Assembly: GCA_904420245.1 (NCBI GenBank)
Contig: CAJFUL010000030.1
Location: forward strand, 1 to 64,000
From: Candidatus Paralachnospira avium
GTDB lineage: Bacteria > Bacillota > Clostridia > Lachnospirales > Lachnospiraceae
DNA: 64,000 nt
Reading direction: 5' to 3'
How positions within the stretch are numbered: the first letter of the stretch is position 1; the number at the start of each line of letters is the position of its first letter. The position numbers were made by a program, and so were the translations under genes. Under the pieces are notes generated by a model. It ran no database searches. It saw nothing but the letters and a program-made list of their open reading frames with translations, and was not told where the DNA came from. Positions 1-64,000 of this stretch are shown here, piece by piece.

Positions 1-2
1 AC

Positions 3-593
3 ACCCATTCCCAGGTGATCCCTCCGGTGATGACCACCATCGAGGAGACCATGGATGCTTTGATGGAGCTTAAGAAGGAAGGAAAGATCCTGGCCATCGG
101 CGCGGGCAACGTCAATATGGATCATCTGCGGGAGTATGTGAAATGGGGACAGCTGGACATGATCCAGAACCAGTATTCCATGCTCCACCGGGAGATCGAG
201 GCAGAGATCGTTCCCTTCTGCATCGAGCACAACATCAGCATCCAGACCTACTCCGTGCTGGAGAAGGGCCTGCTCTCCGGCCGCTACAAGAGGGACAATG
301 TGGTTCCCAAGGGCGACATCCGGGAAGAGAGCAAGTGGTTCCTGCCGGAGAATATCGGCATCATCCTGGACATGATCGACGGATGGAAGGATCTGTGCGA
401 GAAATACGACTGCGCCCTGGCGGATCTGGCCATCGCCTGGACCAAGAAGCAGCCCGGCATCACCAACGTCCTCTGCGGCGCAAGGCGTCCTGAGCATATG
501 CTGGAGAACGCCCGCGGCGGCGAGATCGTGATCTCCGACGAGGACATCGCCCGGATGACCAAGGACATCGAGACCAAGACGGCAGATAAATAA
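3..593 (+). CDS. aldo/keto reductase, C-terminal part (5' end outside window)
   Basis: Open frame runs back to the window edge (THSQVIPPVMTTIEETMDAL...); AKR-like 'GAGNVNMDHLREYV', 'QNQYSMLHR', 'IAWTKKQPGITNVLCGARRPEHMLEN'. Confidence 0.85.
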   Translation, partial: THSQVIPPVMTTIEETMDALMELKKEGKILAIGAGNVNMDHLREYVKWGQLDMIQNQYSMLHREIEAEIVPFCIEHNISIQTYSVLEKGLLSGRYKRDNVVPKGDIREESKWFLPENIGIILDMIDGWKDLCEKYDCALADLAIAWTKKQPGITNVLCGARRPEHMLENARGGEIVISDEDIARMTKDIETKTADK

Positions 594-620
594 CAGAACG
601 GAAGGCAATACTATTATAAG

Positions 621-660
621 AGGCCCTGCCGCCGGAAAGTTCCGGCGGCAGGGCCTTTTG
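621..660 (+). terminator. factor-independent terminator
   Basis: AGGCCCTGCCGCCGGAA-AG-TTCCGGCGGCAGGGCCT followed by TTTTG, downstream of the AKR gene. Confidence 0.9.
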
Positions 661-714
661 TTTACTCTGGCGGAAGTTTGCCGCCTATGCGGCCCGCCGC
701 CCTCCTGGTATGGA

Positions 715-1968
715 TCACGGCCGTATCTGCCCGTTTCCGTATACGATATATTTGGTGGTGGTGAGGGCTAAAAGTCCCATGGGGCCTCTGGCGTGGAGCT
801 TCTGGGTGCTTATGCCGATCTCCGCCCCAAATCCGAATTCAAAGCCGTCGGTGAACCTGGTGGAGGCGTTGACATATACGGCCGCCGCATCCACCTGGTC
901 CAGGAATTTCTGGGCGTTTTCGTAATCTCTGGTGATGATGGCCTCCGAATGGCCCGTATTGTAGCGGTTGATATGGGCGATGGCTTCGTCCACGGAAGAG
1001 ACTGTCCTGGCCGACAGGATGTAGTCCAGATATTCTTTTCCCCAGTCTTCTTCTGCGGCGGGCACGGCCTCCGGCACCAGACGGCACACCGTCTCGTCTC
1101 CCCGGATCTCCACCTGCTTCTCTCTCAGGCGGGAAGATAAAGCCGGCCACAGCTTTTCCGAGATGCCCTCGTGGATCAGCAGAGATTCGCAGGCGTTGCA
1201 GACCCCGATCCGCTGAGTCTTGGCATTGAAGATGATGCGGACGGCCATATCCACATCGGCGCTTTCGTCCACATAGATGTGGCAGTTTCCTGTACCGGTC
1301 TCGATGACCGGAACGGTGCTGTTCTCCACCACGGTGCGGATCAGCCCCGCTCCGCCTCTGGGGATCAGGACGTCGATATAGCGGTCCAGCCGCATCATGG
1401 CTCTGGCCGTCTCTCTGTCGGCGCTCTCCACCAGCTGGATGGCGTCGGCCGGGAGACCGCAGCTTTCCAGCGCGTTCCGGATGCAGTCCGCGATGGCTTT
1501 ATTGGAATGGAGGGCGTCGCTCCCGCCCTTCAGGATCACGGCGTTTCCCGTCTTGAAGCAGAGGCCGAAGGCGTCGGCCGTCACGTTGGGACGGGATTCA
1601 TAGATGATGCCCACCACGCCCAGGGGCACTCGCTTCTGTCCGATCAAAAGGCCGTTGGGCCTTTTTTTCATGGAGATCACCTCTCCCACCGGATCTTCCA
1701 GGGAAGCAATCTGGCGAAGCCCCTGTGCCATGGCCCGGATCCGCTCCTCCGTTAAGAGGAGACGGTCCAGAAGCCCTCTATGCATTCCTTTTTCCCGTCC
1801 GGCTTCCATATCGGCCTCATTGGCCTTAAGGATCGCTTCTGTCTCCGCTTCCAGAGCGTCTGCCGCCGCCAGAAGGCCCCTGTCCTTCTCCGGGCTTTCC
1901 AGCTTTCCCATCTGAAAAGCGGCCGACCTGGCCCGCTCTCCCATCTGATTCAATATTTCCATGCTCAT
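715..1968 (-). CDS. proA: gamma-glutamyl phosphate reductase
   Basis: 417 aa; '[34 protein letters not shown]', '[15 protein letters not shown]'. Confidence 0.97.
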
Positions 1969-2528
1969 GCCTCCTCAAGCCGGCTTATGCCTGCCTCTGT
2001 GATCAGCAGGGAGGGCCGGATGTCAAACTCCTCAAAGGGTACCTGGTCGAAGATCTGACATTCATAAGCGACCGCCGCCGTGCAAAGGTCCGGATGGGCT
2101 TCCAGATACCGGTCATAGAAACCGCCTCCGTAGCCGATGCGGTGATGCGCCCTGTCAAAGGCTACGCCCGGCATGATAAAGAGCACGCTGTCTCCTCCGG
2201 CGGGCGGGAGGCCTTCCTTTGGCTCCCGTATGCCGAAATATCCCGGCTCCAGATCTTCTTCCTTTTCGATATAGTAAAAAACCATGTCTTTTCCATGGAC
2301 CTTCGGCACCGCCGTCCGTTTCCCGTCCGCCATGGCTCTCTCCAGGATGGGCCAGGTATGTACTTCGTGGTTGTAATCCACGTAGCAGAAGACTTGACGG
2401 GCTTTTTTGTATTCCGGGAGGGACAGCAGGGATTCCAGGATCTTTCTGCTGTTTTCTGTCTCCTCCTCCGGCCGGAGGAGGGCACGGCGCTCCTTCACCA
2501 GGCGCCGGATCTCTTTTTTGGTACTCAA
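1965..2528 (-). CDS. 5-formyltetrahydrofolate cyclo-ligase
   Basis: 187 aa; '[24 protein letters not shown]' signature. Confidence 0.93.
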
Positions 2529-2752
2529 TGGCTTCCCCTCTCTTTCCGTTCGATGACCTGTTTCATATCTGTCACCGTCCCGTCCGGTTCCAGGATGCGG
2601 ACGTTTTTTAGATTTTCTTTGAGGTTTTTCCGGATCGCCTGGAGATAGCGGCTCCGGAGACCGGCCTGCTCGGCTTTCTCCTCCTCGGTAAGGCCCTCCG
2701 CCTTGGACTTGTGATATAGTTCGTTGATCCTTTTGATCTCCTGTTCTGTCAT
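2525..2752 (-). CDS. DUF896 (YnzC-like) small protein
   Basis: 'MTEQEIKRINELYHKSKAEGLTEEEKAEQAGLRSRYL' typical of the family. Confidence 0.9.
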   Translation of the reverse strand: MTEQEIKRINELYHKSKAEGLTEEEKAEQAGLRSRYLQAIRKNLKENLKNVRILEPDGTVTDMKQVIERKERGSH

Positions 2753-2761
2753 ACGCTCTCC

Positions 2762-3616
2762 TTATTTCTCCAGATAGGCCAAAAGCTCCGGATAGCGCTC
2801 CTGCATCTGGTCATATCCATGTTTATAGAATCCCTGCAGGACCTCGGTGCGGTGTTCGGTCCTGGAGATCACCGGTACCTGGGGACGGATCACGAAGATC
2901 CTTCCCTCCCGCTCCAGCCGCTCGATCAGTTCCATGGTCCTGTTGTAGACGGCCGGACGCCGGTAGATGGTCTTCAAAAGCTCCGGATACTGTTTTCCAT
3001 ATACGCGGCGGTAGATCGCGGCCGCCTTTCTGGACAGGCTCTTGCGGTACCCCTCATTTCTCGTGAGGACCACCACGGCTTTTTTGCAGCCTTCCCGGAG
3101 CAGCCTGGCAAGGGGAACAGAATCGGCCAGTCCCCCATCCAGATAAGGGGTTCCGTCAAGGTCCACCATCCTGGATACCACAGGCATGCTGGAGGAGGCC
3201 CGGCAGATGGAAAGAAGCCTGTCCTCATCCTCCCTGTCGTCCAGATACTCGGCCTTCCCCGTCAGGCAGTTGGTCACCGCCATTTCGCACCGGATGGGAG
3301 AAGCCTTGTAGACGTCAAAGTCGAAGGGAAACAGCTCCTTGGGATACTTGTAAAAGATCATATCCATATCGTAGAGCGTCCTGCTGCGCAGAAGAGCCCG
3401 GAGCCCCATATAGCTGTTCTTTTTGTTTTCCGGGATCATGCAGTCCCTGGTCCGTCCGATCTGACGGGATACATAGTCTACAGCGTTGCACGCTCCGGCG
3501 GAGACTCCGATCACATAGGGAAGATAGAGCTCCTGTTCCATCAGATAGTCCAGCACGCCTGCCGTGAACACGCCGCGGTTGGCGCCGCCTTCCAGTACCA
3601 ATCCTGTTTTTTTCAT
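2762..3616 (-). CDS. patatin-like phospholipase family protein
   Basis: 'LVLEGGANRGVFTAGVLDYL', 'GVSAGACNA' (GxSxG), 'DGGLADSVP'. Confidence 0.92.
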   Translation of the reverse strand: MKKTGLVLEGGANRGVFTAGVLDYLMEQELYLPYVIGVSAGACNAVDYVSRQIGRTRDCMIPENKKNSYMGLRALLRSRTLYDMDMIFYKYPKELFPFDFDVYKASPIRCEMAVTNCLTGKAEYLDDREDEDRLLSICRASSSMPVVSRMVDLDGTPYLDGGLADSVPLARLLREGCKKAVVVLTRNEGYRKSLSRKAAAIYRRVYGKQYPELLKTIYRRPAVYNRTMELIERLEREGRIFVIRPQVPVISRTEHRTEVLQGFYKHGYDQMQERYPELLAYLEK

Positions 3617-3631
3617 ATAAGGTCCGCCTTT

Positions 3632-4474
3632 CTAGTAAGCCGTCAGATACTCCATGAGATCAAAATCCTTGTTTTTGTGGGCCAGGAACAAAGTCCCCAC
3701 CTGCTCGCCGTCCAACACCCGGTAGAGATTCTCCACATCTTCCCCGTTGGTGATCACCATGTCGATGCCGGCGTCGGTGGCCATCCTGGCCGCCACGATC
3801 TTGGCCGACATGCCGCCGGTCCCCACGCTGCTCCCGGTGGTGCCCTTTCCCATCTCCCTTAAGCCGTCGGTGATCTCTTCCACCTCGGGGATAAAGGCCG
3901 CATCCGGATTTGTCCGGGGATCGTCCTCATAAAGGCCGTCGATGTCGGACAGGAGCACCAGAAGATCCGCGTGGATGACCGCCGCCACGATGGCGGAAAG
4001 ACGGTCGTTGTCTCCGAATTCGATCTCGTGGGTGGCCACCGTATCGTTTTCATTGACGATGGGGATCACGCCCATTTTCAGAAGTTCGTCAAAGGTGTTC
4101 CTGGCATTCCTCCTGGAATCCGCGTTGAGCATGGTGGTCTTGGTCATAAGGATCTGGGCCACCACCTGATTGTATTCGGAGAAGATCTTCTGATACGTCA
4201 TCATCAGCTTGGCCTGTCCCACAGCCGCCAGGGCCTGCTTCACCGGAAGCTCTTCCGGCCGTCCCAGATACCCCATGGTCTTTCGTCCCACGGCTCCCGC
4301 GCCGGAACTGACCAGCACCACCTCCATGCCCTGGTTTCTCAGGTCGCAGAGGACTCGGGCCAGCTTTTCCACCTGGTTGAAATTCAGATACCCGGTATAT
4401 TTATGTGTCAGGGAAGAAGAGCCGATCTTGACGACGATGCGGTTCTTCCCGAAAAATCGTTCTTTTCTGTCCAT
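3632..4474 (-). CDS. proB: glutamate 5-kinase
   Basis: 280 aa; 'VVKIGSSSLTH', 'IVNENDTVATHEIEFGDNDRLSAIVA', 'GTGGMSAKIVAARMATDAGI'. Confidence 0.96.
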   Translation of the reverse strand: MDRKERFFGKNRIVVKIGSSSLTHKYTGYLNFNQVEKLARVLCDLRNQGMEVVLVSSGAGAVGRKTMGYLGRPEELPVKQALAAVGQAKLMMTYQKIFSEYNQVVAQILMTKTTMLNADSRRNARNTFDELLKMGVIPIVNENDTVATHEIEFGDNDRLSAIVAAVIHADLLVLLSDIDGLYEDDPRTNPDAAFIPEVEEITDGLREMGKGTTGSSVGTGGMSAKIVAARMATDAGIDMVITNGEDVENLYRVLDGEQVGTLFLAHKNKDFDLMEYLTAY

Positions 4475-4528
4475 ATGTATGGGTTCCTTTCTGGTCGCTG
4501 TATCGTATTTTCTGTCATAAGCCTGTTT

Positions 4529-6142
4529 TCAGTCCCCTTCCCATGGGGCGAACCGGCAGGCGATGGCCTCAGCCGTCCGGATCCCGTCCATGGCCGCCGA
4601 GGTGATGCCTCCCGCGTATCCGGCGCCCTCGCCGCATGGGTAGATCCCCCGGACCGCGGCCTCCATCCCTGCATCCCGCTCGATCCTCAGGGGAGAGGAG
4701 GTGCGGCTTTCCACTCCGGAGAGCACGGCGTCCGGCCGGTCAAATCCGGGGATCCGTCTGCCGCACTGGCCGATCCCCTGGATCAGAGCCTGGTTCAGAT
4801 ACTCCGGAAGGAGCTCCCGCAGGTTGGAAAGCCGGTGGCCTCCTTTCGTATCCGGAAAGACCTCCCCGTACTCCAGGCTCTCCCGTCCCGTCTTAAAATC
4901 TCCGTAGAGCTGGACGGGGATCTGTCCGCTTCCCAGGATATAGGCCCTTTTCTCCAGTTCCCTCTGGAAAGCCACTCCCGATAAGGGATGGCCGTCTCCG
5001 AAATCCTCCGGGGAGATGGTGACGATCATGGCGCTGTTGGCGTTGCGGCCGTCCCTGGCCCGGTTGCTCATCCCGTTTACCGCCGTATGGCCCGGCTCCG
5101 AGGAGGCGTTCACCACATAGCCGCCTGGACACATACAGAAGGAATAGACGCCTCTTCCGTCTGCGGCCCTGGCCGTCACCTTGTAGGGAGCCGGAGGCAG
5201 CAGCTTTCCGTAGCGGGGGCCGTACTGGTCAAGCTGGATCATCTCCTGAGGATGCTCGATGCGCAGTCCCACCGCGAAGGCCTTTGGATGCATGGAAAGC
5301 TTCCGCTCCCAGAGCATCCGAAACGTATCTCTGGCGCTGTGGCCCACTGCCAGCACCAGCCGGTCCGCCGCCAGGAAATACGGCTCGGCGCCCCGTTCCG
5401 AGAGATAGACTCCTTCCAGCCGGCCGTCCTCCACCGCCAGATCCCGCAGGCAGGTATGAAAACGGAATTCCCCTCCCATGGCCTGGATCCTGCTTCGTAT
5501 CCGCTTCAGGACTTGTTTCAGGACGTCTGTGCCGATGTGGGGCTTCTGCTCGTAAAGGATGTCCTCTCCCGCTCCCATTTCCGCGAAGATCTCCAGCACT
5601 TTCCTGCCCCGCAGGTCCGGATCCTTCACCAGAGTGTTCAACTTTCCATCGGAAAAAGTGCCGGCTCCGCCTTCTCCGAACTGGACATTGTTCTCCGGAT
5701 CCAGGATCCCGGAAGTCCAGAACCGTTCCACGGCCTGCTCCCGCTCCTCCACGGGGCCGCCCCGTTCCAGCAGGATGGGGGCATATCCGGCTCCGGCCAG
5801 CATATAGCCGCAGAAAAGTCCGGCAGGTCCTGTTCCGGCGATGACGGGGCGGTATCGGAGACGCTCTGTCCCCGGTTTCGGAAACCGGTATCCTTCCTCC
5901 CGCACTTTTTTCGCTTCCGAAGGCTTCAGCCGTTTTAAGACGGCTTCCTCACTTCCCTTTATCTTCACATCCACCTGATAGATGAAAAAGATCTGGTCTT
6001 TTTTTCTGGCGTCGATGGACCGTTTCACGATTTTCCAGGATACGATGTCTTTTTCCGCCACTTTGAGTTTTTTGCAGAGCTTTGGAAGGAGAAGCGCCTC
6101 TCCCTCTTCCGGCTTCAATTTTATCTGGGCTGCACGAATCAT
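4529..6142 (-). CDS. NAD(P)/FAD-dependent oxidoreductase (uncharacterised dehydrogenase family)
   Basis: Likely start at MIRAAQIKLK; 'VIAGTGPAGLFCGYMLAGAGY', 'GEGAGYAGGITSAAMDGIRTAEAI'. Confidence 0.88.
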   Translation of the reverse strand: MIRAAQIKLKPEEGEALLLPKLCKKLKVAEKDIVSWKIVKRSIDARKKDQIFFIYQVDVKIKGSEEAVLKRLKPSEAKKVREEGYRFPKPGTERLRYRPVIAGTGPAGLFCGYMLAGAGYAPILLERGGPVEEREQAVERFWTSGILDPENNVQFGEGGAGTFSDGKLNTLVKDPDLRGRKVLEIFAEMGAGEDILYEQKPHIGTDVLKQVLKRIRSRIQAMGGEFRFHTCLRDLAVEDGRLEGVYLSERGAEPYFLAADRLVLAVGHSARDTFRMLWERKLSMHPKAFAVGLRIEHPQEMIQLDQYGPRYGKLLPPAPYKVTARAADGRGVYSFCMCPGGYVVNASSEPGHTAVNGMSNRARDGRNANSAMIVTISPEDFGDGHPLSGVAFQRELEKRAYILGSGQIPVQLYGDFKTGRESLEYGEVFPDTKGGHRLSNLRELLPEYLNQALIQGIGQCGRRIPGFDRPDAVLSGVESRTSSPLRIERDAGMEAAVRGIYPCGEGAGYAGGITSAAMDGIRTAEAIACRFAPWEGD

Positions 6143-7353
6143 GATCTTCCCTGCTTTCCGGCCAGGAACCCGCTGGCCCAGGCCCACTGTAGATTATATC
6201 CTCCGCAGTCTCCGTCCACATCCAGGATCTCTCCGGCGAAATACAGGCCGGGGACCAGCCTGGACTCCAGGGTCCCCGGATCCACATCCGATACGTCGAT
6301 GCCTCCCGCCGTCACCTGGGCCTGGGAAAAGTCTCCCGTCCCGGTGATCTCCAGAGGAAATCTCCCGATGGCCGCCGCCAGGCTCTTAAGCTGCCTCGCC
6401 GCCAGAGACGCCGCCGGGATATGTAAGGGGATCCCCGCTTTTTTGAGGAGGGCCGCCGCCAGCTTGTCCGGGAACCAGCCTGTGAGCAGCTCCATGGCGT
6501 CCCGCCCCGGAAGGGAACGGACCCTCTCTTCCAGGATCCCCGGAAGGTCGTCCGCTCCATATTCCGGAAGGAACGAAAGCTCTGCCTGCACCGGATTTCC
6601 CTCTGCCAGAGCTCTGGAGGCGTACCGGCTCACCTGAAAGGTAGGGATCCCGGAGATGCCGCTCTCTGTGATCTGGAGCTCGCCCATGCAGCAGTGGACC
6701 TGTCCCGCTGCCCGCAGCGTGATCCTCCCCTCCGCCCGGACTCCGGCGGCTTTTTTTAGCTGGGGAGAAGTCCCCTTCAGGAAGGTGAGAGCCGGGACCG
6801 GCGTCTTCAGCCGGTGTCCCAGGGAAACGGCCAGCCCATATCCGCTCCCGTCGGAGCCGGAGACGGGAAACGCCTTTCCTCCGCAGGCCAGGATCACCGC
6901 GTCGGCGCGGAATGAACTGTCCGCGGTCTTTACCAAAAGCGCGTCTTTGCTCCGCTGGATCTTTACGGGGACCGTGTCCGTCCGGATGTCCACGCTTAAG
7001 GACGCCAGCTCTGAGAGCAGAGCCTCCCGCACGGAGGAGGCTTTCATGGACCTGGGATAGAGGTATCCGTCCCGTTCCCGGAAGGAAAGGCCCAGTCCCG
7101 CAAAAAACTCATACGTCTCCCGGAATCCGAATCCTGCGAGGACGCGGCCGGGAAACTCCGGATCGGCACAGTGATAGCAGGAAGGCTCCTGACGCCTGTT
7201 GGTGAGATTGCACCGGCCGTTCCCGGTGGACAAAAGCTTCCTCCCCAGCTGGCCTGTATGCTCCAGCAGGACCACATGGTCCCCTTCCCTGGCGGAAGAT
7301 ACCGCCGCCGCCATCCCCGCGGCGCCGCCGCCGATCACTACCGTTTCCCTCAT
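6139..7353 (-). CDS. HI0933-family NAD(P)/FAD-dependent oxidoreductase
   Basis: Likely start MRETVVIGGGAAGMAAAVSS; 'LLSTGNGRCNLTNR', 'GEILDVDGDCGGYNLQWAWASG'. Confidence 0.9.
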   Translation of the reverse strand: MRETVVIGGGAAGMAAAVSSAREGDHVVLLEHTGQLGRKLLSTGNGRCNLTNRRQEPSCYHCADPEFPGRVLAGFGFRETYEFFAGLGLSFRERDGYLYPRSMKASSVREALLSELASLSVDIRTDTVPVKIQRSKDALLVKTADSSFRADAVILACGGKAFPVSGSDGSGYGLAVSLGHRLKTPVPALTFLKGTSPQLKKAAGVRAEGRITLRAAGQVHCCMGELQITESGISGIPTFQVSRYASRALAEGNPVQAELSFLPEYGADDLPGILEERVRSLPGRDAMELLTGWFPDKLAAALLKKAGIPLHIPAASLAARQLKSLAAAIGRFPLEITGTGDFSQAQVTAGGIDVSDVDPGTLESRLVPGLYFAGEILDVDGDCGGYNLQWAWASGFLAGKQGRS

Positions 7354-7418
7354 ATTCCCGTTCCTTTCCCTGTCATATGGAACCATTATAATATGGGAAG
7401 GAAAAGATTGCAAGGCGG

Positions 7419-8036
7419 CTAACTGGTGATGGACTCCAGATAGTCATAGAGCTCGCCCACGTCCTTCACATAATAACCGTGTTTCAGCGCCTCGATCTCG
7501 GAGGATGGAAGCTCGTCCTCCGTCAGGTACGTCTCCATATAGACGTCCCGGCGGTCGCTGTAGTAGATCTTCAGATACCCTTCCTCCAAGAGCAGGAGGA
7601 ACTGGTAGTCCTCCGGATCCACTGTTTCCGTGCTCCGGACCACCAGGCGGGAGGAAGAAAAAGAAACCAGGCTCTTATCCTCCCCGCTGTCTCTCAGGAA
7701 CTGGATCAGCTCTTCTCTGGTCAGTCCCAGATATTCTTCCGGCATGGGCAGGATCGTCTCCGTCAAAAGCCCGTCGAAGAGGTCGTAGCTCTGGGAGATA
7801 TAGAGCATCTCATCGGTGACCACCGCCGGATCGGTCTTCCCTGCCCGAAGGGCTTCCTGTTCGTCCGCGGTTTCCTCCGCCGTCTCTGTTTCCGTCTGTT
7901 CCTGCACCGTTCCGCGTTCTCCCTCCGCCAGCTGGCGCTCTTCCTCCAGATCCCGGTAGCTGAAATAGTAGACGGTCGAGAACAGGAAGAACAAGAAGCA
8001 GAAACTGACAAGATAGATTCCTATGGTTTTCTTCAT
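7419..8036 (-). CDS. membrane-anchored protein with BofC C-terminal-like region
   Basis: Likely start MKKTIGIYLVSFCFLFFLFS (TM/signal); C-terminus 'GYLKIYY...LPSSEIEALKHGYYVKDVGELYDYLES' resembles the BofC C-terminal domain. Confidence 0.6.
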   Translation of the reverse strand: MKKTIGIYLVSFCFLFFLFSTVYYFSYRDLEEERQLAEGERGTVQEQTETETAEETADEQEALRAGKTDPAVVTDEMLYISQSYDLFDGLLTETILPMPEEYLGLTREELIQFLRDSGEDKSLVSFSSSRLVVRSTETVDPEDYQFLLLLEEGYLKIYYSDRRDVYMETYLTEDELPSSEIEALKHGYYVKDVGELYDYLESITS

Positions 8037-8068
8037 CGCTGTATTCACCCCATATGTCAAATTCAAAC

Positions 8069-8099
8069 AGAAAGAGGACAGCTCATGCGTCCTCTTTCT
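8069..8099 (-). terminator. hairpin between SpoVB-like gene and BofC-like gene
   Basis: AGAAAGAGGAC...GTCCTCTTTCT 11-bp stem; weak T-tract on the minus strand. Confidence 0.55.
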
Positions 8100-8131
8100 A
8101 TTATCCTCCAATTTGGGGAGATTTATACAGT

Positions 8132-9799
8132 TTACATCAGATGCAGCTTCTTCGCGATGGTTACGGCCTTTCCGCCCATGGGCACGCTCAGCAGTTCCTT
8201 CTCCGTAACGCAGCGGAAGACGATCAGCATGACAAAGTAGACGGCCACCGCCACCACGATGGCGGCCAGGCAGGCCAGGGAAGGCTTCTTGGTCAAAAGC
8301 CGCAGCAGGTAGTAGACCAGATAAGCCGCCGCGCCCATGATGATGGAAGCCAGGGCCGGGAGCACGAAGGTCTTCTTGACCTCCTGTCTGTAATTCAGAT
8401 AGTTGGCAATGGAGATGCCGTTTAAGATGCACATGGTCAGGCCGAAGAGCATATTGGCGATGACCACTCCGTAAATGCCGGTCTTCAGTCCGTAGAGCAG
8501 CGCGATCAGGATCCCCACATGGAGGATCAGCGCGATCAGCGCGTTTCGGACCGGCACTTTCATCTTGTTGATGCCCTGCAAGATCCCGTTGGTCACGGTG
8601 GACAGGGAGAAAAAGATAACTGCCAGGGAACCCAGGAACAGGAGGTCTCCTCCCAGTCTGGTATCCTGGCTGAAGAGCATATCCACGATGGGATAGCCCA
8701 GCACCGTGAGCCCCACGGCGGAGGGGATGGCCACGATCATGGAAAACCGGATGGTCACATTGACCTTCCGGAGGACTTCCCCCTTCTCTCCCGCCGTCAC
8801 CGTCCTGGTCAGGGAGGGGAGCATGGAGGAGGCCAGGGAATTGGCGATGGCGATGGGCACGTTGATCAGCAGATAGTACTGTCCCGAATATACGCCCCAG
8901 TTGGCCATATAGTGTTCCGCCTCTCCGGCCGAAGTCATGTAAAAGCCGTAGATGCTGTTGTCCACCAGGTTGCTGATGTTGTATACCGTGCCGCTGATGA
9001 TCACCGGGATGATGGTGGCGATCAGAACGCGGGCGATGTTTCCGTAGGACTCCAGCATCACCGTGTTGTCCCGGCGCATCTGCTTTTTCAGCACACGGCG
9101 GAACAGGACATAGAGGAAGATGCAGAAGCCCAGGGCCGTCAGAGCTCCGGCAGCGGTACCCACGGTCCCGCCGGCGGCTCCGTACGCGCTGGCGTAGAAA
9201 TCTGTCCCTTCCCGGACATCCCGGGCGGCCCCCATGTCAAAGAGCAGGAAGGCGGCCAGGATGCTGATGCCGGCATTGACGATCTGTTCCAGCACCTGGG
9301 AGACGGCCGTGGGGATCATGGTGCCCATCCCCTGGAAGTATCCCCTCAAAGTGCCCAGGAAAGCCATCACGAATATGGTGGGCGCCAGCACCCGGATGGA
9401 ATAGGCGGCGGCCGGTTCGCTGAGGACTACGGTGGCGAAGAAATCCGCGCCGAAGAAGGTGATCAGGCAGGCCGCGCCGCCGGAGATCAGAGAAAAGATC
9501 AGGGAGCTCTGAAAGATCCGGTAAGCGTTTTTATGCTGCCCCAGGGCTACTCTGGCGGACACCATCTTGGAGACGGCCAGAGGAAGGCTGTAGGAAGATA
9601 AGAGCAGCATGATGTTATAGATATAATAAGCCGAGGAATAGATCCCCATGGCTTCATTTCCGATCTTATTCTGCATGGGGATCCGGTAGACCATGCCGAT
9701 GATCCGCACCAGGATCCCGGCTGCCGCCAGGATCGTCCCCTGCACGAGGAAATTATTGCTTTTTTTCTTTTTCTTTGGTATCTGGTTTTGATTACTCAT
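8132..9799 (-). CDS. polysaccharide flippase / SpoVB-like MOP superfamily protein
   Basis: 555 aa; many TM segments; 'NNFLVQGTILAAAGILVRIIGMVYRIPMQNKIGNEAMGIYSSAYYIYNIMLLLSSYSLPLAVSKMV'. Confidence 0.93.
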   Translation of the reverse strand: MSNQNQIPKKKKKSNNFLVQGTILAAAGILVRIIGMVYRIPMQNKIGNEAMGIYSSAYYIYNIMLLLSSYSLPLAVSKMVSARVALGQHKNAYRIFQSSLIFSLISGGAACLITFFGADFFATVVLSEPAAAYSIRVLAPTIFVMAFLGTLRGYFQGMGTMIPTAVSQVLEQIVNAGISILAAFLLFDMGAARDVREGTDFYASAYGAAGGTVGTAAGALTALGFCIFLYVLFRRVLKKQMRRDNTVMLESYGNIARVLIATIIPVIISGTVYNISNLVDNSIYGFYMTSAGEAEHYMANWGVYSGQYYLLINVPIAIANSLASSMLPSLTRTVTAGEKGEVLRKVNVTIRFSMIVAIPSAVGLTVLGYPIVDMLFSQDTRLGGDLLFLGSLAVIFFSLSTVTNGILQGINKMKVPVRNALIALILHVGILIALLYGLKTGIYGVVIANMLFGLTMCILNGISIANYLNYRQEVKKTFVLPALASIIMGAAAYLVYYLLRLLTKKPSLACLAAIVVAVAVYFVMLIVFRCVTEKELLSVPMGGKAVTIAKKLHLM

Positions 9800-10310
9800 G
9801 ATCCACCTGTTCTCTGGAAATGGCCAGCCGCTCCATGAGAAGCCGCTGCCGTTCCTCCATCTGTATCCGGTCTGCCTCCTCCATATGGTCGTATCCCATC
9901 AGATGGAGCATACTGTGGGCCGTCAAAAACGCCAGCTCCCTGGTGAGAGAATGGCCGTACTGCTCCGCCTGCTCCCGGATCTTTTCCACCGACAGGACGA
10001 TATCTCCCAAAAGGAGCTCTCCAGTCTCCGGATTGAAGCAGTCAAAGGCCTCATCCTCCTCCAGAAAGGAGAAGTCCGCGGGCCTTTCATACTCTGCCAT
10101 GGGAAAGGACAGCACGTCCGTAGTCCTGTCGATGCCCCGGAACTCCCGGTTGATCCTGTGTACCTCTTCGCCGGAAGTCAAAGTCACGCTGACCTCCGCC
10201 TCATACGGACAGCCCTCCTGGTCCAGGGCCGCCTCCACGACTCTTTGGATGATGTCCTCGTAAGGGATCTCCAAAGGCTCTTCCGCTTCATAAGAAATCT
10301 CGCAGGTCAT
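9792..10310 (-). CDS. ybeY: endoribonuclease YbeY (rRNA maturation)
   Basis: 'HSMLHLMGYDHMEEADRIQMEERQ' HxxxHxxxxxH zinc motif. Confidence 0.96.
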   Translation of the reverse strand: MTCEISYEAEEPLEIPYEDIIQRVVEAALDQEGCPYEAEVSVTLTSGEEVHRINREFRGIDRTTDVLSFPMAEYERPADFSFLEEDEAFDCFNPETGELLLGDIVLSVEKIREQAEQYGHSLTRELAFLTAHSMLHLMGYDHMEEADRIQMEERQRLLMERLAISREQVDHE

Positions 10311-11305
10311 CGGCTTCCCCCCGTTTTTTTCGCTCTCTCCCGGCTCTTGTTCCGGCCCTCATACGCTTCATAAGCTTCTACGATCTTCTGGACAAGGGGA
10401 TGCCGCACGATGTCCTTGCTGGTCAGGCGGACGAAGGAAATATCCTCGATCTTCCGCAGGACCCGGACCGCCACATCCAGTCCGGAAGGCCCGTCTCCGC
10501 CCAGATCCCTCTGGCTCATATCGCCGGTGATGATGACCTTGGAGCCGAAGCCGATCCTGGTCAGGAACATCTTCATCTGGGCCGGCGTCGTGTTCTGGGC
10601 CTCATCCAGGATGATGTAGGCGTTGTCCAGGGTCCGGCCTCTCATATACGCCAGGGGAGCCACCTCGATGAGACCCTTCTCGGCATTGTGCAGATAGCTG
10701 TCGGCTCCCATGATCTCATAGAGAGCGTCATAGAGGGGCCTCAGATACGGATCGATCTTGCTCTGAAGATCCCCCGGCAGGAAGCCCAGCTTCTCTCCTG
10801 CCTCGATGGCGGGCCTGGTCAGGATGATCCTGCCCACTTCGTTGTTCTTGAAGGCCTGGATGGCCATGGCCATGGCCAGATACGTCTTTCCCGTACCGGC
10901 AGGCCCCAGTCCGAATACGATCATGTGCTTCCGGATCGCATCGATATATTCTTTCTGTCCCAGGGTCTTGGGCTTCACCGGCTTTCCGGAAATGGTCCGG
11001 CAGATCAGATCCTGGTCGATCTCCAGCAGCTTGTCCTCCTTCTCCTCAAAGGAGAGGGAAAGGGCATAGTCCACATTCTGTTCCGTGATGGAGTTCCCGC
11101 GTTTGGAAAGTTCGATCAGGTTTCCGAATACGCTCCTGGCCTTTCCCACCATGGCCTCCGGGCCGATCACCTTGATACAGCCGTCTCTGGAAACCATGGT
11201 GACCCGCAGGGTCCTCTCGATCTTTTTTAAATAGGCGTCAAACTGACCGCAGACATTCCTCTCATGCTCAGCCGGAATGTCGATCATCGTTTCAACAATC
11301 CCCAT
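10307..11305 (-). CDS. PhoH family ATPase
   Basis: 'GLGPAGTGKTYLAMAMAI', 'LTRPAIEAGEKLGFLPGDLQSKIDPYLRPLYDAL', 'EAQNTTPAQMKMFLTRIG'. Confidence 0.96.
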   Translation of the reverse strand: MGIVETMIDIPAEHERNVCGQFDAYLKKIERTLRVTMVSRDGCIKVIGPEAMVGKARSVFGNLIELSKRGNSITEQNVDYALSLSFEEKEDKLLEIDQDLICRTISGKPVKPKTLGQKEYIDAIRKHMIVFGLGPAGTGKTYLAMAMAIQAFKNNEVGRIILTRPAIEAGEKLGFLPGDLQSKIDPYLRPLYDALYEIMGADSYLHNAEKGLIEVAPLAYMRGRTLDNAYIILDEAQNTTPAQMKMFLTRIGFGSKVIITGDMSQRDLGGDGPSGLDVAVRVLRKIEDISFVRLTSKDIVRHPLVQKIVEAYEAYEGRNKSRERAKKTGGSR

Positions 11306-11413
11306 AGGCTTCTCGTCGTCTCCTTTAATGTATACTCTTCCCTATTCTAACATTTTTTGCCGGAAATTGAAGCCCTTTTTTGAAAAACCTTCCGTATTTT
11401 CCGGGGAGAACCG

Positions 11414-12604
11414 CTAAGGTTCTCCCCGGACCGCGATGGATTCCGTCGCCTGGACGAGGCCTGTGCTCCTGCAGATCCCGTCCTCCACCGTGACCGTCAG
11501 CTGCGTGTCCTCAAGGACTGTTCCGGAAGCCGACAGATTCTCGCACCAGGTCTCAAACCGGAGTCTGGCCTGCTCTTTCGCTTCTTCCTCTGAGTATACC
11601 CGGAAGGCTTCCTCGTATTCCCGGGCGGTGACGGTCCCCCATCCTATGGGCAGGTAAAAATCGCCCCACAGATGGAGCTTCGTATAGCGGTCGATGCGGT
11701 CTGAAGCCTCATACCGGTTTTTTCCTCCCGGAAGATACAGCCGTTTTCCCAAAAACCACAGATAATGCCGGGAGGTCTCCTCCCCGGAATAATGCCGGAC
11801 GGGAGTCGCCAGCGGAAATGAGTCTTCATAATGATACAGGAGCCTGGCCGTGACGTCTCCGTCTGCCCGCACCTCCTCTGTCTTCAGGAGGTTGCCTCCC
11901 TCATCGGTGATCTCCAGGGTGCCGGAAATCAGTACCTGCCCTGCCTCCACCACGTCGCCCGCATGGACCTTCGGCGTTCCGGCCCTGGTGATGATGGAAA
12001 CGATGGTCCCCGCCTTGGCCGCGGTGAGATCCCCGGAGAGCGCGCTCTCCGCCTCCTCCTCTTCCGTCCCGATCACCTGGTTTTCCTTGACCCGCACGAT
12101 CAGACGGTTTCCGGAGATCTCCGCCGATACCCAGGTGATGTCCCCGTAGGCGGCCCGGATCTCTTTCTCCAGGTCCTCGCAGACAATGCCGGACTTTTTC
12201 ATACCATGGACGTATCCCAGGTCCTCCAGGAAAGAAAGAAGGGCGCTGTCCGTATATTTGAGATTTCCCTCCATATGGATATCCCAGATAAACAGGGAAG
12301 AATAATACAGGAAGCCTGTACAGGACACGATCCCCGCAAAGAAGGCCAGCCTCGCCCGATTCCTCCGGAGAAAGAAAAAGATCCCGCGTTTCTCCAGGAT
12401 GGAGAGTTTTACGCCTGCCTTTCTGGCCAGACGTCTCACCTTAAAAAAGCCGGGAGCTTCCATGGAAAACAAAAACCCCTCCCGGTCCGGCCGGAGATCT
12501 TCCAGAAGGATCCCGTGGAAGCTGCACAGATTAAAAAAACGTTCCGGGTCTTGGCCGGATACCCGGACCGTCAGGATATTCTTTAAGCTTCTGGATCTAT
12601 TCAT
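11414..12604 (-). CDS. yqfD: sporulation protein YqfD
   Basis: 396 aa; position between yqfC and phoH; 'IHMEGNLKYTDSALLSFLEDLGYVHGMKKSGI...EKEIRAAYGDITWVSAEISGNRLIVRVKE'. Confidence 0.92.
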   Translation of the reverse strand: MNRSRSLKNILTVRVSGQDPERFFNLCSFHGILLEDLRPDREGFLFSMEAPGFFKVRRLARKAGVKLSILEKRGIFFFLRRNRARLAFFAGIVSCTGFLYYSSLFIWDIHMEGNLKYTDSALLSFLEDLGYVHGMKKSGIVCEDLEKEIRAAYGDITWVSAEISGNRLIVRVKENQVIGTEEEEAESALSGDLTAAKAGTIVSIITRAGTPKVHAGDVVEAGQVLISGTLEITDEGGNLLKTEEVRADGDVTARLLYHYEDSFPLATPVRHYSGEETSRHYLWFLGKRLYLPGGKNRYEASDRIDRYTKLHLWGDFYLPIGWGTVTAREYEEAFRVYSEEEAKEQARLRFETWCENLSASGTVLEDTQLTVTVEDGICRSTGLVQATESIAVRGEP

Positions 12605-12860
12605 AGATGATCTTTTGAATCCTCCCTGTGATCTTCATGGAATCTCTGCCGAAATAGGAGATGGAAAGGTCCGAACCCTCGATCCGGATGCGGCACATGC
12701 CGCTTAAGATCCGGATGCAGTCCGGATCGTATTCCAAAAGCCCTTTATGGTTCTCAATGGTGATCTCCATGGAGCCCACCGCCGTAAGGATGGCCGCTCC
12801 CAGGCAGAGATCTTTCGGAAGGCCGAGAGCCTGCACAAATATCTCCCTCTTCTTTTTCAC
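12597..12860 (-). CDS. yqfC: YabP/YqfC family sporulation protein
   Basis: 87 aa; 'MEITIENHKGLLEYDPDCIRILSGMCRIRIEG'; adjacent to yqfD. Confidence 0.9.
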   Translation of the reverse strand: MKKKREIFVQALGLPKDLCLGAAILTAVGSMEITIENHKGLLEYDPDCIRILSGMCRIRIEGSDLSISYFGRDSMKITGRIQKIIYE

Positions 12861-12926
12861 GGCGCCCTCCTTTCTCTCTGTTAAGCTTATGAGAAAGGAC
12901 AGAAAAAAAGAAGGCGGAAGGTGATC

Positions 12927-13204
12927 TTAATCCTCCAAACGCGTCCAATGGTTTTTTCCCGCGGCAAAATCTTCTGCGGACATCTTCGCCAGATAATCGT
13001 CCCTGCCAATCAAAAATTCTGCGATCACCTGACCATTTTCCACAGCTATGATCTCATAATCCGGATTTTTTTCCTCTCGGATCTGTTCACAGCTTCCATC
13101 CTCTTTATATTGGTACGTTTTACGAAAACCTTCTTCATAATTATTCGCACAGAAAAACAAGCAAGGATAAACACAAAATACACAATAACCCTTTATTTTT
13201 CATC
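12927..13204 (-). pseudogene. putative small lipoprotein/secreted protein with an apparent frameshift
   Basis: RBS-preceded ATG frame (MKNKGLLCILCLSLLVFLCE*) overlaps the ORF ANNYEEGFRKTYQYKEDG... in the +1 frame across a T5 run; the ORF has no other good start (TTG only). Confidence 0.5.
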
Positions 13205-13346
13205 AACTCCCCCTTTGCTGAAGCTGTTTTGTATCTACATCAACTCTATGATCCCATTATAGAATAAACAATATTCACTTTCAATCTAAATATTTCTGTT
13301 TTTATGGTAATAACATTTATGATTCACTTATCCTTGACAAAGGGCA

Positions 13347-13378
13347 CAAAAAAAGACCGTCCATGGACGGTCCTTTTT
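13347..13378 (-). terminator. bidirectional-looking terminator after rpsU
   Basis: A8-GACCGTCC ATGGACGGTC-C-T5 dyad. Confidence 0.9.
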
Positions 13379-13386
13379 CTGCACAA

Positions 13387-13563
13387 TTAGTTATATTTGC
13401 GCTTTCTAGCGGCTTCAGACTTTTTCTTGCGTCTAACGCTGGGTTTCTCGTAATGCTCTCTCTTACGGATCTCCTGCTGAATACCGGCCTTTGCACAGTT
13501 TCTCTTGAATCTGCGCAGGGCACTATCTAAGCTTTCATTGTCTTTCACAATAACGTTTGACAT
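13387..13563 (-). CDS. rpsU: 30S ribosomal protein S21 (58 aa, absent from ORF track)
   Basis: Own translation: [58 protein letters not shown]; strong purine-rich RBS. Confidence 0.97.
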
Positions 13564-13640
13564 AGACTCACACCTAACCTCCCTCCAGTTGTGTATTGTG
13601 CATGATACAACTGTTTGGGTATATTTTTCGCACTAAAATT

Positions 13641-13668
13641 AGTATATCACAAATTGCGGTTTCGTCAA
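13641..13668 (-). promoter_or_regulatory. sigma-A-like promoter for rpsU
   Basis: Minus strand TTGACG-N16-TATACT. Confidence 0.75.
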
Positions 13669-13671
13669 TAC

Positions 13672-16314
13672 CTATTTTACCTGTTCTGCCACAATTTCCA
13701 TGGCTTTTTTCAGAGCATCCGGGATCCCGGCAGGATTTTTGCCTCCGGCCTGGGCCATACCCGGCCTTCCGCCGCCGCCTCCGCCTACGCAGGCCGCCGC
13801 TGCCTTGATGAGATTTCCCGCATGGGCGCCCCTCTTCTGGGCTCCCTCGGTGGCAGTGGCCATCAGGTTTACTTTTCCTCCCTGTTCGGAGACGATCACC
13901 ACAACGCCCTCTCCCAGCTTCTCCTTCAGCTCATCACCCAGGTTCCGCAGGCCGTTCATATCCACGCCCTTCACCTGGATGGCCAGGACCTTGACGCCGT
14001 TTACCTCCTGCACCTGGTCCATGACGTCGCCCATGGCTTCCTTGGCCAGTTTGTCCTTCAGCTTTTCATTCTCGGAATGAAGGACGCGGACCTCTTCCTG
14101 GAGGGCCTCGATCTTCTTGACCAGACCGGCGGGCTCTGTCTTGGCCGCCCTGGCCGCCTGATGGAGCGTCTCTTCCAGTTCATTGTAGTAGGCAAGGACG
14201 CCGTTTCCGGTCAGGGCTTCGATCCTGCGGACTCCGGCGGCGATACCGGCCTCGGAAATGATCTTGAAGGTGGTGATGGCGGACGTATTGGCCACATGGG
14301 TCCCGCCGCACAACTCCTTGGAGAAATCGCCCATGGACACGACGCGGACCGTGTCTCCGTATTTTTCGCCGAAGAGCGCCATGGCTCCCGCCTTCTTGGC
14401 TTCGTCGATGCTCATGATCTGCGTGGTCACGGGAATGGCCGCCGCGATCTCCCGGTTCACCAGCTCCTCCACCTGCTCAAGCTCCTCTTTCGTCATGGCG
14501 GAGAAATGGGTAAAGTCAAAGCGGAGCCTGTGGGCGTCCACATAGGAACCGGCCTGCTCCACATGGGTGCCCAGGACTACCCGCAGCGCTTTCTGCAGAA
14601 GGTGGGTGGCGCTGTGGTTCTTGCAGGTCTCTCTCCTGTTCTCCGCGTCCACTTCCATGACGGCGCGGTCTCCCTTGCAGAACATGCCCCTGGTCACCTT
14701 TCCGATATGGCCCACCTTGCCTCCCTGGAGGTGGATCACGTCAAAGACGGTAAACTCGGCGTTTTCCGTCCGGATCACGCCTGTATCGGCCTTCTGACCG
14801 CCCATGGTGGCATAGAAAGGCGTCGAGTCGGTGATGATGGTCCCCTCGTCTCCGTCGGCCAGCGCCTCCACGATGGCGTCGGCGGTGGTCAGGGCCGTCA
14901 CCGTTCCCTCTCCCTTCAGGGACGTATATCCGGTAAATTCCGTTGTCAGAGCCGGATCGATGGCCTGGTAAATGTCATCCCGGCCCATATAGTTGCTGGT
15001 CTTTCTGGAGCTTCTGGCCATCTCTCTCTGGACGTCCATGGCTTTCTTGAAGCCCTCTTCATCCACGGAAAGTCCCTTCTCCTCCAGGATCTCCCTGGTC
15101 AGGTCCAGAGGGAACCCATAAGTGTCATAGAGACGGAACGCGTCCGGACCGGACAGAGTCTTCTCTCCGGCAGCCGCCAGCTTCTCCTCCAGATCGGCGA
15201 GGATCGTAAGACCCTGGTCGATGGTCTTATTGAACTTCTCCTCCTCTTCCGTCAGGACCTTGAAGATCATCTCCTTCTTCTCTTCCAGCTCCGGATATCC
15301 GTCCTCGGAAAGGGCGATGACCGTCTCGGAGAGCTTGGCCAGGAAACGGCCCTCGATGCCCAAAAGGCGTCCATGGCGGGCAGCCCGGCGCAGGAGCCTC
15401 CGCAACACGTATCCGCGTCCCTCGTTGGAGGGCATGATGCCGTCGGAGATCATGAAGGTGCAGGAACGGATATGGTCTGTGATCAGCCGCAGGGACACGT
15501 CCTTCTTCTCATCCTGCTGATAGGAGATCCCCGCCAGCTCCGCCACCTTATCCAGCAGAGCCTTGATGGTATCCACCGCGAAAATGGAATCCACATCCTG
15601 GACCACCACGGCCAGACGCTCCAGTCCCATGCCGGTGTCGATATTTTTCTGCTCCAGGGTCGTATAATGATCGTGGCCGTCGTTGTTGAACTGGGTGAAT
15701 ACGTTGTTCCAGACCTCGATATACCGGTCGCAGTCGCAGCCTACGGTACAGCCGGGCTTCCCGCAGCCGTACTTCTCTCCCCTGTCGTAGTAGATCTCGG
15801 AGCAGGGACCGCAGGGGCCGGCTCCGTGCTCCCAGAAATTGTCTTCCTTGCCGAATTTGAAGATCCGGTCCGCCGGGATGCCGATCTCCTTGTTCCAGAT
15901 GTCAAAAGCCTCGTCATCTTCCAGATAGACGGAAGGATAGAGCCGGTCGGCGGAAAGTCCCACCACCTTTGTCAGGAACTCCCAGGACCAGTTTATGGCC
16001 TCCCTCTTAAAGTAATCTCCGAAAGAAAAATTTCCCAGCATCTCGAAAAAGGTGCCGTGGCGGGCCGTCTTGCCCACATTCTCGATGTCGCCGGTGCGGA
16101 TGCACTTCTGGCAGGTGGCCACCCTCCTCCTGGGGGGGATCTCCTGCCCGGTGAAATAGGGCTTAAGGGGCGCCATGCCTGAATTGATGAGAAGCAGGCT
16201 GTTGTCGTTGTGAGGCACCAGAGAAAAACTCTTCATCACCAGATGCCCCTTGCTCTCAAAAAAGTCCAGGAACATCCGTCTCAACTGGTTTACACCGTAC
16301 TTTTCCACAATCAT
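13672..16314 (-). CDS. alaS: alanyl-tRNA synthetase
   Basis: Likely start MIVEKYGVNQLRRMFLDFFESKGH; 'SLVPHNDNSLLLINSGMAPLKPYF', 'HSATHLLQKALR', 'GGGGGGRPGMAQAGG'. Confidence 0.97.
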   Translation of the reverse strand: MIVEKYGVNQLRRMFLDFFESKGHLVMKSFSLVPHNDNSLLLINSGMAPLKPYFTGQEIPPRRRVATCQKCIRTGDIENVGKTARHGTFFEMLGNFSFGDYFKREAINWSWEFLTKVVGLSADRLYPSVYLEDDEAFDIWNKEIGIPADRIFKFGKEDNFWEHGAGPCGPCSEIYYDRGEKYGCGKPGCTVGCDCDRYIEVWNNVFTQFNNDGHDHYTTLEQKNIDTGMGLERLAVVVQDVDSIFAVDTIKALLDKVAELAGISYQQDEKKDVSLRLITDHIRSCTFMISDGIMPSNEGRGYVLRRLLRRAARHGRLLGIEGRFLAKLSETVIALSEDGYPELEEKKEMIFKVLTEEEEKFNKTIDQGLTILADLEEKLAAAGEKTLSGPDAFRLYDTYGFPLDLTREILEEKGLSVDEEGFKKAMDVQREMARSSRKTSNYMGRDDIYQAIDPALTTEFTGYTSLKGEGTVTALTTADAIVEALADGDEGTIITDSTPFYATMGGQKADTGVIRTENAEFTVFDVIHLQGGKVGHIGKVTRGMFCKGDRAVMEVDAENRRETCKNHSATHLLQKALRVVLGTHVEQAGSYVDAHRLRFDFTHFSAMTKEELEQVEELVNREIAAAIPVTTQIMSIDEAKKAGAMALFGEKYGDTVRVVSMGDFSKELCGGTHVANTSAITTFKIISEAGIAAGVRRIEALTGNGVLAYYNELEETLHQAARAAKTEPAGLVKKIEALQEEVRVLHSENEKLKDKLAKEAMGDVMDQVQEVNGVKVLAIQVKGVDMNGLRNLGDELKEKLGEGVVVIVSEQGGKVNLMATATEGAQKRGAHAGNLIKAAAACVGGGGGGRPGMAQAGGKNPAGIPDALKKAMEIVAEQVK

Positions 16315-16404
16315 TCCTCCATATCGCTCATATGGCCGGGCCATACTGCTGTTTTTTCCATTTTTTAAGCATAGCACAACCCTTTTATTTCTGCAAGCAA
16401 AAGG

Positions 16405-17337
16405 TTAGTAGACAACATCATAATGGTACGGATCCTCCGTCTGCGGATCGGATTCCAGGAAGTACCGGAGTTCGACATAGGTCTCCACATACTCCACGAG
16501 GCACTCTTCCATGACCGAGAGGGGGGACACCACCATGTCGAAGCGGACCATGGGAGGATTTCCCTCGTTTTGAAATTCCCGGTCCTGTCCGCCCACGGCC
16601 GTGAGGGCGTACTCTCCCTCCCCGGTGATCCACTGCTGAGAGGGAAAATAATATGCCAGATCGTTTAAATATCCTTCATTGACCGGATCCGGCATGAACT
16701 CCTGGCCCAGAAAAGGCTCCAGATACTCCATGACCGGCTCCAGCACAAGAGGATCGGACTTGCGGATATTCCTTCCCAGGAAGCAGATGGCCTGGCTCTC
16801 TTCATGGTAATCACGGACGGTCCCGCAGCCGGCCAGACGCACCGGCATCCCCGTCCGCGCATCCAGAAACAGCCGGAGCCACGCGCCTTCGTAGGTATAG
16901 GAGGCGCACCAGAGGGCGGCCTCCCCGTATTCCGGATGGACTCTCAAAGTCATCTGCGGCTCCGTGATCCCCAGCTGGGAGGGATAGCCGGCCTGGGTGA
17001 GGGTCTGGCTGTATTTATAGAGAAATTCCGAAGCATACTGGGCCGCCTCCTCTCTGGAAAGCTCTTCTGTCCTGGGCCCTCTCTCCGGGTATGTATCCTC
17101 AAAGTCTTCCCGGAGGGCCATCTCCGAAAGCAGCTGGAGTCTCCCGGCCGCGGACAGATAGGAATTCGCTTCCTCCTGCTGCCAGGAAGCGTCCGCCAAA
17201 GCTCCGTCTCCCCGGTACAAGCTGTCCGCCTGCCGCTCCAGGAGCAGATGGACGGCCGCCGTCCCGCCGGCTCCCATCAGACACAGGAGCATGAGCGCCG
17301 CCAGCCCGCGAAAGAACCCACTCTTCCGTCTCTTCAT
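16405..17337 (-). CDS. hypothetical membrane-anchored protein in TCS operon
   Basis: N-terminal TM (GLAALMLLCLMGAGGTAAVHLLL); overlaps the 3' end of the kinase gene by 4 nt. Confidence 0.75.
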   Translation of the reverse strand: MKRRKSGFFRGLAALMLLCLMGAGGTAAVHLLLERQADSLYRGDGALADASWQQEEANSYLSAAGRLQLLSEMALREDFEDTYPERGPRTEELSREEAAQYASEFLYKYSQTLTQAGYPSQLGITEPQMTLRVHPEYGEAALWCASYTYEGAWLRLFLDARTGMPVRLAGCGTVRDYHEESQAICFLGRNIRKSDPLVLEPVMEYLEPFLGQEFMPDPVNEGYLNDLAYYFPSQQWITGEGEYALTAVGGQDREFQNEGNPPMVRFDMVVSPLSVMEECLVEYVETYVELRYFLESDPQTEDPYHYDVVY

Positions 17338-18680
17338 GGCGTTCCCTCCTTTCTGCCGGGGATCCGGACCGTCACGGTGGTCCCCTGCCCCTCCCTGCTC
17401 TTAAATTCCAGGGAAGTGTGATGGAGGGCCGCGATCTTCCGGCAGAGCGCCAGCCCCAGACCGGCTCCGTTCTGCTTCCGGCTCCTGGACTTGTCCACCA
17501 TGTAAAAAGGCTCCTGGATATGGGAGAGGCTTTCCCTGGGGATCCCCCGCCCGTCGTCGCTGACTGAGAGGAGATACCCGCCGTCCGTCCGCTCTCCCTT
17601 CAGCAGGATGGAACGGCTTCCGGCCTTCCCGGCGTTGTCGATCAGATTCAGGATGAGCGTCTTCATCAGATCCCACTCGATACAGAGCTCCCCGTTTTGG
17701 AAACGGATCAGGAGCTTTTGTTTCCGGCCTTCCTGGTACAGAGGCTTTAAGGTCTCCCGGATGTCCTGGAAGAATTCTCTGGCCGGCACCTGCTCCAGGC
17801 AGAAATCCTCCTGCCCCAGGGCGATGAACCGCAAAAGCTTCTGCGACAGCTGCTCCAGCCGCATCCCTTCGTTCAGGATATAGGAGGCGGCCTCCCGGAC
17901 TTCTTCCCTGGAATATTCCTTCTGATAGAGGCTGTCGGCGTATCCGATTATGGCCGTCATGGGAGTCTTGATCTCATGGGAAAAATCTCCCATGAACCGT
18001 TCTTTTCGCTCCGCCTCCTGCGAAAGCTCCTCCACCTTCTGCTGGACGGCCTCCGCCATCTGGTTAAAGGAGCGGGCCAGTTCTCCGATCTCATCCCGCC
18101 CTTTCTCCGGAACACGTTCCGTATACTCTCCGCAGGAGATGCGCTCCGCCGCGTCCTTAAGCTTCCGGATGGGCTTCACCAGAAAATAAGAAACCGCCGC
18201 CATGCAGAGGATACAGGCGGCCATGGCCATATAGACAGCCAGGCTGTACTCCCGCTCCATATGCAGCCGTTCTTCATAGATTTGGGAAATATCTTTTCCC
18301 ATGGTCAAAAGGCTGCCGTCCGGCAGCCTCCCCGATACAAAGAGCACCTGTTTTCCCCCCGTCTCCCGGATCCGGTAGGAAAGGCTTCCAGTGACTTCCA
18401 TCCCGTCGGAAGCAGCTTCCCACTCTGCCGGAAGATCGGAAGAAATGCTGCCGGAAACGCTCTCCAGCCGCATATGCCGCTCCCCCAGCTGCTCCCTGCC
18501 GGCCTCCTCTCCGCTCAGATAGACCGCCATCCGGATGAACCTGTACTGCTCCAGCTCATGGCTGACCTCCTGGGACATGGCGTCGGAAAAGCTCCTGGAG
18601 ACCATATAATATTCCACGAAGCAGAGGACCGCCGTCAAAACCGTCACAGTGGAAAGCAGGATCTTGAAAAAAAGCTTCAT
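17334..18680 (-). CDS. sensor histidine kinase (HAMP, HisKA, HATPase)
   Basis: Likely start MKLFFKILLSTVTV; 'GDFSHEIKTPMTAIIGYADSL', 'LILNLIDNAGKA', 'SVSDDGRGIPRES', 'GAGLGLALCRKIA'. Confidence 0.95.
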   Translation of the reverse strand: MKLFFKILLSTVTVLTAVLCFVEYYMVSRSFSDAMSQEVSHELEQYRFIRMAVYLSGEEAGREQLGERHMRLESVSGSISSDLPAEWEAASDGMEVTGSLSYRIRETGGKQVLFVSGRLPDGSLLTMGKDISQIYEERLHMEREYSLAVYMAMAACILCMAAVSYFLVKPIRKLKDAAERISCGEYTERVPEKGRDEIGELARSFNQMAEAVQQKVEELSQEAERKERFMGDFSHEIKTPMTAIIGYADSLYQKEYSREEVREAASYILNEGMRLEQLSQKLLRFIALGQEDFCLEQVPAREFFQDIRETLKPLYQEGRKQKLLIRFQNGELCIEWDLMKTLILNLIDNAGKAGSRSILLKGERTDGGYLLSVSDDGRGIPRESLSHIQEPFYMVDKSRSRKQNGAGLGLALCRKIAALHHTSLEFKSREGQGTTVTVRIPGRKEGTP

Positions 18681-18681
18681 C

Positions 18682-19323
18682 TCATACCTCCAGCCGGTAT
18701 CCGACCCGGAACACCGTCCGGATCCTGTCCTCCCACCCCAGTTTCTTCCGCAGTTTCTGCACATGGCAGTCCAGAGTCCTGGTCTCGCCGGTATAGATCT
18801 CGTTCCAGACGTCTTCATAGATCTGGGCCCGGGAAAGCGCCACATTCTTGTGGTTCAAAAGCTCCGCCAGGATCTCAAATTCCTTTCCCGTAAGCTCCAC
18901 GGGCCGTCCGTTCTTGAGCACCTGCCGCGCCACCAGATCGATCTGGACGTCTCCGATCTGGATGGGAGTAAGGTTCCTTCCGCTCCGCCGAAGCACAGCC
19001 TCCACCCGGGCCAAAAGCTCGCTGATCTGAAACGGCTTCACGATATAGTCGTCGGCTCCCAGCTTGAGTCCCAGCACCTTGTCCGAAAGCTGTCCTTTGG
19101 CTGTCACAAAGATCACGGGAATATCCAGGGCCTTCATATATTCCAGCAGCTCATATCCGTCGATGCCGGGGAGCATGATGTCCAAAAGGGCAAGAGAATA
19201 GGAGGCTCTCTCGATGAATTCCGCCGCCTCTGTCCCGCTCCTGGCCCAGTCACAGAGATACCCTTCTTCCAGAAGGGTGCGGTATATCAGGATCCCGATG
19301 GCCTCCTCGTCTTCTGCTACCAA
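18682..19323 (-). CDS. OmpR-family response regulator
   Basis: 'VAEDEEAIGILIYRTLLEEGY...LALLDIMLPGIDGYELL...VTAKGQ...GADDYIVKPF', winged-helix C-terminus; TTG start. Confidence 0.94.
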   Translation of the reverse strand: MVAEDEEAIGILIYRTLLEEGYLCDWARSGTEAAEFIERASYSLALLDIMLPGIDGYELLEYMKALDIPVIFVTAKGQLSDKVLGLKLGADDYIVKPFQISELLARVEAVLRRSGRNLTPIQIGDVQIDLVARQVLKNGRPVELTGKEFEILAELLNHKNVALSRAQIYEDVWNEIYTGETRTLDCHVQKLRKKLGWEDRIRTVFRVGYRLEV

Positions 19324-19357
19324 TATTTTTTTTACGGTATCTCCCCCTTTCCGTATT

Positions 19358-19375
19358 TGTATAGTATACGATACA
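19358..19375. promoter_or_regulatory. candidate operator dyad upstream of TCS operon
   Basis: TGTATAGTATACGATACA, 16/18 symmetric positions. Confidence 0.45.
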
Positions 19376-19404
19376 GATGTATGGGAGTTGTAAATTTCCG
19401 GACG

Positions 19405-19902
19405 CTACTGTTCAAGCCCCGTATCTTCCAGCAGGGGCCCGTGGTCGGCGGCCGCCGTGGCCAGTCTGTCGCAGCGTTCGTTTTCCGGATGTCCGTCGTG
19501 GCCCTTCACCCATCGAAAGACCGTCTCATGAGGTTCCATGGCCTTAAGGAGCCGTTTCCAGAGGTCCGTATTCTTGACCGGCTCGCCCCGTCCTCTCTTC
19601 CAACCCTTTTTGATCCAGCTCTCCAGCCAGTGCTCCGTGAAAGCCTTCACCACATAGGCCGAATCGGAGACCACCTCCACCCGGCAGGGGCGGTTCAGGG
19701 CTTCCAGTCCTGCGATGACTCCCATCAGCTCCATCCTGTTGTTGGTGGTCTTCCTGTATCCGGCTGAAAGCTCCTTCTCGTGGAGACGGCCTTCTCTGTC
19801 CACATACTGGAGGATGGCGCCGTAGCCGCCCGGCCCGTCGGGATTTCCCCTGGCCGCTCCATCTGTATAAAGCGTCACTTTCATCATGGCTCCAAACTCC
19901 AT
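19405..19902 (-). CDS. rnhA: ribonuclease HI
   Basis: '[23 protein letters not shown]', '[15 protein letters not shown]', '[17 protein letters not shown]'. Confidence 0.96.
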
Positions 19903-21584
19903 TCTCCTGTTTTCACAAACCGCTCAGCCATTTCCTCCGCCTCCCGGATGATGCCCTCCTCGTATCCCATGATGGCCAGCAGGCGGATGGCGTTCCTGGT
20001 TGCCGCCCTTCCGGGATACAGTTTATAGGAAAAGAGCACGTCGTTCCCCTCGATCTGTTCCTCAAAGTGATAGTTGTCATAGACGCCGGAAAGCAGCGCC
20101 GTCAGCTCGATGTCATGGGTGGCCGCGAAACAGAGGACCGGCTTTCCGCTCATGTTCTCCAGGATCTTGGAGGAAGCCGAGATGCGCTCCACCGTATTGG
20201 TCCCCCGCAGCACCTCGTCGATGAAGCACAGGACCGGAGCCCCGCCGGAGGGGATGGCATCCAGGATCCTCTTTAAGGATTTGATCTCTACCATATAATA
20301 GCTCTCCCCCGACTCCAGGTTATCTGCCAGGGCCATGGAGGAAAAGACCCGGAAAAAGCAGCTTTCATACTGTTTCGCCGGCACGGTGTAGATGGTCTGA
20401 GCCAGGATGGCGCCCACTCCGATGGTCTTTAAAAACGTGGATTTTCCCGAGGCGTTGGAACCGGTCACCAGCACAGGCCTGTCCGCCCGGATAGAATTGG
20501 CAACGGCCCCTTCGATCAGAGGATGATAGATATCCCGGCAGGACAGGCGGCAGGCTTTATCTCCGGAAAGCTCCGGCTCGCAGTACGTCTGCAGATATTC
20601 CCGGAAAGAACCGATGCAAAGTCCCAGCTCCAGCTCCCCCATCACCTTCATCAAGTCTTCCAGGACTTCCCCCTTATCCCGGACGATGGAGGAGATCCTC
20701 CGAAACAGGATCAGATCCAGATGGGTGACCATGCACAAGTAGTCAAAGACGGCCTCCATCAAAGAAGCTCCGATGCCGACCTTGTCCACCAGGATCCACG
20801 CCTGGCTCCGGATGGGCCGCAGGACGCCGCACGCGTTTCGGAGCCGCTCCTTATAGGGGGGCAGAAGCTCCCCCTCCACGGGGATCTCCTCCATGCGGCT
20901 TCCGTATTCCACCAGTTCCGCCACCTGGGACATGCACTGGAAATACTTTCCCACTCTTCCTTTATACCGGTAATAGGTGACGATGTTGAAGACCATCACC
21001 ACCAGCAGAAAACCGACTCCCACCGCCGGCTCGAAGGCGAAAGAACCGATGGAGGCAGCCAGCAGAAGCAGGCACAGGATATGGAGGAACAGCGGCTGCC
21101 TGGGCACATCCGAAAGCTTTTCGATGTAATCCGCCAAGGCCACCCGCTTGCGTCTGCCCATCTGGGCAAAACAGATCCCGAACGCTTCCCTCTCCTTTTG
21201 ATGACTCCGGAAGTGATCCGCCAGGGCGGACCGTTCCTTCAGGACTCCCGTATCAAACTCCGGCGTCCGCAGGACCTGGTACAGATATTCCTCCCCGACG
21301 GCCGATCCCGCCGTGTTGAGCAGGAGGAATACCTCATCCATCCCCAGGTCATTCCAGGTGATATCGTCGATGGAAAAGCGGCTTCCCTTCCGCTTCTCAT
21401 AAAAATGGGAGATCTTTTCAAACTCCTCCAGGGAATATTCCCGGTCCGGGACTTTCCCCCACTGTTCCCGGACCTTTCTGCAAAGGGACTGATACCGGTT
21501 CCTCTTGGAGACCACATACTGGATCCAGAGGAGCAGGCACGCGCCCAGTATAAAAACCACATAAACCATTGTCTGTTGATCCAT
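19884..21584 (-). CDS. MutS-related ATPase with N-terminal membrane segments
   Basis: Likely start [11 protein letters not shown]; '[24 protein letters not shown]', '[20 protein letters not shown]', 'AATHDIELT'. Confidence 0.9.
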
Positions 21585-21631
21585 AGCAAGCACCTCTCTA
21601 CGTGCCAGTATACGAGATGCCGCCTGCAAAG

Positions 21632-23104
21632 TCAAATGATTATACAGATCATGCCGCCGTTTGAATCGTTGATGATCTTCTGGAGCGTCTCCTGCAGCTT
21701 CATCTGGCAGGTATCGGTCATCTGGGAGATCTTGGCCTGTATCCCGTCGGTGACGATCTGCTCGATGGATTTTCCGAAGATGCTGGTGTTCCAGACCCCG
21801 TCGTCATTTTCCCTTCCGTTTTCCCGGATATAGGCGATCAGGTCTTCCGCCTGTTTTTCATCGCCCACGATGGGGGCCAGCTCCGTTTCGATGGAGGCCC
21901 GTATCAGATTGATGGAGGGAGCCTGGGCATGGATCTTGACTCCGTATTTATTTCCGTGTTTGATGACTTCCGGATCGTCCAGGAGGATCTCATCCCGCTG
22001 CGGCATGATGACTCCATACCCTTTCTGGCGCACCGCTTCCAGCGCTCCCTGCAGTTTCTCATACTGTTCCCTGGTCTGGGCAAACTGCCTGAGGAGACGC
22101 ATGAGCTGGTATTCGCCGCTTATCTCCATGCCGGTGTAATCGCTTAAGATCCTGTAGTAGACTCCGTCGTCCACCACCACGTCCAAACAGACCTTTCCGT
22201 CGGAATAGTCGGCGGAGCGGACCTGGACTCTCTTGATGGGAGAATCCTCTTCCTGGGCATAGTCCGCCGCCAGATCCTTCATCTGCATCACCGTTCCCAT
22301 GAGTTCCTTCACGATGTCCAGGATCCGTTCCTTCAGCCAGTGGGAGGACGGGAGGATCTCCGCCCACTTCGGCATATAAAAGTCCAGCTCCGACACAGGG
22401 AATTCATCCAGGACTTCTCCCAGGATCCTGGAAACATCTTCCTTCCGCAGCTGCTCACAGTTGACGGGAAGGACCTGGACGCCATATTCTCCCTCCAGGG
22501 ATGCCGCCAGCTCTTTGGCCTCGTCCGAATAGGGCTTTGTGGTATTCAGCAGCATGATAAAAGGCTTTCCGATCTTCCGCAGCTCTCCGATGGTCTGTTT
22601 TTCCGCATCGATGTATCCGTTTCTGGGGATCTCTCCGAAAGAGCCGTCGGTGGTCACCACGATGCCGATGGTGGAATGTTCCCGGATCACCCTCTCCGTC
22701 CCGATGGCAGCCGCCTGGGTAAAGGGGATCTCATAGTCGAACCAGGGAGTCCGCACCAGCCGCTCCTCGTCATTTTCAATATGTCCGCTGGCTCCGTCCA
22801 CCATAAATCCCACGCAGTCGATGAGCCGGACCTTCACCTGGGCCTCGCCGATCTGGATCTGCGCCGCCTCTTTGGGGATGAATTTGGGCTCCGTCGTCAT
22901 AATGGTCTTTCCCGCCGCCGACTGGGGCAGTTCATCCTGGGCCCGGTTCCTCTCGTGGGCATCTTCCATATTAGGCAGCACCAAAAGATCCATGAACCTT
23001 TTGATAAAGGTGGATTTTCCGGTCCGCACCGGTCCCACCACTCCAATATAGATCTCCCCTCCCGTCCTGGCCTGTATGTCCTTGTATACATGAAAATTGT
23101 CCAT
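21632..23104 (-). CDS. spoIVA: stage IV sporulation protein A
   Basis: 'MDNFHVYKDIQARTGGEIYIGVVGPVRTGKSTFIKRFMDLLVLPN'. Confidence 0.97.
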   Translation of the reverse strand: MDNFHVYKDIQARTGGEIYIGVVGPVRTGKSTFIKRFMDLLVLPNMEDAHERNRAQDELPQSAAGKTIMTTEPKFIPKEAAQIQIGEAQVKVRLIDCVGFMVDGASGHIENDEERLVRTPWFDYEIPFTQAAAIGTERVIREHSTIGIVVTTDGSFGEIPRNGYIDAEKQTIGELRKIGKPFIMLLNTTKPYSDEAKELAASLEGEYGVQVLPVNCEQLRKEDVSRILGEVLDEFPVSELDFYMPKWAEILPSSHWLKERILDIVKELMGTVMQMKDLAADYAQEEDSPIKRVQVRSADYSDGKVCLDVVVDDGVYYRILSDYTGMEISGEYQLMRLLRQFAQTREQYEKLQGALEAVRQKGYGVIMPQRDEILLDDPEVIKHGNKYGVKIHAQAPSINLIRASIETELAPIVGDEKQAEDLIAYIRENGRENDDGVWNTSIFGKSIEQIVTDGIQAKISQMTDTCQMKLQETLQKIINDSNGGMICIII

Positions 23105-23197
23105 AAAACCGCCCTCCTGCATATGCTGGTTAACTATATGCGGGACTTGGCTCTTTTATGACCGGGAAAAGCCTCCGGATCAGCCTGCAAAAAGCGC

Positions 23198-23238
23198 TTG
23201 CATATTGTCCTTCTTTGTGTTATATTTTATGACGTCAT
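23198..23238 (+). promoter_or_regulatory. promoter plus palindromic operator candidate for the PTS-IIC-like gene
   Basis: TTGCAT-N17-TATATT followed 2 nt later by perfect palindrome ATGACGTCAT. Confidence 0.6.
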
Positions 23239-23303
23239 GTGTCTTGTCATATGTTTCAAAAAACTTTACATAAAATTGCACTAAGAAGAAAGGCGGTTCC
23301 CCT

Positions 23304-24359
23304 ATGAAAAAATGGTTAAACCGGTTGTTCATCGACGGCCTCAGCGGTATGGCCACCGGTCTCTTCTCGACTCTCATCGTCGGCACCATCATCCAGCAGA
23401 TCGGCACTCTCATCGGCGGCAGCATCGGAAATTTCCTCTTCCTGTTCGGAAAAGTGGCCGCGGCCCTCACAGGCGCCGGCATCGGCTGCGGTGTGGCCTG
23501 CAAATTTAAAGAAAGTCCTCTGGTGGTCCTCTCGGCCGCCACATCCGGCATGGTGGGAGCCTTCGCCTCTTCCATCCTGAACGGTTCCATCCTGGCGGAC
23601 GGCGCCATCGTCCTCTCCGGCCCCGGCGAGCCTCTGGGCGCCTTCATCGCCGCCTATGTGGGCATCGAACTGGGACACCTGATCTCCGGAAAGACGAAAC
23701 TGGACATCGTACTGACGCCGATCCTCTGTATCCTGGCCGGTTCCACAGTAGGTCTGATCCTCAGTCCGCCCATCTCCGCCTTCATGAATTCCCTGGGCGC
23801 CATGATCAATTGGGGAACGGAACAGCAGCCCTTCCTGATGGGCATCATCGTATCGGTGCTGATGGGCATGATCCTGACCCTCCCCATCAGCTCTGCCGCC
23901 CTGGGCGTGGCATTGAGCCTGTCCGGCCTGGCGGCCGGGGCTGCTACTGTAGGCTGCTGCGCCAATATGGTGGGCTTTGCCGTGGCCAGCTACCGGGAAA
24001 ATAAGATGGGAGGCCTTCTGGCCCAGGGCATCGGGACCAGTATGCTCCAGGTCCCCAACATCATAAAAAAGCCCGTCATCTGGCTGCCTGCCATCATCAG
24101 CAGCGCCATCTTAGGGCCTCTTTCTACTATGGTGTTTCATATGAGCAATAATCCTGTAGGTTCCGGCATGGGCACGGCCGGCCTGGTGGGACAGATCATG
24201 ACCTTTCAGACCATGGCCCCCGCCGAGGGAGCCGTCCCGGTCCTCCTGAAAATCCTGCTCCTCCACTTCCTCCTGCCCGGCGTCATCGCGTGGGCCGTAT
24301 CCTGGTTCATGCGGAAGAAAGGCTGGATCCAGGACGGAGATATGAAGCTGGACGTATGA
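23304..24359 (+). CDS. PTS_EIIC_2-like membrane protein (PTS transporter subunit IIC)
   Basis: 'KKWLNRLFIDGLSGMATGLFSTLIVGTIIQQIG', polytopic, ends in a short basic tail; no IIA/IIB domains nearby. Confidence 0.8.
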   Translation: MKKWLNRLFIDGLSGMATGLFSTLIVGTIIQQIGTLIGGSIGNFLFLFGKVAAALTGAGIGCGVACKFKESPLVVLSAATSGMVGAFASSILNGSILADGAIVLSGPGEPLGAFIAAYVGIELGHLISGKTKLDIVLTPILCILAGSTVGLILSPPISAFMNSLGAMINWGTEQQPFLMGIIVSVLMGMILTLPISSAALGVALSLSGLAAGAATVGCCANMVGFAVASYRENKMGGLLAQGIGTSMLQVPNIIKKPVIWLPAIISSAILGPLSTMVFHMSNNPVGSGMGTAGLVGQIMTFQTMAPAEGAVPVLLKILLLHFLLPGVIAWAVSWFMRKKGWIQDGDMKLDV

Positions 24360-24374
24360 CCGGCCCGGAGACGC

Positions 24375-25037
24375 TCAAAGATCCGTAAACGCCGTCACAA
24401 ATTCCAGGAACCGGGGGCTACCTGTCCTGGCATCCTCCTCGGAAAAACCGAAATACCGGTAAATATCCCGGCAGATGGCCTTTGCCTGATCCCTCTGCCG
24501 CTTGCCGCGATACGAATAGGAGACCCCGGCGGTCTGCCGCAGCCTTTCTGTGGTGACGTCCAGGTCTCCGTATTTTTTTCCGTTTTCCATGAGGGGGATC
24601 CTGTATATGGCAAACTCCATGGGAACCTGGGAAGAGGGGACGGCTTCCGCCTCCTCCTGTCTTTTTCGGACCTTGTCAAAATACGCATCCAGAGCTTTTC
24701 TGTCCGGATTTTTCCTGTCCACGGGCGGCGCTTTGGGAACGGGACTTTTAATCAGCTCCGGCTTTTCCGCAAAGACCAGAGCCGCCTTCGCGCACCTGTA
24801 CTGTTCCTGATATTCTGTCGAGCTTTCCGGAAGTTTTTCCGCTCCATAGAGCTTTTCCAGATAAGCGATCAGCTCTTCCACCGTGTGGGGATCCGGCTTC
24901 ACGCGGCGCCGGATCCGGGCGATCTGCCTCCTCCGCCGCAGGAGACGGAAGGAAAAACGCCTCATTCCGGCGGTAAAGACGGAGGTGGGGCCGTCGCTCC
25001 CTCCTATGATGCCTATGGCCGCTGCTTTTTTATCCAT
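24375..25037 (-). CDS. hypothetical protein carrying an OadB-type 'GIIGGSDGPTS' N-terminal motif
   Basis: Likely start MDKKAAAIGIIGGSDGPTSVFTAG with AGGAGG RBS; remainder soluble, no TM array. Confidence 0.7.
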   Translation of the reverse strand: MDKKAAAIGIIGGSDGPTSVFTAGMRRFSFRLLRRRRQIARIRRRVKPDPHTVEELIAYLEKLYGAEKLPESSTEYQEQYRCAKAALVFAEKPELIKSPVPKAPPVDRKNPDRKALDAYFDKVRKRQEEAEAVPSSQVPMEFAIYRIPLMENGKKYGDLDVTTERLRQTAGVSYSYRGKRQRDQAKAICRDIYRYFGFSEEDARTGSPRFLEFVTAFTDL

Positions 25038-25047
25038 ATCTTTCCTC

Positions 25048-26577
25048 CTAGAAAAGCGGGGCCAGTACCCGCAGCAGGGCATCCAAAAGCCCGCCGAACA
25101 AGCCGGTCCGGCACTCCCTTAAGGAGACGGGACGGCTTTTTTTAATGGTCTCGATGCTGTCCCGCTTCAGATCCAGGACCGCCCGGCTCCTGTACAGAAA
25201 CGTACCGCACTCAAAATGGAGATACAGACTCCTGTAGTCCATATTGATGCTGCCCACCACGCCCAGCTCATCGTCGCAGACATAGCTCTTGGCGTGGATA
25301 AACCCAGGCGTATATTCATAGATCTTGACCCCGGCCCGAAGGAGCGGCGCGTAATTGGAGCGGGTCAGCCGGAATACCAGAGGCTTATCCGGGATGCCCG
25401 GCGTCACGATGCGCACGTCCACGCCTCTCTTGGCCGCCAGGGACAGCGCCAGCTTCATCTCATTGTCCACGATCAGATAAGGCGTGAAGATATAGCAGTA
25501 ATGCCTGGCCTGGTTCAGGATCTCGATATAGACGTTCTCCGCCACAGGCTCATTGTCCAGAGGGTTGTCCCCAAAGGGCTGCACATAGCCGCTCCCGGAA
25601 AAGGGCGCCGGATGATGGACATGGGGACGGAACTGCTCCATCCTGGTATCTTCCTTCCGGTAAGTATTCCACATTTCCAGAAACATCAGGGTAAAATTCC
25701 ATACCCCTTCTCCCACCAGGCGGACGCCGGTATCCTTCCAGTGGCCGAACCGCTGCTTCAGATTGATATACTCGTCCGCCAGGTTGATCCCGCCGGTGAA
25801 AGCCGTATGTCCGTCCACCACCAGGATCTTCCTGTGATCCCTGTGGTTCATGGCCATGGAGAGAAAAGGCACCACAGGATTGAAGGCCATGCACTTGATG
25901 CCCTTCTCCTCCAGGATCTTGTGGTAATTCTGGGGGAGCAGGGCCACGCAGCCCATATCGTCATAGATCATGCGGACGTCCACGCCCTGGGAGACTTTCC
26001 GCTCCAGGACTTCCAGGACCTTGTTCCACATGATCCCCTCTTCCACGATGAAATACTCCAGGAAAATATAGTATTCGGCCTGCTCCATGGCTTCCAGCAT
26101 ATCCCGGAACATGATCTCCCCCACAGGATAGTACGTCACGTCCGTGTCCCTGTGAGCGCAGTAGTCGCTGGCGCCTTCCAGATAGGCGCTGATGCCGGCG
26201 GCCCGTTCATCCAGGCTGCGCATCTCGTCCAGGGCTCTGCCATCCCCTTTGAACTCTCGCTCCAGCCTCCGGTGGGCCAGATTCATGCGCTTTCGCATCT
26301 TCTTGGAGGGATTCTTGTTCCCGAAAAAGATATACAGAAGGCCTCCGAACAGGGGAAGGCACAGGATCAGGATGATCCAGGCGATCTTGTAAGCCGCGTT
26401 TTCTTCTTTTCCGATGATATAGAGGACCATCAGGATGCTCAAAACGGAAAAACCCACATTGATCCACACGGAATAACTGCTGAGCTTCAGCAGGGCGACG
26501 ACGATCCAGACCACCTGGAGGATCAGGATCAGAGCCGTCACCCATATCCGGTTGGTGATCATCTTCTTATAGTTCAT
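25048..26577 (-). CDS. cls: cardiolipin synthase (phospholipase D family)
   Basis: Two N-terminal TMs and two HxK motifs: 'NHRDHRKILVVDGHTAFTGGINLADEYI', 'FIHAKSYVCDDELGVVGSINMDYRSL'. Confidence 0.95.
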   Translation of the reverse strand: MNYKKMITNRIWVTALILILQVVWIVVALLKLSSYSVWINVGFSVLSILMVLYIIGKEENAAYKIAWIILILCLPLFGGLLYIFFGNKNPSKKMRKRMNLAHRRLEREFKGDGRALDEMRSLDERAAGISAYLEGASDYCAHRDTDVTYYPVGEIMFRDMLEAMEQAEYYIFLEYFIVEEGIMWNKVLEVLERKVSQGVDVRMIYDDMGCVALLPQNYHKILEEKGIKCMAFNPVVPFLSMAMNHRDHRKILVVDGHTAFTGGINLADEYINLKQRFGHWKDTGVRLVGEGVWNFTLMFLEMWNTYRKEDTRMEQFRPHVHHPAPFSGSGYVQPFGDNPLDNEPVAENVYIEILNQARHYCYIFTPYLIVDNEMKLALSLAAKRGVDVRIVTPGIPDKPLVFRLTRSNYAPLLRAGVKIYEYTPGFIHAKSYVCDDELGVVGSINMDYRSLYLHFECGTFLYRSRAVLDLKRDSIETIKKSRPVSLRECRTGLFGGLLDALLRVLAPLF

Positions 26578-26587
26578 ATATGCCTCT

Positions 26588-27301
26588 TCAATCTGTAAAT
26601 GCCGCGGCCGTCTCCAGGGCCACCTCCATCATACTGGTAAATCCCGTCTGCCGCTCCGCTGCGGAAAGGGCCTCTCCCGTCACGATGGAATCCGAAACAG
26701 TAAAGATCCCCAGAGCCCGCACGCCTGCGCGGCTGGCATTGCAGTAGAGGGCGTAGCTCTCCATCTCGATGGACAAGAGCCCCATGCGGGCCCACTGCTT
26801 CCATTCCGGCGTCTCCGTATAGAAAAGATCTGAGGAGAGCACATTTCCCACTTCATAGGGAAACTTCCTGTCTCCGGCTTCTTTCACGGCTCTGGCCAAA
26901 AGCTCATAGGAAGCGGTGGCCGAATAGGTGCCCGGCAGCCCGTACTGATGGGCGTAATTTCCATCTGTGCAGGCTCCCATGGCCATGATCAGATCCCCCA
27001 CCTTTACCGGTTCCTGTATGCTCCCGCAGGAGCCCACCCGGATCAGGTTCTTCACTCCATACTCATGGATCAGCTCGTGGGAATAGATCCCGATGGACGG
27101 ACAGCCCATCCCGGTCCCCATCACGGAGATCCTCTTTCCTTTATAAAAACCGGTGTAGCCCAGCATATTCCTCACCTGGTTGAAGCACTGGGCCTCCTCC
27201 AGAAAATGTTCCGCTATGAACCGGGCACGGAGGGGATCTCCCGGCAGCAGGATGCTCTCCGCGATCTGGCCCCGCTCCGCCTGATTATGTGGTGTAGCCA
27301 T
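26588..27301 (-). CDS. deoD: purine-nucleoside phosphorylase, DeoD type
   Basis: 'ILLPGDPLRARFIAEHFLEEAQCFNQVRNMLGYTGFYKGKRISVMGTGMGCPS'. Confidence 0.96.
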   Translation of the reverse strand: MATPHNQAERGQIAESILLPGDPLRARFIAEHFLEEAQCFNQVRNMLGYTGFYKGKRISVMGTGMGCPSIGIYSHELIHEYGVKNLIRVGSCGSIQEPVKVGDLIMAMGACTDGNYAHQYGLPGTYSATASYELLARAVKEAGDRKFPYEVGNVLSSDLFYTETPEWKQWARMGLLSIEMESYALYCNASRAGVRALGIFTVSDSIVTGEALSAAERQTGFTSMMEVALETAAAFTD

Positions 27302-27370
27302 AGCTTTTTCCCCCTTTCTGTCTTACCCACTAGTATAGCATATCCCCCCTGGGATTGCCAGAAATTCTAT

Positions 27371-27399
27371 TGATTATTTCCCGGTTTGGTATTATAATC
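27371..27399 (+). promoter_or_regulatory. sigma-A-like promoter
   Basis: TTGATT-N17-TATAAT upstream of the DMT transporter gene. Confidence 0.75.
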
Positions 27400-27438
27400 A
27401 AATAGCATTTTTGAGTCTACGCGGGGGAGGAATTTCTT

Positions 27439-28341
27439 ATGCTGTATATGGCCCTGGCCGTGCTGGCCGGAATCCTTGTATCGTCCCAAAGCAGCTTCAA
27501 CGGGATGCTCTATCCGTTTTTAGGCGTTCTGGGCGTCAGCTTCGTCAGCAACTTTCTCAATGCTGTCACCAGCTTTTTCTTCAGTCTCGTCTATTTCCAC
27601 CGTCCGCCCAAGTTAAAAGACCTTCCGTTCCGTTCCACCATGGGAGGCGTGTGCGCCGTGTTCGTGCTGGGTTTTTCCGGCTATCTGGTCGCACAGCTGG
27701 GAACGGCCGTCACCGTCTGCCTGTCCGTATCGGGCCAGCTCTTCATGTCGGCTGTGGTGGACCACTTCGGATGGTTCGGCTCTGAAAGAGTCTCGTTCAA
27801 GGCTGTGCGGATCCCCGGCTTTTTATGCATCCTGGCCGGTGTGTTCATCATCAATTTCGCGGGAGGCAGCGCCTTTTCCTCTGTGGGGAACCAGTGGTTC
27901 CTGCTCCTCTTGCTGTTTTTCGCTATCATAGTGGGCTGTGTGACCGTATTTGCCAGGATGTTCAACTACGACGCCAGCCGCTATGTGGGGAAGCTGGACG
28001 GCAATTTCGCCAATTCCATCGTGGGCGCGGCCGCCGCTTTCCTCATCCTTCTCGTCACGACCGGTTTTAAACCGCCCTTCGGCGCCGCTCTCAAGGCTCC
28101 GGCCCTGGGATACCTGACAGGCCCCTTCGGTACGGTGGCCTGTGTGCTCAATTCCCTGTCCTTTGCCAAGCTGAAGGTTTTTCACGCCACCATCTTCATG
28201 CTGATCGGTCAGATCGCCACCGGCATCGCCATGGACCTGGTCCTGCTGGGAAGCTTTCCGCCGGGCAAGCTGGCGGGGATCCTGGTGGTCTGCATCGGGA
28301 TCTTTCTGGACAAGAAATTTACGGCCAAGGAGGCGGCATAA
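27439..28341 (+). CDS. DMT family transporter (DUF606/YdcZ-like)
   Basis: Polytopic; 'GILVSSQSSFNGMLYPFLGVLGVSFVSNFLNAVTSF', duplicated half 'FARMFNYDASRYVGKLDGNFANSIVGA'. Confidence 0.85.
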   Translation: MLYMALAVLAGILVSSQSSFNGMLYPFLGVLGVSFVSNFLNAVTSFFFSLVYFHRPPKLKDLPFRSTMGGVCAVFVLGFSGYLVAQLGTAVTVCLSVSGQLFMSAVVDHFGWFGSERVSFKAVRIPGFLCILAGVFIINFAGGSAFSSVGNQWFLLLLLFFAIIVGCVTVFARMFNYDASRYVGKLDGNFANSIVGAAAAFLILLVTTGFKPPFGAALKAPALGYLTGPFGTVACVLNSLSFAKLKVFHATIFMLIGQIATGIAMDLVLLGSFPPGKLAGILVVCIGIFLDKKFTAKEAA

Positions 28342-28344
28342 TCA

Positions 28345-29685
28345 ATGAAACAAAAGGATTTAACCTCGGGGAAGATCACCTCTTCCCTGCTTTTATTTGC
28401 TTTTCCCATGATCCTGGGAAATCTGCTCCAGCAGCTCTACAATGTGGCGGATACTCTCATCGTAGGCCAGTTTCTGGGCTCCAACGCCCTGGCGGCCGTG
28501 GGCTCCGCCTATACGCTGATGACCTTCCTGACGTCGATCCTCCTGGGGCTTTCCATGGGAAGCGGCGCGGTCTTTTCCATCTGCTACGGAGCCGGAGACA
28601 AAAAACGGCTCCGGTCCAGCATCTTTACTTCTTTCGTCCTGATCGCGGTATGCAGCGTGGCGCTGAACCTCATCGTTTTTCTGTGTATAGATCCCATCAT
28701 GCGCCTGCTCCAGACTCCGGACGAGATTTACAGCATGATGCGCAGCTATCTCTGGGTCATCTTTATCGGCATCACAGCCACTTTTCTCTATAATTATTTC
28801 GCCTGCCTTCTGCGGGCCCTGGGAAATTCGCTGGTGCCCCTGCTGTTTCTGGGTTTCTCCGCCCTTTTGAACATCGGCCTGGACCTGCTCTTTGTCCTGG
28901 TCTTTTACTGGGGCGCTCCGGGAGCCGCCGCCGCCACGGTCATTTCCCAGTATATTTCCGGCATCGGCCTCATGCTCTACACCTTGGTGAAATTCCCGGA
29001 ACTGCGTCCCAGGAGGGAGGATATGCAGATCCGGAGGGACGGGCTCAAGGAAATCTCTCAGTTTTCTTTTCTGACCTGTCTGCAGCAGTCCATCATGAAT
29101 TTCGGCATCCTGATGGTCCAAGGACTGGTCAACAGCTTCGGCCCCGCCGTCATGGCGGCCTTCGCGGCGGCAGTCAAGATCGACTCCTTCGCCTATATGC
29201 CGGTCCAGGACTTCGGAAACGCCTTCTCCACCTTCATCGCCCAGAACCATGGAGCAGGGAAGACGGACCGGATCCGGAAGGGCATCCGGTCGGCCTTTAC
29301 CGCCTCCATCCTCTTCTGCCTGGCCATCACTGCGGCCGTCTGCATCTTCGCGCGGCCTCTCATGATGATCTTCGTCCGCCCGGAGGAAACGGAGATCCTG
29401 GCCATCGGCGCCCGCTACCTGCGCATTGAGGGCGCCTTCTACTGCGGCATCGGCTGTCTCTTCCTGTTCTACGGATTGTACCGCGCCCTGCAAAGGCCCG
29501 GCATGTCGGTGGTCCTCACCATCGTGTCCCTGGGCTCCCGAGTGCTCCTGGCCTATACCCTTTCCGCCATCCCCTTCCTGGGGACCGACGGCATCTGGAT
29601 GTCTGTTCCCATCGGCTGGCTCCTGGCCGATGCCATCGGAGCCGTCTACTATTTCAAAAAGCGAAAAACACTGCTTCCACAATGA
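28345..29685 (+). CDS. MATE family efflux transporter
   Basis: 446 aa; 'PMILGNLLQQLYNVADTLIVGQFLGSNALAAVGS', 'FAAAVKIDSFAYMPVQDFGNAFSTFIAQNHGAGK'. Confidence 0.95.
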   Translation: MKQKDLTSGKITSSLLLFAFPMILGNLLQQLYNVADTLIVGQFLGSNALAAVGSAYTLMTFLTSILLGLSMGSGAVFSICYGAGDKKRLRSSIFTSFVLIAVCSVALNLIVFLCIDPIMRLLQTPDEIYSMMRSYLWVIFIGITATFLYNYFACLLRALGNSLVPLLFLGFSALLNIGLDLLFVLVFYWGAPGAAAATVISQYISGIGLMLYTLVKFPELRPRREDMQIRRDGLKEISQFSFLTCLQQSIMNFGILMVQGLVNSFGPAVMAAFAAAVKIDSFAYMPVQDFGNAFSTFIAQNHGAGKTDRIRKGIRSAFTASILFCLAITAAVCIFARPLMMIFVRPEETEILAIGARYLRIEGAFYCGIGCLFLFYGLYRALQRPGMSVVLTIVSLGSRVLLAYTLSAIPFLGTDGIWMSVPIGWLLADAIGAVYYFKKRKTLLPQ

Positions 29686-29690
29686 CAAAC

Positions 29691-29724
29691 GCCCCCGGAT
29701 CGGATCCGGGGGCTTAACTTTTTC
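29691..29724 (+). terminator. factor-independent terminator after MATE gene
   Basis: GCCCCCGGAT-CGG-ATCCGGGGGC then T-rich tract. Confidence 0.88.
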
Positions 29725-29803
29725 TTTCTTCCCGCGCGGGATGCCCAAGATGCAGCGACGCGCGCAGCAGCCTGCGCGCGTCAGTGCACATGATCCAGCT
29801 GAC

Positions 29804-30913
29804 TTACCGGATCACAGTCAGCTCCTTGGGCAGCTTATGGAGGACTCTGGTGGAGCCGTCCTCCTCGATCAGCACCTGGTCCTCGATCCGCACTCCGAAC
29901 TCGCCCGGCAGATAGATGCCCGGCTCGCAGGAGAAGGCCATGCCGGGACGGATGATGGTGGTCTCGCCGGCACCTGCCGAAGGACCCTCATGGCAGTCAA
30001 TGCCGATGCCGTGTCCGGTTCGGTGGATGAAATATTCTCCGTATCCGGCCTTTTCGATCACATCCCTGGCCGCTCTGTCCACGTCCTGAAGCTCGTTTCC
30101 GGCCTTGGCAGCCGCCTCTCCGGCCAGATTGGCTTCCAGGACCACATTGTATACCTCGCGGAACTTCTCGCTGGGTTCCCCGAAGTGATACGTCCTGGTC
30201 ATATCGGTGCAGTAATTTTTATAAGTGCCTCCGAAATCGATCAGCAGGCATCTTCCCATCTCAATGACCGTATCTCCCGTATTGTGGTGAGGGACCGCCG
30301 CATTGGGTCCTACGGCCACTGTGGCGCCGGGGGCCGCAAGGCCCAGACAGGTCATCTCATAGGCCAGCTCCGCCATAAAATCCGATTCCGTTTTTCCGAT
30401 CCAATAAAGTCCTTTATCGATACACTTTTTCAAAGCGATGTCCGCCTTGGCGGTGGACTCGATCATGCAGTCCATCTCCTGACGGTCCTTATAGATCCGC
30501 AGCGGCTGTACCAGAGGGCTGCCGTTGACAAATTCCGCATCCGGATACAGAGATGTAAGCTGCAGCGTAAACAGAGCCGGCATGGCCGCATCCACGGCAA
30601 TGGTGTCATGACGGATGCCCCTCTTCTCCATCTCCTTCTTCAGCAGAGCGAAGGGATCCTCCCCGTCGGGCCAGTAGGTGAACTCCGTCACCGGAGTCTC
30701 CGTCACCTGGAGCTCATAAAGGATATTGGCGATGATAAAGGGCTCATGTCCCGGTGCCAAGACCAGCGCCAGGAACCGCTCATCTCCCTTGATGGAGTAG
30801 CCGCACAGATATTTCATATCGGAGGAGGGCGTCACAAAGAAGCAGTCGATGCCCTCTCTCTCCAGGATCTTGTTCATATTTTCCACACGGGAAGTAAACG
30901 CAGACTCTTTCAT
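29804..30913 (-). CDS. M24 family metallopeptidase (Xaa-Pro peptidase-like)
   Basis: 'LIDFGGTYKNYCTDMTRTY', 'HRTGHGIGIDCHEGPSAG', 'PGMAFSCEPGIYLPGEFGVRIEDQV'. Confidence 0.93.
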   Translation of the reverse strand: MKESAFTSRVENMNKILEREGIDCFFVTPSSDMKYLCGYSIKGDERFLALVLAPGHEPFIIANILYELQVTETPVTEFTYWPDGEDPFALLKKEMEKRGIRHDTIAVDAAMPALFTLQLTSLYPDAEFVNGSPLVQPLRIYKDRQEMDCMIESTAKADIALKKCIDKGLYWIGKTESDFMAELAYEMTCLGLAAPGATVAVGPNAAVPHHNTGDTVIEMGRCLLIDFGGTYKNYCTDMTRTYHFGEPSEKFREVYNVVLEANLAGEAAAKAGNELQDVDRAARDVIEKAGYGEYFIHRTGHGIGIDCHEGPSAGAGETTIIRPGMAFSCEPGIYLPGEFGVRIEDQVLIEEDGSTRVLHKLPKELTVIR

Positions 30914-30920
30914 ATTTTCT

Positions 30921-32204
30921 TTACCCCTTTTCTTCCTTGGACTGTTTTGCCTGTTGGACCGCATTCATGGCCAGAGCTACGAAGATGATCCCATATGCCA
31001 GGAACACACGGAAATACTCTCCCACCTGACTGTCCTCAAAGAGAGCCGTGCCCACCTGAGGAGATACCGCGAAGATGGAGTGGAACAGGATGATCCCAAG
31101 GATCGCGTTTTTATTGTTGGCCTTCACCACCGAAGCGCCGCCCACCAGGATGGCCGCCACGGCCAGCAGGGCGATCTGTTCATGGGCGGAATAGGTATTC
31201 ATGGTCCCGATATCCTGAAGACGGATGATCTGTCCCCAGGCGGCGAATACCGTGGACAGGATCATGGCGATGATCCTGGTCCTGTTGACGTTGATGCCGG
31301 ATACCATGGCCACCTGCTGGTTCATCCCCACAGCCCGGAAATCATGTCCCAGCTTGGTCCTGAAGATCCAGGTGTTGAACAGGCACAAAAGAAGGATACA
31401 GATGAGCGCCGACACCGGGAAGGTCACGAACCGCATGATGAACTGGGCCTGAAAGCTGACCTGACGCAGGACCAGCAGGAAAATGGACACCGCCGCGATG
31501 ACGATGCAGCCTGCGATACGGGAAGCCCTGAGGGGGATCCCGGCTTTCTTCCTCCTCACGAAGCTGTAGATCAGGTAGGCCGCCACGCATACCAGGGCCG
31601 CAATGCCGGCCACCAGTACGAAATCCGACAGATTGGTGTTCCAGACGTCCGTCAGAGAGTATCGGAAAGTACCGTCAAATCCCAGGGAACTCTTGATCCC
31701 GACGCCGTTGTCGTTCATCATGGACTTATCGGGGAAAGGGATCACCGTCCCAATCAGGTACAGATAGATGAACTGATAGATACCGTTGGCCAGATACCCC
31801 AGGATCATGGAGGTGATCATCTCGTTGCCCTTGGTCTTGTTGAGGACCTTGCCCACCAGAAAGCCAAAGAGGATGGCCAGAGGCGTACTGATGAGGATAC
31901 TCACCAAAAAGGAAGGAAAACCGGTGATCCCAAAGGATACTGTATGGATCACGGCCATCTGTCCGGCCATGGCTCCGATGACGATACTGAAGTTGAGGCC
32001 CAGCCCGGCCACCACCGGGATGATCAGCGCCAGCACCTGGAAGGTATTGCGGCAGAATCTGGATGCGATCTCCTGGAGGAACACCGTAGGAGCTACTCCC
32101 GAGATGATATAGGCCGCAATGGCCAGGATGACGAAAAAGATCACTACGTTATATTTTTTTCCCATTGCTTTCAAACGGGATGCCATCGTCGTCTGCATAA
32201 TCAC
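30921..32204 (-). CDS. ABC transporter permease
   Basis: Polytopic; BPD_transp_2-like 'LGLNFSIVIGAMAGQMAVI', 'GINVNRTRIIAMILSTVFAAWGQIIRLQDIG'. Confidence 0.88.
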   Translation of the reverse strand: MIMQTTMASRLKAMGKKYNVVIFFVILAIAAYIISGVAPTVFLQEIASRFCRNTFQVLALIIPVVAGLGLNFSIVIGAMAGQMAVIHTVSFGITGFPSFLVSILISTPLAILFGFLVGKVLNKTKGNEMITSMILGYLANGIYQFIYLYLIGTVIPFPDKSMMNDNGVGIKSSLGFDGTFRYSLTDVWNTNLSDFVLVAGIAALVCVAAYLIYSFVRRKKAGIPLRASRIAGCIVIAAVSIFLLVLRQVSFQAQFIMRFVTFPVSALICILLLCLFNTWIFRTKLGHDFRAVGMNQQVAMVSGINVNRTRIIAMILSTVFAAWGQIIRLQDIGTMNTYSAHEQIALLAVAAILVGGASVVKANNKNAILGIILFHSIFAVSPQVGTALFEDSQVGEYFRVFLAYGIIFVALAMNAVQQAKQSKEEKG

Positions 32205-33241
32205 ACCTCCCGTTTGATTTTTGTCAGCGCGTATACGATGATCCCGTTGCTGACAATGATCCGGACGATCTCAGCCAGGTTGCTGTCCGGCGCCAGAGCA
32301 TTGGCGACCGGCGTGGACATGGCCAGGATCCCGTTGAAGAGCAAGGTACCAAGCACCACGTTGCCGATGGAGGCGCGTCTCGTGGTGGCGCCGCCGATCA
32401 GCACGGCCGCCACAGCCAGGAAGCTCATCCGCAGAGGCGCCGTATAGAGCTGCAGGAATCCGTAGCTCTGGGCGTAGAACAGGATCCCGATGGCGCTTAA
32501 GACCATGGAAAGGATGGTTCCCAGGATCCGGTTGCGATTCACGCTGATGTCCAGCGCCTTGGCAAACTTGGGATTTTCACCGGCCACCTGCATGAGACGG
32601 CCCGTACGGCTGTTCAAAAACAGCTTCAGCACGACGCAGAACGCCGCGCAGACCAGCATAAATCCCACCGGGATCGTGACACCGGCGACCTCCACGGCCA
32701 GGAAGTTGTTGAGAAGCTCGCCGAAGGTGGCAGAAAGCTCCACATTGAGACGGACGCCGCCGCCCATGGCCAGCCGGAGAGAATCGTTGGTGATGGGCAG
32801 GAACACCCAGACGATGCACATCAGGGAGACAAAGGCAAATCCCACATAAGTGGCGATCATCATTTCCGATCCCTTGATGTAGTTTAAAAGCTTTCCGTAA
32901 ATGCCGCCGATGATGGCCGCGAAAACGCTTCCGAAGATCGCCGCCATGATAAGGCTCATGACGCCGGTAAAGCCAAATTCAATGGATAAGACGCCGCCCA
33001 GAAGACCGCAGCAGATCCCCAGCGTGGAGGCAAAGTTCAGCCCGCATCCCGAAAGAACGCTGGGCACCATGGCCAGCACCAGCAGGAAATTCATGCACCA
33101 GCGGATCAGCACATCCGAAACCGTGGCCGTGAAGGACAGATCCAGTACATAGGTCGTCACAAGCAGCGCCACAAAAAACAGAGAAATGATCAGCCTTGCA
33201 GAGCCGAAGCGTTTCAGGCCACCGATAATTTTTTCACTCAT
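32201..33241 (-). CDS. ABC transporter permease
   Basis: Polytopic; 'CGLNFASTLGICCGLLGGVLSIE', 'ISVNRNRILGTILSMVLSAIGILFYAQSYGF'; 4-nt overlaps with both neighbours. Confidence 0.88.
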   Translation of the reverse strand: MSEKIIGGLKRFGSARLIISLFFVALLVTTYVLDLSFTATVSDVLIRWCMNFLLVLAMVPSVLSGCGLNFASTLGICCGLLGGVLSIEFGFTGVMSLIMAAIFGSVFAAIIGGIYGKLLNYIKGSEMMIATYVGFAFVSLMCIVWVFLPITNDSLRLAMGGGVRLNVELSATFGELLNNFLAVEVAGVTIPVGFMLVCAAFCVVLKLFLNSRTGRLMQVAGENPKFAKALDISVNRNRILGTILSMVLSAIGILFYAQSYGFLQLYTAPLRMSFLAVAAVLIGGATTRRASIGNVVLGTLLFNGILAMSTPVANALAPDSNLAEIVRIIVSNGIIVYALTKIKREV

Positions 33242-34842
33242 TCTGCTCCGCTCCCTTCTTTTTCCTTGGGACCAAGTCCCATCATATACAGGCCGTACTC
33301 CTGATCCGAAGCGTCCGCAGGGAGGATCCCTTCCACTTTTCCATCGTATATAATGGCGATCCGGTCACAGACGGACCGCAGCTCCGCCAGCTCGGAGGAG
33401 GTGATGATGATGGTCATGCCCCTCTCCTGGTTCAGCTTCACCAGGTACTCCAACAGCAGGCGCTTGGCTCCGATGTCGATGCCTCTGGTGGGTTCCGATA
33501 CCAGCAGGATATCCGGATCCAGGGACAGGGCCCTGGCCACGCAGACCTTCTGCTGGTTGCCGCCGCTTAAGCGCCTCGTATACTGGGAAGGCCCGGTACA
33601 GCGGATATCCAGAGTCGCGATCATTTCCTGGGCATGCTTCCTGGCTTTTCCTCTGTCCACCAGCTTAAAGAGACCGAAATTCTTCAGATATTTCTTCTGG
33701 ACCTTGATGGCGGAAATGGCGATATTGGCTTCGATGGAGCTGTCCAGCAAAAGGCCCGTTCCCTTTCTGTCCTCGGAGACAAAAGCGCATTTCTTCTCCA
33801 GGATCTTCTGAGGCGTGATATGCTTGATCTCCTCCCCATCGATAAAGAGTTTTCCTTCGGCCGGATAGAGGCCCATGATGCCGTTGGCCACCGACAGTTT
33901 TCCCTGCCCGGCCAGACCTGCCAGCCCGAAGATCTCTCCCCGCCGGATCTTAAGGTTCACGCCCTTGGAGCGCTCTCCCGGCATATCCACCGCGAAATCC
34001 TGTAGCTCCACGGCGTAGGGGGCTTCGTCCCTGATGGACCGCTCTGCCTTCTCGATGGGAGCGCCCATCTTCCGTCCGATCATCATTTCCGCGATGCTGG
34101 ACGCATCCGTCTCGCCGATGGGCATACTGTCCACCAGCTCTCCATCCCGGAAGACAGTCACATGATCCGCCACTTCCATGACTTCTCCCAGCCTGTGGGT
34201 GATGAAGATGATGGCGATGCCCTGGTCCGCCAGCTTCCTCATGATCTTAAGGAGCCCCTTGGCCTCGCTCTCCGTCAGGACGGCCGTGGGCTCGTCGAAG
34301 ACCAGCAGCTTGACATTCTGCTTATCGATCTCCCTGGAGATCTCCACAAACTGCATATGGCCCACCGGCAGTTCTCCCATCAGGGTATTTTCATCAATAT
34401 CCATGCCTACCCGGTTGAGAGCCGCTCTCGCATCCCTTCCCATCTGGTCAAAATCCACGATGGACAGCTTTTTCCCGAAGATCCGTCCGGCAAGGGAATT
34501 CTTCAAAGGCTCCCGGTTGAGCTTTATGTTTTCCGCCACGGTGAAACCGGGGATCATCATAAATTCCTGATGGACCATACCGATGCCCGCCTCCATGGCC
34601 TTCATCGGAGAATCGATCTGGACCGGCTTCCCCTCCCAAAGGATCTCTCCTTCAAATCCGCCGCTTTCCTGGATCACCGGCATACCGAACAGGATGTTCA
34701 TCAGCGTGGATTTTCCGGCTCCGTTTTCGCCCAGGAGGGCGTGGATCTCATGGGGCTTCACATGGAGCTCCATGTCCTTGAGGACCGTATTTTCACCATA
34801 TTTTTTTGTGATGTGTTTCATCTCGAGCAGATAGGTGTCCAT
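33238..34842 (-). CDS. sugar/nucleoside-type ABC transporter ATP-binding protein (two NBDs)
   Basis: Likely start MDTYLLEMKHITKKYG; 'LLGENGAGKSTLMNILFG', second NBD 'RLSGGNQQKVCVARALSLDPDILLVSEPTRGIDIGAKR'. Confidence 0.95.
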   Translation of the reverse strand: MDTYLLEMKHITKKYGENTVLKDMELHVKPHEIHALLGENGAGKSTLMNILFGMPVIQESGGFEGEILWEGKPVQIDSPMKAMEAGIGMVHQEFMMIPGFTVAENIKLNREPLKNSLAGRIFGKKLSIVDFDQMGRDARAALNRVGMDIDENTLMGELPVGHMQFVEISREIDKQNVKLLVFDEPTAVLTESEAKGLLKIMRKLADQGIAIIFITHRLGEVMEVADHVTVFRDGELVDSMPIGETDASSIAEMMIGRKMGAPIEKAERSIRDEAPYAVELQDFAVDMPGERSKGVNLKIRRGEIFGLAGLAGQGKLSVANGIMGLYPAEGKLFIDGEEIKHITPQKILEKKCAFVSEDRKGTGLLLDSSIEANIAISAIKVQKKYLKNFGLFKLVDRGKARKHAQEMIATLDIRCTGPSQYTRRLSGGNQQKVCVARALSLDPDILLVSEPTRGIDIGAKRLLLEYLVKLNQERGMTIIITSSELAELRSVCDRIAIIYDGKVEGILPADASDQEYGLYMMGLGPKEKEGSGAE

Positions 34843-34928
34843 GTTCTCCTCCTCTCCTTCATAAAAATCATGCAGCACGATTTCCGCAGAAATGTGCTGC
34901 ATGAATCTCTACATCATCTGCCCGCGGA

Positions 34929-36104
34929 TCACAGCATGGTCCAGGGGCCCATCACCAGCGCAAAATTGTCATATTTAAGGCCGTTGACATCATAGGTATT
35001 GAAGCTGACGTCATCGGTCCCGGCTGCTTTGATGAGCGCCTCCTTCATAACGTCCATGTCTACCTTCTCACCGCCGGTTTCCCCATTGAGATATGCAAGA
35101 GCATATTCTACGGAAGTATTCATTTCCATAACGACATTGGGGATGGTACGGGTGGAGAAACGTCCGTTGTCGCCGGTCTCCGCCAGCTTATCCTGGATCG
35201 CCTGGATCATCCACTCATAGTCGTTGGTCTTGTCTTCCGGTACGGAGATCCCCAGCGCTTCCGGGTATCCGTTGAAAGGAGAAGACTGGCTGGGGTTCAT
35301 GTAGATCCCCTCGCCCGCGTCATATACGGCTTTGATCACGGCCGGCGTCGACATGGTGTTGGTATCAAAGAACGCCGTATTGGGTCCGTAGGTCTCCAGC
35401 TGCTTCGGCACATCCTCCACGATGAACTGCTGGGTACCTGCCGTACCGGCATCCGACTGAGGATCCGGGATGGTCACGCGGACAAATTCGATCCCCAGCT
35501 CCTTGCACCGCTCCTCGCACTGATTGCCTGCGTAGGCGACCTTCTCATAGCCCTGATGGCGGGGGAAGGAGTAGTAGATCATGGTCTCCGCTCCCATCTC
35601 CTTGGCCCGGTCTGCCATCTGGGCTCCTGCGGAATAGTTGTCATAATCGATGCAGATATCAGCCGCTTCACAGGCCACGTCGGGATCCTCATTGGGACCG
35701 CCGTTGATATAGAGGATGTCGGGACGGACCTCCTTGGCCCTGGTGATGGCTGCGGAAGAACCCGGCACACCCTGAAGGAAAATAACGACCTTGATATCCG
35801 GATCCGATACCAGAGAGAGCATATTGGAGATGGTGGTCTCCTCCTCGCTCATAAAGTTATCGGGATAAGTCTGGATCACGACCTTATCCTCACCCAGCTC
35901 ATTCTGCCATGCCTCCGCGCTGCGGTACTCCTCTTCACTGATGGCTACGGTTCCCACCATCAGACCGATCTTTCCCTCTCCGCTGCTCTCGCCGCCGGCC
36001 GATCCGGTTCCGTCACTGCCGGAATCGCCGCCGCCGCAGGCTGACAGGGAAAGCACCATCATGGCTGCCAGAAGGACTGCTACCAGACGTCTCATCTTCT
36101 TCAT
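34929..36104 (-). CDS. DUF3798-type substrate-binding lipoprotein
   Basis: Lipobox 'LSLSACGGG'; periplasmic-binding-protein-like fold pattern; genetic linkage to the ABC components. Confidence 0.8.
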   Translation of the reverse strand: MKKMRRLVAVLLAAMMVLSLSACGGGDSGSDGTGSAGGESSGEGKIGLMVGTVAISEEEYRSAEAWQNELGEDKVVIQTYPDNFMSEEETTISNMLSLVSDPDIKVVIFLQGVPGSSAAITRAKEVRPDILYINGGPNEDPDVACEAADICIDYDNYSAGAQMADRAKEMGAETMIYYSFPRHQGYEKVAYAGNQCEERCKELGIEFVRVTIPDPQSDAGTAGTQQFIVEDVPKQLETYGPNTAFFDTNTMSTPAVIKAVYDAGEGIYMNPSQSSPFNGYPEALGISVPEDKTNDYEWMIQAIQDKLAETGDNGRFSTRTIPNVVMEMNTSVEYALAYLNGETGGEKVDMDVMKEALIKAAGTDDVSFNTYDVNGLKYDNFALVMGPWTML

Positions 36105-36149
36105 AACTCCACTTTCCTTTCTGCATGAAATTTAATCTAATATGTATAA

Positions 36150-36178
36150 ATCATACCATGAATTGTCTACTTCTTCAA
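36150..36178 (-). promoter_or_regulatory. sigma-A-like promoter of the DUF3798 ABC operon
   Basis: Minus strand TTGAAG-N17-TATGAT. Confidence 0.6.
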
Positions 36179-36210
36179 GCTGAATTGGATGATTTTTCAA
36201 AAATCCCAAA

Positions 36211-36252
36211 CAAAAAGGAACGGCTTTGGAAAAAATTCCACAACCGCTCCTT
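36211..36252 (-). terminator. terminator at the end of the Wood-Ljungdahl operon
   Basis: Minus strand AAGGAGCGGTTGTGGAA-TTTT-TTCCAAAGCCGTTCCTT followed by TTTG. Confidence 0.85.
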
Positions 36253-36267
36253 CTGACTTCCGGATGC

Positions 36268-37119
36268 TTATTTTACAGTTCTTCTGGCTGCCTCTACCAC
36301 ATGGCCCACCAGCACGGAAGTGGTCACAGCTCCTACGCCGCCGGGCACCGGAGTGATGGCCTCCACCACCGGTTCCACAGCCTGGTACTTCACATCGCCG
36401 CAGAGCTTGCCTTCTTCGTTGACGTTGATGCCGACGTCGATGACGATCTGGCCGGGAGCCACATACGTCTCATCGATGACGCCTGCCCGTCCCGCGGCCA
36501 CCACCAGGATATCCGCCTCTCTGGTGACGGCAGGCATATCCTTGGTCCTGGTATGGCAGACGGTAACGGTGGCGTTCTTCTTGATGAGCATCATGGCCGC
36601 AGGCTTCCCTACCACCAGGCTCCGTCCTACCACCACCGCCTTCTTGCCCGTGCAGTCGATGCCGTAGTGATCCAGGATCTCCATGCAGGCCTGGGGTGTA
36701 CAGGGCGGGAAGCCCTGGTCCGTGCCGGCGAACACGCCCACCATGGATCCGTCGGTGATGCCGTCCACATCCTTTTCCGGCTTCAGCGCCTTGATGACGG
36801 CCTCCTCGTCGATCTGGGAAGGCAGGGGACGGAAGATCAGGACTCCGTGGATCGAAGCGTCCTCATTGACCTTCTGGATGACTTCCATGAGCCCTTCCTG
36901 GCTCACGTCAGCCGGAAGGACGAATTTCTCCACGGCGACTCCCAGCATATCGCACCGCTTTGTGGCGCCCCGTTCATAGGACAGATCATCGGGCCTCTCT
37001 CCCACCCGGACGATGGCAAGAGTGGGGTTGACTCCCTTTTCCTTCAGAGCCGCCGCCTGCGCCTTGATCTTCTCATTGAGGGCCGCGGCAACTTCTTTTC
37101 CCAAAAGCTGTTTTGCCAT
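36268..37119 (-). CDS. folD: methylenetetrahydrofolate dehydrogenase/cyclohydrolase
   Basis: 'ASIHGVLIFRPLPSQIDEEAVI', 'PCTPQACMEILDHYGIDCTGKKAVVVGRSLVVGKPAAMMLI'. Confidence 0.97.
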   Translation of the reverse strand: MAKQLLGKEVAAALNEKIKAQAAALKEKGVNPTLAIVRVGERPDDLSYERGATKRCDMLGVAVEKFVLPADVSQEGLMEVIQKVNEDASIHGVLIFRPLPSQIDEEAVIKALKPEKDVDGITDGSMVGVFAGTDQGFPPCTPQACMEILDHYGIDCTGKKAVVVGRSLVVGKPAAMMLIKKNATVTVCHTRTKDMPAVTREADILVVAAGRAGVIDETYVAPGQIVIDVGINVNEEGKLCGDVKYQAVEPVVEAITPVPGGVGAVTTSVLVGHVVEAARRTVK

Positions 37120-37137
37120 TGAAACTTCCTCCTGTTT

Positions 37138-37767
37138 TTATTTAAGCCTTCCCAGAACGCTCTCAAACACCTGGTCGGCGATCTTCGTATATTTCTCCAG
37201 CATGGCGTCGGCCTTTTGGTTCAGCTCCTCCGCATACTCTCTGTTTTTCATGGATTTCGTATTGATATAGACGTTGAGGCTGGCGCCCTGGAGGGCCGCC
37301 TTGCAGAACACTGCGCCCACGCCGGCGTCGCTGATGGCCAGCGCCGAACCCTTGGCGGCAAACTCCACCAGAAGATCCAGGGCCTCGCAGCACTTTTCCA
37401 TGATCTCCATGGGAACGGAGCAGGCGTCCTTTAAGACGATCTCCATGACTCTCGCCTTTTCCGCCTTCTCCTCCTCGGTCTCCCGGGGCATGCCGTAAGC
37501 TTTGGAAAGGGGCTCAAAGACCTCCGCATCCCGCTCCACCAGGGCCAGGAGCTCCTTCTGGAGCGTGTCCGCCTTGGACTTGAGCTGCCACATCTCCTCC
37601 TCTACGTCCGCATACTTCTTCTTTCCCACAGTCAGGGACCCCACCATGTTTCCCAGGGCCGTTCCCACTGCTCCCACCAGGGCGCTGGCGCCGCCGCCGC
37701 CGGGAACCGGCGCTTTGGATGCCAGGACCTCTACAAACTCATTGCACGGTACTGTTGAAAAACCCAT
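37138..37767 (-). CDS. fchA: cyclodeaminase/cyclohydrolase family protein (methenyl-THF cyclohydrolase)
   Basis: 'PVPGGGGASALVGAVGTALGNMVGSLTVGKKKY'; position next to folD in a WL cluster. Confidence 0.92.
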   Translation of the reverse strand: MGFSTVPCNEFVEVLASKAPVPGGGGASALVGAVGTALGNMVGSLTVGKKKYADVEEEMWQLKSKADTLQKELLALVERDAEVFEPLSKAYGMPRETEEEKAEKARVMEIVLKDACSVPMEIMEKCCEALDLLVEFAAKGSALAISDAGVGAVFCKAALQGASLNVYINTKSMKNREYAEELNQKADAMLEKYTKIADQVFESVLGRLK

Positions 37768-37783
37768 TGCCTTTTACCTCCAT

Positions 37784-38449
37784 TCACTGCGGCTGCCGGG
37801 CCGCGAGCTCGCCGGCCAGCCTCTTCAAGGTTCCGATGGAAATGTCCCCCACTGCCGCCATATCCTCCCCGTGGAAGGCGGAGGCGAAATTGCCGGAGAA
37901 CAGGATCTGGGCGGAAGGCGGGAATTCCTCGTCTCCTTCCCAGATCATAAACTGAAGCTTCAGATCATCCAGGAAGAAAAATTCATACCCGGCGTCTCCC
38001 TGGGGGACCGGAGTCCCTCCCAGAGATTCCATGACCTGCCGGAAAGAATCCAGCTTAAAACCGAACGTATAGGCCAGCCGCTTTACGCAGCGGCCCTGAA
38101 AGACCTGGTTGTAGTGGTTCCCCCAGGGCATATCGGCATAGGCGTAGAAATCTCCCTTGAAAGGAGCCTTCTTTCCCTCCAGCAGATACCGGATCACCAG
38201 GATCTTGGTCTCCAGGTTGTCCAAAAGGGGCGCGTATCCGCCGTCCTCCTCCAGACAATGGGTCTCGAAATCCGGATAATGGACCGTATATCGTTTTCCC
38301 ATCAGCGTCACGGAAAAGAGACCGGTTTTCGCATCGTAGGGAGCGCCGGAAACCTGGGACAAAAGGACGGGATCCGCTTCCCGGAACCGGGCCTTATAGG
38401 TTTCAAAGGGAACTCGTTCTTTTTGATTTTTTTCGTAAGGAATATTCAT
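37784..38449 (-). CDS. DUF3786-like protein
   Basis: 221 aa; 'YVKxx..ETHCLEEDGGYAPLLDNLETKILVIRYLLEGKK...MPWGNHYNQVFQGRCVKRLAYTFG'; family assignment from memory. Confidence 0.7.
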   Translation of the reverse strand: MNIPYEKNQKERVPFETYKARFREADPVLLSQVSGAPYDAKTGLFSVTLMGKRYTVHYPDFETHCLEEDGGYAPLLDNLETKILVIRYLLEGKKAPFKGDFYAYADMPWGNHYNQVFQGRCVKRLAYTFGFKLDSFRQVMESLGGTPVPQGDAGYEFFFLDDLKLQFMIWEGDEEFPPSAQILFSGNFASAFHGEDMAAVGDISIGTLKRLAGELAARQPQ

Positions 38450-38459
38450 ATATCTTGTC

Positions 38460-40397
38460 CTATCTCACTTCTTCCTGGCGGACCGACGGGAACAGGGACG
38501 TATCGGTATGAGGGATAAAGCACGCCGCCACGAACTCATCCATATATCCTGGCGTCGTGGACAGCTCCATATACGTCATGCTCTTGGCCAGCTCATAGAC
38601 CTTGCGTTCCGCTTCGCCGGACAGCAGCATGGCATAGGCGCCGGACAGGGAAGAATTACCGATGTAATGGAACTTTTCCAGCGGAATATCCGGGAGCATA
38701 CCGATCCCCACCGCGTTTTTCATGTTGATGCCGCTTCCGATGCCTCCGGCCACATAGACGTCATCCACCATGGAAACATCGAAATCCAGGGCGGTCAGAA
38801 GCGTCCGGATAGCCGAAAAGATGGCGCCCTTGGCCCGGATGAAGTTGTCGATATCCACTTCCGTGATCTCCACGTCCTTGACAGAGTCCGCCTCTTCCCG
38901 GAACGCCAGCACATAGCTTCCCATACCGTATTTGTCGTGACGGATCCGCTTCCCTTCCCGGATGAATTTCCCCTTGGGACTGATCATATTGCACCGGAAC
39001 AGCTCGCTGATCACATCGATGAGACCGGAACCGCACAGGCCCACCGGCTTCTGACCCTCATCGCCCACCACTTTGAAGGAGGGCTCCATGGTCCCGGCAT
39101 CGATGGTGCATGCTTCTATGGCCCCGTCGGTGGCCCTCATGCCGCAGCTGATGTCGCCGCCCTCGAAGGCAGGGCCGGCCGAGCAGGCGCAGCTCATCAT
39201 AAAATCCGAATTGCCGAAGACGATCTCGCCATTGGTGCCCAGATCGATGAAAATGGAAAATTCCGGCCTGTTCCAGATCATGCTGACCAGGGTGCCGGCT
39301 GTGATGTCGCCGCCCACATAGCTGCCGATATTGGGCGCTACGATGATGTGGGCATCGGGGTTGATGTCGATCCCCAGATCATTGGCAAACAGAGAATTGG
39401 TCTTAAAAAAGACCGGGATATAGGGCTCGGTCCGAAGGGGCTCCGCGTTGAACCCGACAAACAGATGGTTCATGGTGGTGTTGGCCGCCACGCACATCCG
39501 GTAGATCTGGGCAGGCTCCAGGCCGCAGGAAGCGCACATGGTGCGGACCAGGGGATTGATGGTCTCCTCTATGACCGCATCCTGGAGCTTCTTCTGGCCG
39601 CCCTCTTTCCTGGACTCGATGATCCGATTGATGACGTCGGCGCCGTACCGGATCTGCCCGTTTCCGGTGGTGGCCTTGGCCAGGATGTCTCCGTTCAGCA
39701 TATCGATGATCATGGCGGAGACCGTCGTCGTTCCGATGTCCACCACCAGGCCTCCTGCCCTGACATGCTCTTCCATGCCGTAGAGATCATAGACGAACAC
39801 ATCCCGGGAAGAACGCCTCACCACGCACTGGACCTGAAAATCATGCTCCCGCAGCTTGTCGGGAAGGACTTTTAAGACTGTATAGGGGACCCGCACATAG
39901 GGGATCCCGGTGGCCGCCGCCAAAGCCCGCTCCAGCCGTTCCACATCCGGCATGGTATCGTCCAGGGTCGGCGCAGCCATGGATACAGGAATAAGCTCCA
40001 GGCTGTTCTTCAGGGTGATCCCCGCCGCCTGCAGCTGTTCTTTCGTTTCCGTAAAGATCCGGATCTCCTCCGGAGAGCTCAGATCTGCCGCCTTCATCCT
40101 GCCCTTGTACGCGGAAGCGATGTCCGGCACCATCACTTCGATGTCCGACACCACTTTGCTGACGCAGGCGAGACGCCACCCCTCCGCATACTCTTCATCG
40201 GTGATATGACGGGTCTTCTGGGATTCCAGTTCGCCGGACAGAAGCTTTACCCGGCACTTCCCGCAGGCGGCGTTTCCGGAACAAGGGGCGTCGATAGCTA
40301 CGTTTGTTTTTCTCGCTACCTCAAGAAGGTTTTCACCAGAAGCAGCGAAGGCAGTAATGCCCTCGCCGCTCTCAAACTTAAATATGATCTTGTGCAT
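38460..40397 (-). CDS. acsV: corrinoid activation protein (RACo/AcsV, 2Fe-2S + ASKHA ATPase)
   Basis: N-terminal 'CSGNAACGKCRVKLLSG' 2Fe-2S site; 'GLVVDIGTTTVSAMIIDMLNGD'; DUF4445-like C-terminus. Confidence 0.95.
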   Translation of the reverse strand: MHKIIFKFESGEGITAFAASGENLLEVARKTNVAIDAPCSGNAACGKCRVKLLSGELESQKTRHITDEEYAEGWRLACVSKVVSDIEVMVPDIASAYKGRMKAADLSSPEEIRIFTETKEQLQAAGITLKNSLELIPVSMAAPTLDDTMPDVERLERALAAATGIPYVRVPYTVLKVLPDKLREHDFQVQCVVRRSSRDVFVYDLYGMEEHVRAGGLVVDIGTTTVSAMIIDMLNGDILAKATTGNGQIRYGADVINRIIESRKEGGQKKLQDAVIEETINPLVRTMCASCGLEPAQIYRMCVAANTTMNHLFVGFNAEPLRTEPYIPVFFKTNSLFANDLGIDINPDAHIIVAPNIGSYVGGDITAGTLVSMIWNRPEFSIFIDLGTNGEIVFGNSDFMMSCACSAGPAFEGGDISCGMRATDGAIEACTIDAGTMEPSFKVVGDEGQKPVGLCGSGLIDVISELFRCNMISPKGKFIREGKRIRHDKYGMGSYVLAFREEADSVKDVEITEVDIDNFIRAKGAIFSAIRTLLTALDFDVSMVDDVYVAGGIGSGINMKNAVGIGMLPDIPLEKFHYIGNSSLSGAYAMLLSGEAERKVYELAKSMTYMELSTTPGYMDEFVAACFIPHTDTSLFPSVRQEEVR

Positions 40398-40408
40398 GGA
40401 TCCTCGCT

Positions 40409-41194
40409 TTATACTTCCAGGTAAGAATCTGCGTACAGAGTATCGTTGCGGATGATGTCGCAGGACTTGATGGTCTCCATCAGCCTCAGGTCATTGGGGT
40501 TCACGATGGCGGAGGTCATACCCATCATCATAGCCATGGCGATCATGGCAGAGTCCATGATGGGACGGATATGCTTAGGCATACCGTTGGAGTTGTTGGA
40601 AAGGCCGCCGGTGGTCTTAAGACCCATGGCCGTCAGGTCGCCGATGAAGTGGAGCACGTCCATCTGCTTGTCCTGCATACCCTTGATGACGACGAACAGC
40701 GGATCGAACCAGATGTCGTCCTCGGAAAGACCAAGGGAAAGGCCTCTCTCCAGCAGAGTGGTGCAGTAGCCCATACGCTCGTCGTTGTCCGCGGCAATGC
40801 CTTCGCCGTTGCAGAGCGCGATGACGATGGCATCGTTGGCAGCTGCCAGGTCGATGTTCTCGATCCTGCCGGCAGCGTCGGCAGAGTTTACGATGGGTTT
40901 GCCCTTGGAACGGTTATATACGGAGATACCGGCTTCGATGGCCGCCTTATTGGAGGTATCCAGAGCCAGGGGCACGTTGTCGAAGTTGCTCTGAAGGAGC
41001 TGTACGGCCCACTTCATCAGATCTTCGCCGTATCCTTCTGCAGGTCCGATGTTTACATCCAGATAAGTTGCGCCAGCATCCAGCTGAGCCTTTGCGCGGG
41101 CCAGGATGGGTTCAGGATCCCTTGCTAAAAATGCCTTGTTCACAATGGGAGCCGTTGTGGAAAGTCTCTCGCCGATGGTAATGAATTTTGCCAT
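40409..41194 (-). CDS. acsE: methyltetrahydrofolate:corrinoid/iron-sulfur protein methyltransferase
   Basis: 'ATYLDVNIGPAEGYGEDLMKWAVQLLQ', 'KPIVNSADAAGRIEN', 'GGLSNNSNGMP' pterin-binding. Confidence 0.97.
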   Translation of the reverse strand: MAKFITIGERLSTTAPIVNKAFLARDPEPILARAKAQLDAGATYLDVNIGPAEGYGEDLMKWAVQLLQSNFDNVPLALDTSNKAAIEAGISVYNRSKGKPIVNSADAAGRIENIDLAAANDAIVIALCNGEGIAADNDERMGYCTTLLERGLSLGLSEDDIWFDPLFVVIKGMQDKQMDVLHFIGDLTAMGLKTTGGLSNNSNGMPKHIRPIMDSAMIAMAMMMGMTSAIVNPNDLRLMETIKSCDIIRNDTLYADSYLEV

Positions 41195-41227
41195 GTTCGT
41201 TTTTCTCCTTTTCTTGATGGTTATGGA

Positions 41228-42607
41228 TTACGCGTTCTGCATATCCTTTAAGAACTTCACAAGCTGGACAGCCTCGGTGGGGCCTACCACGATGTTCCAT
41301 CCGGGGAGCTTGGACTCCAGATCGCCCTTCAGTACGGCAACCTTGCCGGGGATGATCAGAGTACGGTTCTTGATCTTGTTCTCAATATCGAATTCCTGGA
41401 TATACTTGGCAATGGAACCGGAAGAGAATTTGCCGGCTGCCCAGGAGGTCAGTACGGAAAGTCCGCCCGCGTCGCTGATCAGCAGGTTGCAGGGAACGCC
41501 GGAACGCTCCAGCTCGCCGGATACCAGGAAGTAAGTCAGGGCGAAGTCCACGGTGGTCAGGCACACAGAGTTCTCGTCTGCCCCATTGATGGGATAGATG
41601 CCGGGCTCGATCCTGGGAGCCTTCTGAGGATCTGTGTACAGGTTCTGGCGCAGGCCGTAAAGAGGAAGCGCCATTGCGTAGGTCATCTCCTCCACGATCA
41701 CGACAGAGCCGTATTTCATGGTGAATAAAGCTGCCAGAGCTGCCTGCATATGAGCGTCGCCGGAAGCCAGCTTGCCTACGTTCACAAGGCTGGGATATCC
41801 GAAGGTCCTGTCGCCGTCCTTGAGAGCCGCGCGGCGGATCAGGACGCCGTTGGCGAACGCATCCTTTACGGAAGCGGTGCCCAGATCCAGGATCAGGTTC
41901 TTATTGCCGGCCTTCTCCAGAGCAGCGACCGTATCATAGAGCTCCTCTACGGAAGCGCCGGATACGCCCAGCACAACTCCGGCCTCGGTGGCCAGTTTGT
42001 TCATGGCTTCATAGTTGGAAGCGTCTGCGCCGTTTAAAATGGGCTTCTTGTCCTTGCATACGTCGAGAGCAGCCTTCGCGCACGCCTCATCCTTTACATT
42101 GAGGATCAGGGAACGTCCGGCAGCGTCTGCCTTCTTCACCAGCTCTGCGTATTTCTCGGGAGCAGTTCCTTCCGCGCAGTCCACAGCGATGAATTCCACA
42201 TACATCCTGTCGCCGATACGGTCGTAGTCGACGGCGGATACGGAAGCCAGCCTTGCGTCTACGGCAGCGTCATCCATGCAGGTGCATACGGTGGAAGCAT
42301 ACCTGGTCTTGTTGACAAAGGTCTTCTCATGACGGAACAGAACGGTCTCGCCGCCCAGGCTGTATTCCTTGTCGCTGTCCGTCTTGTTGTCTGCAAAGGG
42401 CTTTACGCCGGCTTTGATGGTCTTCATGGGCGGTGCGGATGCCTCGGACAGGGTCGCAAGGGCTTCCTCACTCATATAAGGACACTGATCGATGGTCATG
42501 GCGCCCTGAGCCACCTTCATGGAAAAAGCCATGCAGGTAGGGCAGCCGCACTCTTTGCAGTTCTTTTTCGGCGTTAATTTAAAAATTGCAATACCATTTA
42601 ATGCCAT
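41228..42607 (-). CDS. acsC: corrinoid iron-sulfur protein large subunit (CFeSP gamma)
   Basis: N-terminal 4Fe-4S 'CKECGCPTCMAFSMKVAQG'; 459 aa. Confidence 0.97.
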   Translation of the reverse strand: MALNGIAIFKLTPKKNCKECGCPTCMAFSMKVAQGAMTIDQCPYMSEEALATLSEASAPPMKTIKAGVKPFADNKTDSDKEYSLGGETVLFRHEKTFVNKTRYASTVCTCMDDAAVDARLASVSAVDYDRIGDRMYVEFIAVDCAEGTAPEKYAELVKKADAAGRSLILNVKDEACAKAALDVCKDKKPILNGADASNYEAMNKLATEAGVVLGVSGASVEELYDTVAALEKAGNKNLILDLGTASVKDAFANGVLIRRAALKDGDRTFGYPSLVNVGKLASGDAHMQAALAALFTMKYGSVVIVEEMTYAMALPLYGLRQNLYTDPQKAPRIEPGIYPINGADENSVCLTTVDFALTYFLVSGELERSGVPCNLLISDAGGLSVLTSWAAGKFSSGSIAKYIQEFDIENKIKNRTLIIPGKVAVLKGDLESKLPGWNIVVGPTEAVQLVKFLKDMQNA

Positions 42608-42628
42608 TGTTTTCTCCTCCTGTTTCTG

Positions 42629-43570
42629 TTAGCTTAAAGCCTGGATCATCTTGGAAACGGTTGCGATGGATGTGGGGTGCTTCAGGATCACTGCGTCAGA
42701 ACCGCAGGTCAGGCAGGCAACAGCAGTTTCCACTTCCATATCGATCCCTCTCTCTTCCACGGGGCCCCATCCGGGAGCATCCTCTTCAGAAGCGCTGGCC
42801 TCTTTTACGGTCCAGGTCTCGGAAGAAATGGGAGTGATCACAGGCATCAGCAGGGAGTCGTCAGCCTGTCCCAGCGCTGCGGCCCTTACACGGTCCATGG
42901 TGGAGATCACATAGTCAAAACCGTAGCCGGCAGCCGCGGAACCTACGTTCATGACGACTTTGCCCAGATCTACGCCCAGCTGCTTGATCAGCACGTTGAG
43001 CTGTTTTGCCAGGTTGATATCCACTGCGGACTCTGCGCCCACCAGCTGGTCATAAGCAAGACCTGCGGCAGCGGCGATATTCTTGTAATCTTCTTCTCTT
43101 GCGGAGAGGAGGAGCACATTCTTTCCCTGAAGGGCTTCCGCAACCTTGGGAAGAAGATCCGCATCCTTCTGCACATTCTTGCAGCCTTCTACTACCAGGG
43201 GAAGGTCAATGGCCTCGGAAACTTCTTTGGCCACAGCCACCAGATCCTCCACCGGCTTGTCAGCGCCGTTGGGATCTCCGCCCTCCAGCTTAAGTACTAC
43301 GAAATCCACTCCCTCAAAGGAAGCAGCTTTCTTCGCGATCTCCGCCACCGTGCTGCAGCCTTCATAGTAAGCTTTGATGCAGTCGGGCTCGCTCTCCAGA
43401 CCCATATCGGAAATTTCGATCCCGATCTTGGCCGGATTGGCTGTAGGGCCGTCAAAGGTATAGAAGGGGAACGTATTTCCACCTCCGAGTTTTACGGTCT
43501 TGTCTCCTGTTCCCAGTTCGACCGTGCGGATTGTCGCGTTGAATTTCTGTAATTTCTTTGTAAACGGCAT
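42629..43570 (-). CDS. acsD: corrinoid iron-sulfur protein small subunit (CFeSP delta)
   Basis: 313 aa; 'TVKLGGGNTFPFYTFDGPTANPAKIGIEISDM'. Confidence 0.97.
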   Translation of the reverse strand: MPFTKKLQKFNATIRTVELGTGDKTVKLGGGNTFPFYTFDGPTANPAKIGIEISDMGLESEPDCIKAYYEGCSTVAEIAKKAASFEGVDFVVLKLEGGDPNGADKPVEDLVAVAKEVSEAIDLPLVVEGCKNVQKDADLLPKVAEALQGKNVLLLSAREEDYKNIAAAAGLAYDQLVGAESAVDINLAKQLNVLIKQLGVDLGKVVMNVGSAAAGYGFDYVISTMDRVRAAALGQADDSLLMPVITPISSETWTVKEASASEEDAPGWGPVEERGIDMEVETAVACLTCGSDAVILKHPTSIATVSKMIQALS

Positions 43571-43620
43571 TTCCTGCTCGCCTCCTTAAATATTTTGCTG
43601 TAGTTTATAACAGCACAGTC

Positions 43621-43838
43621 CGGGAATCCCCGTCCCGGGGACTCCCGCCGCGCTGTGAGATACCAGATCATATTGGAAAACCCTGTTTCGCGGCCTTTCC
43701 AAGAATATACTCAGGATCCCCGCTTTCAAAGGTGCGTTCCGCACCGCGCCGCTTTCGCGGCGGCGGGGCTCCTTCGTTAAAGCCTCGCGGCAGCCAAATG
43801 TCCGCTCCGCGGCCGCTTGGCTGCCTTTCCGAGGCTTT
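43621..43838 (-). repeat. multi-hairpin intercistronic region between acsB and acsD
   Basis: Four inverted repeats: 43621-43647, 43731-43745, 43747-43762, and 43779-43797/43817-43838 overlapping the acsB stop codon. Confidence 0.8.
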
Positions 43839-45966
43839 ACATCATCGGATCCATGGCGAGGGCCGGATGTCCCTTCTCCGTCAGGAATGCCAGTAAGGTC
43901 TCGGGATCTTCCGCAATGGTCTCATCGCCGATCATATCGGTGAAGTTGTCAATGCCGTAGAGCTCCTTGGCTGTGGCGTTGAGTCTCTCTGCCACCTGCT
44001 CCTTCAGATCCTTGGGCATCCACACGATTCTCTCGATGCCGCCCTCAGCCTTCATGAACTTCTTGGAAGCGATGAAGTGTTTGCCGTGTCCCATGAAGCC
44101 GGGGGTCTGCACGCCGCCGCCGGTCATGGAAGCCAGCTCGGGGAAGGTCATGCCCAGAGGGGTCATGCCGGCATACTCACGGTTGGCGATGATCACGCCG
44201 TTGGAGAAGGGCTCGATGCCGCAGATACACTCAAAGCATCCGCAGGAGGTCATGGGCTTCTCCATAATGGAGTACAGGGATACTTCTTCCAGAGCGCCGT
44301 TGGAGAATCTGCGGACAGCCTCGTTGACATCCTCGTACTCGCCGATCCTGTCGTCGATCAGCTTCTCTTTCGTGATCACCTGGCAGGGACCTGTGGGCTC
44401 CAGCTCGTTGGTAGCCTTGGCATCCAGCCATGAAACGGCGCCGCAGAGGCCGAGACGCTCAGGAGTTACCACGCATACATGGCTGGGCGAGAAGGCCTGG
44501 CACATGATGCAGCTGTAGTATACGTCTACAGACTCATCCGTCAGGGATTTCAGTCTGTCGTCACGCTTGTCAAAGGCAGGGATCGCCAGCTCATGACGCA
44601 GCTTGGTGACCAGCTCGGGATCCGTGATGACCTTCACCTGGCACTTGTCCACAACGGCATCGAAATCGTTCTTGATCTTTGCGTAGAGGACTTCACCGAT
44701 GTGTCTTGCGCGGAAGCCTGCCTCATAAGCCGCATCGCTGATACGGACGCGGATCATGTCGCGCTGTCCGGTGTGCATAACGCCTTCGATGCAGTTCATA
44801 TAGCTGTGGAACTTACGCTCGAACACGGACTCGAAGTCGGACTGCATGCTCTTTCCTGCCACTTCCACGATATAAGCGATGCTGTGCTTGCTGCCCTTCT
44901 CAAACTCATCGAAGTCAGGGCCGATCAGCTCGATCTTATGGTCCTCGATCTCGGAAGCCTCCTTGGTCTGCACCAGCTCGAAGCAATCCACTCTGGAGCC
45001 GTCGAACTCCACCTGCATCTGCTTGCGGCGGACGATCTCGCCCTCGAAAGCGGAAGCGAAAGCAACGGGGATATCGATCTTGGTGATCTTGATCTTGATA
45101 TCGCGGGCCTCCAGGGAGGTGGCGTTGAACTTAGAAACATCTTCCTGAACGATGAGGCTCTTGGGCACGCGGAAGATATTCTCAGTCTCGTTGGTGATGA
45201 CCGGGAAGCCCAGAGCGATGGCGCCTGCGCCGCAGGCCACGATCACGTCATCCAGAGGAGCGAAGGCGTTGACGAAGGCCGGCACACGCTCCATGGTGTA
45301 CTTCATGAGGCCGGCTGCATCGCCGGGGGTCACGTTGCCGAAGATCAGGGCCGCGCGGACTGCCACGGAAACCACATGGATCACGGAAGTCACGTCCTTG
45401 CCCAGAGGGATCACACGGACGCCTGCGCCCATGTTCACGCCCTTTTCCACACACTGATCGATGACGTCGCCCACCAGGGTCACTAAGATGCCCTGTGCCT
45501 GATAGCTCTTTACCAGGTCAGCTGCTTCGTCGGCTGTGGGAGCCTTGCCCAGAATCACGGCTACGCCGGGGATGTCGCCGGTTACCAGCGGAACGCCCAG
45601 CTCACGGATCACGGCGTCGGCCAGATGGCCGTAGCAGGGCTCGCTGTAGGGCTCCGCGCCGTCGATATATTTCAGGACCTCGATGAATTCTGCGCAGAGA
45701 GCCGTCGCAATGCCGGACATAAAGGCGTCGTTGAGCTTCTGCTCTCTGGTCATCAGGCTCTTTACTACGCCCAGGGCTTCCTTCAGCTCTGCCAGGCTGG
45801 TGACCTTCGTACCGGTCACGCCGTAATAGCAGGGCAGGCTGTAAGCCGTATTGGGAAATGCAACTGCCTTATCCGCACCGTACTGTTCGATGGCATTGTT
45901 GATGGCCCCTTCTGTCAGGCCAAACACTGCGTCAGAACCACTGAATACTCTGTCAAATAGTGTCAC
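43837..45966 (-). CDS. acsB: CO-methylating acetyl-CoA synthase
   Basis: 709 aa; A-cluster Cys motifs 'SCIMCQAFSPSHVCVVTPERLGLCG' and 'CGCFECICGIEPF'. Confidence 0.98.
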   Translation of the reverse strand: MTLFDRVFSGSDAVFGLTEGAINNAIEQYGADKAVAFPNTAYSLPCYYGVTGTKVTSLAELKEALGVVKSLMTREQKLNDAFMSGIATALCAEFIEVLKYIDGAEPYSEPCYGHLADAVIRELGVPLVTGDIPGVAVILGKAPTADEAADLVKSYQAQGILVTLVGDVIDQCVEKGVNMGAGVRVIPLGKDVTSVIHVVSVAVRAALIFGNVTPGDAAGLMKYTMERVPAFVNAFAPLDDVIVACGAGAIALGFPVITNETENIFRVPKSLIVQEDVSKFNATSLEARDIKIKITKIDIPVAFASAFEGEIVRRKQMQVEFDGSRVDCFELVQTKEASEIEDHKIELIGPDFDEFEKGSKHSIAYIVEVAGKSMQSDFESVFERKFHSYMNCIEGVMHTGQRDMIRVRISDAAYEAGFRARHIGEVLYAKIKNDFDAVVDKCQVKVITDPELVTKLRHELAIPAFDKRDDRLKSLTDESVDVYYSCIMCQAFSPSHVCVVTPERLGLCGAVSWLDAKATNELEPTGPCQVITKEKLIDDRIGEYEDVNEAVRRFSNGALEEVSLYSIMEKPMTSCGCFECICGIEPFSNGVIIANREYAGMTPLGMTFPELASMTGGGVQTPGFMGHGKHFIASKKFMKAEGGIERIVWMPKDLKEQVAERLNATAKELYGIDNFTDMIGDETIAEDPETLLAFLTEKGHPALAMDPMM

Positions 45967-45977
45967 TGTTCTACCTC

Positions 45978-46751
45978 CTACCGATTTGATTCCTCATCAA
46001 TTTTTTCCTTGATCGCCCGTATCTCCGCCTTGGCCGTCTCACTGAAATCGAAGGGAGACTTTCCAAGACGGTCGGCATCTATGACTTCTGAATTGTAATG
46101 GATAAAACCCAGAAGATCCTCCCGGGGGATCCGGCTTTTCACAAATTCCTCGTCCTCTTCCCCGCGGACCTTGTTGGCCACGACCCGGACCTGCTTCACT
46201 CCCAGGTCCTTGGCCAGGCGCTTGACATTTTTATAGGTCTGGACGCTCCTGGCGCCCGGTTCGATGACCACGATGAACTGGTCCATCCCGGAGGTGGTGC
46301 CCCGGCCTAGATGCTCCAGGCCAGCTTCCATATCCAGGATCACCACATCGTCGCTGCGCAGCACCAGATGATTGATGATCCGCTTCAGGATCACATGCTC
46401 CGGGCAGACGCAGCCGCTTCCGCCGGTCTCCACGGTGCCGAGGGTCAGAAGGCGCACCCCGTTGCAGGTCTTTGCATACAGGTCCGGGATGTCATCTACC
46501 TTGGGATTCATCCGGAAGAACTGTCCCATGGCATCGGCACCGGTCCTCTCCTGGATCAGCTTCTGCATCTTGGAGATGGGGACGATGGAGTCCAGCTCTT
46601 CCTCCGAAAACCCAAGGGCCAGCCCCAGGTTCGCGTCCGGATCCACATCGGCCGCCAGTACATGTTTCCCCTCTTCCGCATAAAGCCTTGCCAGGGTGGC
46701 CGCGAAAGTGGTCTTTCCCACGCCGCCCTTTCCTGTCACTGCGATCTTCAT
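45978..46751 (-). CDS. CooC/AcsF-type nickel-insertion ATPase, paralog 2
   Basis: 'TGKGGVGKTTFAATLARLYAEEG', CxC 'GSGCVCPEHVIL', 'DMEAGLEHLGRGT'. Confidence 0.93.
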   Translation of the reverse strand: MKIAVTGKGGVGKTTFAATLARLYAEEGKHVLAADVDPDANLGLALGFSEEELDSIVPISKMQKLIQERTGADAMGQFFRMNPKVDDIPDLYAKTCNGVRLLTLGTVETGGSGCVCPEHVILKRIINHLVLRSDDVVILDMEAGLEHLGRGTTSGMDQFIVVIEPGARSVQTYKNVKRLAKDLGVKQVRVVANKVRGEEDEEFVKSRIPREDLLGFIHYNSEVIDADRLGKSPFDFSETAKAEIRAIKEKIDEESNR

Positions 46752-46787
46752 GTCTCATTCACCTCTGGATTTTGAAGGCGTCCCGGC

Positions 46788-48680
46788 TTAAATGCCGAGA
46801 GCAGCCCTCTTTTCTTCAATTCTCGCGATCATGGCATCGCCCAGTTTATCAATATCCTTCTCAACGGTATAAGCCGCTTCTACCCAGTCGCGGATCCCGT
46901 TTGTCAGGAGCTCTGCCACCTCAGTGGAACCGGATACATAGGGATCTACGCCCAGGAATGTATCGATACCGGTGGCTACCACATAGTTTCCGATGGATAC
47001 AGCCTTTTCAGACATCCACTCAGGAGCGCAGCCCACTACCGGCAGCGCGGAGATGGGAAGGCCGGAATCCTTGGAAAGGGTGGCTGCCAGCACCATCATA
47101 CGGCTGATGTCCACGCAGGAACCCATATGTAATACGGGAGGGATGTCTGCCAGTTCGCAGACTCTCTTCAGGCCGGCGCCGCACAGATCCTTGGCTTCCT
47201 TGGACATGAGTCCTGCCCTGGCAGCTGCCTGAGCGGAGCAGCCGGAAGCGATGATCACGATATCGTTGGCGATCAGCTTCTTCATCAGCTCCACATGCGC
47301 GTAGTCGGGACGTACCTTGGGGTTGTTGCAGCCTACCATGGCCACAGCGCCGCGGATAACACCGGAGGTGATGCACTCCAGCAGAGGCTTCGTCGTTCCG
47401 GTCTCGTCCACCTGGGAATTGGTCACGCCGTCCAGAGTCTTGACAATGGCCTCAACGGAGTAGCCTACCGTAGCCTTCTGCTTCATATCCGGAATGTATA
47501 CCAGATCCTGTCTTCTGTTGACGAAGTTCTCGCAGGCAGCCTTTACGATGGCCTTTGCGTTCTCCCCTGCGTTCTCCGCATGGAATTCGATGAACTCGGA
47601 ATCCGGCATCTGAGCGATGGGGGAGGTGGTGATGAACTTGGTGTGGAAGCACTTGCTGAGAGGCCCAAGAGCCGGGAAGATACACTGTACGTCCACAACG
47701 ATGGCCTCGCAGGCGCCGGTCAGGACCACGTTCTCCTGCTGGAGGAAGTTGCCTGCCATGGGGATCCCGCGGCGCATAGCCACTTCGTTGGAAGTACAGC
47801 AGACGCCGGACACCGTGATGCCTTTTGCGCCGAAGGACTTGGCGTACGCGATCATCTCCGGATCATCGGCATACTCGCAGATCATCTCGGACAGGCTGGG
47901 ATCATGGCCGTGTACCACGATATTGACGTTCTCAGCGTTCATAACGCCCAGGTTTGCTTCTGTATCGATGGGCTTGGGAGTTCCGAACAGGACGTCGGAG
48001 AACTCGGTCCCGCACATGGAGCCGCCCCAGCCGTCTGCCAGGCCTGCCCGCAGAGACTGGCGGATCAGAGCCTCCGGCTTGGAGGAACATCCCATATGGG
48101 TCATATGCAGGGAACAGGAAACTTCACGGTCGATGGCACGGGGAGCGATCTTCTCTCTCTCCCAGATCTCCTGGGTGTGCTCAGGCGCTCTCTTTAACCA
48201 TCTCTGGTTGCCGAAGGGCTTGCCGTACTCAAGGAGAGCCAGCTCTGCCATCTCATGGGCCAGATCATAGATGTCCTTGCCCTCGGTCTCTACACCCCAC
48301 TCCTTGGCGATCCTCTTTAACTTGTCAGGATCCTTTACCTTGTAGTTTCCATCCTCAGCGGACAGATACAGGGTGTGGCAGATCTCACGGCCGTGGTCGG
48401 AATGGGTAGCCGCGCCGCCGGCAGTGAATTTCAGGTAGTTACGTCCTACGATGCCGTGAACATCGCAGCCGCAGATGCCTCTGGGCGCCTTGGGGGTGAT
48501 CCGGCAGGGACCCATGGAGCAGATCCGGCAGCAGACACCCTGCTCACCGAATTTGCAGTGAGGGGTCTGGTTCTTCACCCGCAGCTGCCAGGAATCTGCA
48601 CCAACCTTTGCTCCTGTCTCCAGAAGTTTGGCGGTAGCCGCCTCGAACTCCTCAATACTTGTCAACTTAAAGTCTCCCAT
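46788..48680 (-). CDS. cooS: anaerobic carbon monoxide dehydrogenase catalytic subunit
   Basis: 630 aa; 'CKFGEQGVCCRICSMGPCRI...GICGCD' B/D-cluster; C-cluster motifs 'GHDP', 'DVQCIFP', 'GCNNPK', 'SGCSAQ', 'MGSCVD'. Confidence 0.98.
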   Translation of the reverse strand: MGDFKLTSIEEFEAATAKLLETGAKVGADSWQLRVKNQTPHCKFGEQGVCCRICSMGPCRITPKAPRGICGCDVHGIVGRNYLKFTAGGAATHSDHGREICHTLYLSAEDGNYKVKDPDKLKRIAKEWGVETEGKDIYDLAHEMAELALLEYGKPFGNQRWLKRAPEHTQEIWEREKIAPRAIDREVSCSLHMTHMGCSSKPEALIRQSLRAGLADGWGGSMCGTEFSDVLFGTPKPIDTEANLGVMNAENVNIVVHGHDPSLSEMICEYADDPEMIAYAKSFGAKGITVSGVCCTSNEVAMRRGIPMAGNFLQQENVVLTGACEAIVVDVQCIFPALGPLSKCFHTKFITTSPIAQMPDSEFIEFHAENAGENAKAIVKAACENFVNRRQDLVYIPDMKQKATVGYSVEAIVKTLDGVTNSQVDETGTTKPLLECITSGVIRGAVAMVGCNNPKVRPDYAHVELMKKLIANDIVIIASGCSAQAAARAGLMSKEAKDLCGAGLKRVCELADIPPVLHMGSCVDISRMMVLAATLSKDSGLPISALPVVGCAPEWMSEKAVSIGNYVVATGIDTFLGVDPYVSGSTEVAELLTNGIRDWVEAAYTVEKDIDKLGDAMIARIEEKRAALGI

Positions 48681-48703
48681 TATAAACCTCCTTTAGTTTT
48701 TTA

Positions 48704-49501
48704 TCATTGAGATTTTAATAATTTTTCTACTGCATCGATCAGGGCCCGGCGTACCGGGGAATCCTTCGGAAGCTTCAGGGAAGTGGGTTCCCCTTCGCAG
48801 TCCATCTCATAAACATCTTCGCTGTGGGGGACCACGCCGATCAGCTCAAGTCCCTGATTGCGGATCTCTTCCTGCACTCCTTCATTGAGCTCTCCGCCCG
48901 GAGCGCGGTTTACGATGAGGCCCATCACCTTGGGATTCAGCTTGCACTCCCGCACCAGCTCCGCGATGCGGCCCACGGCTTGGATCCCTCTCCTGGAACA
49001 GTCGCTGACCAGGATCATGGCGTCCACATGGGGCAGGATGCCCCGGCTGATGTGCTCCATCCCGGCTTCGTTGTCCACCACCACATACCGGTACTGGCTG
49101 GACAGCTTCGCCACCTGGGCAGATAAAAGCCCGTTGACATAACAATAGCAGCCGGACCCCTGGGTGCGTCCCATCACCAGAAGATCATAATCATCCTCTT
49201 CTGTCAGCGCAGAATTAAAACGGAACGACGCATAATCCTGCTTGGACACTCCGGCGGGGATCGGACTGGGATTCATCATCTCCGCCCGTTCCAGCTCCTC
49301 CCGGATCTGTCCCAGCGTCACCTCCACGTCCACTCCCAGCACTTCGTTGAGATTGGAATTGGCGTCGGCATCGACGGCCAGGACAGGACCCTCGTCCTTT
49401 TCACACAGATATTGGATCAGCAGGCCGCAGAGGGTAGTCTTCCCCACTCCGCCTTTGCCCGCGACCGCAATGGTATAGGCCATTGAACAGCCCTCCTTCA
49501 T
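48704..49501 (-). CDS. CooC/AcsF-type nickel-insertion ATPase, paralog 1
   Basis: 'AGKGGVGKTTLCGLLIQYL', CxC 'GSGCYCYVNGLL', 'DNEAGMEHISRGI'. Confidence 0.93.
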   Translation of the reverse strand: MKEGCSMAYTIAVAGKGGVGKTTLCGLLIQYLCEKDEGPVLAVDADANSNLNEVLGVDVEVTLGQIREELERAEMMNPSPIPAGVSKQDYASFRFNSALTEEDDYDLLVMGRTQGSGCYCYVNGLLSAQVAKLSSQYRYVVVDNEAGMEHISRGILPHVDAMILVSDCSRRGIQAVGRIAELVRECKLNPKVMGLIVNRAPGGELNEGVQEEIRNQGLELIGVVPHSEDVYEMDCEGEPTSLKLPKDSPVRRALIDAVEKLLKSQ

Positions 49502-49519
49502 GTTGTTGAATTTGGCAGA

Positions 49520-50449
49520 TCAGACCCTTGTCCGCATACCGGACCGGCCGATGATCTCAGACACATCCTTCCATTTGTTCAGCGCATACAGATGGATGCC
49601 GCCTATCCCCAGAGTACGGTACGTATCGATCTGCCGGATCGTGTACTCCATGCCTTCCTCCCGGAAACGGGCCTTCTTATCCTCCGCCTCCGCATCGGAA
49701 GGATCGGAGACAAACGGATTGGGGAAGATCCAGTTCCTGGATATGATCCTGCAAAGATCACGATCCATGACGCAGCCGTTTCTGGACAGGGCCATATTGA
49801 TGGTGGCCGCCTGATCCAGGATCGGCATGACGCCCACATCCACCGGCATGGTGATGCCGGCTCTGCGGATGGCGTCCAGCCACCTCTTGAACTGCTCCAT
49901 ATCCCAGCAGAGCTGGGTCATGATATAATCGGCGCCGTTGTCCTGCTTCTGCTTCAGGACCGCGATGTCCGCCTCCAGGCTCCTGCACTGGATATGTCCC
50001 TCGGGAGAACCGGCCACGGCGATCTCGAACCGGCTGCCGAATTCCCTGCGGACAAAGGCCACCAGGTCCGACGCGTAGGAAAAATCGCCTCCGGTGCCTG
50101 TCCAGCCATGGGGCAGATCGCCCCGCAGGGCCAGCATATGGTCCACGCCCTGATCCAGATAGCTCCGGAGCTGCTCCCGGATCTCCTCTCGGGTGTTCCC
50201 GATGCAGGTAAAATGCGTAACCGGCACAGTCCCCGCATCCAGGACCATCCTGCACACATCCATATTCCTGCCTGCATTGGTCCCGCCTGCTCCGTAAGTG
50301 ATGGAGAAATAATCCGGACGGAACTCACAGAGATGTCCGATGGTATCGCGGAGATTCTCCATGCCCTTGTCTGTCTTGGGCGGAAACAGTTCAAAGGAGA
50401 AGGTCATCCTCTCCTTCATGATTTCTGTCAGTCTCTCAGCTATAGTCAT
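49520..50449 (-). CDS. metF: methylenetetrahydrofolate reductase
   Basis: 'MTFSFELFPPKTDKGMENLRDTI', 'YFSITYGAGGTNAGR', 'ALRGDLPHGW'. Confidence 0.96.
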   Translation of the reverse strand: MTIAERLTEIMKERMTFSFELFPPKTDKGMENLRDTIGHLCEFRPDYFSITYGAGGTNAGRNMDVCRMVLDAGTVPVTHFTCIGNTREEIREQLRSYLDQGVDHMLALRGDLPHGWTGTGGDFSYASDLVAFVRREFGSRFEIAVAGSPEGHIQCRSLEADIAVLKQKQDNGADYIMTQLCWDMEQFKRWLDAIRRAGITMPVDVGVMPILDQAATINMALSRNGCVMDRDLCRIISRNWIFPNPFVSDPSDAEAEDKKARFREEGMEYTIRQIDTYRTLGIGGIHLYALNKWKDVSEIIGRSGMRTRV

Positions 50450-50482
50450 TCCCTCCTGCCAAGCCAGGGATCATGCTGCCCC

Positions 50483-50677
50483 TCAGTCGGTGCAGCGGAT
50501 CTTTACGATGCTGTTTGCCAGGTCCACTTCCGTCAGGGCGCCTGTCACTTTCATCTCCTGGCCAATGATGTCATACATGGTGATCTGATCGCCGTCAATG
50601 AGGATCTTGCTGACGTTCTTAAGCAAAAGCGTCTCGTCCTCTTCCGGCTTTTTTCCATAAACTGCCGCAAGGCACAT
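50483..50677 (-). CDS. cooT: CooT-like small nickel-binding protein
   Basis: Likely start MCLAAVYGKKPEEDETLLLKNVSKILIDGDQITMYDIIGQEMKVTGALTEVDLANSIVKI; Met-Cys N-terminus characteristic of CooT family. Confidence 0.85.
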   Translation of the reverse strand: MCLAAVYGKKPEEDETLLLKNVSKILIDGDQITMYDIIGQEMKVTGALTEVDLANSIVKIRCTD

Positions 50678-50705
50678 CGCTGTCACCTCCCGTCTGCCTT
50701 TATGA

Positions 50706-51011
50706 TCAGTCCTTCAACAGAGAAAGCGCAACACTCAAGCGGACATTTCCGCTCTCAAAATCAGAAACCGCCTTATCGATCTGATCCGCAGCTTCCGTCT
50801 TTCCCATCTCGCGGAGCTTCTTTCCCATCTCTGCCAGCTCTGCCGCATGATGCTTATTATGGTCCACCATATAGGAAACAAGAGCAACCGTTTCCTTCTC
50901 CGCATCCACGCATCCGCCGCAGGAACCACAGGATCCTTCGTGGCAGTCTCCATGGGTATGGGAATGGCCGTGCTGGATCACGTTTCCATTTTCGTCTGTG
51001 ATTACATGCAT
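50706..51011 (-). CDS. His/Cys-rich small protein, putative metal (Ni?) chaperone
   Basis: 'HGHSHTHGDCHEGSCGSCGGC' near N-terminus followed by a helical region; first gene of the CODH/ACS operon. Confidence 0.8.
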   Translation of the reverse strand: MHVITDENGNVIQHGHSHTHGDCHEGSCGSCGGCVDAEKETVALVSYMVDHNKHHAAELAEMGKKLREMGKTEAADQIDKAVSDFESGNVRLSVALSLLKD

Positions 51012-51071
51012 CCCGCCGTCTCCTTTCCTGAATTCTAAAGATTATGTTAAATTTTTAATTATATCGTTGTT

Positions 51072-51100
51072 ATTATACTCTGGTTGGTCATATTAATCAA
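51072..51100 (-). promoter_or_regulatory. sigma-A-like promoter of the Wood-Ljungdahl operon
   Basis: Minus strand TTGATT-N17-TATAAT, about 60 nt upstream of the first gene. Confidence 0.75.
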
Positions 51101-51175
51101 GACCATTTCCTGTTTTTCGGACTGTTTTTAACAATGTTCACAAAAAAATACAAAAACAGCCTCATCTGGGGTATA

Positions 51176-51676
51176 CTAGCGTCCGCAGCAATATTTGTAT
51201 TTTTTGCCGCTGCCGCAGGGGCAGGGATCGTTCCTTCCCACCTTTTTCCCTTTTACCACTGTGGTGGAAGATTTCTGCTCCTTATAAAGCTCCTTCTGCC
51301 GCTCTTCCGGGAAAATATCGTTCCACTGGGGGAGGCCGTACAGCCAGTCCGCCTTGGCCGCCACCATATTCTTATAGAGGAGTTCCTTATCAAACCCGAG
51401 GTTTACGGGCGTGTCCTCTTCCATGGTGTCGATGGGGTTGGGCTCCTTCAGGCTGTCGTTGATCCCGTCCAGGAATCCCACCATGATCATCAGCTCTACG
51501 CCGTATTTCTCAGCCAGCTCCTTCACCGTGCCGGTGACCACCTCATCGGGAGAAGAAAGGAGCTGTTCATAGATCCCTTTTTCCAGATTGAAATAATTGC
51601 CCCAGAAGTAATTGCTCTGCTGGGTGCTCATCTGGGTCTCATAGGCCATTTTTCTCCATTGTTCCAAAAGTGCCAT
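51176..51676 (-). CDS. SEC-C metal-binding domain protein
   Basis: C-terminal '[20 protein letters not shown]'. Confidence 0.92.
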
Positions 51677-51857
51677 ATTTCATACCATCCTTTGAATTTT
51701 AATAGAAAATCAGACTTTTCTAGTGTCCATTATACTCGAACCACATAGGTTCTGGCAATAGGAAATTCCAAGAAACCGCGCCTTGAAAGATCCGGAGCCT
51801 TGAGCCGTCCGGAAATTCCATGGTATACTGTCCGTATGAAAAAAGGAGGGACTTTTT

Positions 51858-52706
51858 ATGAATGTGGATCTTCACCTCCACTCCGTCTTTTCCGACGGTT
51901 CCTGCACCCCGGAGGAGCTGGCCGGTCTGGCCGCAGAAGCCGGTCTGGCCGCCGCCGTCCTCACGGACCACGATACGGTCCAGGGCCTTCCGCGCATGCT
52001 GGAAGCCTGCCGCCGGAGAGGGCTCGCCACCATGGCCGGCATCGAGCTTTCCTGTACCTGGAAGGACAAGAGCATCCATATCCTGGGCTACGGCATGGAC
52101 TGGGAAGCGCCGTCTTTCCAGTCCACGCTGGAGGGCTGGCAGAAAGACCGGGATGAGCGCTACGACATCATCACGGAAAAGCTCCGGGCCCGCGGGTATC
52201 CCCTGTCCACGGAGCTTCTGCACCGGGAATTTCCCGGCGCCGTCCTGACCAGGGCCCATATCGCCGTATATATGGCGGAACACGGCATGGCCCCGGACAA
52301 AGATACGGTGTTCCGTACGCTCATCGGAAAAGGCTGTCCCTGCTACGCGCCCAGAAAACCGGTAACGCCGGAGGCTGCCATCTCCTTTCTGCTGGACCAC
52401 GGCGGCATCCCCGTCTTTGCCCATCCCATCCTGACCCGCATGAGCGGCCCCCAGCTGGAAGAGTTCACCGGATACCTGGCGGGTCTGGGTCTCGCAGGCA
52501 TAGAAGGCTTCTACTCCGGATACACCCCCGTTCAGGAGGCGCTGGTGGCCGGGCTGGCTGAAACATACGGACTGATCCTGACAGGGGGCTCCGATTTCCA
52601 CGGCACGGCAAAGCCCTCCATCTCCGTGGGGACCGGAAAAGGAGGGCTTCATGTACCATACTCCTGCTTCAGAGCTCTGGAGCAAAAGCAGACAAGGTCA
52701 TTCTAA
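51858..52706 (+). CDS. PHP domain phosphoesterase
   Basis: 'NVDLHLHSVFSDGSCTPEEL', 'LTDHDTVQGL', 'FAHPI', 'GGSDFHG'. Confidence 0.94.
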   Translation: MNVDLHLHSVFSDGSCTPEELAGLAAEAGLAAAVLTDHDTVQGLPRMLEACRRRGLATMAGIELSCTWKDKSIHILGYGMDWEAPSFQSTLEGWQKDRDERYDIITEKLRARGYPLSTELLHREFPGAVLTRAHIAVYMAEHGMAPDKDTVFRTLIGKGCPCYAPRKPVTPEAAISFLLDHGGIPVFAHPILTRMSGPQLEEFTGYLAGLGLAGIEGFYSGYTPVQEALVAGLAETYGLILTGGSDFHGTAKPSISVGTGKGGLHVPYSCFRALEQKQTRSF

Positions 52707-53489
52707 GTTGAGCCTGTATTTTAAAAGACAGTAGGAACCGGCGTAGCAGCCAATGCAGACCAGGATCCGGAACAGAAACTCCGCCAGATAAGTCACGCCG
52801 TAATAAAGGGTCGTTCCCGTCTCCCCCTCCAGAAGGCGGAGGAAGACGGCGCTCCCCAGGACTGTGACCATGCCCAGCACCAGGTTCACGCCCAGGTATA
52901 TGCCGATGGCCCCCAGGACCCGGTGCCTCGCCGCCAGCTGGCCGACACAGATGGAAAAATAGACGATCAGCACAGTCTGGAACAGAAGGGCCGCGCTCTT
53001 TAAAAGATACAGGATCCCCACGGCCGGATGGTGGAGCCGGCTGTTTCGGATAAACCGTTCCAGCACGTTTCCGAAAGGCGAACCCCACAGTCCCGTCCCG
53101 GCGGAAATGATGAAGCCCGACAGCAGCAGGACCGCGTAAGTCAGGAGCAGATACAAAACGCCGCTCAGAACCTTGGAGAGCAGATGGGCGTTCTCCGTCA
53201 CGGGCAGGGTAAAGGACAGATACCCTTCGTTTCCCAGCAGGTTTTTATAAAACCGCATGGCGATGAAGAACAGCACCAGGACCATGGATGCCGCGCAGGC
53301 TCCGGTATAGAGGACGATGGCGCCCACGGTGGTCATCCCCATCAGCACGTTGTTCTGGAAAGGCGAGTCAAAATCCGCGGCGGACACCGAGAGCCTGGCC
53401 AGCACAGACGTACCCAGCACAGCCGCGTAGACCAGCAGATAATAAAAAAATGTAGATTTAAAATCGTATTTCAGTAATTTTCCTAGCAT
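52698..53489 (-). CDS. ABC transporter permease (ABC-2 type, hypothetical)
   Basis: Six predicted TM segments; 'MLGKLLKYDFKSTFFYYLLVYAAVL'; next to ATPase gene. Confidence 0.8.
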   Translation of the reverse strand: MLGKLLKYDFKSTFFYYLLVYAAVLGTSVLARLSVSAADFDSPFQNNVLMGMTTVGAIVLYTGACAASMVLVLFFIAMRFYKNLLGNEGYLSFTLPVTENAHLLSKVLSGVLYLLLTYAVLLLSGFIISAGTGLWGSPFGNVLERFIRNSRLHHPAVGILYLLKSAALLFQTVLIVYFSICVGQLAARHRVLGAIGIYLGVNLVLGMVTVLGSAVFLRLLEGETGTTLYYGVTYLAEFLFRILVCIGCYAGSYCLLKYRLNLE

Positions 53490-54184
53490 CGGAACACCTC
53501 CCGGAATATGGCATCGATGGTACAGCCCCGCTCTCTCCGGAGCCCCTCGGCCGATCCTGCCAGCACTACGGTTCCCTCCCGGAGAAAGACCACATCGTCC
53601 AGGATCTGCTCCACATCGGCGATGAGATGGGTCGAGATCAGGATGGTGGCGTTTGGATCGTAGTTGGAAACAATGGTGCTCAGGATATAGTCCCTGGCCG
53701 CCGGATCCACGCCTCCGATGGGCTCGTCCAGGACATAGAGCTGTGCCCTCCTGCTCATGACCATGATGAGCTGCACCTTTTCCCTGGTGCCTTTGGACAT
53801 GGTCTTGAGCTGGTCCGCCGGGCTGATCTTCAGTCTTCCCAGCATATCGTAGGCCCTCGCCTCATCAAAATCCCCGTAAAAATCCCGGAAATAGGAAATG
53901 ATCTGATGGACTCTCATGGAGCTCCCCAGATACGTCACCTCCGGCAGATACGAGATCATCCTCTTCGTTTCGATCCCCACCGGATAGCCGCCGATATAGA
54001 GTTCTCCTCTGTCCGGCGTCAAAAGACCGTTGATCAGCTTGATGAAGGTGGTCTTGCCGCTGCCGTTGGGACCAAGGAGGCCGATGATCCTCCCGCGTCC
54101 CAGAGAAAGGCTGACGCCCCGCAGGGCCTTTTTCCCGCCTCCATAAGTTTTCTCCAGATTCCTGCATTCTAAAATCGATGCCAT
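53483..54184 (-). CDS. ABC transporter ATP-binding protein
   Basis: 'LLGPNGSGKTTFIKLINGLL', 'MSKGTREKVQLIMVMSRRAQLYVLDEPIGGVDP'. Confidence 0.95.
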   Translation of the reverse strand: MASILECRNLEKTYGGGKKALRGVSLSLGRGRIIGLLGPNGSGKTTFIKLINGLLTPDRGELYIGGYPVGIETKRMISYLPEVTYLGSSMRVHQIISYFRDFYGDFDEARAYDMLGRLKISPADQLKTMSKGTREKVQLIMVMSRRAQLYVLDEPIGGVDPAARDYILSTIVSNYDPNATILISTHLIADVEQILDDVVFLREGTVVLAGSAEGLRRERGCTIDAIFREVFRC

Positions 54185-54202
54185 AGGCTTCCTCTCCTCT
54201 TG

Positions 54203-56263
54203 TCACAAAGCCAGGGCGCTGTCCGCCCTCCTTGAAAGCTCTCTCTCTATCTTGGACCGGAGCACCCGGTCTTCTTCCAGGACCAGCTCCGGATCTTTTT
54301 CCAGGACCGCCTGGGCATCCTCCGAAGCGGCCTTCAGGATACCGGCATCCGTAAAGACATCCCCGATGGCAAACTCCATCAGGCCGCTCTGGCGGATCCC
54401 GAAAATATCGCCCGGCCCCCGCAGCTTCAGATCCTCCGAAGCGATGTAGAAGCCGTCGTTGGAATGGTTCAGGATCTCCAGGCGCTTATTCTTCTCCTGT
54501 TCTCCGGAACCATTGACGAAGATGCAGTAGGACTGGGCGCTTCCCCGCCCCACCCGGCCCCGCAGCTGATGGAGCTGGGCCAGGCCGAACCTCTCCGCGT
54601 TTTCGATCATCATCACCGTGGCGTTGGGAACGTCCACGCCCACCTCCACCACGGTGGTGGACACCAGGATGTCCGTCTCACCGGCGGCGAAACGGGCCAT
54701 CTGCTCCTCCTTTTCCGCCGGGCTCATCCTGCCGTGGAGGCCGGCGACCCGTATGGAGGGCGGAAGGGCGGCCCGCAGCTTTTCCGTGTAATCCGCCACG
54801 TTTTCCCCCTCCATGACCTCTCCCGCCTCCACCATGGGGCAGATCACATAGGCCTGATGGCCTGCCTGGACCTCTTTCGTCAGGAACCGGTAGGCGTTTT
54901 CCCGGAATTCCGGTCCCACCACGCAGTTTTTGATGGGAAGCCGCCTGGCCGGGAGCTGGTCCATCACGGAAATATCCAGATCCCCGTAAAGGATGATGGC
55001 CAGAGTCCGGGGGATCGGCGTCGCGCTCATGACCAGGATATGGGGATCGCCGCCCTTTTTGGAAAAGTTTTCTCTCTGGCGCACGCCGAACCTGTGCTGT
55101 TCATCGGTGATCACCAGTCCCAGGCTGTGATAGACCACCTTTTCCTGGATCAGGGCATGGGTGCCGATGATGATGTCCGCCTCATGGGAAGCTATGCGCC
55201 GGCAGGCTTCCCGCTTCTGCGCGGCCGTCATGGACCCGGTCAGGAGCTCCACCCGGTACGGAAGCCCGGCCTTTTCCAAAAGTCCCTTCACGGACTGGAA
55301 ATGCTGCCTGGCCAGCACTTCCGTAGGCGCCATGAGCGCTCCCTGATAACCGCTCTCCGCCGCCGCCGTCAGGGCCAGGACTGCCACGATGGTCTTTCCG
55401 GAGCCCACATCTCCCTGGATCAGACGGCTCATGAGGCTGGGACCGGCCATATCCTTCCTGATCTGGGCCAGAGTCTCCTTCTGGGCTCCCGTCAGCCGGT
55501 AGGGAAGCCCCCGCTCCAAAGCCTCCGCGCCATCCCAGCTCTTAATGACGAACCCATTCTCTTTCCGCTCTCCCGCTCCCCGGAGCAGCCGGAGAGACAG
55601 GATGAAGAGGAAAAATTCATCAAAGACCAGACGCTTCCTGGCAAATAAGAGCTCCTCCTCATCCCGGGGAAAATGGATGGCCCGGACCGCGTAATTATAT
55701 TCGGCCAGCTCCTCTTTTTTCCGGATCCACTCCGGAAGATAGTCCTTCTGGACCGGGAGGCTTTCCAGCGCCTGGGCCACGGCCTTGGTCATCATCTTAT
55801 TGGTGAGTCCCGCCGTCAGCCCATAGACCGGCTGTCTGGTGTGGAGGAGCTTTTCATATTCGGCCCGCCCCAGGACGGCCGGATGCTCCATCACGAGACC
55901 GCCGCGCTCCCGCACGACCCTGCCCCGGAAAATATAGATCCCTCCCGGCTTCAGGCTGTTTGCCAGATAGGGCATATTGAACCACACGGCCTTCAGCGTA
56001 CCGCTCCCATCCCTCAGCCGCGCCGTGACCACCTTGACCCTGGAGGCGGCCCGTACCTCCGGCCTTGCCGCCACGGTGGCCAGGACTCCCCAGACGCCGG
56101 GAACCCCGATCTGGGAAATGGATACCGGCGGCTCATAGCGGTCATAATCCCTGGGATAAGACCGGAGCAGATCCTCCACGGTCCGGATGCCCAGCTTTTC
56201 CATGAGCCCCGCCGTCTTTTCTCCGACTCCTTTGATGGAAGTCACCCGGTCCTTCAGTTCCAA
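54203..56263 (-). CDS. recG: ATP-dependent DNA helicase RecG
   Basis: 686 aa; 'LIQGDVGSGKTIVAVLAL', 'MAPTEVLARQHF', 'DEQHRFGVRQRE', 'QLRGRVGRG'. Confidence 0.97.
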   Translation of the reverse strand: MELKDRVTSIKGVGEKTAGLMEKLGIRTVEDLLRSYPRDYDRYEPPVSISQIGVPGVWGVLATVAARPEVRAASRVKVVTARLRDGSGTLKAVWFNMPYLANSLKPGGIYIFRGRVVRERGGLVMEHPAVLGRAEYEKLLHTRQPVYGLTAGLTNKMMTKAVAQALESLPVQKDYLPEWIRKKEELAEYNYAVRAIHFPRDEEELLFARKRLVFDEFFLFILSLRLLRGAGERKENGFVIKSWDGAEALERGLPYRLTGAQKETLAQIRKDMAGPSLMSRLIQGDVGSGKTIVAVLALTAAAESGYQGALMAPTEVLARQHFQSVKGLLEKAGLPYRVELLTGSMTAAQKREACRRIASHEADIIIGTHALIQEKVVYHSLGLVITDEQHRFGVRQRENFSKKGGDPHILVMSATPIPRTLAIILYGDLDISVMDQLPARRLPIKNCVVGPEFRENAYRFLTKEVQAGHQAYVICPMVEAGEVMEGENVADYTEKLRAALPPSIRVAGLHGRMSPAEKEEQMARFAAGETDILVSTTVVEVGVDVPNATVMMIENAERFGLAQLHQLRGRVGRGSAQSYCIFVNGSGEQEKNKRLEILNHSNDGFYIASEDLKLRGPGDIFGIRQSGLMEFAIGDVFTDAGILKAASEDAQAVLEKDPELVLEEDRVLRSKIERELSRRADSALAL

Positions 56264-56349
56264 AGCTGCATTTCCTCCCTCTGTTCTTTTTCCTGCCGTT
56301 TCACCGAAGCGTGCTCCCGGCGGACGCCGGTTCCCTGCAAAAGAAAGAA

Positions 56350-56374
56350 GAGGGCCGCCGGTCAGGCAGCCCTC
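56350..56374 (-). terminator. terminator downstream of the DAK2/YloV gene
   Basis: Minus strand GAGGGCTGCCTGACCGGCGGCCCTC-TTCTTTCTTTT. Confidence 0.8.
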
Positions 56375-56382
56375 CCAGGCAG

Positions 56383-58029
56383 TTACTCTGCTGAGATGAT
56401 ATAGTAATAGATGGGCTGGCCGCCGTTATGGAGCTCCATATCCAGTTCCGGATACAGCTCCTGCGCCTTGGCATAAAAGGCTTCCGCATCCTCCTCCGAA
56501 ACATCCGCTCCGTAATAGATGCTCACCAGCTCGGCCTCCTCGTCGATCATGGCCTTAAGGAGCTCCAGGGATGTGTCTTCCACTTCTTTTCCCTCGGCCA
56601 GGACGCCCTTGTCTCCCAGTCCCATGATGTCGCCCTTCTTGATCTCAAATCCGTCCAGAGACGTATCCCGGACTGCGTATGTGACCTGACCGGTCTTGAC
56701 CTTCGCCATCTCCTCCATCATGGTTTCCTTATTCTCTTCCGGAGAAAGTCCCGGGATATAATTGATGATGGCGGTGATGCCCTGGGGCACCGTCTTGGAA
56801 GGGATCACGACGATCGTCTTGTCTTCCGTCAGATGCATGGCCTGCTCCGCCGCCAGGATGATGTTCTTATTGTTGGGGAAGATATAAATGGTATCGGCGT
56901 TGACCTTGCTGATGGCCGTCAGCATATCCTCGGTGCTGGGATTCATGGTCTGTCCGCCTTCGATCAGGTAATCCACATTGAGTCCCCGGAAGATCTCGTT
57001 CATCCCCTCGCCCACCGATACGGCGATGAAGCCCACTTCCTTCCTGGGTTCGGGTTTCTGCTCCGCGGCCGCTTTCGCTGCTTCCTTAAAGAGCTTTTCC
57101 TGATGCTCCTCCCGCATATTGTCGATCTTGATCCTGGAAAGAGAGCCGTAGGTCAGCGCCTTCTGGATGGCCAGACCGGGATCGTTGGTGTGGACATGGA
57201 TCTTCACCAGCCCGTCATCGGACACCAGGACGATGGAATCTCCCAGAGATTCCAGATACGCCTTGAGCTCCCGCTCATCGCTCTCGGTATAGTTCTTTTC
57301 CAGATTGATGATGAATTCCGTACAGTAGCCGAACTTGATCTCCTCCGGCTCCGCCGTCTCTGCGGCAGTCCCGGCAGAAACGGCCGGAGTCTCCGCCTCA
57401 AAGGAGATCTCTTTTCCCAGGAATCCGTCGAAGGCTCCCTTCATGGCCTGCATGAGGCCCTGGCCGCCGGAATCCACCACTCCAGCCTGCTTAAGCACCG
57501 GCAGCATCTCCGGAGTCTGGCTCAAGACCTCGTCTCCATAGGCGATGACCGCTTCAAAAAAGGGTTCCAGATCCACAGCCGTCTCCGCCAGCTCCATGGC
57601 CTTATCCGCCATTCCCTTGGCCACCGTCAGGATCGTCCCTTCCTTGGGCTTCATGACAGCCTTGTAAGCGGTCTCCGTCCCCCTCTGGAAAGCCCTGGCC
57701 AGCACCTCCGCCGTCAGGACGTCCACCTTCTTGATCTCCTTGGTGAAACCGCGCAGAAGCTGGGACAGGATAACGCCGGAATTTCCCCTGGCGCCCCGGA
57801 GGGAACCGGAAGAGATGGCCTTTGCCAGATTCTCCATGGTAGGCTCTTCAATGGCCTGTACTTCCCTGGCCGCCGACATGATGGTCAGCGTCATATTGGT
57901 CCCCGTATCCCCGTCCGGCACCGGGAAAACATTCAGTTCATTGATCCATTCTTTATTGCTCTCCAGCTTCTGGGCGCCGGCCAGAAACATGGTCTTCAAA
58001 AGAGCAGCATCGATATGATTTTCTGCCAC
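56383..58029 (-). CDS. DAK2 domain (YloV/FakA-like) protein
   Basis: 'NVFPVPDGDTGTNMTLTIMSAAREV', 'GARGNSGVILSQLLRGF', 'DSGGQGLMQAMKG'. Confidence 0.95.
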   Translation of the reverse strand: MAENHIDAALLKTMFLAGAQKLESNKEWINELNVFPVPDGDTGTNMTLTIMSAAREVQAIEEPTMENLAKAISSGSLRGARGNSGVILSQLLRGFTKEIKKVDVLTAEVLARAFQRGTETAYKAVMKPKEGTILTVAKGMADKAMELAETAVDLEPFFEAVIAYGDEVLSQTPEMLPVLKQAGVVDSGGQGLMQAMKGAFDGFLGKEISFEAETPAVSAGTAAETAEPEEIKFGYCTEFIINLEKNYTESDERELKAYLESLGDSIVLVSDDGLVKIHVHTNDPGLAIQKALTYGSLSRIKIDNMREEHQEKLFKEAAKAAAEQKPEPRKEVGFIAVSVGEGMNEIFRGLNVDYLIEGGQTMNPSTEDMLTAISKVNADTIYIFPNNKNIILAAEQAMHLTEDKTIVVIPSKTVPQGITAIINYIPGLSPEENKETMMEEMAKVKTGQVTYAVRDTSLDGFEIKKGDIMGLGDKGVLAEGKEVEDTSLELLKAMIDEEAELVSIYYGADVSEEDAEAFYAKAQELYPELDMELHNGGQPIYYYIISAE

Positions 58030-58047
58030 GACAGCGTTCCTCCTTGA

Positions 58048-58407
58048 TCAACAGTCTATTACCCGGACACCCTCGACGAAGATATTGATCTTCTCCACTT
58101 CGATGCCCGTGAACTTTTCAACCTTGTATTTCACATTTTCTATGAGATTATCTGCCACAGCCGAAATCGATACTCCATAGGATACGATCACATGGAAATT
58201 CAGATGAAGGCGGTTGTCCTGCACCTCCACGTTGATCCCATGGGTCAGGCTGTCCCTCTTGAGCAGCTTGACCAGGCCGTCCTTCATGCTGACTGCCGCC
58301 ATGCCCACGATACCGAAGCATTCCACAGCTACGCTGCCCGCATATTTCGCAATGACATCTGTATCGATCAAGATTTCGCCCATCATGTTATTGATCCGAC
58401 ATTTCAT
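58048..58407 (-). CDS. Asp23/Gls24 family protein (YloU-like)
   Basis: 'IDTDVIAKYAGSVAVECFGIVGMA', 'IVSYGVSISAVADNLIENVKYKVEKFTGIEVEKINIFVEGVRV'. Confidence 0.93.
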   Translation of the reverse strand: MKCRINNMMGEILIDTDVIAKYAGSVAVECFGIVGMAAVSMKDGLVKLLKRDSLTHGINVEVQDNRLHLNFHVIVSYGVSISAVADNLIENVKYKVEKFTGIEVEKINIFVEGVRVIDC

Positions 58408-58541
58408 AAGCTGACCTCCATTTTCCTTCTGTAATACGGAAAAAGCATATGACTTTCCATATTACGCCTATCTTAGTGTATTATACCCTTTTTCACAAAA
58501 AAAGGAAATAAGAAATTTTTTTATTTTCCGGATAAATTCCC

Positions 58542-58570
58542 TTGCATTTTTCTTCAATATCTGATATTAT
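58542..58570 (+). promoter_or_regulatory. sigma-A-like promoter of rpmB
   Basis: TTGCAT-N17-TATTAT. Confidence 0.75.
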
Positions 58571-58632
58571 GTTTAATGTTATGGGTCTGGCATGGATGTA
58601 AGCCAGCCAAATCTGTATAAGGAGGTGCTATC

Positions 58633-58818
58633 ATGGCCAAATGTGCAATTTGTGAGAAGGGCGCTCACTTCGGAAATAAGGTAAGCCACTCCAATAGAAA
58701 GTCCAGCAAGATGTGGAGCTCCAACGTCAAGTCCGTCAGGGTAAAGGTAAACGGCGGTACCAGGAAGATGTACGTGTGCACATCCTGTCTGAAATCCGGT
58801 CTGGTGGAGAGAGCATAA
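58633..58818 (+). CDS. rpmB: 50S ribosomal protein L28
   Basis: 61 aa; 'MAKCAICEKGAHFGNKVSHSNRKSSKMWSSNVKSVRVKVNGGTRKMYVCTSCLKSG'. Confidence 0.98.
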   Translation: MAKCAICEKGAHFGNKVSHSNRKSSKMWSSNVKSVRVKVNGGTRKMYVCTSCLKSGLVERA

Positions 58819-58834
58819 GGAAACAGGAAATATG

Positions 58835-58866
58835 AAAGGACAATCCCGGCGGATTGTCCTTTTTTC
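58835..58866 (+). terminator. factor-independent terminator after rpmB
   Basis: AAAGGACAATCC-CGGC-GGATTGTCCTTT + TTTC. Confidence 0.92.
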
Positions 58867-58918
58867 TTTTCCGCTTCTATCTTCAGACTTCCCGCGGCTG
58901 ACAGGCAAAAGATCCGGC

Positions 58919-59059
58919 CTAACAGCCGCAGAACAGATAATACCCTCCCGCGATGGAACCTGCCATCAGGCAGAACGTAAAGAAATTATTGGGCAGGATC
59001 AGATAAAGCGCCATACCGATCCCCAGCCAAAACAGGCACAGGCCAATCAGCCTCTTCAT
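58919..59059 (-). CDS. 46-aa hydrophobic small membrane protein (absent from ORF track)
   Basis: Own translation: MKRLIGLCLFWLGIGMALYLILPNNFFTFCLMAGSIAGGYYLFCGC*; GGGAG RBS 6 nt upstream. Confidence 0.75.
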   Translation of the reverse strand: MKRLIGLCLFWLGIGMALYLILPNNFFTFCLMAGSIAGGYYLFCGC

Positions 59060-59128
59060 AGTATTCTCCCAGGCACCATTTCTTGTACTATCATCCTATG
59101 CAGAAGGACAGACGGGTATGCACTCCCG

Positions 59129-59542
59129 TCACTGCGGATCCTGCTTCATGGCGGAGTCCAGGGCTTCCTTGGTGATCACCACATCCGGCTCCTCTTTGCC
59201 GGACTTCGTAAACTTGCTGATCACATCCGGCACCATATCCAGGATCTTGGACACGGTGTCCTGATTCTTGATGCTGATGAGCTTGGAATGTCCGTCCTGG
59301 ATCACCAGCACGGCGCTGGGCGTGATCTTCCCGGTCATGCCGCCGGCGCTGTTGTTTTTCTTCTCCCCGGCAAAGGCTCCCGCGCCCACGCCGAAGGATA
59401 CGTCCACCAGGGGAAGGATGATGATCCCGTCCAGATGGATCGCGTCTCCCACCACGGTCTTGGTGGTCAGAAATCCATCCATCCCCTTGAATAGATTCTC
59501 TACTGTACTGCTGAATGTGTTCTTTTCCTTTTCTGACGACAT
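59129..59542 (-). CDS. ytfJ: GerW/YtfJ family sporulation protein
   Basis: 'IILPLVDVSFGVGAGAF', 'GGMTGKITPSAVLVIQDGHSKLISIKN'. Confidence 0.93.
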   Translation of the reverse strand: MSSEKEKNTFSSTVENLFKGMDGFLTTKTVVGDAIHLDGIIILPLVDVSFGVGAGAFAGEKKNNSAGGMTGKITPSAVLVIQDGHSKLISIKNQDTVSKILDMVPDVISKFTKSGKEEPDVVITKEALDSAMKQDPQ

Positions 59543-59552
59543 AACATCCCTC

Positions 59553-60551
59553 CTACCGGCTTTCGCTCATGCTGCGCCTGAGCTCCTGCCCTCTTCGTAT
59601 GAATTTCTGAAACTGTTTGCTGGACCAGACTCTGATGCCTATTATGAGCAGCGAAGCGGCTCTTATTCTTCCTCTGAAGGACAGCTCGCCTTCCGCCAGG
59701 TTCTCATTTTCAAACACCGGCGTGATCTCTGCCCGGTCCTGCAGGACCGGATATAAGATCCCCAGGATCATCAGCGCCTTTCCGGTGGAAGCAGGATCCT
59801 CCATGCCGAAACGCACCCGGCCGGAAAATCTTCTGGGAAGGATATGGCGCAAAAGCCGTTTTCCCTCTTCCCAGAGATACCGGAATACTTCCCGGTTCTC
59901 CGGCGCTCCGGCGAAATCCAGGAGACTTCCCGCGTTTTCCCCGATCTTTTTCATCTTATCCCGGATCTTCCTTCCCGTACAGGAAAGATTCCGGATCATC
60001 TGTACCAGCCTGCATAAGATCTGCCGGATCTTCCTGAAAAAACCCCGGATCTTCCCGGTCTTCCGGCTGGTTTCTCCTGGCCCGGACCGGACCTCTTCTC
60101 CAGAGGCTCCCTCCTGTTTCTCCGGCAAGACGGCCTCCGCCGCTCCTCTTCCCGTCTCTGCTCCCTGAAGGACGGCTGTTTCCCGGACTGCGTCCTCTTC
60201 CTTCCGGCTCTGCGCCGGCCGGACCGCAGGCTTTTTAGTCCTCCTCTTTCCGGCTCTCCGTTTTTTCTTTTTCCAGGCTCCTGCTCCCCATATGGGAATC
60301 CCCAGGATCCGCAGCCTGGCCCGGAAACCGTCCTCCGCTGCCTCGGCCCGGAAAGAGATCAGATGAAACAGCCAGGATACGGAAGCCTTTCCTTTCAGTC
60401 TCTGTTCCCGGCTGCTGTAACAGCCGCATCCGCGGCCGCTGTACCGGACGGGGACAAACAGGACCAGGAGCAGAAGCGCTGCGAGGACGCCAAGCAGGAT
60501 CAGGAGCAAAAGGCCTATGATCTTCAATATTCCCCATATGACAGAAAGCAA
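59553..60551 (-). CDS. DUF2953 domain protein (YtfI-like)
   Basis: N-terminal TM 'LLLILLGVLAALLLLVLFVPVRYSG'; 'RFGMEDPASTGKALMILGILYP'; next to ytfJ. Confidence 0.85.
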   Translation of the reverse strand: MLSVIWGILKIIGLLLLILLGVLAALLLLVLFVPVRYSGRGCGCYSSREQRLKGKASVSWLFHLISFRAEAAEDGFRARLRILGIPIWGAGAWKKKKRRAGKRRTKKPAVRPAQSRKEEDAVRETAVLQGAETGRGAAEAVLPEKQEGASGEEVRSGPGETSRKTGKIRGFFRKIRQILCRLVQMIRNLSCTGRKIRDKMKKIGENAGSLLDFAGAPENREVFRYLWEEGKRLLRHILPRRFSGRVRFGMEDPASTGKALMILGILYPVLQDRAEITPVFENENLAEGELSFRGRIRAASLLIIGIRVWSSKQFQKFIRRGQELRRSMSESR

Positions 60552-60563
60552 TACATCACATCC

Positions 60564-60923
60564 TTACCATTCCCGGTACAAAGGGCCGTCCTCCTGCAGC
60601 AGCTCCTCCGTGAAGTCATCTCCCAGGAAGCGGTCCACACGCGGACTCCCTGTGGTCCGGTACGCCTCCAGGATGATCCGGCCCGCCAGCTCCATGGCCT
60701 CCTCCCGGCCGAAACAGGCGCCCACCACATAGAGGGGGATCCGCCTGTAGTGCTCCTGAAAGAACATCGGCTGGGGAAGGATGTCCAGAAGGTTTTTCCG
60801 GTTGGACGGCAGCACCAGCAGATAGAGCCTCGGATGGAGTTTTCCGTCCAGGAGACTTTTCCGAAGGGCCTCTTCCTTCCCGCCCCAATACAGACTTCGA
60901 TACCATTTGATGTTATTTTTCAT
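60564..60923 (-). CDS. hypothetical protein
   Basis: 119 aa, frame intact, overlaps the upstream cinA gene end; no family recognised with confidence. Confidence 0.75.
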   Translation of the reverse strand: MKNNIKWYRSLYWGGKEEALRKSLLDGKLHPRLYLLVLPSNRKNLLDILPQPMFFQEHYRRIPLYVVGACFGREEAMELAGRIILEAYRTTGSPRVDRFLGDDFTEELLQEDGPLYREW

Positions 60924-62166
60924 TCTTATACCGTTCCAGGATGCATCTTCTCAAAAGATCCAGGGCCCGGACCACGGCCTGCTCCCGGATCTTCATCCGG
61001 TTTCCCGTAAAGTGGAATTCCTCCACCACCACTTCATCCTTGATATAACAGGAGATATAGACAAGGCCCTTGGGCTCCTCCTTCGTATCCTCCGGTCCGG
61101 CAAAGCCGGTGACCGCCACACAGATATCCGAATCCGAAGCAAAGATCCCGCCCTTGGCCATTTCCTTGGCTGTCTGGCTGCTGACCGCTCCATATTTTTT
61201 CAGAGTGGACTTGTTCACATCCAGGATCTTTCTCTTGGCCTTATTGGAATAGGTGATGAACCCCTCCTGGAAACATTCGGAAGCTCCGGCCACATTGACG
61301 ATGCGGCTGGCCAGCATGCCTCCCGTCATGGATTCCGCCGTGGTGACCGTCAGCTTGTATTTCTTCAACAGCTTGACCACCACATCCTCCAGGCTTTCCT
61401 CTTCGGAGGCGCTGTAGACATTGACGCCGAACCGTTTTTTGAGCTCCTTGACTACAGGCTTCACCAGCTTCTTGGCCTCTTCCTCGCTTCCCGCCTTGGC
61501 CGTGACCCGCAGATGCGTCTCGCCGGTCTTGGCGTAAGTGGCGATGGTGGGATTCGTCTGGGCGTCGATGAGATCCAGGACCGCCGTCTCCACGGCGCTC
61601 TCTCCCACACCGCAGACCTTCACCATCTGGGAATATATGGTCTCCGGCTGGAGGCTCCTCAGATACGGGGCCACCTGCTCCTCAAACAGAGGCTTGAGCT
61701 CTCCGGGCGGGCCCGGCAGCAGGACTGCTCTCTTTCCGTCCTTTTCCAGGATAAGGCCGGGAGCCGTGCCGTTGTGGTTGTCCAGCACCCTGCTCCCCAC
61801 GGGAACGATGGCCTGCTTCCAGTTGTTGGCCGTGACGTCCTTTCGTCCGGTGGCCCTGAAATAGGACGCGATCCGCTCCTTCGTGTGGGGATCCTCCGCC
61901 AGCTCAAAGCCCATGACCTTCGCGCAGACCTCTTTGGTCATGTCGTCCTCCGTGGGCCCCAGACCGCCGGTCAGGATCACCACGTCACTGCGGCCAAACG
62001 CTTCCCGGATGGCCGCCGTCATCCGCTCTTCATTGTCTCCCACCACGGTGTGGTGATAGACGGAATAGCCTAAAACCGCGCATTTGCGCGACAGGTACTG
62101 GGCGTTGGTATTGGCGATATTGCCCAGCAGCAATTCCGTTCCCACTGCCAAGATCTCTACAACCAT
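60913..62166 (-). CDS. cinA: CinA family protein (competence/damage-inducible, nicotinamide-nucleotide amidohydrolase)
   Basis: 'VEILAVGTELLLGNIANTNAQYLS', 'LTGGLGPTEDDMTKE', 'TTAESMTGGMLASRIVNVAGAS'. Confidence 0.96.
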   Translation of the reverse strand: MVVEILAVGTELLLGNIANTNAQYLSRKCAVLGYSVYHHTVVGDNEERMTAAIREAFGRSDVVILTGGLGPTEDDMTKEVCAKVMGFELAEDPHTKERIASYFRATGRKDVTANNWKQAIVPVGSRVLDNHNGTAPGLILEKDGKRAVLLPGPPGELKPLFEEQVAPYLRSLQPETIYSQMVKVCGVGESAVETAVLDLIDAQTNPTIATYAKTGETHLRVTAKAGSEEEAKKLVKPVVKELKKRFGVNVYSASEEESLEDVVVKLLKKYKLTVTTAESMTGGMLASRIVNVAGASECFQEGFITYSNKAKRKILDVNKSTLKKYGAVSSQTAKEMAKGGIFASDSDICVAVTGFAGPEDTKEEPKGLVYISCYIKDEVVVEEFHFTGNRMKIREQAVVRALDLLRRCILERYKNEK

Positions 62167-62711
62167 CAGGCTTCTCCTTCCTTAAGTACTTTGATATTCT
62201 GCCGGATATATTCCTCCAGGGAAATGACCGTCAGGATCAGCGCCAGCCAGACGAAAGTCTGCGTCACCATCCAGAGGCTCTCCAGGTCCAGGATCAGCAG
62301 GATGATCATCACCATCTGGGAAACGGTCTTCAGCTTCCCCCAGTAGTTTGCCGCGATCACCACCCCGTTGTCTGCCGCCACCAGCCGGAATCCGCTGATG
62401 ATGAACTCTCTAGCGATGATGATGATGACGATCCAGGCCGCCAGCTCCCCGTTTTCCACAAAACAGATCAGGGCCGAGCAGACCAAAAGCTTGTCCGCCA
62501 GAGGATCCATGAATTTCCCGAAATTGGTCACCAGATGGTACTTCCTGGCAATGAAGCCGTCCAGGAAATCCGTAAAGCTGGCGGCGCAGAAAAGCACCAG
62601 AGCCACGATCCTCCCGGCGTATCCCAGGAAATCCGTCAGCATGAAAAACACGAAAAAGGGGATCATCAGGACCCGCAGAATGGTCAGTTTATTGGGCAGA
62701 TTCATCTTCAT
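62166..62711 (-). CDS. pgsA: CDP-diacylglycerol-glycerol-3-phosphate 3-phosphatidyltransferase
   Basis: 'NLPNKLTILRVLMIPFFV', 'SFTDFLDGFIARKYHLVTNFGKFMDPLADKLLV'. Confidence 0.96.
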   Translation of the reverse strand: MKMNLPNKLTILRVLMIPFFVFFMLTDFLGYAGRIVALVLFCAASFTDFLDGFIARKYHLVTNFGKFMDPLADKLLVCSALICFVENGELAAWIVIIIIAREFIISGFRLVAADNGVVIAANYWGKLKTVSQMVMIILLILDLESLWMVTQTFVWLALILTVISLEEYIRQNIKVLKEGEA

Positions 62712-64000
62712 CGCAAAGCTCTCCTATCAAATCATATTCTAAAGCGCCGGTCACTCTCGCCCGGACAAACATCCCGCTTTCCAGTTCCAGCGGAGTATTG
62801 AGGAACAGATAGCCGTCCACGCCGGGGGCATCCATATAGGTGCGTCCCACATAAGCATCTTCTCCGGACACCTTTCCCTCGATAAAGACTTCCAGCTCGC
62901 GGCCGATCATTGCCTCGCCGCAGGCCAGGGAGATCTCCTGCTGCAGCTCCATGACCCGGTCCCGCCGCTCTTTCTTGACTTCCTCGGGGATCTGTCCGGC
63001 CATACCCGCCGCCGGAGTCCCCTCCTCCATGGAATACGGAAAGACTCCCAGCCGCTCGAATTCCATCTCATCCACAAAGTCCAGGAGTTCTTCCACGTCC
63101 TCCTCTGTCTCGCCGGGAAAACCGGTGATCATGGTGGTGCGGACGGCCATATCCGGGATCGCTTCCCGAAGCCGCCTGAGCCGCTCCGTGATCTCCTTCC
63201 TGCTGGTCTTCCTCCCCATCCTGGCCAGGATGCGGTCGCTGGCGTGCTGGATCGGGATATCCATATAGTGACAGACCTTTTCCTCCCTGCGGATGGTCTC
63301 GATCAGCTCATCGGTGATCTCTTCCGGGTAGCAGTACAGAAGGCGTATCCAGTGGATGCCGGGGATCCCGGCAAGTCCTTCCAATAGCTTCGGAAGCCTC
63401 TTTTCTCCATACAGATCCACGCCGTATAACGTCGTCTCCTGGGCCACCAGCACCAGCTCCCGGACTCCGCCCCTGGCCAGCTCCTCCGCTTCCCGGATCA
63501 GCTGCTCCATGGGCACGCTCCTGTAGCGCCCCCGGACGCTGGGGATCACGCAGTAGGTGCAGTGCTTGTCGCACCCTTCCGCGATCTTCAGATACGCATA
63601 GTGACCGCCGGTGGTAAGGATCCGCCGTCCGCCTGCCGGCGGGGCGTCTATGCTGTCAAAGACCGCTTCCTTTTTCCCTCCCAGGGTCTGCTCCATCACC
63701 TCCAGGATCTTCTCTCCGGAGGCTGTGCCCAGGATGCCGTCCACCTCCGGGATCTCCCGGAGCACTTCATCCTGGTACCTCTGGGCCAGACACCCGGCGG
63801 CGATCAGGACCCGGCATTTTCCGGTCTCCTTCTGGGCCGCCATCTCCAGGAGCGTATTGATGCTCTCCTCCTTGGCGTCGCCGATGAAGCAGCAGGTGTT
63901 GACGATGATCACCTCCGCTTCCGTCTCATCGTCGGTAAACTGATGGCCCGCCGCCGACAGGCTTCCCAGCATCCGCTCCGAATCCACCAGGTTCTTGTCA
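62689..64000 (-). CDS. rimO: ribosomal protein S12 methylthiotransferase RimO (5' end outside window)
   Basis: Frame open to the window edge (DKNLVDSERMLG...); radical SAM 'CDKHCTYCVIP', 'NTCCFIGDAKEESI'. Confidence 0.95.
   Translation of the reverse strand, partial: DKNLVDSERMLGSLSAAGHQFTDDETEAEVIIVNTCCFIGDAKEESINTLLEMAAQKETGKCRVLIAAGCLAQRYQDEVLREIPEVDGILGTASGEKILEVMEQTLGGKKEAVFDSIDAPPAGGRRILTTGGHYAYLKIAEGCDKHCTYCVIPSVRGRYRSVPMEQLIREAEELARGGVRELVLVAQETTLYGVDLYGEKRLPKLLEGLAGIPGIHWIRLLYCYPEEITDELIETIRREEKVCHYMDIPIQHASDRILARMGRKTSRKEITERLRRLREAIPDMAVRTTMITGFPGETEEDVEELLDFVDEMEFERLGVFPYSMEEGTPAAGMAGQIPEEVKKERRDRVMELQQEISLACGEAMIGRELEVFIEGKVSGEDAYVGRTYMDAPGVDGYLFLNTPLELESGMFVRARVTGALEYDLIGELCDEDESAQ

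Follow-up and report, generated by a model that had tools for sequence, protein, structure and literature searches.

The route by which nickel reaches the C-cluster of CO dehydrogenase (CODH) and the A-cluster of acetyl-CoA synthase (ACS) is a long-standing question, and the closest described system is CooJ of R. rubrum, whose coo operon is not known to carry ACS or Wood-Ljungdahl genes. CooJ and its homologues reportedly share an H(W/F)X2HX3H motif, said to have been described by Alfano and colleagues in 2019. R. rubrum CooJ carries 16 C-terminal His and binds about four Ni, CooT binds Ni with a Kd of 9 nM, Cys2 being its reported nickel ligand, and cooC, cooT or cooJ mutants need added Ni for growth on CO (PMC6006190).

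Two other records bear on genes of this kind. In the available part of its text, a survey of CODHs ('Investigating the native functions of [NiFe]-CODH', eLife 2026) reports 68 hand-picked 'potential CooJ' genes beside CooT, and places CooJ/CooT within clade E, in two parts of it; with a single exception, these are tied to one-carbon metabolism (PMC13056359). In C. autoethanogenum, according to the available part of the article, deletion of a gene called hp (LABRINI_07945 / CAETHG_1604) cuts the growth rate on syngas by 37% in rich medium and raises the acetate yield more than five-fold, without any difference in minimal medium; nickel rescue does not appear in this part of the study, and no link of hp to CooJ is drawn by the authors there (PMC10230548).

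The window, i.e., the whole stretch of 64,000 nucleotides that was analysed, contains at 51011→50706, on the minus strand, an ORF encoding a 101-aa protein with the layout MHVITDENGNVIQ-HGHSHTHGDCHEGSCGSCGGC-VDAEKETVALVSYMVDHNKHHAAELAEMGKKLREMGKTEAADQIDKAVSDFESGNVRLSVALSLLKD; a previous sequence-only reading had located this gene without giving its strand. The features of the locus are as follows:

50706..51011, minus strand: CooJ-like protein of 101 aa (leader, residues 1-13; His/Cys-rich tail, residues 14-34; helical hairpin, residues 37-100)
50910..50972, minus strand: His/Cys-rich stretch HGHSHTHGDCHEGSCGSCGGC, residues 14-34, predicted to be disordered (composition and model pLDDT)
50838..50873, minus strand: conserved core motif Y47-M-x2-H51-N-x-H54-H55-A-x-E58 in helix 1, a putative remodelled CooJ metal site (invariant columns)
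51072..51100, minus strand: sigma-70-like promoter match TTGATT-17-TATAAT (10/12 positions)
50483..50686, minus strand: CooT (Pfam PF10133, E 2.6e-15)
49520..50449, minus strand: MetF-type methylenetetrahydrofolate reductase (Pfam PF02219, E 4e-63)
48704..49501, minus strand: CooC-type ATPase (Pfam CbiA, E 1.9e-18; position)
46788..48680, minus strand: CooS, Ni-CO dehydrogenase (Pfam PF03063, E 1.7e-169)
45978..46751, minus strand: second CooC-type ATPase, an AcsF candidate adjoining acsB (sequence and position)
43837..45966, minus strand: AcsB, acetyl-CoA synthase (PF03598, E 1.8e-66)
36268..43570, minus strand: remaining Wood-Ljungdahl cluster, AcsD, AcsC, AcsE, AcsV, DUF3786-like, FchA and FolD (by sequence, not all HMM-tested)

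In this gut-type acetogen, the CooJ-like gene is the first of 14 co-directional genes and lies 19 bp upstream of cooT, in the order CooJ-like, CooT, MetF, CooC, CooS, CooC/AcsF, AcsB, AcsD, AcsC, AcsE, AcsV, DUF3786-like, FchA and FolD (CooT, MetF, the first CooC and CooS being named by Pfam, and the other operon genes by sequence and order). Only part of the CooJ-like family has a MetF gene at this position. CooT likely starts at the third codon after the annotated GTG, which gives MCLAAVYG with Cys2. The gaps in the run measure 10-36 bp, except for one of 266 bp between acsB and acsD (window 43571-43836); this sole long gap of the operon may contain a processing site, attenuator or internal promoter. 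As a separate observation, homologues of the DUF3786-like protein (window 37784-38449, minus strand) recur at nearly all the CODH/ACS and CooT loci examined. The sequence-only reading had described the gene as the first one after the operon promoter, preceding CooT. The gene order holds, and a ribosome-binding site (AAAGGAG) stands ahead of the gene, but the promoter is only suggestive, since promoter-like sites occur in the region at near chance frequency (3, versus a mean of 1.5 in shuffled sequences).

The same reading had counted 5 His and 4 Cys in 21 residues, and this count is confirmed: at the operon's own His/Cys frequencies its probability is about 2.5e-8, and no other 21-residue stretch is richer in His and Cys among the window ORFs of at least 100 aa. 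The metal-rich stretch is not, however, the start of the protein as had been claimed, a 13-residue leader, MHVITDENGNVIQ, coming first and the stretch occupying residues 14-34. The helical-looking tail that had been proposed is borne out by an AlphaFold2 monomer model, computed from 34 family members, which predicts helices at residues 37-68 and 72-100 with a pLDDT of 96-99, and disorder at residues 15-33 (pLDDT <50). This helical part contains a second, conserved His cluster, H51, H54 and H55, which had gone unmentioned and because of which the protein has 9 His in total. In 34 diverse members, A43, Y47, M48, H51, N52, H54, H55, A56, E58, L59, N89, L92, A95 and L96 are invariant. Because H51, H54, H55 and E58 follow an i, i+3, i+4, i+7 spacing, they come to lie on one face of helix 1, and a face made of three His and one Glu may bind metal.

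When the protein was searched against Pfam and NCBIfam, no family scored above cut-off, and it does not match the CooT family PF10133. DinB and NADH_4Fe-4S domains gave weak matches, below cut-off and absent from the rest of the family, and were rejected, as were the Foldseek matches of two hairpin models, which are just generic helical hairpins (rubrerythrin, ESCRT-III), none below an E-value of 0.001. Two paralogues with a CooJ-like domain (L145:12968-13378, plus strand; L146:129-446, minus strand) have lost the whole His motif (YKQNQVIALKL) and keep a Cys-rich N-terminus.

The relation of the helical domain to CooJ was traced through intermediates. In a CooT-anchored search of 292 Clostridia genomes, small proteins beside CooT and AcsB in other Clostridia were found to carry the exact H(W/F)X2HX3H motif (e.g., HWVAHNQDH, HWAAHNQDH, HWIEHNKSH), to be often N-terminally His-rich and to match the CooJ-like family profile. 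A joint alignment places their H-W-x2-H-N-x-D-H over Y47-M48-x2-H51-N52-x-H54-H55, and the three motif His never vary among 17 diverse relatives that bear the motif. The window family and the CooJ-motif proteins align in hhalign with a probability of 98.0 (E 2.7e-13), and in another run of 98.5 (E 2e-15). A profile made of CooJ-motif proteins alone (A6), from which all window-family members were excluded, retrieves the window gene from its genome with an E-value of 1.1e-11. Some CooJ-motif relatives beside CooT are without any His tail (L172, L191-L193, L217, L221), and where a His/Cys stretch exists in relatives with the exact CooJ motif, it is also found N-terminally. Two weak relatives (E ~1e-5; L225:1444-1716 and L226:1426-1710, both minus strand) carry their His tail at the C-terminus, like R. 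rubrum CooJ; they adjoin, by eye, an apparent HypE.

When profiles including CooJ-motif proteins were used to search the PDB (177,635 sequences), R. rubrum CooJ (6HK5) was found at rank 1 (E 0.035), rank 3 (E 0.04) and rank 2 (E 0.019), with E-values that are individually marginal, each match placing HFLDHVEGH exactly over YMVDHNKHH. As this register is exact, the operon partners are shared and 6HK5 was a prior hypothesis, the helical domain is very likely homologous to R. rubrum CooJ, judging from these sequence comparisons. Used without CooJ-motif proteins, the window protein or its own family retrieved no relative from the PDB, and a direct hhalign of the window family with the CooJ chain is weak (probability 4), so that the link to CooJ rests on the intermediates. 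6HK5 is absent from the best 50 matches in the structure comparison of the hairpin models; a helical hairpin is undiagnostic. A plasmid search for a canonical coo operon yielded CooS of Acetoanaerobium and Ruminococcus only, and no source of CooJ; a designed repeat protein, one top PDB match of the profile A8 (E 1.6e-6), was discarded as a low-information helical match.

Among 118 distinct domains, 89 combine Tyr at position 1 of the core motif with His at i+7, and another 16 have a His at position 1 but lack one at i+7; two have both His and 11 neither; with further loci, these numbers become 90, 29, 3 and 9, respectively. The domains with both His (L138, L139, L221) look like intermediates, as far as their sequences can tell. 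A tree of 82 domains, weakly resolved with its 64 columns, requires a minimum of 3 changes in the His/Tyr state of position 1 and of 9 in that of i+7, and part of the exclusivity reflects shared ancestry. Projected on a helical wheel, i+7 falls within ~20 degrees of position 1, which would have allowed a ligand to shift by two turns on the same face. This ligand shift is the most specific structural prediction of our analysis and is directly testable for the metal site.

Homologues occur in all 10 other genomes sampled from the genus, as well as in other genera, which indicates a real, selected gene. A scan of named GTDB genomes found 281 relatives, of which 80 were kept. CooT is immediately downstream in 79 of these 80, the gap to it having a median below 20 bp and being mostly below 60 bp, and CooS is at most 4 kb away in 61 of the 64 relatives whose downstream sequence exceeds 3.5 kb. 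The sequence-only reading had named, as the main argument that could be raised against its proposal, a family that occurs mainly where CODH/ACS is absent; this is not what was observed. Among 348 genomes of the same family (Lachnospiraceae), the gene is present in 43 of the 44 AcsB-positive genomes and in 10 of the 304 AcsB-negative ones, AcsB being thus found in 43 of 53 carriers (Fisher p 4e-44, a statistic that ignores phylogeny). The single AcsB genome without the gene (G371) is an 87%-complete draft, and in one carrier counted as AcsB-negative (G248), CooS adjoins the gene and AcsB is lost to the contig end. The CooJ-like gene is a genuine, near-universal companion of CODH/ACS in Lachnospiraceae: a recognisable and deletable gene heads the CODH/ACS operon in almost every genome of this family that has the enzyme. 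A search for other nickel systems, limited to NiFe hydrogenase and HypA, gave no match above cut-off in the genome of the window or in four congeners, which leaves CODH/ACS as the evident nickel client in these genomes.

All the context tests that were run support the candidate role in nickel delivery or storage for CODH/ACS that had been put forward from the sequence, and this role is well supported by context. In its favour also stand the nickel-type transporters beside copies away from CODH (L099, L136, L208 and L150), the nickel need of R. rubrum cooJ and cooT mutants, and the slower growth of the hp mutant on syngas in rich medium. We consider that this CooJ-like protein is probably a nickel chaperone and buffer which, in Lachnospiraceae, is dedicated to CODH/ACS. 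Its disordered N-terminal part, the His/Cys-rich tail, would load and buffer several Ni(II), as suggested by its composition, the homology to CooJ and the nature of its partners. The helical hairpin would pair with a second copy, by analogy with R. rubrum CooJ, and the face of helix 1 that bears H51, H54, H55 and also E58 could then provide a defined nickel site where the two copies meet, or close by. From the content of the operon, nickel may next be handed, probably by way of CooT and the operon's two CooC-type ATPases, to a recipient that would be the C-cluster of CooS, the A-cluster of AcsB or both.

Three other explanations were weighed against this one. According to the first, which we regard as unlikely, the protein would be only a nickel store or detoxifying buffer, in the manner of Hpn-like proteins, without any delivery to CODH/ACS. 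As would be expected of a sink, the N-terminal part varies widely in 80 relatives, from 35 to 111 residues and from 7 to 41 His (median 18), with 0-8 Cys (median 4); 75 of the 80 start with MH[LVIM]. Copies located away from CODH, second copies among them, also fit the buffering of incoming metal, as three of them adjoin nik-like ABC transporters (L099, NF045468 E 2e-84; L136, E 2e-104; L208, E 2e-42), whose binding proteins have nickel families as their best match, below the curated equivalog cut-offs; in L136, the CooJ-like gene directly follows the second transporter ATPase. However, the helical domain is far better conserved than the tail, with invariant Y47, M48, H51, N52, H54, H55, A56, E58 and N89, and this conservation, together with the above-mentioned tail-less relatives beside CooT, argues for a specific function of the domain.

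The second explanation, that cobalt (for the corrinoid protein AcsCD or cobalamin) or zinc is handled rather than nickel, appears still less probable. The Cys-rich end of the tail would equally fit zinc or another soft metal, 59 of the 80 tails contain a CxxC, and one copy (L150) has a CbiM-type ECF transporter upstream, an annotation which does not separate Co from Ni. Nickel is nevertheless favoured, as the fixed partner CooT is a Ni protein with a conserved Cys2, copies adjoin the nik-like systems, others stand with CooC and CooT in genomes without CODH/ACS, and CxxC is not universal. At two further copies (L216, L218), apparent CbiM/NikN-like genes are seen by eye directly upstream. Nickel-pincer LarA-type racemases are encoded within a few kb of two others (L069, L133), a distance which makes this link weak. 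Separately, a conserved ~140-aa protein, 'MxIAVVDGQGGGIGxxIxxKLR', adjoins CooT at many loci (L204:8933-9355, plus strand; L153, L154, L157, L168, L214-L220), frequently separating CooT from the CooJ-type gene or from an ECF ATPase; it looks like DUF3842 and is a possible further nickel/cobalt handling factor.

Some copies are close to AcsB itself. In the taxonomic family of one genome (G592), a motif-bearing homologue is immediately beside AcsB, and in a Eubacteria-type genome a CooJ-motif frame runs stop-free into a full AcsB (L202:9697-12618, minus strand; 973 aa, the AcsB part being over cut-off). First read as a domain fusion, this junction was downgraded: a strong ribosome-binding site is kept 5-6 bases before the AcsB start and the sister genomes have separate genes, and it could be a fusion, coupled translation, or a lost stop or assembly error. 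For these two reasons it is counted as a close AcsB association and not as a proven fusion. The third explanation, that the protein is a structural or regulatory CODH/ACS subunit (e.g., a metal-responsive switch) whose tail is incidental, could draw on this frame and on the first place of the gene in the operon, but it is very improbable, as copies occur without CODH/ACS and the junction may correspond to two proteins or to an assembly error.

These copies without CODH/ACS point to nickel enzymes yet to be found. In the other nine AcsB-negative carriers, the CooJ-like gene is within, or at most ~15 kb from, a cluster (present only in part in G342) that encodes a CooC-type ATPase, two 2-hydroxyglutaryl-CoA-dehydratase-family proteins (PF06050), one of them double-cubane-like, a BadF-type activase (PF01869), and a protein of ~240 aa that scores above the cut-off of PF03598, the ACS beta domain (middle domain). 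A prismane/CODH-family protein is absent from seven of these nine carriers, and two have one. The ~240-aa protein is found in 22 of 295 genomes of the family, only one of which has AcsB, and at two loci (L246, L247) a true HypA is nearby in place of CooJ/CooT. Such repeated association with nickel chaperones of different kinds suggests a nickel enzyme that has yet to be described. The cluster was seen at L132, L133, L134, L138, L139, L141, L142 and partly L140, and also at L246-L251.

Acetogenic Lachnospiraceae with CODH activity and without canonical CODH/ACS genes are on record (PMC7000372). One speculative possibility, which we hold to be rather unlikely as a whole, joins these observations: the protein would belong to a mobile nickel-delivery module and not be a CODH-only factor; its third core ligand would have moved from the first motif His to i+7; and, in Lachnospiraceae lacking CODH/ACS, it would serve an undescribed nickel enzyme made of a double-cubane-type, 2-hydroxyacyl-CoA-dehydratase-like pair, an ASKHA activase, a CooC-type ATPase and an ACS-middle-domain homologue. 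The cluster would then be a candidate for the missing CODH/ACS of these acetogens (PMC7000372).

Finally, the locus can be compared with the systems already described. The position of the gene and a likely relative are already on record. The hp gene of C. autoethanogenum, an organism of a different family, similarly encodes a His-rich hypothetical protein adjoining cooT at the Wood-Ljungdahl cluster (PMC10230548); it is probably an orthologue of the CooJ-like gene. The 'potential CooJ' genes of clade E likewise adjoin CooS and CooT in one-carbon operons, and the 68 listed genes probably include some window-family members already; the available text of the survey differs from the present analysis in containing no sequence, motif or architecture analysis (PMC13056359). 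In the literature searched, no earlier description was found of the reversed tail, of the altered motif or of the bridge to CooJ, and three threads are thereby joined, i.e., the biochemistry of R. rubrum CooJ, the unexplained hp phenotype and the unnamed 'potential CooJ' genes of clade E. With HypB, SlyD and Hpn/Hpn-like proteins, the window protein has in common a His-rich, low-complexity segment; it differs from HypB and SlyD in having no GTPase, FKBP or other Pfam domain, its helical hairpin being unrelated in sequence.

The closest comparison remains that with R. rubrum CooJ. Both proteins have the helical domain in register, with H51 and H55 retained as the second and third His of the motif, a flexible extension rich in His, and CooT, CooC and CooS as operon partners. 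The window protein differs by Tyr47 in place of the first motif His and Met48 in place of W/F, by an extra His54, invariant in the subfamily, and a conserved Glu58, and by a His/Cys-rich tail that is N-terminal whereas that of CooJ is C-terminal; its operon also carries ACS and Wood-Ljungdahl genes. The sequence-only reading had considered the architecture to be unlike that of CooJ, which stands for the order of the domains, reversed here, but not for the helical domain, whose homology to CooJ-motif proteins (the 98.5 hhalign probability) makes the protein a remodelled relative of CooJ rather than an unrelated one. As it departs from two defining features, the strict motif and the C-terminal tail, we do not file it as a canonical CooJ; from its sequence, it is best explained as a CooJ-like variant with a reversed tail and a remodelled core site.
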